Origin: Nanobdellota archaeon
GTDB lineage: Archaea; Nanobdellota; Nanobdellia; Woesearchaeales; WJIZ01
Direction of reading: 5' to 3'
Assembly (NCBI GenBank): GCA_023140175.1
Contig: JAGLMD010000085.1
Location: 1-36,879, forward strand
Length of the DNA stretch: 36,879 bases
Made by a program: the position numbers and the translations under genes. The notes beneath the pieces were generated by a model. That model was not told the origin of the DNA. It did no database searches and saw only the letters and a program-made list of their open reading frames with translations. How positions within the stretch are numbered: position 1 is the first letter of the stretch; each line of letters opens with the position of its first letter. Shown piece after piece: positions 1 through 36,879 of the stretch.

Positions 1-52
1 GCGCTCAACTATATTTATTTGACATAAAATTGAGCGCGTGATGGTCGCGCTC
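1..52. repeat. Left-end hairpins of the IS element
   Basis: GCGCTCAA (1-8) is perfectly complementary to TTGAGCGC (30-37). GAGCGCG (32-38) also pairs perfectly with CGCGCTC (46-52) around a 7-base loop. The two stems share bases 32-37, so they exclude each other. In this family subterminal hairpins are bound by TnpA; which of the two is used here cannot be told. Confidence 0.65.
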
Positions 53-112
53 TGGAAAAAAGAACCAAGCTAGCTTAAGCTATACTTCTATAAAAAACCA
101 TCGGAGAAAAAA

Positions 113-577
113 ATGAAAAACGAACTTCGAAGTAGTGGCCACACTGTTGGCGAGACAAATCTGCACCTACAATTTACGCCTGCTTATAGGCGTGATATCT
201 TTATAGATCCATTGATTAGGGAACTTACAGTAGCTTATGTTATGCAGAGATCCAAGGAGATGAAAGTTGAAATAGTAGCAATCGAATGTGGTCCAGACCA
301 TTTACACCTCTTTGTTAAGCACTGGAAAAACTGGAAAATACCTGTTTTAGCAGGCCAGCTTAAAACATATTCCAGCAGATTAATGCGCAAAGGACATAAG
401 TATATGTTTGAAGATAAACTTTGGGGAGATAAATTTTGGAGTTCTGGTTATTTTCATAGGACAATAGGAGCGATAACATCAGAGACTGTCAAGAAATATA
501 TTCAGGAAGGTCAAAAAAAGCATTGGAAGGAAGCAGAAGAAAAGAAGCAAAAAACATTAATGAATTATGCAAGTTAA
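113..577 (+). CDS. tnpA: IS200/IS605 family transposase TnpA (Y1 HUH)
   Basis: Transposase of 154 residues, the usual size for the family. The HUH metal-binding motif is visible as DHLHLFV (H63 and H65). The likely catalytic tyrosine is Y129 in VKKYIQEGQ, on the C-terminal helix. Enzymes of this family cut and rejoin single-stranded DNA at hairpin-flanked ends through a 5'-phosphotyrosine intermediate. The reading frame and both key residues are intact, and hairpins flank the gene, so the element could be active. The ATG follows a GGAG-type ribosome site (CGGAGAAAAAA). Confidence 0.9.
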   Translation: MKNELRSSGHTVGETNLHLQFTPAYRRDIFIDPLIRELTVAYVMQRSKEMKVEIVAIECGPDHLHLFVKHWKNWKIPVLAGQLKTYSSRLMRKGHKYMFEDKLWGDKFWSSGYFHRTIGAITSETVKKYIQEGQKKHWKEAEEKKQKTLMNYAS

Positions 578-587
578 TCCAACGACG

Positions 588-618
588 CCACGGGTTGAGC
601 ACAGAGCGAAACCCGTGG
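588..618. repeat. Right-end hairpin of the IS element
   Basis: CCACGGGTT (588-596) and AACCCGTGG (610-618) form a perfect 9-bp stem with a 13-base loop, 10 bases after the tnpA stop codon. Position and shape match an IS200/IS605 right-end hairpin. It could also end the tnpA transcript. Confidence 0.65.
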
Positions 619-621
619 TAG

Positions 622-840
622 TTCACAGATTGCAAACAGGAATTAAATTGGGGAAGATGCAGTTTTAGAGAACTAAAACCTCATGCTAAATGGGATACAT
701 TAGTAATGTTTGCATACACAATTCTCAAGGGATTTATTAAAATAAAAGATGTATTCAAAAAGGGAATAAGAACGATTGGAAATGCAGTAGACTATGTGAG
801 AGAAAATACGGAATTACATTCCTTATTTATAAAGTGCTAA
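622..840 (+). pseudogene. Start-less ORF fragment next to the IS
   Basis: An open frame runs from just after a TAG at 619-621 to a TAA at 838-840, about 72 codons. It reads like protein (for example FRELKPHAKWDTLVMFAYT) but has no start codon near its beginning; the first ATG is about 80 bases in. It begins exactly where the IS right end is expected. The simplest reading is the C-terminal remnant of a gene interrupted by the IS, with the N-terminal part outside the window. I do not recognise the family; a fragment of another transposase is possible. Confidence 0.4.
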
Positions 841-985
841 ACTTGAGTAATATATTATCAAATGCTGCCTTGTCTTCTTCACTTATTTCTGTGTCAAGTT
901 CTACTGCATAAGATATTGTTGGAGTTATCAAGAAAGATATAACAAACAGCTTAAATACAATATCCATAATTCTTGTGTTGTTCAT
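827..985 (-). CDS. Small secreted or membrane protein, possibly a truncated pilin-like gene
   Basis: A 52-residue ORF with a hydrophobic signal-like segment (VFKLFVISFLITPTISYA, residues 10-27) followed by an acidic stretch, EISEEDKAAFDNIL. Short archaeal VirB2/TrbC-like proteins often start with a leader and a similar acidic helix, then carry two membrane helices. Here those helices are missing and the frame ends in the region shared with the fragment at 622-840. It therefore looks like the 5' remnant of such a gene. The start follows GGGGATGAG and lies 4 bases after the preceding small ORF. The family link is inference. Confidence 0.4.
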   Translation of the reverse strand: MNNTRIMDIVFKLFVISFLITPTISYAVELDTEISEEDKAAFDNILLKFSTL

Positions 986-989
986 TTTC

Positions 990-1085
990 TCATCCCCTGC
1001 TTCTTCTCATGTCTTCTTCCTCACACTTTCGTATCTCCTCTTTTAATTTTTCAAACCAGATTGGCTGTATATAATCTTCTTCCAT
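990..1085 (-). CDS. 31-residue hypothetical protein
   Basis: A short charged ORF beginning MEEDYIQPIWFEKLKEE and ending in an Arg-rich tail. Its start is preceded by GGTGATTATT, a good match to an archaeal Shine-Dalgarno sequence (GGTGAT). It sits directly upstream of the 52-residue ORF on the same strand, so the two may form a small operon. It is too short for a family call. Confidence 0.35.
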   Translation of the reverse strand: MEEDYIQPIWFEKLKEEIRKCEEEDMRRSRG

Positions 1086-1209
1086 AATAATCACCAAATT
1101 CTGAAAAGAGAAAGCATCTTATAAACTTTGTATGGCAATCGTATATACAAAATAATTGTAGAATATCAATTCATAATGTGTTTCGCAAGAAAGTCACAAA
1201 AATATAAGG

Positions 1210-1341
1210 TGCGGGGAAGAGGATTCGAACCCCTGTAAGCACTAAGCTAATAGGTATCTTCCAGTCATCGCTTATCCCTAAGTCTGGAATACCGTATGAC
1301 AGGCCTAAGCCTATCCCGTTTGACCGCTCCGGCATCCCCGC
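1210..1341 (-). tRNA. tRNA-Leu (UAG) with intron
   Basis: Read on the minus strand, the 5' strand GCGGGGA pairs with TCCCCGC, followed by discriminator A. The D arm is GCCGGAGCGGTCAAACGGG. The T arm is AGGGG-TTCGAAT-CCTCT. The anticodon stem is ATAGG with CCTAT, with loop CTTAGG plus A and anticodon UAG (Leu, CUA). A variable arm of about 14 bases, with stem AGC/GCT, fits a class II tRNA. Removing the 48-base intron leaves 84 bases; CCA is not encoded. A TATA-like TTTTTAAA lies about 30 bases upstream. Confidence 0.93.
1256..1303 (-). other. tRNA-Leu intron (position 37/38)
   Basis: Between G37 and A38 lie 48 bases starting CCTGTCAT and ending GGAAGAT. The exon CTT of the anticodon loop can pair with AAG near the intron 3' end. 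ATA at the 3' splice site can bulge, and the intron start CCTGTCAT pairs with ATGACTGG inside the intron apart from one T-T mismatch. This resembles an archaeal bulge-helix-bulge site with a weakened central helix. The exact cut could shift by a base. Confidence 0.75.
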
Positions 1342-1434
1342 ATAAAAGATGACTTTTTGTATCCTTATCCTCTTTAAAAATTTAACTAATTTGTATAGAA
1401 AGCTATTTAAATTGTATAAAGATTCTGAATAGCC

Positions 1435-2082
1435 ATGAAAAACATAATCTTGTTTATAGGAATAATGTCTGTCTTATTATTATCATCCTGCATAAAGGAT
1501 GAATGCAATGGTGATGACAGCTGTTATTTTGATAAAGCTATGTCCTTAGATGATGAGTTCTATTGCTCGAGCATCCAAAGTGCAACGATAAGGAAGTCAT
1601 GTGTTGCAGAGCTCGCTATAAACAGGGAAGATCTGGATATGTGCGATTCAATTAATAGCAGCTATTGTATAGCAACTATTGCTGAGAATAAGGAAGAATT
1701 AAGCATTTGCGGAACAATATCTGATACATATTGGCATGATAATTGTTATAAAAGTATGGCCATCAAAACAAATGAGGGCAGGATATGCAGTAATCTTCTT
1801 TTTGTTGATAGCAGGGATGAGTGCTATGCGCTGATGGCCAAGGAGCTTAATCAAACAAATCTTTGCTATTTTATTGTTGATAGGGAGAATAGGGACCTTT
1901 GTATAAGCAGAAGAGCAATCTTCCTGAGGAATTCCAATGACTGCTATAACATACAAGAGCCATTGATACGCTCAACATGTTATTATAAGATAGCCATTTA
2001 TACAGGCAAAGAAAAGATATGCGATAATATACAAATAAGCATGATTAGAAGAGATTGTAAAGAAGAGTTATCAAAATCTTAA
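1435..2082 (+). CDS. Cys-rich repeat lipoprotein
   Basis: Protein of 215 residues with a signal peptide ending in a lipobox-like LLLSSC, so Cys19 would be lipidated and the protein anchored outside the membrane. The rest is made of about eight loosely repeated units of roughly 20-25 residues with spaced cysteines, of the type C-x-x-I, then R-x-x-C-x-x-x-L/I-A. The cysteines probably form disulfides between short helices. Similar Cys-repeat surface proteins are common in DPANN genomes, but no function is known to me. It converges on the L37e gene with 5 bases between stop codons. Confidence 0.7.
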   Translation: MKNIILFIGIMSVLLLSSCIKDECNGDDSCYFDKAMSLDDEFYCSSIQSATIRKSCVAELAINREDLDMCDSINSSYCIATIAENKEELSICGTISDTYWHDNCYKSMAIKTNEGRICSNLLFVDSRDECYALMAKELNQTNLCYFIVDRENRDLCISRRAIFLRNSNDCYNIQEPLIRSTCYYKIAIYTGKEKICDNIQISMIRRDCKEELSKS

Positions 2083-2087
2083 AATTT

Positions 2088-2258
2088 TTATTTTCCTTTT
2101 TTCTTCCAGTTGTAAGACCTTTTTTTTGGAGAATCGCCATAGCCGCAGCTTGAACATTTCTTTTTTCTTACATGGAGGGTTCTTTTTCCGCATCTTCTGC
2201 AGAATACCATATTCTTTTTGCCTGATCTTTTACCCCTAGAAGCAGTTCCATCACTCAT
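2088..2258 (-). CDS. rpl37e: 50S ribosomal protein L37e
   Basis: A 56-residue zinc-ribbon protein. CRRCG (C20, C23) and CSSCG (C35, C38) supply the four zinc-binding cysteines, and the ending RSYNW is typical of L37e. The N-terminus MSDGTASRGKRSGKK matches the basic N-terminal strand that binds 23S rRNA. It follows the LSm gene by 14 bases on the same strand; LSm-L37e is a long-known archaeal gene pair. Length is close to the family's roughly 60 residues. Confidence 0.93.
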   Translation of the reverse strand: MSDGTASRGKRSGKKNMVFCRRCGKRTLHVRKKKCSSCGYGDSPKKRSYNWKKKGK

Positions 2259-2272
2259 TTTAATCTAGAAAT

Positions 2273-2497
2273 TTATTCCGGTGAGATTATAGTTATGGTG
2301 TCTCCTCTTATGAAAACCACGCCTAATTTTCTTTTCATCTCTCCTTCCATCCTCTCCTCTGCGTTTTCAAGAACAACATTTATGTGAATATCAAATGCCT
2401 TTAAAGTGCCGATATATTGTTTATTGTTTTTTAATTCTACAATTACTTTTTTGTCCTTTGATCTGTTTAATGCATCTAATGGTCGTGCAGTTTCCAT
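2273..2497 (-). CDS. Sm-like archaeal protein (SmAP/LSm)
   Basis: A 74-residue Sm-fold protein. The Sm1 motif is visible (VIVELKNNKQYIGTLKAFDIHINVV in pattern, residues about 18-42), including the acidic FDIHIN segment, and Sm2 appears as GVVFIRGDTI. Archaeal LSm proteins form heptameric rings that bind U-rich RNA. It leads a two-gene operon with L37e, the conserved archaeal order. The C-terminus IISPE is the usual end of the fold. Confidence 0.93.
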   Translation of the reverse strand: METARPLDALNRSKDKKVIVELKNNKQYIGTLKAFDIHINVVLENAEERMEGEMKRKLGVVFIRGDTITIISPE

Positions 2498-2617
2498 AAT
2501 AAAACACCCCTAAAAAATGATATATTATGGAATGTCAGATGCTTTATAAATCTTTTCATTAAAAATTTTCTATAGTTTTGATATCAATTTGTTTTTGAGA
2601 AAAGTGCTATCAAAAAA

Positions 2618-2655
2618 TTTATAAACAGTAGAAACTCTATGAAAAGTGTGAGGAG
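2618..2655 (+). promoter_or_regulatory. Promoter and ribosome site of aroQ
   Basis: A TATA-like TTTATAAA (2618-2625) is followed by GTGAGGAG ending 2 bases before the ATG at 2658. This gene therefore seems to have a very short leader with a Shine-Dalgarno sequence, unlike its many leaderless neighbours. Confidence 0.55.
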
Positions 2656-2657
2656 TT

Positions 2658-2945
2658 ATGTCAGATAAAATGAATAATGTCAGAAAACAGATTGACAGGA
2701 TAGATTTAGTTATCATTACAGCATTGGCAGAACGTATGTCTCTGATGCCTGATATCGCAGAATATAAGAAAAAGAATAACATATCTGTTTTTCAGGAGAA
2801 GCGTGAACAGGAAATAATGAAGCGGCTTAAGAAGATTGCTAATGATTATAATTTAAATGAGGGTTTTGTGGAAGAGTTTTTCTTGAGTGTCTTTAATGAA
2901 GCAAAAAGAATCCAGCATGAAATCATCAATAATAAAGTAGAATGA
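2658..2945 (+). CDS. aroQ: Chorismate mutase (AroQ type)
   Basis: A 95-residue all-helical AroQ domain. It converts chorismate to prephenate, the first step toward phenylalanine and tyrosine. Visible landmarks are VRKQIDRIDLVIITALAERM at the N-terminal helix with the catalytic Arg, then AEYKKKNNISVFQEKREQEI with the active-site Lys and Glu positions. Length fits stand-alone mutases. No other aromatic-pathway gene is in the window. It converges on cbf5 with a 2-base gap. Confidence 0.88.
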   Translation: MSDKMNNVRKQIDRIDLVIITALAERMSLMPDIAEYKKKNNISVFQEKREQEIMKRLKKIANDYNLNEGFVEEFFLSVFNEAKRIQHEIINNKVE

Positions 2946-2947
2946 AT

Positions 2948-3925
2948 TTAGTACTTTCCTTCTTTCATAAATACCTTATTTACCCTGACTGCTATGCCTT
3001 TATTTTTATCACACATTGTTATTGATGTCATCAGTGCTTCTCCAATCGCTATCAACTCATTTTTTAGGGACAATACAGCTGCCAAATCACCAGGGTTAAT
3101 GTCATTGTATAGTTTTGAAATTCCAGGGACTGCCAAATCACGGCCATGGCATAAGGATTCAATAGCTGAATCGTGAACCCATATCTTAGGTAAATGGGTT
3201 ACTGCGTTTTCTATGGGCTGTATAACTTTTCTTATGAACTTTTCATTTTTATCTTCTTCCCAATAAGAATATGCATCGGCAAGATCCTGTAATGTACATA
3301 AAGTAGATTCATCGAAACATCCTGCTTTGGTTCTTCTCAGTTCTGCCATATGTGCTCCTGTTCCCAGCTTTTTTCCCATGTCTGAACACAATTTTCTGAT
3401 GTACGTTCCTGCCTGGCATCCAACTTTAAACAAGACATCTTTTCCTTCAATTTCGAGTATTTCCATGTAATAGATGTTCCTTTCTCTTTCCTGCCTCTTC
3501 ACAGCTGATTTTATCGGTGGCAATTGAGTTATCTTGCCGGTAAATGCCTTGAAGACCTTCTTTATTTTTCTCTCTTCTATCTCTTTATGGATATGCATTA
3601 TGCATACATATTCCTTGCCGGCAGGCAATAAAGTCTGAACTATCCTTGTTGCTCTTCCTAAAGCTATGGCCAGGACTCCTGTAACTCCAGGATCAAGGGT
3701 TCCAGAGTGGCCTGCTTTTTTTATGTTGAGAATTCTTTGGGCATAATCGCTAACCTGGTGTGATGTGGGGCCCTTTGGCTTGTCTATATTCACTATACCT
3801 AACTGAATCAATTCTTCTACTTTTCTTTTTTCAGGATTATCTCCCAGGTTAGGGTCGGTGATCGATTCTTTCTTTATGATAATATCTTTTTTTATTTCTT
3901 CGAAAGGCAGTTTATTTTCTGTCAT
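2948..3925 (-). CDS. cbf5: tRNA/rRNA pseudouridine synthase Cbf5
   Basis: A 325-residue TruB-family enzyme, the catalytic subunit of archaeal H/ACA ribonucleoproteins; it also modifies tRNA U55. The N-terminal extension leads into VNIDKPKGPTSHQV. HSGTLDPGVTGVLAI follows, with the catalytic Asp in TLDP. Further on are VCIMHIHKE and QLPPIKSAVKRQ, and a C-terminal PUA domain from about residue 230 (LPKIWVHDSAIESLCHG onward). Length matches archaeal Cbf5. The partners Nop10, Gar1 and L7Ae are not in this window. Confidence 0.95.
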   Translation of the reverse strand: MTENKLPFEEIKKDIIIKKESITDPNLGDNPEKRKVEELIQLGIVNIDKPKGPTSHQVSDYAQRILNIKKAGHSGTLDPGVTGVLAIALGRATRIVQTLLPAGKEYVCIMHIHKEIEERKIKKVFKAFTGKITQLPPIKSAVKRQERERNIYYMEILEIEGKDVLFKVGCQAGTYIRKLCSDMGKKLGTGAHMAELRRTKAGCFDESTLCTLQDLADAYSYWEEDKNEKFIRKVIQPIENAVTHLPKIWVHDSAIESLCHGRDLAVPGISKLYNDINPGDLAAVLSLKNELIAIGEALMTSITMCDKNKGIAVRVNKVFMKEGKY

Positions 3926-3981
3926 TTTGGTAAGGTTGAGAAAATGCTTTAATAATCTTTTTATCGGAGGATGTCTTCAGC

Positions 3982-4358
3982 TCATTCTGGATTATATTCT
4001 CCTTTTAGAGCAGATAAAACATTTTTTATGTTAAATGGCTTTGGGATGATTATCACCCCTAGTCCGATTGTATCATCCATTGCCTGACCAATATCGGCTC
4101 CAGAGCAAATCACAATCGGATTCTTATATCCCCTTTCTCGTGCATATCTGGCTAGTTCAGCGCCTGTTCCATCTCCCAGGTTCATATCGAATATATTGCA
4201 CTATATTCTGATAACTTGTCACTTTTTACTATTTTCATACTTTCTTCTCGGTTTTTTGCATAAGTAGAATCTATTTCCAGTATTTTTAAAGTGCCTATCA
4301 GAGCATCTGCAGTGAGTTCATCATCCTCTGCTATCAGTATTTTTTTTAAATTTCCCAT
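3982..4358 (-). pseudogene. Response-regulator receiver domain, frameshifted
   Basis: The first frame (4358-4182) encodes the start of a receiver domain, ILIAEDDELTADALI, with the acidic metal-binding pair. The second (4185-3982) encodes FDMNLGDGTGAELARYA, holding the phospho-acceptor Asp, then VICSGAD and PKPFNIKN with the conserved Lys. Together they make one stand-alone receiver of about 125 residues. The frames differ by the loss of one base near 4185, where stop and restart overlap as ATATGA. It could be decay, an assembly error, or two coupled half-proteins. No histidine kinase is nearby. Confidence 0.75.
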
Positions 4359-4408
4359 AATAAATAAAGGGAATTAATTCGCATATAAAAATATAATCAA
4401 TTTAAGAA

Positions 4409-4996
4409 TCAGGGCTTTCTCATATCTGTTCTGCCTTGAGGGGCAGTGGGCTTTGCCTCTATATTTTTTGGTTTGACAGCTTCCTTTGGAGCATGCTGTT
4501 TTGGGTGCTCTTTTTTCAGTTCTTTTATCTCTTCCTTCTGGATCTCTTTGCCTTTTTCTGCTTTTTTTTCTATTATCTTCTCAGTCTTTTCTTCCAGTTT
4601 CTTAAACCCTTCTTCTATCTTTTTTTCTTCTTTACCCGTCTCTTTTTTTTCAGCCTTCTCTTTTCCAACTTTCTTCTTTTCTGTTTCAACTGGTTTTTCT
4701 ACAGGTGCTCCTTCTAATTCTGCAAAGACATTGCCTTCTTCATCTTTTTTGGCAACCACTTTAATATGATGCGGGGGCTTTTTTATCCCATCTTTCCAGA
4801 TATTTAAGTTTGCATACTTCCCGATCTTTACTTTGTCGGATTTCATATGCCTGACTAGAAATTTTCTCAGTGCAGTTATCGCTTTCTTGCTTCTTTTATA
4901 TCTAGGAGACTTAAGGAATTCTTTTCTAAGGGGAACATTATAAACTCTCTCTAAGACAATCTTCTTTTCCTTTTCTTTCTTTTTTTCTTTAGCCAT
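4409..4996 (-). CDS. rpl31e: 50S ribosomal protein L31e with long Lys/Glu tail
   Basis: Residues about 10-90 are L31e: RVYNVPLRKEFLKSPRYKR, then AITALRKFLVRHMKSDKVKIG and NLNIWKDGIKKPPHHIKV. The family is normally 85-100 residues, but this protein has 195 because of a C-terminal extension from about residue 95 rich in Lys, Glu and Pro. The tail is highly charged, low in complexity and probably disordered or helical. It is last in the S19e-PDCD5-L39e-L31e operon, one base after L39e. Confidence 0.93.
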   Translation of the reverse strand: MAKEKKKEKEKKIVLERVYNVPLRKEFLKSPRYKRSKKAITALRKFLVRHMKSDKVKIGKYANLNIWKDGIKKPPHHIKVVAKKDEEGNVFAELEGAPVEKPVETEKKKVGKEKAEKKETGKEEKKIEEGFKKLEEKTEKIIEKKAEKGKEIQKEEIKELKKEHPKQHAPKEAVKPKNIEAKPTAPQGRTDMRKP

Positions 4997-4997
4997 C

Positions 4998-5171
4998 TTA
5001 TGCTTTTATTTTTGTCCTTCTCCAGCTTCTTTTTACAACAGTATGTCTTCCTGGATGGACTCTTCTTGTCTTGCCATATATCTTTGGCACTGTCCAGAAA
5101 GGGGCCCATCTTGTCCTTCTTCCTGCTTTTGCTAATCTTTTCTTCTTTCCAGGATGTTTTGTTCTTGCCAT
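4998..5171 (-). CDS. rpl39e: 50S ribosomal protein L39e
   Basis: A 57-residue, very basic protein beginning MARTKHPGKKKRLAKAGR and containing RRVHPGRHTVVKRSWRRTK, the usual L39e layout near the peptide exit tunnel. It lies between PDCD5 (1-base gap) and L31e (1-base gap). The L39e-L31e pairing is conserved in archaea, which supports the call although the protein is short. Confidence 0.92.
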   Translation of the reverse strand: MARTKHPGKKKRLAKAGRRTRWAPFWTVPKIYGKTRRVHPGRHTVVKRSWRRTKIKA

Positions 5172-5172
5172 T

Positions 5173-5508
5173 TCATATCCTTTTGATCTTAAATTCCCGT
5201 TTTTTAGGCTCTAATTGTTTTAATATTCCCTTGAATTGAGTATCATCAATCTTATTCTTTATATGGCCTGCCTGAATCATCTGGCCAAGCACAGCCAAAA
5301 CATTCATTGCTTTTTCAGCATGAGCAACCTTCAGATTGCCATATCTTTGTAATGCTTCTTTGGCCAGGAATTGCTTGACCAAAGCTTCCAGTTGTTCTAT
5401 CTGGTTTTGTATCCTTTGCTGTTCTCCTGCCTGTTCCTGTAATCCTTCCTGCTGTCTTGCCTGTAACTCCATTAATTTCCTTTTCTTTATTTCCTCTAAT
5501 TCATCCAT
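5173..5508 (-). CDS. PDCD5-family DNA-binding protein
   Basis: A 111-residue helical protein of the PDCD5/TFAR19 family, which in archaea is annotated as DNA-binding. It has an N-terminal charged helix (MDELEEIKKRKLMELQARQ), a Gln-rich middle, and the signature region AKEALQRYGNLKVAHAEKA with the following NVLAVLGQMIQAG. Its start overlaps the end of the S19e gene by 8 bases. Linkage with S19e and L39e is typical in archaea. Its cellular job is not settled. Confidence 0.92.
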   Translation of the reverse strand: MDELEEIKKRKLMELQARQQEGLQEQAGEQQRIQNQIEQLEALVKQFLAKEALQRYGNLKVAHAEKAMNVLAVLGQMIQAGHIKNKIDDTQFKGILKQLEPKKREFKIKRI

Positions 5509-6217
5509 TTTTATTGTCTTTCTGAGGTTGTTCTTTAGTATCTGTCTTTTCTTCAGCCTGCTTAGTCTCTTCTTTGGCTTCCTTTTCCCTGCTTATCTCT
5601 TCTTTTTTAGGAGCTTCTTTCTTAATCTCTTTTTTATCTTCTTTTATCTCTTTAGGAGCTTCTTTCTTAATCTCTTTTTTATCTTCTTTTATCTCTTTAG
5701 GATCTTCTTTCTTAATCTCTTTTTTATCTTCTTTTATCTCTTTAGGAGCTTCTTTCTTTTCTTCCTTCTCTTCTTCTTTAGCTGGTTTTTTACTTATTAA
5801 GGAAGAAGCTATCTTATCAAGGAATGACCTTCCTTTTGGAGCAATGACCCTTCCTTTATGAACTCCAATCTCTGCTTTTTTAATCAAACCTTCTTTTTCA
5901 AGCTGTTGGAGAATAACTCTTATGATCTTTCCAGATGCGCTGAAGAATTTTCCTGGTTTATGCCCGCGGTTCTTTTTACTGCCATATTTTATTCTTAATT
6001 TCTGAACGCCAATAGGACCAGATGATCTGTAGATTGTTCTAAGGATAGCAGCAGACCTTGCATACCACCAGTCTTCTCTTGCAGGTACTCTTTCTTTGGC
6101 TTTGCCTGTTTTAACAAATGCAGCCCATTCCGGAGCCTTAACATTTTCGACTTTAGCCAATTCCTTAGCTGTTTCTTCAATTAGTGTATTAGCTTCAACA
6201 TCATAAACTGTAGCCAT
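5501..6217 (-). CDS. rps19e: 30S ribosomal protein S19e with repeated Lys/Glu tail
   Basis: Residues 1-145 are S19e: ATVYDVEANTLIEETAKEL, PEWAAFVKTGKAKERVPAR, DWWYARSAAILRTIY, and the winged-helix region HKPGKFFSASGKIIRVILQ. The family is about 145-150 residues, but this protein has 238 because of a C-terminal tail built from 15-residue units of the type KEIKEDKKEIKKEAP. It is the first gene of the r-protein operon. The tail resembles that of L31e in the same operon. Confidence 0.95.
   Translation of the reverse strand: MATVYDVEANTLIEETAKELAKVENVKAPEWAAFVKTGKAKERVPAREDWWYARSAAILRTIYRSSGPIGVQKLRIKYGSKKNRGHKPGKFFSASGKIIRVILQQLEKEGLIKKAEIGVHKGRVIAPKGRSFLDKIASSLISKKPAKEEEKEEKKEAPKEIKEDKKEIKKEDPKEIKEDKKEIKKEAPKEIKEDKKEIKKEAPKKEEISREKEAKEETKQAEEKTDTKEQPQKDNKNG
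5610..5757. repeat. 45-bp tandem repeat inside rps19e
   Basis: Three 45-bp units (5610-5654, 5655-5699, 5700-5744) are identical except for one base (GGAG versus GGAT at the start of unit three). A partial fourth unit ends near 5757. Each encodes 15 residues of the Lys/Glu tail. Near-perfect identity suggests recent expansion, so copy number may vary between strains. Confidence 0.95.
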
Positions 6218-6304
6218 TTTTTTTCACTCATCCATGCCTTCCGGCATTAGAATCGCTACTAAGTAGCGTATGAAATGGAAGTAATTAACCATTTATAAAG
6301 ATTC

Positions 6305-7546
6305 TTATTTCTTTTTAACAATAACATCAATTATCCTGTTGTTTTCTACTCTGTTAATTGTTATTACAATTTTTTTTAGTTCTATCTCCTCTTCTTCTTC
6401 GGGGATTCTCCCTATTTTCTTCAGAATATAGCCCGATAGTGTATCATAATCTTCACAAACCTTGAGATCTGTCTTGAGCTCCTTGTTTATGTCTTCAATA
6501 TCTGCTTTGCCAAGTACTTTGTATATGTTCTTGTCAAGCTTTCTTATTCCTGGTTCAAATTTCTCTGTTTCATCTACTATCTCGCCAACAATCTCTTCAA
6601 GAATATCTTCTACTGTAATAATTCCGGAAGTGCTGCCATGCTCATCTACAATTATCGCCATATGTTGTTTTTTCTTCTGGAACAATTTCAACATTTCATC
6701 AATCTTTTTTGTATCCGGAACAAAGAGTGGTTTCCTCATCAGCTTTTCTATACTGATGTCAAATTTTTTCTTTTTGATATATTCTAAAGCATCTTTGAAA
6801 TAGAAAGTTCCCACAATCTTGTCTTTATTTTCTTCATATACCGGGAATCTGCTGTGGTGCTTTTTATCTATAAGATCCAGTGCAGCTTTAAGATCATACT
6901 TCGCATTAAGCATAATCATATCTGTCCTAGGCACTTTTATCTCATCAACATCAATGTCGTCAAATTTAAAGATTCTCTGTATCATCTCTTTCTCTTCTTT
7001 ATCTATGCCGCCTTCTTCCTTGGCTATGTCAACTATGTTCTTTATCTCTTCTTCGGTGATCTTTGGCCTTACAGGCTGCACCCTGAATATCTTCACAGTA
7101 ATGAAATCGAAGATTATGATTAAGGGATATAATATGATGCTCAGGGTGTAAATTGCAGGGGCTATGAAGAGGGATATCTTATCTGAATGGGTTGTGGCAA
7201 GATTTTTTGGGACTATCTCCCCAAATACCAGGATAAGAAATGTCATTATCCCTGTTGCATATGCCAATGGATTGTTCTCAGGCCATATTCTTATTGCAAG
7301 GCCTGCAGCGAAGGCAGAGGCCCCGATATTTACCACATTATTGCATATAAGCAATGTTATAAGCATCTTATGGGGGTTGTCTTTAAGTTTCTTTAAGGAA
7401 TTGCTGCCCCTCGCATTCTTTTTTGTGAAAAGCCTTATCTTAAATCTTGATAATGAGATCAAGGCTGTTTCAGATGCAGAAAAGATTCCACTAAGTGCTA
7501 TATATACTACTAAGATCAATACCTCATTTACAGTTATATCTATCAT
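6305..7546 (-). CDS. CNNM/CorC (HlyC)-type membrane protein with CBS pair
   Basis: Protein of 413 residues. The N-terminal DUF21/CNNM membrane domain covers about residues 1-190: LSGIFSASETALISLSR, then LLICNNVVNIGASA and FGEIVPKNLATTHSDKI. Two CBS domains follow, around VPRTDMIMLNAKYDLKAAL and LMRKPLFVPDTKKIDEML, then EHGSTSGIITVEDILEEIVG. A C-terminal CorC_HlyC domain includes DTLSGYIL. Members of the family are linked to Mg2+/Co2+ export and regulated by nucleotides bound at the CBS pair. The substrate here is inferred only. Confidence 0.92.
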   Translation of the reverse strand: MIDITVNEVLILVVYIALSGIFSASETALISLSRFKIRLFTKKNARGSNSLKKLKDNPHKMLITLLICNNVVNIGASAFAAGLAIRIWPENNPLAYATGIMTFLILVFGEIVPKNLATTHSDKISLFIAPAIYTLSIILYPLIIIFDFITVKIFRVQPVRPKITEEEIKNIVDIAKEEGGIDKEEKEMIQRIFKFDDIDVDEIKVPRTDMIMLNAKYDLKAALDLIDKKHHSRFPVYEENKDKIVGTFYFKDALEYIKKKKFDISIEKLMRKPLFVPDTKKIDEMLKLFQKKKQHMAIIVDEHGSTSGIITVEDILEEIVGEIVDETEKFEPGIRKLDKNIYKVLGKADIEDINKELKTDLKVCEDYDTLSGYILKKIGRIPEEEEEIELKKIVITINRVENNRIIDVIVKKK

Positions 7547-7595
7547 AGAGACAATTTAAATTAAATTGTATTTAAATTATTCTATTTCAGTTCTC

Positions 7596-7614
7596 TGTTA
7601 CCTTAACGGGTGCT
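7596..7614 (+). repeat. Left 19-bp inverted repeat of the cassette
   Basis: TGTTACCTTAACGGGTGCT is matched on the opposite strand at 10204-10222 with a single difference (G/A at position 17). It begins 3 bases after the left copy of CTATTTCAGTT. The 16 leading bases are identical in both copies, which is very unlikely by chance over 2.6 kb. Confidence 0.85.
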
Positions 7615-7783
7615 GAGAGCATAAAAAAATTAGTTCTTCTTTTTCTTTGGCTTATCCAATAAGCAGACTTGCATTTTAGGCATAAGATTGGATATTCTTT
7701 TCTCCTTCTGAGGTTGCTATTCCTGAATTAAATTTAGGAATAAATAAATGGTTGGATTTAATAAAATTGAGTAAGATCTAAAA
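7615..7783. other. Gene-free end of the cassette
   Basis: No convincing gene was found. On the minus strand there is a short open stretch containing CLKCKSAYW with basic surroundings, perhaps a scrap of a zinc-binding protein, but it has no clear start. The region is AT-rich and would be the 3' trailer of the radical SAM transcript. Confidence 0.4.
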
Positions 7784-8767
7784 TTATTTTCTATGCAAAC
7801 ATTTCTCTAAATTATATCTTCTACCGGGACATAAATCGCAACTAGGGTCAACTGATTTTTCCCTTAAATTTCTTAAAGACGGGCTATTCCAAATTTCTTC
7901 AAGACGTTCGCTTCTTGTATTACCCGCAATAATATCTCTACTAAAACAATGCCAAACATCTCCGTTATAATTCACAAAAAGAGTATAATGGTCAATGTCA
8001 CAGGCAGAACCGTCAAAATAAGCTCTTTCTCCTGCCAACTCAGGAAATTCTGTTCTTAATCTTTCTGAAAGTTTCTGTTTCTGTTTATCACCCAATTCTA
8101 GTCTATCATGATTATTTATAGCTCTTCCTCTCCAAAGCAAACTTTCAACCATTGGATAAATATTATTGTCAATACAATATCTGATTAATTCAGGAACTTC
8201 ATCATAAACTTGTTTACAAATTAAAATATCAACTCCCAATCTTGTCGATTTAGTTTCATTTAATCCAGCATCTAATAAATGTTGAAAACCAGTATAAATT
8301 TTCTCAGCAGATCCTTTTACATTCGTCAATTCTTCTAAAGTTTGCGGATTTCTTGATTTAATACTTGTAACTACAGACAAATCTAAATCCTTTATTCTTT
8401 CAGCAATTTCTCTTGTTACTAAACTAGCATTTGTAAACATTACAGAATACAAGCCTAATTCATTAGAATACTCAATTAATGGAAATAATTTTTTATCTAA
8501 TAATGGCTCGCCTGCCCCAAAAAATAAAGTGCTTCTGACTCCTAATTCTTTACTTTGCTGAATTAAATCTTTGTATTCCTCTAAAGATAATTGTTCGTTT
8601 CTATGACTTTTTTTTGAATCCAGAAAACAAAAAATACAATCAAGATTGCATGCAGTATCTAGATATAGAGATAATAAAAGAGGCTGGTTTCTACCTAAAG
8701 CTTCTCTTTTTTCTTTTTCAGTTCTTTCCAATCCCTTAAGTATAGGAATTTTTGACATTTTAATCAT
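7784..8767 (-). CDS. Radical SAM/SPASM domain protein
   Basis: Counting from the ATG at 8767, CNLDCIFC (C40, C44, C47) is the CxxxCxxC 4Fe-4S cluster motif of radical SAM enzymes. LFFGAGEPLL is the GGE-like SAM motif. The C-terminal part has a SPASM-like set of cysteines (GSACDID, VWHCFS, CDLCPG and a last Cys near the end) for an auxiliary cluster. SPASM proteins often modify peptides or enzymes, but the substrate here is unknown. The ATG at 8767 overlaps the methyltransferase stop as ATGATTAA; a TTG at 8779 is possible but less likely. Confidence 0.88.
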   Translation of the reverse strand: MIKMSKIPILKGLERTEKEKREALGRNQPLLLSLYLDTACNLDCIFCFLDSKKSHRNEQLSLEEYKDLIQQSKELGVRSTLFFGAGEPLLDKKLFPLIEYSNELGLYSVMFTNASLVTREIAERIKDLDLSVVTSIKSRNPQTLEELTNVKGSAEKIYTGFQHLLDAGLNETKSTRLGVDILICKQVYDEVPELIRYCIDNNIYPMVESLLWRGRAINNHDRLELGDKQKQKLSERLRTEFPELAGERAYFDGSACDIDHYTLFVNYNGDVWHCFSRDIIAGNTRSERLEEIWNSPSLRNLREKSVDPSCDLCPGRRYNLEKCLHRK

Positions 8768-9428
8768 CTTTTCTCGCAATTACAAAATAACTAATATCAT
8801 TGAGTGGCTCTATTTCTCCTTTCAATCCGCAAACTTGTAGCCATGCTTCTAAATCTCTTACAGAAAATCTTTGAGAAACCAACCCTTCTCTTGTATAAAT
8901 CCTGTCGTTTTCTTCTCTTGATATATTTAGACCTAGCTTCTGATATGTATCATATTGTACATCTCTTGCTTTTTCAGAATAAACACTAATCAGTAATTTA
9001 CTCTGCGGTTGAAGAACTCTTTTTAATTCTAACAATGCTCTTTCCTTATTTGTATCAGTATTGGCTAAAGTGTTAAAAGCAAGAATTTCTAAATCGAAAT
9101 AAGTATCCTGAAAATGTGTTTGAGAAATATCTTCTTCATAAATTCTGATATTTGAATTGCCTTTAAATCTTTCAGAACAAAACCTTGCCATTGTTGGGCT
9201 ATAATCTATGCCAATTATTTTTTTACAATGAGGCATAATTGCTTCTATTATTCTACCTTTCCCGCAACCTGCTTCTAAAACTAAATCAGGATGATTTTCT
9301 TGGCAATATTGTATGATCCTTCCTTCTTCAGCTTGAAGATATTCCTTTAACTTTTCAGGAAGTAGGGTTTCATCTATTGACTCTGAATGATCTATCCAAA
9401 ATTCTTTAGTTGTTCTTCTTTCTAACAT
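8760..9428 (-). CDS. Class I SAM-dependent methyltransferase
   Basis: Protein of 222 residues with a Rossmann-type methyltransferase core. Motif I is VLEAGCGKGRI (about 50-60), the acidic end of the second strand is IIGIDYSPTMARF, and the motif II region is FDLEILAFNTLANT. LLELKRVLQPQSKLLISVYS matches the post-core strand of small-molecule methyltransferases. It overlaps the radical SAM gene by a few bases, so the two are translationally coupled and probably work on one substrate. The substrate cannot be read from the sequence. Confidence 0.88.
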   Translation of the reverse strand: MLERRTTKEFWIDHSESIDETLLPEKLKEYLQAEEGRIIQYCQENHPDLVLEAGCGKGRIIEAIMPHCKKIIGIDYSPTMARFCSERFKGNSNIRIYEEDISQTHFQDTYFDLEILAFNTLANTDTNKERALLELKRVLQPQSKLLISVYSEKARDVQYDTYQKLGLNISREENDRIYTREGLVSQRFSVRDLEAWLQVCGLKGEIEPLNDISYFVIARKDD

Positions 9429-9504
9429 TTTACCACTCTATTGTGAATACATACTAAGAACCATTTAGTTTTTTACCCATAAATATCAGGTTATTTAAGA
9501 AAAA

Positions 9505-10152
9505 TTACTTGAAAGAGGGAATTATCTTCTCTTCTGCTTTTCTAAGATGCTCTTGAAGTGTAGAAACAGAAACTTTCATTATTTTAGCTAGTTTTTCTAG
9601 ACCAACTTTTCTTGGAAATTTATAATAACCGTACTCAACAGCTAATTCAAATGCTCTTTTTTGTTTAGGAGAAAGCTTAGGCATTATATGGGGAAAATGA
9701 ATATCATCTAACTTAACTTTCTGAATTTTCAGTATATCTAATTTTAATTCTTTTTCTTTTTCTAAATTTTTGATAAATTTAGTTATAACTTCTCTTTTCC
9801 AAGAAGCAATTTCCCAATACTCATAACCCTCTTTGTCTACAAAAACAGGTTTAATAAAAAATATTTTTTGGTTCCAATGGGAAGTAGGAATTTTTTCTTT
9901 TTTTCTTTTTCCAATGAAGAAAACTGTATTTTTAGAAATTTCAAGATTGATAATTCTTTCATCTTTTTTGAGATTTTTCAAAAATTCCCTAACATTTTTT
10001 TCATTCCCTTCAATCGTATGCCTCTCTGAAGTATATTCATAATTTTTATCATGCCAGTTACCTAATGGCATTGAATAAGAGATACACTTAAATCTCTCAC
10101 ATCTATCTCCAATAGTACAATCATGCTTTATTTTTAGTTTTGTAACCCACAT
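9505..10152 (-). CDS. HTH_10 (Bat-type) transcriptional regulator
   Basis: Protein of 215 residues. The last 55 or so form an HTH_10 domain: LSPKQKRAFELAVEYGYYKF, PRKVGLEKLAKIMKVSVST and LQEHLRKAEEKI. This is the DNA-binding module of archaeal bacterio-opsin activator-like regulators. The N-terminal 150 residues include CTIGDRCERFKCISY, whose three cysteines could bind metal, and a mixed alpha/beta part that could be a sensor. It is the promoter-proximal gene of the cassette, 76 bases from the methyltransferase, and probably controls it. Confidence 0.85.
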   Translation of the reverse strand: MWVTKLKIKHDCTIGDRCERFKCISYSMPLGNWHDKNYEYTSERHTIEGNEKNVREFLKNLKKDERIINLEISKNTVFFIGKRKKEKIPTSHWNQKIFFIKPVFVDKEGYEYWEIASWKREVITKFIKNLEKEKELKLDILKIQKVKLDDIHFPHIMPKLSPKQKRAFELAVEYGYYKFPRKVGLEKLAKIMKVSVSTLQEHLRKAEEKIIPSFK

Positions 10153-10183
10153 ATTAACCCGTAATATTCAGGTATTCAAATAT

Positions 10184-10240
10184 TTAACTGAAAATAGCTA
10201 TGCAGTACCCGTTAAGGTAACAATGCACTATTTCAGTTAA
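10184..10240. repeat. Right cassette boundary: inverted repeat inside a larger palindrome
   Basis: The core at 10204-10222 is the reverse complement of the left 19-bp repeat. It is framed by inverted arms, TTAACTGAAAATAG (10184-10197) and CTATTTCAGTTAA (10228-10240), complementary except for one extra A. Arm-core-arm symmetry resembles a recombinase or regulator site. It also sits between the HTH_10 promoter and the next gene's promoter. Confidence 0.7.
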
Positions 10241-10272
10241 TTTTAAATATTGCTTATTTATTGAAAATGCAT

Positions 10273-10371
10273 ATGGCTGAAACATCTAAGAGGGTATGTA
10301 AAAAATGCGAGTATGAGCTAGAGGAAGAAGATGTATCCTGTCCAATGTGTGGAGAGGACTATGATAAGTAA
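10273..10371 (+). CDS. Small zinc-ribbon protein
   Basis: A 32-residue protein with two zinc-knuckle pairs, VCKKCEYELE and VSCPMCGEDY, which would hold one zinc. A TATA-like TTTTAAATA is centred about 27 bases before the ATG at 10273, so a leaderless message starting there fits; an in-frame ATG at 10267 is an alternative. Such tiny CPxCG proteins are common in archaea and often go unannotated. It resembles half of a double zinc ribbon. The function is unknown. Confidence 0.65.
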   Translation: MAETSKRVCKKCEYELEEEDVSCPMCGEDYDK

Positions 10372-10414
10372 TAATATAGCAATGATTAAAAACCCTTTTT
10401 AATTCTTGACAGTT

Positions 10415-10909
10415 ATGAGATTTAAGTGCAATAAGAAAGAAGAATGCAAGTTCTGTGCAGAATGCTGCAGATTCAGGGAAAAGACTGATTTTAATGAGAA
10501 AGAAGAATCAGATATAAAGAGGGCCTTATTTGCGAAGACAGGAACACTTTACCTGTATCCTTTTTCAAGATATACAATAAATATCACAGCTGAGGAGAAG
10601 AAGATACTTGAAGAAGGGGCAAAGAAAAAAGAAATAGAGATTAATATTTTGCCTAAAAAGATATTCATAACTGATGAGGGCATAATCATCTATGATTATT
10701 TTATTGATGCAGATGTATGCCCTTTTTTGACAGCTGATAATAAATGCTCAATATATGAGAAAAGGCCTTTGATATGCAGGCAATTTCCGAATATTGGATA
10801 TGACAATAGTGATTTTCTTTCTTTCAAGAACAGCCATAATATAATCAAGGTTAATTATGACAAGTGCCTGGAATATGTAAAGGAGAAGTTAGTCACATCT
10901 TCTCGATGA
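10415..10909 (+). CDS. YkgJ-type cysteine-cluster protein
   Basis: Protein of 165 residues from the ATG at 10415 (an in-frame TTG lies 9 bases upstream). CKFCAECCRF near the N-terminus and CPFLTADNKCSIYEKRP followed by LICRQFP near residue 110 give the Cys pattern of the YkgJ/Fe-S-oxidoreductase-like family (CxxCxxCC and CxxL...CxIYxxRPxxCR). The cysteines probably bind a metal or iron-sulfur cluster; no reaction is established for the family. The 3' end overlaps argS by 17 bases, tail to tail. Confidence 0.88.
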   Translation: MRFKCNKKEECKFCAECCRFREKTDFNEKEESDIKRALFAKTGTLYLYPFSRYTINITAEEKKILEEGAKKKEIEINILPKKIFITDEGIIIYDYFIDADVCPFLTADNKCSIYEKRPLICRQFPNIGYDNSDFLSFKNSHNIIKVNYDKCLEYVKEKLVTSSR

Positions 10910-12563
10910 CTTCTATGCCAATCAAGGATAAACAATTTTTTATCACCTGCTTTACAGAATCTATTAAGATGAGCCTTGCTTGTTTTAATTTTTCATTGTC
11001 TGCATTCAGGACAGGACAGTTATGGTAGAATTCTGAGAACTTTTTAGTTACTACATATACATAATTTGCTATAATATGCGGGCTAAGCTCTTTTATGGCA
11101 TGATCTACTGTTTCAGGCATTTCTGCCAATAGTTTGGCTAATTCAAATTCTATATCTTCTACAAGCAATGATGTGTCTGCATTTTTTGGAACATCTTTTT
11201 TGTACTTCCTGAAGATTGAGCATATTCTTGCGTAGCTATATTGGAGATAAGGGCCTGATTCACCTTCAAAGCTTAAAGCAGATGACCAGTCAAAATTTAC
11301 ATTTTTCTCGTTTCCTACTTTCAGGATAGCGTATTTTACAGCACTATAAGCTATTGCTTTTGCTGTTTTCTCATCAACTTTTTCATGCCTTTTCGAGATC
11401 TCTTCTTTGGCTTTTGAAACAGCCTCTTTCATGAAATCTTCCAGCAGGATGACATTGCCTTTTCTTGTTGACATCTTGGCATCTGTCAAAAGAACAAATG
11501 AATAGTGTAATGCTTCAGGGGCTTTGTATCCAAGCAGATCAAGTGCAGCCTTAAGCTGCTGGAAATAAAGCTTCTGGTCTTCACCAAGAACAATAATATT
11601 TTTCTGCGGCTTAGAACTTATCTTGTCAATAGTGTAAGCCAAGTCTCTTAAGGGGTATAATGATGTCTTATCAGCTCTTGTAAGAACCAGAAAAGGGGCT
11701 TTCATAGGGAGCTTGTACTCTTCCTGATTGAGGACAAGCCTTTCATCATCATCTTCAAACAGTTTTTTTGTTTTTTTTAAGTGTGCAAGTATCTCCTCTG
11801 TGCGCTTGTTCCAGAGATAGTCTGATTCATAATCAAAGCTGTCATATTTTATGTTTAATTCCCGGAATAAAGCATTTTGGCCTTTTATGCAGGTATCAAC
11901 CAGATCTCTAAATTCTTTTTTTACTTTCTTATCGCCTTGTTCAAGCTTATGGAGCAGCTCAAAGACATCTTTCTCAAGCTCGGGCTTTTCTTTGATTTTA
12001 TTGTTTATCTTAACATAAAGATTTAGTAATTCATTAAAGCTGACTTTGTTCTTGCCTTTTGCTCCAAGAACTAAGATAGCTATCTGTTTGCCTACATCAT
12101 TGACAAAGTAATGCACTTCGGTTTTGTAGCCTTCGAATTTGAGAAGCCTTACTATTGTATCACCTATCAGCGCATTTCTGGCCCTGCCTACATGAGGAGA
12201 TGCATTTGGGTTTATGCTTGTATGCTCAATCAGGGCTTTTTTCCCTTTTCCCTGCATAGATGAGCCATAAGAATCTTTTTTCTTTGTTATCTCATCTATT
12301 GTGTCTTTGATTAATGTATTTTTATCGATAAAGAAATTGAGATAAGGGCCTTTTGTCTCTATCCTATCTATAAAAGAAGGTTTTTTTATCTTTTGTTTTA
12401 GTTCTTCAGCAATCTCTATTGGATTTTTCTTCAGCTGTTTTGCGAACGGAAAACAAGGCAGGGCGAAATCTCCAAAGCTTGAGTCTGGAGGACTAGATAG
12501 TTCTATTTCTGCATTGAGCTGTTTTTTTATCAATGCTATTATCTTTTTCTTATAATTTTGCAT
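10893..12563 (-). CDS. argS: Arginyl-tRNA synthetase
   Basis: A class I synthetase of 556 residues that charges tRNA-Arg. The N-terminal Arg-specific domain includes SSFGDFALPCFPFAKQLKK. The ATP-binding HIGH motif appears as SPHVGRARNALIGD, and the KMSKS loop as KMSTRKGNVI. SGPYLQYSYARICSIFRKY begins the C-terminal DALR anticodon-binding domain. Length is normal for the family. It is monocistronic here. Confidence 0.96.
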   Translation of the reverse strand: MQNYKKKIIALIKKQLNAEIELSSPPDSSFGDFALPCFPFAKQLKKNPIEIAEELKQKIKKPSFIDRIETKGPYLNFFIDKNTLIKDTIDEITKKKDSYGSSMQGKGKKALIEHTSINPNASPHVGRARNALIGDTIVRLLKFEGYKTEVHYFVNDVGKQIAILVLGAKGKNKVSFNELLNLYVKINNKIKEKPELEKDVFELLHKLEQGDKKVKKEFRDLVDTCIKGQNALFRELNIKYDSFDYESDYLWNKRTEEILAHLKKTKKLFEDDDERLVLNQEEYKLPMKAPFLVLTRADKTSLYPLRDLAYTIDKISSKPQKNIIVLGEDQKLYFQQLKAALDLLGYKAPEALHYSFVLLTDAKMSTRKGNVILLEDFMKEAVSKAKEEISKRHEKVDEKTAKAIAYSAVKYAILKVGNEKNVNFDWSSALSFEGESGPYLQYSYARICSIFRKYKKDVPKNADTSLLVEDIEFELAKLLAEMPETVDHAIKELSPHIIANYVYVVTKKFSEFYHNCPVLNADNEKLKQARLILIDSVKQVIKNCLSLIGIEVIEKM

Positions 12564-12646
12564 ATTTCTGTTTAGAGAGATAGTATTTATTAATGTTTTG
12601 ACTTGGAATTACATCCATAATAACTTTCGGTGAGGAGATATGGAGA

Positions 12647-13432
12647 TTATAGCCTATATGTAGTAACTTTTTCCCTGATTTTATCCTTTGTCCTTTCCAT
12701 AGTTGAGATTGATTTGATTAAATAATTTGGATTTTCTCTGACAAAATTATAAAGTGCTCTTATCGCTTCAGGTTTTTGCTCATCGGAAAGTTGCTTATAA
12801 TCAAATAACTCCCTTAGCATCCAAGCCATTTTCTTGCGTTTAAGTTGTGTTGTTGTTCCAAGTAATACTCCTTTACCATAATCCATTCCTATTGAATGCA
12901 GGTATTGAACATTGGCATTTATTGTCTGAGGATGAGTTCCTAATAGCGATGGATAGTTTGTTAGTAATTCCCTGCCGGATGCTCTGTCTTGATATTCTTT
13001 TCTCAATAATCCAATATGGCCTCTATAGTTTCTCTCAATAGTCTCAGGATTCATTCCTAGCAATTGAGCTTGTGATGCTATCTTCTCATCTTTCAATCCA
13101 AGAGACGATAACCTTTGATAATTCCTCTCAATAGTCTCAGGATTCATTCCTAGCAAATGAGCAAGTGTAACTATCTTCTCATCTTTCAGCCCAAGAGACG
13201 ATAACCTTTGATAATTCCTCTCAATAGTCTCAGGATTCAATGACAGCAATTCAGCATTTGATGCTATTTTATCATTTGTTAATCCTTTATTTTTTAGAAA
13301 CTCATAAACCTTTCTGACAGAGTCTTCAGTAGCGTTTGGACTATTTAGTATCCAATCTATTGAAAAATTAGGGACATCTACATCAGGCAGTAATTCATTT
13401 ACTATTGCATCCAAGTTGCCTTTGGCTATCAT
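12647..13432 (-). CDS. mTERF-like helical repeat protein
   Basis: Protein of 261 residues. Residues 50-142 hold three 31-residue repeats of the type GLKDEKI...LLGMNPETIERN followed by YQRLSSL. Further, more diverged units follow (NYPSLLGTHPQTINANVQ). The LGL-x-DEKI and NPETI pattern resembles mTERF repeats, the nucleic-acid-binding helical solenoid of mitochondrial and chloroplast transcription factors. Two of the repeats are nearly identical in DNA. The C-terminal 80 residues are basic. A nucleic-acid-binding role is inference. It is divergent from the metallopeptidase gene. Confidence 0.6.
   Translation of the reverse strand: MIAKGNLDAIVNELLPDVDVPNFSIDWILNSPNATEDSVRKVYEFLKNKGLTNDKIASNAELLSLNPETIERNYQRLSSLGLKDEKIVTLAHLLGMNPETIERNYQRLSSLGLKDEKIASQAQLLGMNPETIERNYRGHIGLLRKEYQDRASGRELLTNYPSLLGTHPQTINANVQYLHSIGMDYGKGVLLGTTTQLKRKKMAWMLRELFDYKQLSDEQKPEAIRALYNFVRENPNYLIKSISTMERTKDKIREKVTTYRL
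13007..13285. repeat. 93-bp tandem repeats in the mTERF-like gene
   Basis: Units at 13285-13193, 13192-13100 and 13099-13007 (minus strand) each encode 31 residues. A block of about 40 bases around CTCAATAGTCTCAGGATTCA is almost identical between units, so duplication is recent. The last unit diverges at its end. Confidence 0.85.
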
Positions 13433-13535
13433 ATAAATGTGAACAATTCCAAGATTTATAAATGTTTCTATATGTTACTACTATATAATGATTAAATAAG
13501 AAAGATTTATAAATAAAGTCTTTTTAGCAGGTATC
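13433..13535. promoter_or_regulatory. Divergent promoter region
   Basis: TTTATAAAT at about 13457-13465 suits the minus-strand mTERF-like gene. TTTATAAATAAA at about 13503-13514 lies some 25 bases before the plus-strand start at 13536. Between them is GTTACTACTATATAA, which on the minus strand contains TAGTAAC, a heptamer also found upstream of two other accessory genes in the window. Confidence 0.5.
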
Positions 13536-14735
13536 ATGAACAATCTTAAGATACAAGATGAGCAATTAGCTAAGATAGACTTAGATATCTCTCTCTTAAA
13601 TGATTTTTTTGGCGCATACTTGAATCATCCTGATAACCCAACTGCGTATAGCATAATCCATGAAGTTTTTAATAAACTATCAAAAGACCTTAATGGACTA
13701 GATAAAACAGCCCTTACTGAATTCGAAAGATTGATTGCGAGACAGGCAAAGAGTGGTATCAGCGCACAGAAAGAACTTAGTGATTTTTTAATCAATCCCA
13801 GAGAAGGAGATATAACAAGCGTAGTTGACTGCACCTATGGAGGCAGTTCATTTAAAGAGATAAAAGATATTATTTTAAACTTTGATGTGGGGGAGTACAA
13901 GAGATTTGTAAGTGATTCAGATATTATTAGAAAAAACAGAAACTCTGTAAGGAAGCTTGGAAACCCTAAAGAGGATCCAAGAGAACTAATTAAAAGCGCT
14001 GTTATGAAATATGGCAAAAAGCTGGGGATTATTGATGATTCATTCGATTTCAATATAATTATCGATTCAATACCTAGATCTTACTGGGAAAGCGACAAAA
14101 GAATATGCGTAATATCCCAAGATGATTTCAGAGGAAAGGAGATTGATGGTTTATATGTTATAAGCTTAACAGGACCTTATTTTACTGCAATACACGAAGT
14201 TTTGGGTCATGGGTTTCATCAATTATGTTCAGAAGGTGTTCCAGAAACAATTTCATATAGCCTGTTTCAAGGAAGCAATATCAAAACAAGTGCCCATAGA
14301 GAAGGAGTTGCATCAGAAAGAGAGCATTCTGCATATACTTTCTTAAGGGAGCATGCAAAGGAATACCACATTGCAGAAAGTGATCTAGAATTCGTTGCAG
14401 GATACAAAGAATTTGCAGAACAATTGACAGTAGTACTTACTTATAAGGGGCTGAATGATAATAAGGTAGTTTCAGATGAAAAAATTAACAAAAAAATTGC
14501 TCAAATAGATGAGATTCATAGACAGTACGTATATAAAGATGGCCTGCCTAGTCATTCAATTCGCATGGCGTTATATGAAGCATCTTATTATTTTGGAAGG
14601 AAAAAGATAAGGGAGATAAAAAGACAATTTAATAACTTTCCTGCAAATAGGGTTGAAAGGGCGTTGAACACTGGCGTTTGGGCAATGGATGTTTTGCCGG
14701 ACTTCATGGATTATTTTCTTAGGAAGGATAAATGA
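13536..14735 (+). CDS. Putative HExxxH zinc metallopeptidase
   Basis: Protein of 399 residues. IHEVLGHGFHQL places H220, E221 and H225 as an HExxxH motif, the spacing known from dipeptidyl peptidase III (M49, HELLGH). About 36 residues later REGVASEREHS offers a Glu as third zinc ligand (E256 or nearby). There is no signal peptide, so it is probably cytoplasmic. The rest does not match a family I can name, and an M32- or M3-like relative is also possible. A TATA box upstream suggests a short leader. The next gene starts 64 bases downstream. Confidence 0.6.
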   Translation: MNNLKIQDEQLAKIDLDISLLNDFFGAYLNHPDNPTAYSIIHEVFNKLSKDLNGLDKTALTEFERLIARQAKSGISAQKELSDFLINPREGDITSVVDCTYGGSSFKEIKDIILNFDVGEYKRFVSDSDIIRKNRNSVRKLGNPKEDPRELIKSAVMKYGKKLGIIDDSFDFNIIIDSIPRSYWESDKRICVISQDDFRGKEIDGLYVISLTGPYFTAIHEVLGHGFHQLCSEGVPETISYSLFQGSNIKTSAHREGVASEREHSAYTFLREHAKEYHIAESDLEFVAGYKEFAEQLTVVLTYKGLNDNKVVSDEKINKKIAQIDEIHRQYVYKDGLPSHSIRMALYEASYYFGRKKIREIKRQFNNFPANRVERALNTGVWAMDVLPDFMDYFLRKDK

Positions 14736-14799
14736 GGGGATTCATTAAAATCAAATATAGAAATATAATTTATAAATAAATACTCATTCTTTGTATAGG

Positions 14800-15342
14800 G
14801 TGAAGCATAAAAAACCCTATAGTAAGTATACATCCGTATATGAAATTGCTAGAGGGAGGGAAGATACTGAAGGCAATCTTTTAAGTCCAAACAGGGCAAT
14901 TTTTGCTACATTATGCAGTGTTTTAAGTAACTGTGATGATGACAGAAAGAGAGAGCTTCTTGGAGAATCTGCTTATGCAGATATGCAACTATGGTTTTAT
15001 GACCTTTCCCAAAGAAACATCTTAGAATTCATGGATGTCGCAACAGAGGCAATTTCTGTATCTTTCCGTAAAACAGTGCTAAAGGAAGTTTCTTTGAATG
15101 CTTTTCCAGACCTAACCCAGCTAGTAGAACTTCCTGTCTATCAAGACACTGATAGAAGAAGGGCCTTGGAGAAACGCATAAGTGACCCCTATTCTATGAC
15201 TAGGCTTGTTGCTGCAAAGTTAAGACGAAAGTATTTTCCTGCCTTTGCCGAATTCGAGGGGCCCCATTATCATGCAATGGATGTAAAAATGGGTTTAGAT
15301 AGGTTAGTATCCGGACTCAAACAATGGAAAGATTTCTTATAA
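14800..15342 (+). CDS. Hypothetical protein downstream of the metallopeptidase
   Basis: About 180 residues, starting at GTG 14800 (VKHKKPYSKYTSVYEIARG). A TATA-like TTTATAAATAAA lies at 14769-14780, about 25 bases upstream, which favours this leaderless start; an in-frame TTG at 14791 is the alternative. The protein is soluble, mostly helical and rich in Arg/Lys (DTDRRRALEKRISDP, AAKLRRKYFP). It has no recognised domain. It may act with the preceding peptidase, but the only evidence is position. Confidence 0.55.
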   Translation: MKHKKPYSKYTSVYEIARGREDTEGNLLSPNRAIFATLCSVLSNCDDDRKRELLGESAYADMQLWFYDLSQRNILEFMDVATEAISVSFRKTVLKEVSLNAFPDLTQLVELPVYQDTDRRRALEKRISDPYSMTRLVAAKLRRKYFPAFAEFEGPHYHAMDVKMGLDRLVSGLKQWKDFL

Positions 15343-15354
15343 TTTCTGTTGTGT

Positions 15355-15408
15355 GTATTCTTGTTAAGAAAACAAAAACTTAATTGTAATTTTACTTATT
15401 AAGAATAC
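15355..15408. repeat. Inverted repeat in intergenic region
   Basis: GTATTCTT (15355-15362) and AAGAATAC (15401-15408) are perfect inverted copies 38 bases apart, with further partial matches inside (TTAA). It lies just after the hypothetical gene and about 85 bases before hpt. It could be an operator or a weak terminator structure. Confidence 0.4.
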
Positions 15409-15491
15409 AATTTTTAAGATTTTTAAGTAAGTTGCATGATTAAACTAAAATTTTTTAAATATAATTCTTGTCCCAGACAATTTAACCTAAA

Positions 15492-16034
15492 ATGCAAAAG
15501 ATAAAGAAGCTAATCTCACATAAGAAGATAGAAGATAGGATTAAGCTATTGGCTAAGGATATCATTAAAGAGAATACAGAGCTGAATTTTGTTGTTGTCC
15601 TTAAGGGTGCTAAGATTTTTGCCAGGCATCTTGCAGCTGAGATAAAAAGGATATCTGATATAAAGGTAAATGTTTATGAAATAACACTTTCAAGTTATTC
15701 TGATAAAGTATCTTCTTCCGGAGTTATCGATATGGTCGAAGGAATAAAGGATGATCTTTTCGGAAAGGATGTAATGATAATAGATGATATACTTGATACC
15801 GGGTTAACACTTACTTTCTTAAGGAAATATCTTCTGGAGGAGAAAAAGGTAAAGTCTGTGAAGATATGCGTGCTTTTAGATAAGAAAAAGAAAAGAGCCC
15901 ATGATATTTCTGCTGATTATGAATGCTTTAAGATAGATGATGTCTTTGTTGTCGGTTATGGCATGGATTTTAACCATAATTATAGGGGGCTAGATTATAT
16001 AGGATTTATTCCCCTTCAAACTCGACAAGGTTGA
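15492..16034 (+). CDS. hpt: Hypoxanthine(-guanine) phosphoribosyltransferase
   Basis: Protein of 180 residues of the type I phosphoribosyltransferase fold. VMIIDDILDTGLTLTFL is the PRPP-binding motif, LNFVVVLKGAKIFARHLAAE matches the N-terminal strand-loop, and FVVGYGMDFNHNYRGLDYIG matches the C-terminal base-binding region of HPRT. It converts hypoxanthine or guanine plus PRPP to IMP or GMP. Its end overlaps apt tail to tail by 29 bases, placing two salvage enzymes in converging units. Confidence 0.92.
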   Translation: MQKIKKLISHKKIEDRIKLLAKDIIKENTELNFVVVLKGAKIFARHLAAEIKRISDIKVNVYEITLSSYSDKVSSSGVIDMVEGIKDDLFGKDVMIIDDILDTGLTLTFLRKYLLEEKKVKSVKICVLLDKKKKRAHDISADYECFKIDDVFVVGYGMDFNHNYRGLDYIGFIPLQTRQG

Positions 16035-16533
16035 ATAAGTCATATTTACTTAATTTTTCTCTTCCATTTAGGTCAACTAATTCTATTATGTATGCACAGC
16101 CAGCTACTTTTCCGCCTAATTTTTCGATAAGTTCACAAGCTGCTTTAAGTGTGCCGCCTGTGGCCAGGAGGTCGTCAACAATAAGAACTTTGTCTCCTTC
16201 TTTTATAGCATCTTTATGCACTTCAATCTTATCTATACCATACTCTAGCTCATATTCCTGGCTTACTATCTCTGCAGGCAATTTTCCTGGTTTTCTTATA
16301 AGAACAAATCCTTTATTCAGCAAGTAGGCAAGTGCAGTACCGAAAATAAAGCCTCTTGATTCTATTCCAGCTATCACATCTATATCTTTGTCTTTGTAAT
16401 GCTCATATAGCCTGTCGCATGCCAGCTTTAATCCTTCTGGATCTTTTAGCAATGTTGTAATATCTCTGAACATGATTCCTTGTTTTGGCCAGTTTGGAAC
16501 AGCCCTTATCTTTGATTTAATGTCTTCGTTCAT
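16006..16533 (-). CDS. apt: Adenine phosphoribosyltransferase
   Basis: Protein of 175 residues. Typical APRT landmarks are IRAVPNWPKQGIMFRDITTL at the N-terminus, IAGIESRGFIFGTALAYLL, LIRKPGKLPAE, and the PRPP motif VLIVDDLLATGGTLKA. It makes AMP from adenine and PRPP. It is the last gene of pnp-mtnP-apt and overlaps mtnP by 4 bases (ATGA). Adenine released by the upstream MTA phosphorylase would be its direct substrate. Confidence 0.96.
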   Translation of the reverse strand: MNEDIKSKIRAVPNWPKQGIMFRDITTLLKDPEGLKLACDRLYEHYKDKDIDVIAGIESRGFIFGTALAYLLNKGFVLIRKPGKLPAEIVSQEYELEYGIDKIEVHKDAIKEGDKVLIVDDLLATGGTLKAACELIEKLGGKVAGCAYIIELVDLNGREKLSKYDLFNLVEFEGE

Positions 16534-17294
16534 TTTTCTGCCTCTTCTATTTTAGGGATAGTATTGATAATCAACTTCGTCACCTTATCAGCATTTTTTT
16601 TAAACACTTTCAATACTTCTTCCCAAGTAACTGGCGCCACATCATCAAATAAACAATCATAATCTGTCGCCATAGCAACAGCAGCATAAGGTATATTTAA
16701 TTCATTTGCGATTATGCATTCAGGTGCTATACTCATGTTGATTACATCAGCGCCCAATATACTAAACATTTTTGATTCTGCTTTTGTAGAGAATCTCGGG
16801 CCTTCAATAGTAACAACAGTGCCTTTTTTATGGACATCTAATTTTAGGCTTTTTGCTGTTTCATAGAGTGCCTTTCTCAGCTTTTCATCAAATGGCTCAG
16901 CCATTGGTGTATGATTGAGTTCAACAGGGCCGTTCTCGAATTTATCAAATATTGTTACATCCCTTCTTCTTGTGAAATCAATGAATTGGTCTAAGATCAC
17001 AAAATGCCCCCTCCCAATTTCTTTCTTCAGAGAACCGCAGGCTGTTGTTGTAATAATATGGGTGCATCCAGCTTCTTTTAGTGCAGTTATGTTTGCCCTA
17101 TTGGGGACGTTTGTCGGGGTAATATCATGTTTTTTACCATGCCTTGATATTATCACAACATCCACATCATTGATTTTTCCTATGATTAATTTTGAAGAAG
17201 GCTTTCCAAAAGGAGTATTCACTTCTATCTCTTTAGCGTCTTTTAAAATATTAGGATCTTCTAATCCTGATCCGCCTATAATTCCTATTTTCAT
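16530..17294 (-). CDS. mtnP: S-methyl-5'-thioadenosine phosphorylase
   Basis: Protein of 254 residues of the PNP/MTAP family 2. Motifs are IGIIGGSGLEDP, ISRHGKKHDITPTNVPNRAN, TTACGSLKKEIGRGHFVI and the phosphate/ribose region TIEGPRFSTKAESKMF. NMSIAPECIIANELNIPYA includes the conserved base-site segment, and DYDCLFDD matches MTAPs. It cleaves MTA, the by-product of polyamine and some SAM reactions, into adenine and methylthioribose phosphate. It overlaps its neighbours on both sides by 4 bases. Confidence 0.93.
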   Translation of the reverse strand: MKIGIIGGSGLEDPNILKDAKEIEVNTPFGKPSSKLIIGKINDVDVVIISRHGKKHDITPTNVPNRANITALKEAGCTHIITTTACGSLKKEIGRGHFVILDQFIDFTRRRDVTIFDKFENGPVELNHTPMAEPFDEKLRKALYETAKSLKLDVHKKGTVVTIEGPRFSTKAESKMFSILGADVINMSIAPECIIANELNIPYAAVAMATDYDCLFDDVAPVTWEEVLKVFKKNADKVTKLIINTIPKIEEAEK

Positions 17295-17995
17295 TTTCCC
17301 ACCTTATTTTTCTTTATGATCTCTTTGAGTATTTTTTCAATCTTTGAAGAATTTTTTTTCTGCATCTTCCCTATTGAGTCTATTTCCAGCTCTTTTTTTG
17401 ATATGCCATTAGCGTAATTGTCTATAGTGCAGGCAGATGCGTACGGAATCGCTAATTCCTGTGCTAATGTTGCTTCAGATGCCATGGTACAGCCGACAAT
17501 ATCTGCCCATTTCCTGATTATCTTTATTTCAGCTTTAGTTTCCAGGCGGGGGCCTTTCATCTGGATGTATGTCGAATTCTTTGTTGTTATTTTGGCTTTT
17601 TTTGCTGCATCTTTCAACTCTTTTCTTATGGTTTCATTAAGTCTTGGAACTATTGCCCTGAATTCCATCTCAAAGAAACTTTCCGGATTGAAATTTACAT
17701 AGTCATCTGGTATGATTATGCTTCCTGGCTTTATTTTTTCGTTTAGAGAGCCTGTAGAGCATATTCCTATTATCTTTTCAACTCCTAACAGATTTAAAGC
17801 GCATATGTTTGCTTTATGGTTTACTCTGTGAGGGGGAATGTTCTTGTTTTTGCCGTGCCTTGGAAGGAAGACTATCTTGTTTTTTGAGAATAATAATACA
17901 TTTCCGTACATAGTTTTTATTATCTGCTGCTCGAATCCTTTCAGGAACTTTTCTGCTTGGAGACCAGAACCCCCAATAATAGCTAGCTTAGACAT
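17291..17995 (-). CDS. Purine nucleoside phosphorylase (MTAP/PNP family)
   Basis: A 234-residue paralogue of the next gene: LAIIGGSGLQAE, FLPRHGKNKNIPPHRVNHKAN, ICSTGSLNEKIKPGSIIIP and QMKGPRLETKAEIKII. The segment VGCTMASEATLAQELAIPYA carries a Thr-Met-Ala-Ser-Glu pattern. DNYANG replaces the DYDC of MTAPs, so the base preference is probably different, perhaps 6-oxopurine nucleosides. It is the first gene of the operon; the following genes overlap it, so all three are co-expressed. Confidence 0.88.
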   Translation of the reverse strand: MSKLAIIGGSGLQAEKFLKGFEQQIIKTMYGNVLLFSKNKIVFLPRHGKNKNIPPHRVNHKANICALNLLGVEKIIGICSTGSLNEKIKPGSIIIPDDYVNFNPESFFEMEFRAIVPRLNETIRKELKDAAKKAKITTKNSTYIQMKGPRLETKAEIKIIRKWADIVGCTMASEATLAQELAIPYASACTIDNYANGISKKELEIDSIGKMQKKNSSKIEKILKEIIKKNKVGK

Positions 17996-18063
17996 TATCG
18001 ATAAAGATGAGTAAGAACTTTATATATTTTTTGATGATTTGATACTGTTAAAAATTAAATAAA

Positions 18064-18120
18064 TTTATAAAAGAAAAATCCCCTATCTATAAATTAGTTA
18101 TTTTTGGAAAAAAAGAGACT
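18064..18120 (+). promoter_or_regulatory. Promoter of the surface CBS protein
   Basis: A TATA-like TTTATAAAA lies at 18064-18072, about 50 bases before the ATG at 18121. The leader holds no clear Shine-Dalgarno sequence (AAGAGACTATG). It supports transcription from 18121 rather than from a start near 18314. Confidence 0.5.
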
Positions 18121-18313
18121 ATGAAAAAGAATTATCTAGTAGTTATTTTATTTATTCTTGTTTTTGCATATATTTCATCAGCTCAGCCTCCTTTGCTGCC
18201 TACTACTTTTTATGGTTTGTTGTAGATGCTGATTCAAGGCCTCAACCGGGTGTTGTTGTAACACTGTATGGATAGATAATATAGGGGAAGAGCATAGCAG
18301 CACAACTTCAACT
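18121..18313 (+). pseudogene. Detached 5' part of the surface CBS protein (signal peptide)
   Basis: The ATG at 18121 opens a signal peptide (MKKNYLVVILFILVFAYISS, then AQPPLLPTTFYG) and stops at 18223-18225. A second frame continues with FVVDADSRPQPGVVVT, and a third with VWIDNIGEEHSSTTST, which runs straight into the large ORF at 18314. Each switch is what loss of one base would cause, near 18215 and near 18262. The intact gene would thus run 18121-20659. The PPLLPTTFYG start is typical of exported DPANN surface proteins in my reading. Confidence 0.7.
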
Positions 18314-20659
18314 TTGTCAAAAAAAGAAGCTATTGAGTTTGGGGACAGTTCTTTCGAAGGGCATTATTTTTTTAATAAGGGCAATATTCTGGCAAAGGAT
18401 AGTACGGTAATAACAATCAAAGTAGAGAATGCACAGCCTATAAGCTTAATTGCTTCTCCCGGGACAGTTCCTGTGAGGTTGAGCGGGGCTTTAGTTGTAG
18501 GCAGAACCAATAACAATGTTTTTAGAAGGATGAGGGATAAGATAGAGGATTTCTTTTTTCCAGATAGAAGAATAAGGCAACCAGGCTCTGACGGTGTTTA
18601 TCAAGGTAGGGATATTGTAGGTAATAATTATGGGCAGGTTATTCAGTCTATTGATGGTTCAGGTCAAGAAGGTTATGTGGATAGTTCTTATAGCCCTGCA
18701 ATTTCAGGGCCTACTGCTCCTGAAGCTATAACTGTTCCTGGTCAGTCTTATGCCGGGGGTGATGGTACTTTATCAACTTCATCAGCTGGTTCGGTTGGGG
18801 ATGGGTCTGGTCTTGGAAGCTCTTCAAGCGGCGGCTCTGATGGAGGTTCTAGTAGCGGCACTTCATCTGGTGATTCAGGCGGTGGATCTGGCAGTAGCTC
18901 TTCATCAGGTGATTCTGGCGGCTCTGGCAGTGGATCCGGCAGTAGCTCTTCATCAAGTGATTCAGGCGGTTTTGATGGCAGCTCTGATGGGGATTCTTCA
19001 TCAGATTGGTCTAGTGAAGGGAGTTCAGAATGGGATTCTTCATCAGGCGATGGCTCTTTGTCCGGAGGTTTTAGTGGCGGCTCTGGAGAGAGTTCTGATA
19101 TTGGAACTTTGTCAGATGCTTCTACTTCATCAGCCAGCTCTAGCAGTGGCAGCTCTTCAGAAGAGGTATCTAATAGTTATATAAGTGATGCAACCATATC
19201 AGAAAAGAGTTCAAGCAGTTCTACTATCAGCTCTGACATTTCTACAGATAGTATATCGGATGCGGCAGGAATCACATCTACTTCCAACATAACTACAAGT
19301 TCTTCTAGCAGTACATTTACTTCAACCAGCAATCCAGGGGAGTATTCTACTTCAACTGGTGATAGTATCAATGAGTCTGATGGTGCGCCTGACGCATCAG
19401 CCAGTTCTGCTGCTGCTTCTTCTGCTTCAAAAGCATCATCTGATGCTTCTGGGGGCGGCTTTCTTATCTCAGGAGAACCGATCAATACTAGTTCTATTGA
19501 TGAAGAAGATTCGAGATTGGCTTTGGAAAATAAGAGAACGTATACCTCTGAAATAGACAGGTTTAAATTATCCAATGGAACGACAAAGGATTCAATATTG
19601 TTAGATATTAAAACAGATGAGAACCGAACTAATGAGGCATATAAAAGAAAGAAAGAAGACTCTAAGATTTCTTATAAAAAATTTTTAGTAGATAATGCTG
19701 TGATGGGAGCCACCTATTTCATGGTGCTTATTGTTTTATTTGTTGTGCTGTTTTTCTCAGTTAAATTTACAGAATCTGCAATTAAGCATAATATAGTGAA
19801 ATCAAAAGGGGATATATTGGATATTCCTGTCAAGAAGATTATGTCCAGGAGATCGATTACTGTAAATGAAAATGCCCGCCTGATCGATCTCATCTCTACT
19901 ATGGATAGGAAGGGACTTAATTCGGTCTACTTTGTCAAGAAGAAGAGAAAGAATACTATGGAGATCATCTCTAAAAAAGCCATACTAGATGCGATATTCT
20001 GCGTTAAGATCAAGGAGATCGAAGAATATGAGAAAGCATTATCCTCTTTGAAAGTCAAGGATATAATGGATATCTCATCTGTAAGAATTGCACCAAATAC
20101 ATATGTATACAAGGCTGCTGCTATAATGGCTAATGAAATGGCTACTCATGCCCCTATTGTCAGCCATGACAAGATTATAGGAACGATAACCCAAACAGGC
20201 ATTCTGAAATATTTATTTAGCAAGAAATTGATCAGGAGATTATTGAGTGAGAAGAATCTTCCTGCTTTGACATCTGTGATGAAGAAAAAAATCAGGATTG
20301 TCACACCTGATACATATATTAAAGATGCTGTTTCTGTTATGAGGTCTTCTAATGTTAATTGTGTCCTTGTTCTTGAGGATGATATTTTAGCGGGAATATT
20401 CACCCAGAATGATTTTTTACATGATTCAGTAATCAATCCCCAGATTCTTTGCAAGGGTATCGTAAGAAAAGTCATGAGTAAGCCAGTATTTACTATCTCT
20501 TCCGATAAAACTATAATTGATGCAGTCAGCTATATGGTCCAAAAGGGACATCACCATCTTGTTGTTGTTAATGGTGAAGAAATTATCGGCATACTTAATC
20601 AGACAGACTTATTTAGGGTGTTATCTCCTTTTTATAAAGACTTATTTCAGAAGTCTTAG
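18314..20659 (+). CDS. Ser/Gly-rich surface protein with one membrane span and four CBS domains
   Basis: Protein of 781 residues from a TTG at 18314, probably N-terminally incomplete. Residues 1-65 form a beta-rich exported domain (ITIKVENAQPISLIASPGT). About 150-400 is an almost pure Ser/Gly/Asp/Thr linker. A single membrane helix lies at about 466-486 (ATYFMVLIVLFVVLFFSVKF). Four CBS domains follow, at about 505-565 (KKIMSRRSITV), 580-640 (VKDIMDISSV), 651-710 (LTSVMKKKIRI) and 716-775 (VRKVMSKPVF). This predicts an outside linker and a cytoplasmic nucleotide-sensing part. Ligand and output are unknown. Confidence 0.75.
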   Translation: MSKKEAIEFGDSSFEGHYFFNKGNILAKDSTVITIKVENAQPISLIASPGTVPVRLSGALVVGRTNNNVFRRMRDKIEDFFFPDRRIRQPGSDGVYQGRDIVGNNYGQVIQSIDGSGQEGYVDSSYSPAISGPTAPEAITVPGQSYAGGDGTLSTSSAGSVGDGSGLGSSSSGGSDGGSSSGTSSGDSGGGSGSSSSSGDSGGSGSGSGSSSSSSDSGGFDGSSDGDSSSDWSSEGSSEWDSSSGDGSLSGGFSGGSGESSDIGTLSDASTSSASSSSGSSSEEVSNSYISDATISEKSSSSSTISSDISTDSISDAAGITSTSNITTSSSSSTFTSTSNPGEYSTSTGDSINESDGAPDASASSAAASSASKASSDASGGGFLISGEPINTSSIDEEDSRLALENKRTYTSEIDRFKLSNGTTKDSILLDIKTDENRTNEAYKRKKEDSKISYKKFLVDNAVMGATYFMVLIVLFVVLFFSVKFTESAIKHNIVKSKGDILDIPVKKIMSRRSITVNENARLIDLISTMDRKGLNSVYFVKKKRKNTMEIISKKAILDAIFCVKIKEIEEYEKALSSLKVKDIMDISSVRIAPNTYVYKAAAIMANEMATHAPIVSHDKIIGTITQTGILKYLFSKKLIRRLLSEKNLPALTSVMKKKIRIVTPDTYIKDAVSVMRSSNVNCVLVLEDDILAGIFTQNDFLHDSVINPQILCKGIVRKVMSKPVFTISSDKTIIDAVSYMVQKGHHHLVVVNGEEIIGILNQTDLFRVLSPFYKDLFQKS
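18800..19480. repeat. Ser/Gly low-complexity coding repeat
   Basis: Imperfect repeats of a unit like GGCAGTAGCTCTTCATCAGG followed by TGATTCAGGCGG encode the Ser/Gly/Asp linker. They are clearest between about 18880 and 18980. GC content is higher here than in the neighbouring genes. Such stretches are prone to length change. Confidence 0.8.
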
Positions 20660-20732
20660 TAATTTTTGCTATTTTTATACTATCCGATGATTAAAAGAAA
20701 GATTTAAATAGAAAAATACCAGAATTTAACAA

Positions 20733-23018
20733 ATGCCAAGTCAAAGCAAGGTTGACCTCAAAAAACAAAAGATGGATTATATCTCAAATCTTAATGCGAG
20801 AGTATCATCGTTAGAAAAGAGAGTTAGTTTAATCGAGGGTAGTCCATCTTCATCTGCCACCGCATCAAAAAAGAAGCCTTTACGGGTGGTCGGGATTGTG
20901 CTACTAGTTTTAGGGGGATTTTTTATTCTTTTTGGAGGTTTCTTCTCGATGTTTATTTCTCGAGGATCTCCTTTTATTAGTGGATTAATATCTCTTTTGG
21001 CATGGTCTGCTGCAATATTAGGAATAATCTTCCTAGCTTCATCTAATGGTTCTTCTTCTACTCCTAGTTCAGAAGAAGAGCCAGATGTTTCTTCAGAAAA
21101 AGAAGAAATATTAAAAGAGGCACCAGTAAAACGAACTTTAACAAAAACAGCAAAGAAGATAACACCCTCGAAAAAAGAAACACACTCAACAGAAGCAAAC
21201 ATTGGAATGAAATGGTTTGCACGAATCGGCATAATCTCCTTAGTATTAAGCGTAGCTTTCTTTATAATCTATGCAATACAAAATAAGCTCATTGGACCTA
21301 CAGGGCAGATAGCTATCGGCATTTTAATAGGCATTATACTTTTGGTTCTCGGAGAATTTTTTGATAAAAAAGAAAAGTATATCGGATATGCCAGGACACT
21401 TACAGGAGGAGGGTTTGCGATATTATATTTTGCGATTTATGCTGCCTATGCATTCTATAAGCTTATTCCAAACCAGTGGCTTGATATGCTGATACTCTCA
21501 ATAATTATACTCTTTGCGATAATTTTTTCCTTAAGGTATGATTCACAGGTTATTGCTGCTGAGGCATTTTTGCTTGGGTATATGGCGCCGATAGTCATAG
21601 GAAACATAACCATTTTCTCCTTATTCTATTCTGTTCTTTTGAGTATTGGATTAGCGTTCATATCTTTTTCCAGGGGTTGGACTAATTTAAGTTATGGCGG
21701 TTTGATGTTATCATATATTATACATGGAATCTGGCTTGGCAATAATCCCGGAATAGAAAACTTATCATTGATCCATTCTGTATTCATTCTGGCCTATATA
21801 TCAATATTTACCATACTTGCAATATTTGTAAAATCCGATCAGGATGGCATAAAAGAAAAGAATTATGCTTCAGAAGCATTTATATATCTCGCATTTGGTA
21901 TAGGCTACTTCTTTTTCTTTATTGTAAAATTGAAGATTGAGATGCTTGCTTCTCTTGTCCTACTACTGCTGGGTGTTATAATCCTTACTTTCAGGCAAAG
22001 GCTCAATTACCTTGTCCTGATATCAGCTATCGGCACTTATATAACCCAGTGGATATGGCTTGGCAGCAATTATTTGGAATCAAATATGCCAACGCACATG
22101 ATATTTGCAACCATATACCTTGTGCTTTTTACTATTGTCAGCTTTATGCAAAGAGAAGATGTTACTAACGTTATAACACAATTATTGAATACTTTTTTTT
22201 ATTTAGGACTAATGCTTGTGCCCCTAAGAAAGTTCTATCCTGATTGGGACGGATTATTTGCGCTCGCTCTAGCAATATTTTATCTGATAGCTGCATATAT
22301 TGCATACAATAAAGAGAATAAATACTTGTTCAATACATTTGTTCTCCTGTGTGTAAGCTATCTTGCTCTTGCAGTTCCTCTTCAGCTTGGCCAGGGCTGG
22401 GTCACAATATTCTGGGCTATTGAAGCACTACTTCTTTTGTTGTTAAGTTTTAGATTAAAGGAAGATGTATTAAGAGTTTTCAGTACTATAGTTGCAGGTG
22501 CGGCTTCTTTTAGATTATTGGTATATGACTCATGGGCATTAGCGAAATTTGATCTGTATAATCTTATAGGAAGTACAAGATTCTTTTCATTTATCATAGT
22601 CATAATCATATTATATACAGTCTCATATATCTACGCCAGGAACAAGAATTTATTTGATAATTATGATACTTATATGAAATATATTGCTATCGGGCTCTCG
22701 ATTGCTGCTACTTTCCTTACAACAGTGATATTCACGATAGAGATAATGCAGTCATCAGGAATAGGAGATATGAAACAGATGTGGATTTCTGTTGCATGGA
22801 TCATACAAGCACTGATTATCCTGGTATATGGATTTACGTCTTCAAAAAGAGTCGCAAGAATTATCGGCATAGTAATATTTTTTATCTCTATATTTAAAAT
22901 ATTTTTATTTGATTTAAGTATGCTTGATACTATCTATAGAATAATCTCTTTCTTTGTACTTGGGATTATCCTTCTTTTGGCAGCTTTCCTATATCATAAA
23001 TATAGGGATTATATTTAA
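20733..23018 (+). CDS. DUF2339 multi-spanning membrane protein
   Basis: Protein of 761 residues. It has an N-terminal coiled coil (about 8-38), two membrane spans, a charged linker rich in Glu/Lys/Ser (about 110-150), then MKWFARIGIISLVLSVAFFI, the conserved entry to the DUF2339 region. Many further helices follow (roughly twenty hydrophobic segments in all) to the C-terminus. GPTGQIAIGILIGIILLVLG is a typical family segment. The role is unknown; envelope assembly has been suggested from context only. The ATG is about 27 bases from TTTAAATA, so leaderless. It is co-transcribed with the next gene (6-base gap). Confidence 0.85.
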   Translation: MPSQSKVDLKKQKMDYISNLNARVSSLEKRVSLIEGSPSSSATASKKKPLRVVGIVLLVLGGFFILFGGFFSMFISRGSPFISGLISLLAWSAAILGIIFLASSNGSSSTPSSEEEPDVSSEKEEILKEAPVKRTLTKTAKKITPSKKETHSTEANIGMKWFARIGIISLVLSVAFFIIYAIQNKLIGPTGQIAIGILIGIILLVLGEFFDKKEKYIGYARTLTGGGFAILYFAIYAAYAFYKLIPNQWLDMLILSIIILFAIIFSLRYDSQVIAAEAFLLGYMAPIVIGNITIFSLFYSVLLSIGLAFISFSRGWTNLSYGGLMLSYIIHGIWLGNNPGIENLSLIHSVFILAYISIFTILAIFVKSDQDGIKEKNYASEAFIYLAFGIGYFFFFIVKLKIEMLASLVLLLLGVIILTFRQRLNYLVLISAIGTYITQWIWLGSNYLESNMPTHMIFATIYLVLFTIVSFMQREDVTNVITQLLNTFFYLGLMLVPLRKFYPDWDGLFALALAIFYLIAAYIAYNKENKYLFNTFVLLCVSYLALAVPLQLGQGWVTIFWAIEALLLLLLSFRLKEDVLRVFSTIVAGAASFRLLVYDSWALAKFDLYNLIGSTRFFSFIIVIIILYTVSYIYARNKNLFDNYDTYMKYIAIGLSIAATFLTTVIFTIEIMQSSGIGDMKQMWISVAWIIQALIILVYGFTSSKRVARIIGIVIFFISIFKIFLFDLSMLDTIYRIISFFVLGIILLLAAFLYHKYRDYI

Positions 23019-23024
23019 GGTGTT

Positions 23025-24308
23025 ATGATGAAAAATATGTTTATCTGTTCTTTATTGTTTTTTTTAATTTTACCTATGGTTATTTCTTTTGAAGAATCAA
23101 AATGGCCATATTATAAAGAGATTGCTTTTGAATATAATGGGGAGCCAGTTGAATTATTGCTTGATAAAGAAGTATTGGATATGATGAATAACGATGGCTC
23201 AGACATAAGAATAATAACAGAGAATAAAGAAACAGCTTATGTGATAAAGTTAACAGCACCACAGAACTATGCTCATGGAGCAAAGATAATACAAGCATCT
23301 TCTACCAGGACACAGTTTAGGGATATTGATTATGAAAAAGATAATATGGTTGATGGCAGATATGATTCTGGAGAGGGTTCTACATGGGAGATAGACGCAA
23401 TAAAAGACAAAAGCTCAGCATGGTTTATATTAGATATTGGTTCGAATAGCTTGACTAATAGCATAACGATATGGTCTCAGAATCCCCAATATACCTGGAA
23501 AAGCATACAGATTGAAGGGAGCTATGATAATAAAGAGTGGTTTAATGTAAGGGATAGAACTAGTTATAGTGTTTCCTCGATCAGGACAGTTTATTATCCA
23601 CCTGTTGATTATCGTTACCTGAGATTTATTTTATGGCATACACAGAGTTTGTCTATATCTGAGATTGAGATAAAAGGTGTTTCAACAGGAAAGCTTTATT
23701 TTCTTCCAGAAGAAAATAAAGAATATTCACTATATTATGGGAATAGACAGGCTGTTAAGCAAACTTATAATACTAGCAAGATTTATTATAAATTAGGCCT
23801 GCCAATAGCTAAACTCTCTTCACAGACTGAAAATACCATTTATGATTCAGATCAGGATAATGACGGCGTTATCTATGATAACTGCCCGCTTCTCTATAAT
23901 CCAGACCAAAAGGATGATGACAATGATGGCTTGGGCAATGCCTGCGATAACTGCCAATTTGTTGCTAATGCTGATCAAAGGGATTATGATAAAGATGGAT
24001 TAGGGGACAGATGTGATAATTGTAATGCGGTTGTTAATACAGATCAAAGAGATGAGGATTTTAATGGAAGGGGAGACTTGTGTGATGATCGTGATGGAGA
24101 CAGAAAACTGAATCCTGATGATAACTGTCCTGGCGTATATAATCCATCTCAATCAGATCTTGATAAAGATGGTATAGGCGATGAATGTGATGAGAAAGAT
24201 GACAGAATCACAGAAAATAAGTTTCTGCTCTGGACAGTCATGATCGTGACAATATTGATAGTGGGTTTTCTCGCTTTAAATCTTATAAAGAAATCATCTA
24301 AGAAGTAA
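23025..24308 (+). CDS. Membrane-anchored discoidin and thrombospondin type 3 repeat protein
   Basis: Protein of 427 residues with a signal peptide (about 1-21) and an N-terminal beta domain. A discoidin-like (F5/8 type C) domain follows at about 90-225 (SSAWFILDIGSNSLTNSITI, DYRYLRFILWHT). Four or five Ca-binding thrombospondin type 3 repeats lie at about 280-390 (DSDQDNDGVIYDNCPLLYN, DDDNDGLGNACDNC). A C-terminal membrane helix (LLWTVMIVTILIVGFLALNL) and a basic tail end the protein. It would sit outside the cell, bind glycan or another ligand, and pair with the DUF2339 protein encoded just upstream. In bacteria DUF2339 genes are often followed by DUF3999 exported proteins; this may be the archaeal counterpart. 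Confidence 0.85.
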   Translation: MMKNMFICSLLFFLILPMVISFEESKWPYYKEIAFEYNGEPVELLLDKEVLDMMNNDGSDIRIITENKETAYVIKLTAPQNYAHGAKIIQASSTRTQFRDIDYEKDNMVDGRYDSGEGSTWEIDAIKDKSSAWFILDIGSNSLTNSITIWSQNPQYTWKSIQIEGSYDNKEWFNVRDRTSYSVSSIRTVYYPPVDYRYLRFILWHTQSLSISEIEIKGVSTGKLYFLPEENKEYSLYYGNRQAVKQTYNTSKIYYKLGLPIAKLSSQTENTIYDSDQDNDGVIYDNCPLLYNPDQKDDDNDGLGNACDNCQFVANADQRDYDKDGLGDRCDNCNAVVNTDQRDEDFNGRGDLCDDRDGDRKLNPDDNCPGVYNPSQSDLDKDGIGDECDEKDDRITENKFLLWTVMIVTILIVGFLALNLIKKSSKK

Positions 24309-24926
24309 TCAGATATTTTTTTCTTTTCTATAGCTTATTAAGTCCTGTATAGAAATAATCTTTAGATTATGCTTTTCTGTATATTCTTTCAATTCTTCAA
24401 GTTTTGCTGCTTCGCCATCTTTGTTTAGGATCTCACAGATAACTGCTGCCGGATATAAGCCTGCCAGCCTGCATAAGTCTACTGCTGCTTCAGTATGCCC
24501 CTCTCTTTTTAGAATACCGCCTTCTTCATATCTTAATGGGAATATATGGCCCGGCATGGCAAAGTTTTCTGGCTTAGATTTTTCATCTATAAGTGCTTTT
24601 ATTGTCTCTGTCCTGTCCTGGGCACTTATTCCTGTTGTTGTGTTATACCTGTAATCTACTGAGATGGTAAATTTACATCTTGTTATTTCTGTGTTTTTAG
24701 AATCCTGCACCATTAATGGGATGTTTAATTGGTCTAGTCTTTCTCCTAACATCGGGACACAGATTAAGCCGCCTGCTTTTTTTATCATAAAATTTATTTT
24801 TGAGGGAGTTGCTTTTTCTGCTGCCAGAACAAGGTCACCTTCATTTTCCCTGTTCTCGTCATCTACAACAATTATGCATCTGCCTCTTTGCAAATCTGTT
24901 ATTGCTTCTTCTATTGTTGATAACAT
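24309..24926 (-). CDS. ribB: 3,4-dihydroxy-2-butanone 4-phosphate synthase
   Basis: Protein of 205 residues that turns ribulose 5-phosphate into the four-carbon unit of riboflavin. VVDDENRENEGDLVLAA holds the acidic metal-binding loop, TGISAQDRTETIKAL the phosphate-binding region, and REGHTEAAVDLCRLAG the conserved His and Glu. Length fits a stand-alone RibB with no GTP cyclohydrolase domain. It is transcribed in the same direction as a HAD gene and ribD upstream. Confidence 0.95.
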   Translation of the reverse strand: MLSTIEEAITDLQRGRCIIVVDDENRENEGDLVLAAEKATPSKINFMIKKAGGLICVPMLGERLDQLNIPLMVQDSKNTEITRCKFTISVDYRYNTTTGISAQDRTETIKALIDEKSKPENFAMPGHIFPLRYEEGGILKREGHTEAAVDLCRLAGLYPAAVICEILNKDGEAAKLEELKEYTEKHNLKIISIQDLISYRKEKNI

Positions 24927-24975
24927 AATAATAAGAAAGTAAAAAGTAATTTAAAAAGGTATGGGAAAAAATTAG

Positions 24976-26058
24976 TCAAATTTCATATTTACAAGGGCTA
25001 GGCATAGCTTTGATCTCTCTTGGAAGATAATTTGGAAGTTCTTTTGGCATATCTCCTTTTTTTATAAAAAAACAATCTTCCATAATTGAGTTTCTCAGTA
25101 AATGTAATTTATCATTGATTGAATACACTTTCCAATCTTTTTTTATGTTTTTTGATTGTGACTCTATGATACTTGTAGGTTGAGTAATAGTATCTCCTGC
25201 ACCTTCTCTGATATTATAATCACCCCTCATTTCGAAATATCTTATTGTATCTATCCACATATCTGTAGAACCATTTTTTGGTGTGACTATAGTAGTTATT
25301 GGATAGCTCTTTTCAACTGATTTATCACCCCATATATCAGTCAGGATTATTGCTCTTTTATATGACACATCCAATCTTCTGCAAATATCTGTATATAATT
25401 TACCTGATAAGAAATTTTCATTATTTTTTGATACTTTATGGATTATAGGTACTGAAAATATTGCATCAATTTTATCAGCAATTTTATATTTATCTACTTT
25501 TTCTCTAAGATTAGAGCTTGCGGAAGTTATTATCATAACATATTTTTTGGTTCTTAAGGAATTATTTATATTATTGAAGTAATTTAAGAACTCCAATGTT
25601 TTCTCTCTGAGATTTGAATTTGTTTCAAGGGTCCCATCCCAATCTAGGAAAATATAGGTGGGATTTTTACGATTCTTCATAGATTTTAGGTGCATCTGAT
25701 GTAATGTATAAGGAGTATCTGCTATCCCAAACTCATACAAACTATCAGCTCCTCTTATATCCTCCAAAGATCTCCCTTTACTCCTCTCTCCAATAAAATG
25801 GTAGAAGAAAGCCTCACTTAAAAATCCGTTCCTATAGAATAATCTTGCTTTTTTCTCAAGGTCTACTATCTTCTTGCTTTTTGCAGTCTTAATAAGTTCA
25901 TCTAGATTCACTGCTATACCTAATGATTGCAGTTTATTCATCTCAATATCTTTGGTTCCACCATCAGAATCACTTTCCTGTACCCTATTCTCCCAACTAA
26001 AGAAATCTTCATATTCTTGTACTATTTTAGTTAGGCTCATTTTACATTCCCCTGACAT
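24976..26058 (-). CDS. HAD-superfamily hydrolase
   Basis: Protein of 360 residues. A central HAD domain (about 130-270) shows FLDWDGTLETN (motif I with the nucleophile Asp), MIITSASSN (motif II), a Lys region near VSKNNENFLSGK (motif III) and ILTDIWGDKSVE (motif IV). About 125 residues before it and 90 after it have no recognised domain. Its place between ribD and ribB raises the possibility that it is the otherwise missing phosphatase of riboflavin synthesis, but it has its own upstream region of 167 bases. Other phosphatase roles are equally possible. Confidence 0.7.
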   Translation of the reverse strand: MSGECKMSLTKIVQEYEDFFSWENRVQESDSDGGTKDIEMNKLQSLGIAVNLDELIKTAKSKKIVDLEKKARLFYRNGFLSEAFFYHFIGERSKGRSLEDIRGADSLYEFGIADTPYTLHQMHLKSMKNRKNPTYIFLDWDGTLETNSNLREKTLEFLNYFNNINNSLRTKKYVMIITSASSNLREKVDKYKIADKIDAIFSVPIIHKVSKNNENFLSGKLYTDICRRLDVSYKRAIILTDIWGDKSVEKSYPITTIVTPKNGSTDMWIDTIRYFEMRGDYNIREGAGDTITQPTSIIESQSKNIKKDWKVYSINDKLHLLRNSIMEDCFFIKKGDMPKELPNYLPREIKAMPSPCKYEI

Positions 26059-26195
26059 GTTTAATATTCATTTGAAAAGACATAGTTTGCCTTCATGCTC
26101 TAATTCTTTCTTCTTATCAAAGAAAAAGCACCTAGAATCCAATCTATTATGGTGCTTTATGTATAAAATAGTGGTTTACAGCTCTTTAAAAACCT

Positions 26196-26226
26196 TTCTA
26201 TTATCGTTACTATTTAGTTACTAAAT
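26196..26226. promoter_or_regulatory. Palindrome and TAGTAAC repeats upstream of the HAD gene
   Basis: ATTTAGT-T-ACTAAAT (26212-26226) is a perfect 15-base palindrome touching the ribD stop codon. On the minus strand the same stretch contains TAGTAAC twice, 11 bases apart, about one helical turn. Its place about 140 bases before the HAD start suggests a regulatory site or the end of ribD transcription. Confidence 0.4.
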
Positions 26227-27299
26227 TACAAGTATCCCTCAACCAGAATGTCTTTGCCTATTTTCTTTATATGGGTGTCTTTTAGGCTGATTGCTTTGTT
26301 GAGCTCTTTTATTCCTAATGGGCCTATAACGCCTTTTCCATCATCTCCTATTATCTTTGATGATGTGAAGAGCATAACCTTATCAACCAGTTTTTCATTT
26401 ATCATTGATGCATTTATAAGGGAGCCGCCTTCCAGGAGGACATTATAATAGCCTAGTTTAGCAAGCTGCTTCATGGCTTTATTCAGATCTACCAAATTAT
26501 TCTTTGTTTTTGTTTTTATTATCCTTACTCCCATTTTTTCAAGCTTTTTCATCTTTACTTTTGGGGCTCTTTCAGAGCATGCAATAATGACATTCTTGGG
26601 ATTTTTCATGGCTTTTGCTTTTAAGGAAATTTTAAGGTTTGTGTCTATTATCAATTTGATAGTATCTTCTCCTTTTATGAGCCTTGTATCCAAAAGGGGA
26701 TCATCTTTTATTATAGTGTTTATGCCGACCATCACAAGGCCGATATCATTCCTAAGCTTATGCACCATTTCCAGGCTTTCTTTTCCCGTGATATACTTTG
26801 ATTTCCCTATAACTGTAGCTATCTTGCCATCCAGGCTCATTCCTGCTTTTAAACAGACAAAAGGGACTTTTTTCTTCACATATTTGATATAGCCTTCGTT
26901 AAGCTTCATGCATTCTTTCTCGAGTATTCCTATCCTTGTCCTTAAACCACGGAGTTTTAGGATTTCGCAGCCATTTACCCTCGGATTGGGATCTTTCATA
27001 CCAACAACTATCTCTCTTACTCCTGCATTGACAATCTCTTCTGTGCATGGAGGGGTTTTGCCCCAATGAGAGCACGGCTCTAAAGTGACGTACATAATAG
27101 AATTATTTGCTTTGTTTCCTGCTTCATCTAAAGCGATCTTTTCAGCATGCTTTCCTCCGCATATCTTATGATAGCCTTTTCCAACAATCTGGCCCCGCTT
27201 TACAATAAGGCAGCCTACTGCAGGATTAGGGCATACACTATTGCCTCCTTTTTTTGCTAAGCTGATGGCATGCTGCATGTACTTTTTATGTGATATCAA
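26226..27299 (-). CDS. ribD: Bifunctional riboflavin deaminase-reductase RibD
   Basis: Protein of 357 residues. The N-terminal zinc deaminase domain (about 1-145) has HAEKIALDEAG and TLEPCSHWGKTPPCTEEI, the His and two Cys zinc ligands. The C-terminal reductase domain (about 147-357) has VCLKAGMSLDGKIATVIGKS, KLRNDIGLVMVGINTI, DDPLLDTRL and LLEGGSLINASMI. It performs steps two and three of the bacterial-type pathway after GTP cyclohydrolase II. Archaea usually encode a separate reductase, so the fused form suggests a bacterial-type pathway. Confidence 0.95.
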   Translation of the reverse strand: MISHKKYMQHAISLAKKGGNSVCPNPAVGCLIVKRGQIVGKGYHKICGGKHAEKIALDEAGNKANNSIMYVTLEPCSHWGKTPPCTEEIVNAGVREIVVGMKDPNPRVNGCEILKLRGLRTRIGILEKECMKLNEGYIKYVKKKVPFVCLKAGMSLDGKIATVIGKSKYITGKESLEMVHKLRNDIGLVMVGINTIIKDDPLLDTRLIKGEDTIKLIIDTNLKISLKAKAMKNPKNVIIACSERAPKVKMKKLEKMGVRIIKTKTKNNLVDLNKAMKQLAKLGYYNVLLEGGSLINASMINEKLVDKVMLFTSSKIIGDDGKGVIGPLGIKELNKAISLKDTHIKKIGKDILVEGYL

Positions 27300-27486
27300 T
27301 CCAATTACCCCCTATATATTATTTTTATAATAACTCATATATAAATCCTCGCCCTGATTTATAATTATTTTAGAGTGGTTATTAATTGTTTACTGTATTG
27401 AAAAGATAATAGTTATGTTATTACTTAATAGTCACAAAAATAGTAATGTTTAAATACTAGCCACACTTTCTTGATTCCTGTGAGGT

Positions 27487-28227
27487 ATGATTGCAATGCT
27501 AGAAATAATGACTATTGATCCAAATATACATTTAGTTAATGATGGTACTAGGGAGAATCCTAAATTTACTATTCAAGTTGTTAATAGAGATTCAAGAATA
27601 AGGATTACTAAAAGTTACTTACTTTCTGAATGGGGTATGGATCTTATTAATACACCGCAATTCTTTAGAGAAGATTTGAAGAAAGACCATTTTGATTTTG
27701 CTAATAAGGCTAATGAAGTCTTATCTCACTATGGAATGGCCAGTTTTACAGTAGAACCTGTTATAGAGAATAGTAAACTACAAAAAAGATATGAATCTAT
27801 ATTAATGTCTATAGCAGATGATAAGAGTTTTGAGTTTTATTCAAATCATTTAGAAAAGATTGCTGGTTTGATGTCAAGATTTCAGGATTATAGGGTGCAG
27901 GGAGCATATCCTGAGTACTCTACATTAATTGCTCAAGAAAATAAAGGGTATAATGGAAACCCTATTGCAGGTAATTATTCTTGGGCTGCTGCTTTGTTTC
28001 TTTTCAGAGCTTCCGATACCTCAAATCATCGATCTGAAATAGACTTAGAAAATGCTGTTAAACTATATTCTCTCTCTTCAGTTGTTGAATTAGGGGAATT
28101 AAATCACTCACCCGAATATCTTCATGATACAATAAAATCAAATTCAGAGTGGTATATGAAATTTGCAGATAATGCTGAGAAACATCTTGATATAATAAAG
28201 AAAGTACCTATTGATGAACTTGTTTAA
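27487..28227 (+). CDS. Hypothetical protein
   Basis: Protein of 246 residues, with no signal peptide or membrane span. An N-terminal beta-rich part (NPKFTIQVVNRDSRIRITKS) is followed by a helical part with many His and aromatic residues (FYSNHLEKIAGLMSRFQDY, SPEYLHDTIKSNSEWYMKF). I do not recognise a family. GAGGT sits 1 base before the ATG and TTTAAATA about 35 bases upstream. A motif TAGTCACAAAAATAGTAATG lies before that, similar to the site upstream of the HAD gene. Confidence 0.6.
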   Translation: MIAMLEIMTIDPNIHLVNDGTRENPKFTIQVVNRDSRIRITKSYLLSEWGMDLINTPQFFREDLKKDHFDFANKANEVLSHYGMASFTVEPVIENSKLQKRYESILMSIADDKSFEFYSNHLEKIAGLMSRFQDYRVQGAYPEYSTLIAQENKGYNGNPIAGNYSWAAALFLFRASDTSNHRSEIDLENAVKLYSLSSVVELGELNHSPEYLHDTIKSNSEWYMKFADNAEKHLDIIKKVPIDELV

Positions 28228-28259
28228 GGCTAATATTTATTATTAATAATGATTATTTT

Positions 28260-29708
28260 CTAATAACATTTCCCGAAATATGCATAGACATTAGCTTCTT
28301 TTCCGCAATGGATGCACTTTTTCTTGATGTTTTTCTGGTTAAATGGGATGCATCTTGAGTTAGCGCCTTTTGTCTTTTCTTTTATGCTGTCTTCACATTT
28401 TTCTTCTCCGCAGAATGGAGCAAAGACAATTTTTCTGTCTTCAACAGACTTCATGAATTCTTCCCAGGAGTCTGTTTCAACTATGCTTTTTTTCATATGC
28501 TCATGGGCTTTGTCAAGAAGATGATTATGGATATCATCTAATAGTTCTTTCACTTTATCTTTAAGGTTGGCTCTTTTTATGAATAGTTTTTCTCCTGTGT
28601 CCCTTCTTACTATTACAACCTGTTTCTTCTCTATATCTTTTGGGCCTATTTCTATCCTTAATGGTATGCCTTTCATCTCATATTCATTGAATTTCCAGCC
28701 AGCAGAGTATTCCTCTCTTGTGTCTACTTTCACTTCATATCTGTCCAGTTCTTTCCTTATCTTCTCAGCTTCATTGATTGTTTTTTCCTTTGTCTTGTCA
28801 AAGAGAATGGGGATTACTGCTATCTGTATCGGGGCTATTTTTGGAGGGAGAACAAGTCCTTTATCATCACTATGCTGCATGACTATTGCTCCTATTAATC
28901 TTGTTGAGAAGCCCCAGGAACTTTGCCATGGCAGGTGATTTTTCTCATCTTTTCCTACATAATTAATATTGAAGGCTTTTGCAAAGCCCTGTCCAAGATT
29001 GTGGGATGTGCCGCATTGTAAGAACTTGCCATCAGGCATGAATGATTCTATTGTTGCCGTGTATTTAGCTCCTGCAAATTTTTCTTTTTCTGATTTTTTA
29101 CCTTTGATAACAGGAAGGGCTAAGATGTTTTGGGCAAGGGCCTCATATTCGTCCAGGAACATCAATGTTTCTTTATCGCATTCTTCTTCTGTTTCATAGA
29201 CGCAATGGCCTTCCTGCCAGAGAAATTCCCTGCTCCTTAGGAATAATTTAACGTCTTTAACTTCCCATCTTATAATATTGCACCATTGGTTTATCCTTAA
29301 AGGCAAATCTCTATGGCTTCTTATCCATTTTGCATAGGAATCATACATTATTGTCTCAGATGTAGGCCTTAGAGCCAGCCTTTCTTTTGAATCCTCGTCT
29401 TTATTCTGGATCCAGGCAACTTCCGGAGAAAAGCCTTCAGCATGCTCTGCCTCTTTCTTGAAGAATGATTCTGGTATGAACATTGGGAAATATGCATTAT
29501 CTACTTTTTTTTCTTTTAATCTCTGGTTGAAGTAATCCATTATCTTCTGCCAGATTGCATATCCATAGGGCCTTATTATCATTGTTCCTCTAACTGGAGA
29601 ATAATCTGCCAGCTTGCTTTTTATGATAACCTGGCCATACCATTCTGGCATGTCATCTTTTTTCTTTACTGTTATTCCTTTTTCGTCTTTTTCCTGTTTC
29701 TTTGACAT
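28260..29708 (-). CDS. proS: Prolyl-tRNA synthetase (archaeal type)
   Basis: A class II synthetase of 482 residues without the bacterial editing insertion. Motif 1 is around GTMIIRPYGYAIWQKIMDYF, motif 2 FLRSREFLWQEGHCVY, and motif 3 IGAIVMQHSDDKGLVLPP. The anticodon-binding domain follows (APIQIAVIPILFDK). The C-terminal zinc domain has Cys in FCGEEKCED, NSRCIPF and KKCIHCG, and the chain ends in a Tyr (GKCY), as in the archaeal/eukaryal form. Confidence 0.96.
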   Translation of the reverse strand: MSKKQEKDEKGITVKKKDDMPEWYGQVIIKSKLADYSPVRGTMIIRPYGYAIWQKIMDYFNQRLKEKKVDNAYFPMFIPESFFKKEAEHAEGFSPEVAWIQNKDEDSKERLALRPTSETIMYDSYAKWIRSHRDLPLRINQWCNIIRWEVKDVKLFLRSREFLWQEGHCVYETEEECDKETLMFLDEYEALAQNILALPVIKGKKSEKEKFAGAKYTATIESFMPDGKFLQCGTSHNLGQGFAKAFNINYVGKDEKNHLPWQSSWGFSTRLIGAIVMQHSDDKGLVLPPKIAPIQIAVIPILFDKTKEKTINEAEKIRKELDRYEVKVDTREEYSAGWKFNEYEMKGIPLRIEIGPKDIEKKQVVIVRRDTGEKLFIKRANLKDKVKELLDDIHNHLLDKAHEHMKKSIVETDSWEEFMKSVEDRKIVFAPFCGEEKCEDSIKEKTKGANSRCIPFNQKNIKKKCIHCGKEANVYAYFGKCY

Positions 29709-29783
29709 GGCTATTGTTGCATAGAGTTTTGTTTATAAATTTTTTTGATTAGGTTTAAATAAAGAATTTGAATACTCTATAAT

Positions 29784-30476
29784 ATGGGGGAATTGTCGAA
29801 TAGTGATAATAGGTACTTGTACAGGGCTGGCCAGGCCATTGCCCTATATTTTCTTTTACAACTTGCTGCTTCCTGTAAGACTATTGGCCTTCCTGAGGAA
29901 TCACAACTTTACGCTAAGTCAGGTATTAGGCATCCCCACACCTTAACATATAAAGGAGATAGATACAATGCTAGAGATAAGGTCAGCCAGATTGAACGAG
30001 AAGACAGGAATACGCCAAGTGAAGATCCTACTATGAAACATATTTCCGGCATATATGTTCTGGCACAGCATCTGGCAGAACAGGCAGAGAAATTCACTAT
30101 AGACGGCATACTTAATTCCTATGTATCTAAAGAAGGATACGAATACGGCAATAGCTTTGTTGATGTGAGTATATACGGTGTTAAAATAGAACTGGATAAA
30201 GAAGAGTATTGGATAACAGCAGTTGATGAAACTGAGAAGGAAGTGAAGGAGTTTGTAACATATGATGAAGATTTGGGTTTAGCATATCTTAAGACTACCC
30301 ACAAAACAGTAAGTGAGGAGAAGTTTATCAACATATCTCCTCTTGAAGCTCTACTCAAATCCGAGGGAGGGGCTGTAAATATTGAACTTTTTAAGCAGCA
30401 TGAATTTACCAATGATCAAGAGGGGCTTCTTGCTCAAATATATGCAGTTCTTCGGGATATCAGGAGTGGTAAATAA
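29784..30476 (+). CDS. Hypothetical protein
   Basis: Protein of 230 residues. An early hydrophobic stretch (AIALYFLLQLAASCKTIGL, about 17-35) could be a signal anchor or a buried helix. The middle is charged, with alternating beta segments (FVDVSIYGVKIELDKEEYW). The ATG is about 27 bases after TTTAAATAAA, so leaderless. No family is recognised. It is alone between convergent or divergent neighbours, with no operon partner. Confidence 0.6.
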   Translation: MGELSNSDNRYLYRAGQAIALYFLLQLAASCKTIGLPEESQLYAKSGIRHPHTLTYKGDRYNARDKVSQIEREDRNTPSEDPTMKHISGIYVLAQHLAEQAEKFTIDGILNSYVSKEGYEYGNSFVDVSIYGVKIELDKEEYWITAVDETEKEVKEFVTYDEDLGLAYLKTTHKTVSEEKFINISPLEALLKSEGGAVNIELFKQHEFTNDQEGLLAQIYAVLRDIRSGK

Positions 30477-30558
30477 ATATTGTATAGATTCAAATTAGAA
30501 AGCTTTTTATAATAAAACTCCTGATATAATAAAAAATATCACTTGGGGGTGAAATATT

Positions 30559-30882
30559 ATGGCAAATGATGTTGAAGATGGAAAAATATGCGCTGCATTA
30601 GCTTATATCTTGATAGGAATAATCTGGTATTTTGCAGACGAGAAAATGAAGAAAAATAATTTTGCGAAGTTTCATGTTAAGCAAGGTTTGGTGCTGTTGA
30701 TACTTTGGGCTGCTGTAAATGTGGTGGGAGGTATTATACCTATTATCGGGTGGTTCATTATATGGCCTGTTGGCAATCTATTGTGTTTTGTATTCCTTAT
30801 TATAGGTTTAATAAACGCACTAGGCGGGAAACAAAAAGAACTGCCAATAGCTGGTAAATTCGGCAGTAAATTTAATTTTTAA
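30559..30882 (+). CDS. DUF4870-like small membrane protein
   Basis: A 107-residue protein with three membrane helices: ICAALAYILIGIIWYFA, GLVLLILWAAVNVVGGIIPI and FVFLIIGLINAL. FAKFHVKQGLVLLILW is the conserved F-H-x-x-Q-G/A segment of the DUF4870/Tic20-like family. It is probably in the cytoplasmic membrane, with unknown function. A GGGGGTGA-type ribosome site precedes the ATG. Confidence 0.82.
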   Translation: MANDVEDGKICAALAYILIGIIWYFADEKMKKNNFAKFHVKQGLVLLILWAAVNVVGGIIPIIGWFIIWPVGNLLCFVFLIIGLINALGGKQKELPIAGKFGSKFNF

Positions 30883-30894
30883 TTTTTATTTTAT

Positions 30895-31713
30895 TTAAGA
30901 AGCACTAGCGCCAGCAGTCTTCTTTGCACTTTTCAGTTCAACAGAATCAGTAGATTCTGCTGAATTAAATTTATTCTCGTCGTTAATGACTGACTTAACA
31001 AGTTGTGTATAATCTTTTGCCCCTCTTGATTTAATGTCATATGCAAAGATGGATTTTCCATATTTAGGGGCTTCTTTGAGTTTTGAATTTACCCTTATAG
31101 GCTCTGAAATGATATCATAGAATTCATTTCTCATCTTATCAAGATATTCTTTACAGATCTTATTCCTCATGTCATACAGTGTTGGGATGATCTTTGTTAT
31201 CTCAGTGTTTGTATCAAAGACATGATTTATTGTCATTATCGCTTCTATCATTTTTTTTAATGCATCATAACTCAGATAGTCAGTGGCTACAGGGATAAAT
31301 GCCTCATCACAATATATCAGGGCATTCTGGTTCAGGATACTTAATGAGGGTGAGGAATCGACTATGACATAATCATATCCTTTCAGCTTCTTGAGCTTCT
31401 CGCTTAACAGGAATTGACTGTTTTCCTTTTTTGAGAGGATAGCGTCTGCTTTTGTCAATGTTTCTCTGCTGGGAATAATATCCAGATTTTTTCCTAGCGG
31501 CCTTATACACTCTTCAATCTGGGCATTCTCTATCAGCAGATCATACATATCCTTGCCAGATTCGTAATGTAAGCTTGCAGCTACATTGCCTTGTGCATCC
31601 ATGTCCATGAGCAGAACTTTCTTGTCATTTCTGGATAAGCCTGCAGCTAGATTTATAGATGTTGTTGTCTTGCCTACTCCGCCTTTTTGGTTAATGATGC
31701 AAATCTTTCTCAT
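30895..31713 (-). CDS. parA: ParA/Soj-family ATPase
   Basis: Protein of 272 residues with the deviant Walker A motif QKGGVGKTTTSINLAAGLS (residues 9-27), Walker A' LLMDMDAQGN and Walker B YVIVDSSPSLS. It lacks an N-terminal DNA-binding domain, so it is of the small chromosomal or plasmid Soj type. Such ATPases move DNA or protein complexes by binding DNA non-specifically. The C-terminal 35 residues are Ser/Ala-rich and variable. No parB is adjacent, so it is an orphan here. A palindromic site lies in its promoter. Confidence 0.92.
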   Translation of the reverse strand: MRKICIINQKGGVGKTTTSINLAAGLSRNDKKVLLMDMDAQGNVAASLHYESGKDMYDLLIENAQIEECIRPLGKNLDIIPSRETLTKADAILSKKENSQFLLSEKLKKLKGYDYVIVDSSPSLSILNQNALIYCDEAFIPVATDYLSYDALKKMIEAIMTINHVFDTNTEITKIIPTLYDMRNKICKEYLDKMRNEFYDIISEPIRVNSKLKEAPKYGKSIFAYDIKSRGAKDYTQLVKSVINDENKFNSAESTDSVELKSAKKTAGASAS

Positions 31714-31743
31714 TTATGTTTCACCCTTTTAGTTAGAATATTT

Positions 31744-31775
31744 GTATACGAAATTGTATACTAGTATATAAATCT
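31744..31775. promoter_or_regulatory. ParA promoter with operator-like GTATAC repeats
   Basis: GTATAC (31744-31749) and GTATAC (31756-31761) are identical self-palindromes separated by GAAATT, so the site is both a direct and an inverted repeat. It abuts a TATA-like element (minus strand TTTATATAC, about 31766-31774) upstream of parA. It could be an operator for self-repression or a centromere-like site. Confidence 0.5.
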
Positions 31776-31805
31776 TACGATAGTTAAAATAAATGAGGAG
31801 AAATG

Positions 31806-31970
31806 CTAGATATCTTCTGAAAGAAGGATAGGGATGTTATCTTCAATCTTGTATGTTTTTTTACATTTCTTACATACTAAGGCTTTTTTATCTTTGGTAT
31901 AGCTAAGCTTGGCTTTACAATCAGGGCATACTAATATATCATACAATTCCTTTGAAATTGGTTCTTTCAT
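31806..31970 (-). CDS. Trm112-family zinc-ribbon protein
   Basis: A 54-residue protein. ILVCPDCKAKLSY and ALVCKKCKKTYKI give the four Cys, followed by EDNIPILLSED, the signature end of the Trm112/YcaR family. In archaea and eukaryotes Trm112 is a small activator that binds and stabilises several methyltransferases acting on tRNA, rRNA and release factor. It is divergent from TFB. No obvious methyltransferase partner is adjacent. Confidence 0.85.
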   Translation of the reverse strand: MKEPISKELYDILVCPDCKAKLSYTKDKKALVCKKCKKTYKIEDNIPILLSEDI

Positions 31971-31998
31971 CTTTATGAAATAATTACAAAATCTTTAA

Positions 31999-32026
31999 AA
32001 AGCTTTGCCAAAAAAAGCAAAGCTTT
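31999..32026. repeat. Hairpin between the Trm112-like gene and TFB
   Basis: AAAGCTTTGC (31999-32008) and GCAAAGCTTT (32017-32026) form a perfect 10-bp inverted repeat with an A-rich 8-base loop. The right arm runs into TTTATATATG, a TATA-like element about 100 bases before TFB. It could be a site shared by the two divergent promoters. Confidence 0.5.
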
Positions 32027-32124
32027 ATATATGATGAGCTATTTCTGTTTATAAAGTTTTATATGTTGTAATGATTATTATTAAGAGAATTGTTGGGGGT
32101 ATTGATTTTTATTAGGTGGTATCT

Positions 32125-33051
32125 ATGGCTGAAATGGTAAAGAAATGTCCTGAATGTAGCGGAATAAACCTTTTCTGGAACCGTGAAAAAGGCGAGATAA
32201 TTTGTAGAGACTGCGGGCTTGTTATAGAAGATAAGATGGTTGATTTCACGCAGGAATGGCGTGAGTTTGATTCTAGCCAGGCAGAGACTAAGCGTAGAAC
32301 AGGGGCACCTATGACCTTTACTCAGTATGATCAAGGCCTTGGTACAGAAGTAGGGCAGAAATCCGACCTTTTTAAGCTTGGCGGAGCCGAAAGAAATAAA
32401 TTTTTCAGGCTTAGAAAATGGCAGTATAGGATATCTACAGCTATTGAGAGAAATCTTAAACTGGCTTTAGCAGAGCTGAAAAGAGTATCATCTTTTTTGA
32501 AATTACCTAAATCTGTTGAGGAAGAGGCTTCAAGGATATATACTCTAGCGGTTCAAAGAGGTTTAGTCAGGGGAAGAAGCATGGAATCTGTTGTAGCAGG
32601 GGCATTATATGCTGCCTGCAGAAGGCATGAAGTGCCCAGAACACTTGATGAGCTTTCAGAAGCTTCTGGAATAGAGAAAAAGGAAATTGGGAGAACTTAC
32701 AGGTTTGTTACCAGGGAACTGGGCTTGACAATCTTACCTTCAAATCCAGCTGATTATATAGCGAGGTTTGCATCTGCTTTGAAATTAAGTGCTGAGACAC
32801 AGTCTAAGGCTATTGAGATTCTTGAGAAGGCGCAGAAGATTGAGCTGACATCTGGAAGAGGGCCTACTGGAATAGCATCAGCTGCTCTTTATGTATCTGC
32901 TTTGATACATGGCGAGAAAAGAACCCAGAGAGAGGTAGCAGATGTTGCTGGCGTGACAGAGGTTACAATAAGAAATAGATATAAAGAGCTTCTTGAAGAG
33001 CTTAATCTTGAGAAAGACATCAAGAAAACAAAGAAGAAAAAGAAGAGATAG
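32125..33051 (+). CDS. tfb: Transcription initiation factor IIB (TFB)
   Basis: About 308 residues. An N-terminal zinc ribbon (KCPECSGINLFW and IICRDCGLV) is followed by the B-reader/linker (EWREFDSSQAETKRRTGAP). Two cyclin-like repeats follow: EEASRIYTLAVQRGLVRGRS with VVAGALYAACRRH, then KAIEILEKAQKIELTSGRGP with GIASAALYVSALIHG, and the DNA-contacting helix EVTIRNRYKELLEEL. The chain ends in a run of Lys. It bridges TBP-DNA and RNA polymerase. The ATG at 32125 follows AGGTGG; a GTG 9 bases upstream is less likely. Confidence 0.96.
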   Translation: MAEMVKKCPECSGINLFWNREKGEIICRDCGLVIEDKMVDFTQEWREFDSSQAETKRRTGAPMTFTQYDQGLGTEVGQKSDLFKLGGAERNKFFRLRKWQYRISTAIERNLKLALAELKRVSSFLKLPKSVEEEASRIYTLAVQRGLVRGRSMESVVAGALYAACRRHEVPRTLDELSEASGIEKKEIGRTYRFVTRELGLTILPSNPADYIARFASALKLSAETQSKAIEILEKAQKIELTSGRGPTGIASAALYVSALIHGEKRTQREVADVAGVTEVTIRNRYKELLEELNLEKDIKKTKKKKKR

Positions 33052-33149
33052 ATTTATTTTGTTATTTCTTTCAAAAACCAAGTTAGTCATCACATTTCTA
33101 GTTTTTTATACTTTTTTTAGAAAGTTAGTCGCCATAATATAAGTTCTAA

Positions 33150-33491
33150 TTAAAATCTAAAAAACTTCTTTTCAAAATCAGCTATTTTTTTGTTTTTTAT
33201 TTTGATTCCTTCTTTTTTTAATAACTGAATTTTCTTTTTGCTGTTTAATTTTCCCTGATAGCCGCCTAAGCTGCCATCTGAGCAGATTACTCTATGGCAA
33301 GGAACAAAGCAACGCTGTCTTCGACAGCTTTTTCCTTTTGTCTGCCAAGCGCCGTAAGGATTTTTCTTCAGAGCATTTCCTACAGCCCTGTAAGCTTTTG
33401 TTTTAAGAGCTTTAGCTAGTTCTTTGTATGATGATACTTTTCCTTTTGGGATCAATCTGCATTTTTGCCAGACTCTTTTTTCAAATCTCAT
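33150..33491 (-). CDS. ogt: Methylated-DNA-protein cysteine methyltransferase with insertion
   Basis: A 113-residue protein of the O6-alkylguanine transferase C-terminal domain, which repairs alkylated guanine in a suicidal transfer. FEKRVWQKCRLIPKGKVSSY and YRAVGNALKKNP (winged helix with Arg finger) lead to VPCHRVICSDGSLGGYQG with the acceptor Cys. Normally only about 4-5 residues separate NP from PCHRV; here there are 18 (YGAWQTKGKSCRRQRCFV). The extra 13 or so may disturb the active site. Lack of the N-terminal domain is common in small forms. Confidence 0.88.
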   Translation of the reverse strand: MRFEKRVWQKCRLIPKGKVSSYKELAKALKTKAYRAVGNALKKNPYGAWQTKGKSCRRQRCFVPCHRVICSDGSLGGYQGKLNSKKKIQLLKKEGIKIKNKKIADFEKKFFRF

Positions 33492-33553
33492 TTTCTTTGT
33501 TTTAATTTTCAGAATATATAAATTTTTATAAAGAAATGTAGAATAATCACATT

Positions 33554-34663
33554 ATGAAGATTTCATTGAATGGAAAAGATGCTCTCAAATATCTTCTGAT
33601 AGCTGTCTTTGTTTCTGTAACATTTTGTTTTGCTATAAAGTATCTTGGCCTGAATGGGCATATACCCTGGATTATGGGATATAATGATGCGGGGGGTTGG
33701 GCAAACAAGGCTTTTGAGCCAGGCATGCCTTATATTGACAAGCTTGTTGAGTATCCTGTGATAATTGGCATGACGATGTATGCTGCTTCCAGATTTAATC
33801 TTAATTATTACCTTTTTTTCCATTATTTTCTTTTTTTGGGATGCGCTTTAGCCACAACTTATTATTTGTATAAACTTTCTGAGGAGTTGGGAACTAATAA
33901 GAAATACTTGTTTATATTCTGGGCTTTTGCACCTTCTATGCTATGGTTCAGCTATTATAACTGGGATATGATAACTGTTATGCTGTCTATAATGGCATTG
34001 TATTATTACAAGGAGAAAAAAGATATTCTGGCTACTGTTCTTCTGTCTTTGGGCTTTGGAACAAAAATATATCCCCTGCTTTTCTTTTTTCCTGTTCTGC
34101 TGCATAGGAAGTTTTTCAAGTGGATAAAAATTGGGTTGGTGTTTTTGGCTACTTTTCTTATTGTGAACTATTATTTCATGCTGATGAATTTTAAGGCATG
34201 GTATTTTATCTATGGTTTCCATGGGATGAGAGAACCAAATATTGATTCTATATGGTCTGTTATTATGAGATTTATTCCCAGCCTGAGTATTGAGTCTGTC
34301 AATTGGATCACTCTTATCTTGTTTGCTTCACTTTATCTTTATATCAATATAAAATTCAGGAATAGGGATTTTTTGTTTATGTCTTTTATATCCCTGCTCT
34401 TATTTATGATTGTGAATAAGGTATTCTCTCCACAGTTCATAATATGGCTCCTGCCTTTCTTTGCTATCTATGGGATAAGGTTAATTCCTTTTTATGCTTT
34501 GGAGATTTCAAATATTGCTGTTCTTTTTGCTACTCTTAACCATATCTTTTCTCATCTGGATTTTACTATGTTTCTGGTTTATTCTGGAGTATTTGTTGTT
34601 GTAAGACATGTTTTGCTTGTGCATATATTAATTAAAGAATTAGATGTTCTTAGTAAGGGATAA
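33554..34663 (+). CDS. GT-C-type membrane glycosyltransferase (GT87-like)
   Basis: Protein of 369 residues with about ten membrane helices. After helix 1, GYNDAGGWANKAFEPGMPY carries acidic residues on the outer side. Later NWDMITVMLSIMALYYYKEK and LSLGFGTKIYPLLFFFPVLL match the DUF2029/GT87 mannosyltransferase pattern, which uses lipid-linked sugar. The acceptor is unknown; protein or lipid glycosylation at the cell surface is likely. The end overlaps the kinase gene tail to tail by 24 bases. Confidence 0.75.
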   Translation: MKISLNGKDALKYLLIAVFVSVTFCFAIKYLGLNGHIPWIMGYNDAGGWANKAFEPGMPYIDKLVEYPVIIGMTMYAASRFNLNYYLFFHYFLFLGCALATTYYLYKLSEELGTNKKYLFIFWAFAPSMLWFSYYNWDMITVMLSIMALYYYKEKKDILATVLLSLGFGTKIYPLLFFFPVLLHRKFFKWIKIGLVFLATFLIVNYYFMLMNFKAWYFIYGFHGMREPNIDSIWSVIMRFIPSLSIESVNWITLILFASLYLYINIKFRNRDFLFMSFISLLLFMIVNKVFSPQFIIWLLPFFAIYGIRLIPFYALEISNIAVLFATLNHIFSHLDFTMFLVYSGVFVVVRHVLLVHILIKELDVLSKG

Positions 34664-35218
34664 GAAATTTTCTTTGTTTATGCCTTTTTTGTATTTCTTT
34701 GCTATTTTAGTTAGTGTATTTTTATTTATCATTATTCCTTTTTCCTTTAATCTGGCTGAGATATTTCTTCCTGTCAGATATTGTATGAACTGAGTCATGT
34801 TCTTTGGCTTTTCTGTGTAATGGCATCTTTCAAAGTCTATGAGATATGGCATGTCTTTTCTTATTATTATGTGCTTTACAGGGTGGTGCATCTCTTCTTT
34901 GTTTATTTTTAGCTTGTCTAGTGTGTATAGCTGGTTAAGCAAGTTTTCGATGACTTTTTTTATCTGTTTTTTATCTTCTTTCTCTATATAATCCTGAAAG
35001 AAAATTCCATCAATGAATTCCATCCCTAAGCAATTGTTTTTGAAAAATAGGAATTTTGGTCCTATCTCTTTTTTGTTTAATTTTTTCAGGAAAGAAGCTT
35101 CAATCTCTATCCTTGAGAGGGCTTCACTTTTTGGATTCTTTGATTTTACAGCTATCTTTTTTCCTTTATAATCTGTTGTGTGGATTATCCCTCTTTTTCC
35201 TTTTTTGTAGTATTCCAT
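34640..35218 (-). CDS. Predicted serine/threonine kinase (COG2112-like)
   Basis: About 192 residues from the ATG at 35218 (a TTG at 35260 is in frame). A TATA-like stretch about 25 bases upstream fits a leaderless start. KKIAVKSKN holds the ATP-site Lys, EIEASFLKKLNKKEIGPKFL the helix C region, and GMEFIDG the hinge. MHHPVKHIIIRKDMPYLIDF then ERC gives the catalytic and metal-binding loop. It lacks the large C-lobe, like other small archaeal atypical kinases related to Bud32/RIO. Target unknown. Confidence 0.8.
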   Translation of the reverse strand: MEYYKKGKRGIIHTTDYKGKKIAVKSKNPKSEALSRIEIEASFLKKLNKKEIGPKFLFFKNNCLGMEFIDGIFFQDYIEKEDKKQIKKVIENLLNQLYTLDKLKINKEEMHHPVKHIIIRKDMPYLIDFERCHYTEKPKNMTQFIQYLTGRNISARLKEKGIMINKNTLTKIAKKYKKGINKENFLSLTKNI

Positions 35219-35360
35219 GTTTACTGTTTTTATTCTTATATTTATTATCCTACCCGGCAAATAGAGTATCTTGTTGTAGTGTTAATCAGATAAGGATAGG
35301 CAGGCACAATATAAAGAATTCGTTTTTTGGTATGGAGCCAGATCACTTTTCTTAAAAGAT

Positions 35361-36233
35361 CTAGAATAATATTTTAGATAAGTTCTCAAGTTCAGAAACA
35401 AGATATTTTATCATGAAAAGGTGGTTGCCTCTTTGACCTTTTATAAGTGCATTATAATATCTTCTCTTATTCTTATTGTGAATAATAACCGGAGGATACC
35501 CTTTTCTTGCCAGAGTATGATTCATAAGAAGCCTTCCGACTCTTCCATTTCCGTCAAAAAAAGGATGAATTCTTTCAAATGTGCAATGGAATTGTGAAAC
35601 TAGCTCTATCGGGTGCAAGATGTCTCTGTTTTTTCTGTACCAAGCGATTAAATTGCCTATTTCTGTCGGAATTAACTTGTAGTTCAATCCCATCATTTCG
35701 CCTACTTTTACTCCAGCAGTCCTGAATGCGCCCGCGTCCTCACTTATGTCTTTTTTCAGGATTCTATGCAGAGAAAAGATAAGGTTCTTATCAATATCTT
35801 TCTTATACATTTTTGAAAACATATATGCATTTTTATGGTTCTCAATCTCCTTTATATCCCGATAAGGCTTATTCCCTGGTGTGATACCCTGATTTAAGAG
35901 CAGGTTTGTATCTTTAAGAGTTAGAGTTGAGCCTTCAATTCTACTAGTATTATATGTGAACTGTGTTGTGATAAACTCCTCAATTTTTGCTAGTTCGTCT
36001 TTTGAGGCCCCTTTCAGCTTTTTTTTGTAATTCTTCTTTATTTCTATAAACATATCTTCCTTTATGGCTAAAAAAATTCTAGTGCTGTTCTGCTCTTCTT
36101 CGAAAAGCCCGATTTCTTTTTTGGATGGAGGATTCAATCCAACATATCTCTCGATATTCTTGCCACTCCTGACTGATTTAACTAAATAATAATATTCTCT
36201 GCCGCTAATTTGCTTCTTTCTTACAAATACCAT
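35361..36233 (-). CDS. fic: Fic family protein (class II)
   Basis: Protein of 290 residues. HPFFDGNGRVGR (223-234) is the intact Fic active site that transfers AMP from ATP to a target hydroxyl. T96-S-R-I-E100-G101 is the inhibitory helix motif ([S/T]xxxE[G/N]) placed before the Fic core, so activity is autoinhibited. The N-terminal 40 residues (VRKKQISGREYYYLVKSVRS) resemble the beta-rich start of many archaeal Fic proteins. No separate antitoxin is nearby. The target is unknown. Confidence 0.93.
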   Translation of the reverse strand: MVFVRKKQISGREYYYLVKSVRSGKNIERYVGLNPPSKKEIGLFEEEQNSTRIFLAIKEDMFIEIKKNYKKKLKGASKDELAKIEEFITTQFTYNTSRIEGSTLTLKDTNLLLNQGITPGNKPYRDIKEIENHKNAYMFSKMYKKDIDKNLIFSLHRILKKDISEDAGAFRTAGVKVGEMMGLNYKLIPTEIGNLIAWYRKNRDILHPIELVSQFHCTFERIHPFFDGNGRVGRLLMNHTLARKGYPPVIIHNKNKRRYYNALIKGQRGNHLFMIKYLVSELENLSKILF

Positions 36234-36290
36234 TTAGTCATCACAGATACGTATTATTTATAAATTATTTGCATTTAGTCATCACGGATA
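36231..36290 (-). promoter_or_regulatory. Fic leader with duplicated ribosome-site/start sequence
   Basis: CATTTAGTCATCACAGATA (36231-36249) and CATTTAGTCATCACGGATA (36272-36290) are 19-bp direct repeats with one difference, 41 bases apart. On the minus strand the near copy holds GTGATG followed by the fic ATG. The far copy is identical and would start a six-codon peptide ending in TAA. A TATA-like ATTTATAAAT lies between them. Confidence 0.6.
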
Positions 36291-36298
36291 TTTAATCT

Positions 36299-36529
36299 TT
36301 ATGCTTTTATTCTTCTTTTAATCAAGCTAATCACCGGTTTTATCAGCAGCAGCAGGATAAGGGCAAGGAATGCATAATAATTTCCTGCCATCCTTGAATA
36401 TGAGTATAAGAATGATGCTGCGGCTATGAAAAATAAAATCCACCAGGAATTGTAGCTGGAGGATTTTACCTGAATAAAGAAGACTATGAATGACAATACA
36501 ATCGTTGTTATTATAATCTGTTCAATCAT
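36299..36529 (-). CDS. Small membrane protein
   Basis: A 76-residue protein with about three hydrophobic segments (QIIITTIVLSFIVFFIQV, WWILFFIAAASFLYSY, FLALILLLLIKPVISL) and a basic C-terminus (KRRIKA). Its start overlaps the end of the upstream gene by 8 bases, so the two are translated together. No family is recognised. Confidence 0.6.
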   Translation of the reverse strand: MIEQIIITTIVLSFIVFFIQVKSSSYNSWWILFFIAAASFLYSYSRMAGNYYAFLALILLLLIKPVISLIKRRIKA

Positions 36530-36879
36530 TTTTCTTTTTCCTCAGCAGATATATGATCTTTTTTATCTTCTCTTTCCTGAATCCGGCATCATTCAATAAT
36601 ACGATTACTTCTTTTTCAGATAGTTTCTCTTTGATATAACTATCGACCATCTCTTCGAATTCTTCTTCTTCAAACTGGTCTTCATCTTCCGGGGTTTCTT
36701 CATCTACGCCTTCAATGTATTCGAATTTTTTTAATTCACTGTATTTCTTGTCAAGCTTTAGATGTTTAAATGCCAGTATAATGTCATCTTCCGGGTAACC
36801 TACTTTCCTGCATGCATTTATTACTGCATATGCATCTTTTCCTTTGTCTAACTGTGTTTTTATCCATCTGTGTAATTTT
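36522..36879 (-). CDS. Partial protein with UBA-like helical motifs, cut by the window end
   Basis: The last 118 codons of a gene that starts beyond 36879. Two similar helical segments are seen, KDAYAVINACRKVGYPEDDI and SEKEVIVLLNDAGFRKEKI, separated by a very acidic linker (EETPEDEDQFEEEEFEEM). The pattern (L-x-x-A-G-F/Y-x-x-x-x-I) recalls short UBA-like helical modules often seen beside membrane segments in DPANN proteins. It is coupled to the small membrane protein gene. Function is unknown. Confidence 0.6.
   Translation of the reverse strand, partial: KLHRWIKTQLDKGKDAYAVINACRKVGYPEDDIILAFKHLKLDKKYSELKKFEYIEGVDEETPEDEDQFEEEEFEEMVDSYIKEKLSEKEVIVLLNDAGFRKEKIKKIIYLLRKKKND

Follow-up and report, generated by a model that had tools for sequence, protein, structure and literature searches.

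Mobile insertion cassettes such as MIC231 of Bacillus cereus and the mic with qnrD (PMC3913671) carry passenger genes between short inverted repeats, with a short direct repeat and without a transposase. For MIC231, PMC3913671 cites the IS231A transposase as the enzyme that acts in trans to move it. The direct repeats measure 10-13 bp in the IS4 subgroup of insertion sequences and 10-12 bp in IS231 (PMC2266710). The locus described here lies in a window of 36,879 nucleotides (the whole stretch of DNA that was analysed) from an uncultured DPANN archaeon of the Nanobdellota, probably a woesearchaeote. It has the same plan as the mobile insertion cassettes, and its direct repeat of 11 nt has the length found in IS4-type insertion sequences. 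It differs from the former in being archaeal, in the absence of any cognate insertion sequence in our searches, in its unequal end tips and in that its mobility is putative. It differs from the latter in lacking a transposase, and its ends do not fit the listed IS231 and ISH8 end patterns. Since a cognate insertion sequence, one defining feature of mobile insertion cassettes, was searched for and not found, we do not class the locus among them.

Gene Content of the Cassette

The block holds three genes, all on the same strand, and its neighbours on both sides are housekeeping genes.

6305..7546, minus strand: left flank gene of the CNNM/CBS/CorC family, the conserved neighbour at the empty site
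7784..8758, minus strand: radical SAM/SPASM enzyme gene (rSAM; PF04055, PF13186), its ATG at 8758 directly after the stop of the MT gene
8760..9428, minus strand: class I SAM-dependent methyltransferase gene (MT; Methyltransf_11)
9505..10152, minus strand: HTH_10 transcriptional regulator gene (PF04967)
10273..10372, plus strand: right flank small zinc-ribbon ORF of about 32 aa, with a counterpart at the same place in a genome of the same genus

This is the content, radical SAM/SPASM enzyme, methyltransferase and HTH_10 regulator, that the earlier note had read from the sequence; its statement that no transposase lies inside was also confirmed. No structured RNA scored above threshold in the cassette, and a stretch of 168 nt inside the left end (7616-7783) is non-coding.

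The HTH_10 protein matches PF04967 with 61.1 bits (cut-off 23.1) and thus shares with the bacterio-opsin-activator-type regulators a C-terminal HTH_10 domain well over the Pfam cut-off. It is set apart from them by a conserved N-terminal half, to which no function is assigned, and by the CC-N10-GG operator proposed below. The rSAM protein gives 67.7 bits for the radical SAM core (cut-off 29.5) and 48.1 bits for the SPASM domain (cut-off 21.5). Similar to the radical SAM/SPASM maturases and heme-type enzymes (StsB, NirJ, AhbD), it has the CxxxCxxC core (Cys 35, 39 and 42) and SPASM cysteines (Cys 251, 269, 308 and 318). Against the named SPASM subfamily models of NCBIfam, including these three, every match nevertheless fell far under the family cut-offs (best 91 bits, cut-offs at least 500).

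Insertion Site in Related Genomes

The order at the locus is L31e-, PDCD5- and S19e-like genes, CNNM, the cassette, the zinc-ribbon ORF, a CxxCxxCC protein and ArgRS, where the ribosomal, PDCD5 and ArgRS names come from reading the translations. The tail of the S19e-like ribosomal protein is rich in lysine and glutamate and is encoded by 45-bp tandem repeats (5606-5779). Two other repeats were seen in the window: almost three tandem copies of a 93-bp unit (31 aa; 13025-13275) in the gene of an mTERF-like repeat protein (12647-13432), and, at a GC peak of 45% (18314-20659), a Gly/Ser-type 48-bp repeat within a protein of 781 aa that has four CBS domains.

Comparison with relatives, which the earlier note had proposed as a way to find an empty site, gave one. 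In a genome of the same genus (G001) CNNM, the zinc-ribbon ORF, the CxxCxxCC protein and ArgRS follow in series without the block, and about 120 nt separate the first two. CNNM adjoins ArgRS, again without the cassette, in three other members of the family (G002, G003 and G005); in G004 S19e adjoins CNNM, the other side of which lies outside the view, and from G006 CNNM alone was recovered. None of the relatives carries the three genes at the same place, and no close homologue of MT or rSAM was found in G001-G006.

Repeats at the Cassette Ends

7582..7592, plus strand: left copy of the direct repeat of 11 nt, CTATTTCAGTT, which may be a target-site duplication
7596..7615, plus strand: left arm of the 20-nt inverted repeat, TGTTACCTTAACGGGTGCTG
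10184..10197: TTAACTGAAAATAG, nearly a copy of the 11-mer but inverted, inward of the right arm and overlapping the HTH_10 promoter
10203..10222, minus strand: right arm of the 20-nt inverted repeat, TGTTACCTTAACGGGTACTG
10228..10238, plus strand: right copy of the direct repeat of 11 nt, CTATTTCAGTT

The inverted repeat had been described as 19 bp long with one mismatch; the pair and its mismatch are as described, and the length is 20 nt. Its consensus is TGTTACCTTAACGGGT[G/A]CTG and it encloses 2.6 kb. It is the sole pair of such quality within the window, and pairs as good, at any distance, arose 0.1 times per shuffle when the window was dinucleotide-shuffled 30 times. An imperfect palindrome of 57 nt (10184-10240, z = -4.1) contains the right arm and, with its inner half, overlaps the promoter of HTH_10. 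The left arm and its flanks could form a small, weaker hairpin (z -2.2). Outward of the arms and before the 11-mer stand CTC on the left and ATGCA on the right (CTC against TGCAT). Such unequal tips outside the 20-mer are unusual for an insertion sequence.

The 11-nt direct repeat claimed just outside each end is present, 3 and 5 nt outside the arms, and its two copies are oriented as those of a target-site duplication would be. By chance, a direct repeat of 11 nt would lie no more than 10 nt beyond both arms with a probability of about 1e-4, while the 11-mer by itself is not rare, with 6 genome copies against 4 for the reversed control. To read the repeat as a target-site duplication is plausible, though the case is ambiguous. 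The argument for it is weakened by the near-copy of the 11-mer inside the right end, and the direct repeat may be in part a coincidence, since the 11-mer resembles the HTH_10 promoter. The empty sites of the relatives are too diverged to display the exact unduplicated target.

Searches for Further Copies and Transposases

In the 2.07-Mb draft genome the 20-mer was found at two places only, both at the cassette edges; when at most 2 mismatches were allowed, its core of 15 nt gave one additional match. The repeat does not stand at other promoters; its occurrence at many unrelated promoters is what the earlier note had said would speak against its reading. Further matches to the 20-mer, sought in this genome with up to 3 mismatches, across 353 genomes of the same order and in a sample of 351 genomes of the phylum, which overlaps the order set, stayed at chance level, about as many as with the reversed control. 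A 20-mer-like match beside a close HTH_10 homologue in another genome (G268) lies inside an ORF, has no partner and was judged to be chance. Four exact matches in a viral collection, one each, were on reading judged coding-like and unrelated. No viral relatives of the HTH_10 protein were found, and those of rSAM were just distant radical SAM proteins.

No insertion sequence or transposase with the ends of the cassette was found in its own genome, a draft from which an insertion sequence could be missing, nor above chance in these about 700 genome scans (the two overlapping sets together). A search of the genome for IS4-type transposases gave two insertion sequences with PF01609 transposases (loci L165 and L166), with terminal repeats of their own. 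They were considered as the source of the cassette ends and rejected, their ends being different and unrelated. The earlier note had taken the block for a non-autonomous mobile or site-specifically inserted module. Its insertion is borne out by the empty sites; its mobility is not, as no second copy and no matching insertion sequence or transposase was found.

Composition and Origin of the Genes

The cassette had been described as more AT-rich than its flanks, and it is: GC is 28.5-31% across 7.5-10.5 kb against about 35% in the surroundings. The three genes have GC3 values of 0.17-0.20, compared with 0.316 +- 0.057 for a reference of 48 genes from the window and other contigs, and rank lowest or near-lowest among the 51 genes compared. 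Their codon-usage scores are extreme as well, so that the proposed check of GC and codon usage marks them as atypical. In the tree, the HTH_10 protein clusters with homologues of two other families (f38 and f62; support 98/95), and the homologue from its own family (G006) falls in another clade. Because relatives are free of the cassette, GC3 is atypical and the HTH_10 protein groups elsewhere, we read the block as a recent insertion, probably acquired horizontally.

A Candidate Operator

9477..9490: operator-like palindrome CC-N10-GG, CCATAAATATCAGG, upstream of the MT gene
10159..10172: operator-like palindrome CC-N10-GG, CCGTAATATTCAGG, shortly before the start codon of HTH_10

These two sites lie 62 nt before the MT start and 20 nt before the HTH_10 start, both shortly after a TATA-like sequence, a placement that would suit repression. 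Of 36 HTH_10 homologues, 12 have CC-N10-GG no more than 32 nt from the start, compared with 3 in an upstream control region, and the optimum at spacer 10 is sharp (none at spacers 3-6 and 13-15; 8 at spacer 11, partly CCC/GGG runs); the pattern was picked after viewing the sequences, so that these counts are a description and not a test. A generic palindrome score, applied upstream of the homologues, did not rise above that of shuffled sequences. Many loci (L111-L139, L160) show CC-N10-GG close to the start codon of the HTH_10 homologue. It is a candidate autoregulatory operator of the HTH_10 family.

Since CC-N10-GG precedes both HTH_10 and MT, the regulator putatively controls itself and both enzymes, and the sequence common to the two upstream regions suggests that it does so through one operator. 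This fits the earlier suggestion that the HTH_10 gene is the likely regulator of the enzyme pair. The 20-mer was itself considered as the HTH_10 operator and rejected, as it lacks the CC-N10-GG spacing.

The Operon in Other Genomes

MT directly precedes rSAM on one strand in seven other genomes, as a pair in G112, G070, G207 and G245, and with HTH_10 preceding both in G043, G184 and G187. In two of these three homologous operons (G184 and G187) CC-N10-GG is also found between HTH_10 and MT; the G043 locus contains a toxin-antitoxin-like insert of two genes. The occurrence of the gene pair across the order is patchy. Comparable flanking repeats were absent from the three loci tested (G043, G184 and G112), and the repeats therefore belong to the present insertion and not to the operon.

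In family f38, HTH_10 homologues lie beside MT and radical SAM operons at six loci (L077, L149, L153, L156, L157 and L187). Some f38 loci with the same HTH_10 type also carry Asp/Glu racemase, D-Ala-D-Ala dipeptidase-like and PEP-utilising enzymes. Such neighbours suggest that the chemistry is that of small molecules or peptides and involves D-amino acids, and the loci possibly represent an uncharacterised biosynthetic cluster of these archaea.

Proposed Explanation and Its Alternatives

The observed repeats, empty site, composition, recurrent gene order and operator motif are best explained, with a confidence little above even, by a regulated operon of HTH_10, MT and rSAM that would have been acquired ready-made from another archaeal family. 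It would have entered by a single insertion where the promoters of the CNNM and zinc-ribbon genes diverge, held between matching 20-nt inverted ends and leaving an 11-nt target repeat on either side. Without a transposase of its own, such a cassette would be moved in trans and function like a mobile insertion cassette. HTH_10 would bind CC-N10-GG before its own start and before MT, controlling both units, most likely by repression. MT and rSAM would be translationally coupled, with the same small molecule or peptide as putative common substrate.

Homologous or illegitimate recombination, or some unknown site-specific recombinase, may instead have brought the block in, with the 20-mers serving as regulatory sites that link the neighbours to the cassette's regulator or to another factor. 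The 20-mer does have its centre about 60 nt ahead of three start codons, those of CNNM, HTH_10 and the zinc-ribbon gene, a CTATTT(T)CAGTTAA-like promoter sequence stands 5 nt from the right arm on both sides, and ACCCGT..AGGTA is common to the 20-mer and the HTH_10 operator. We consider this account rather unlikely all the same: the 20-mer was not found at other HTH_10 promoters and lacks the CC-N10-GG spacing, no such site exists in the CNNM-zinc-ribbon gap of the same-genus relative, both genome copies fall exactly at the cassette edges, and the 11-mers are oriented like a target-site duplication. The non-coding stretch beside the left end could be taken for the place from which a once autonomous, now degenerate transposon lost its transposase. 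Six-frame reading of its fragments gave no recognisable transposase remnant and no relative was found with a transposase and these ends, which makes such a decay improbable. The patchy distribution of the MT-rSAM pair in the order would also be compatible with an ancestral operon lost from the other family members and flanked by repeats that arose by chance. We give this very little credence, as it requires several independent exact losses within the family and improbable repeats at both edges, and runs against the atypical GC3 and the clustering of HTH_10 with other families.

Returning to the regulated operon moved in trans, a broader and still doubtful proposal is that its ends represent an undescribed type, that of a transposase-less mobile insertion cassette of DPANN archaea carrying complete regulated biosynthetic operons between genomes. 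If the explanation is true, the locus would be a clean case in which an entire regulated operon of enzyme genes came into the genome of a DPANN archaeon as one bounded unit. To our knowledge, the transcription factors of DPANN archaea have been little studied, and HTH_10 with CC-N10-GG offers a testable regulator-operator pair for them. The recurrent pair of methyltransferase and radical SAM enzyme, which in some relatives lies beside D-amino-acid-type enzymes, is a candidate for an uncharacterised biosynthetic pathway.
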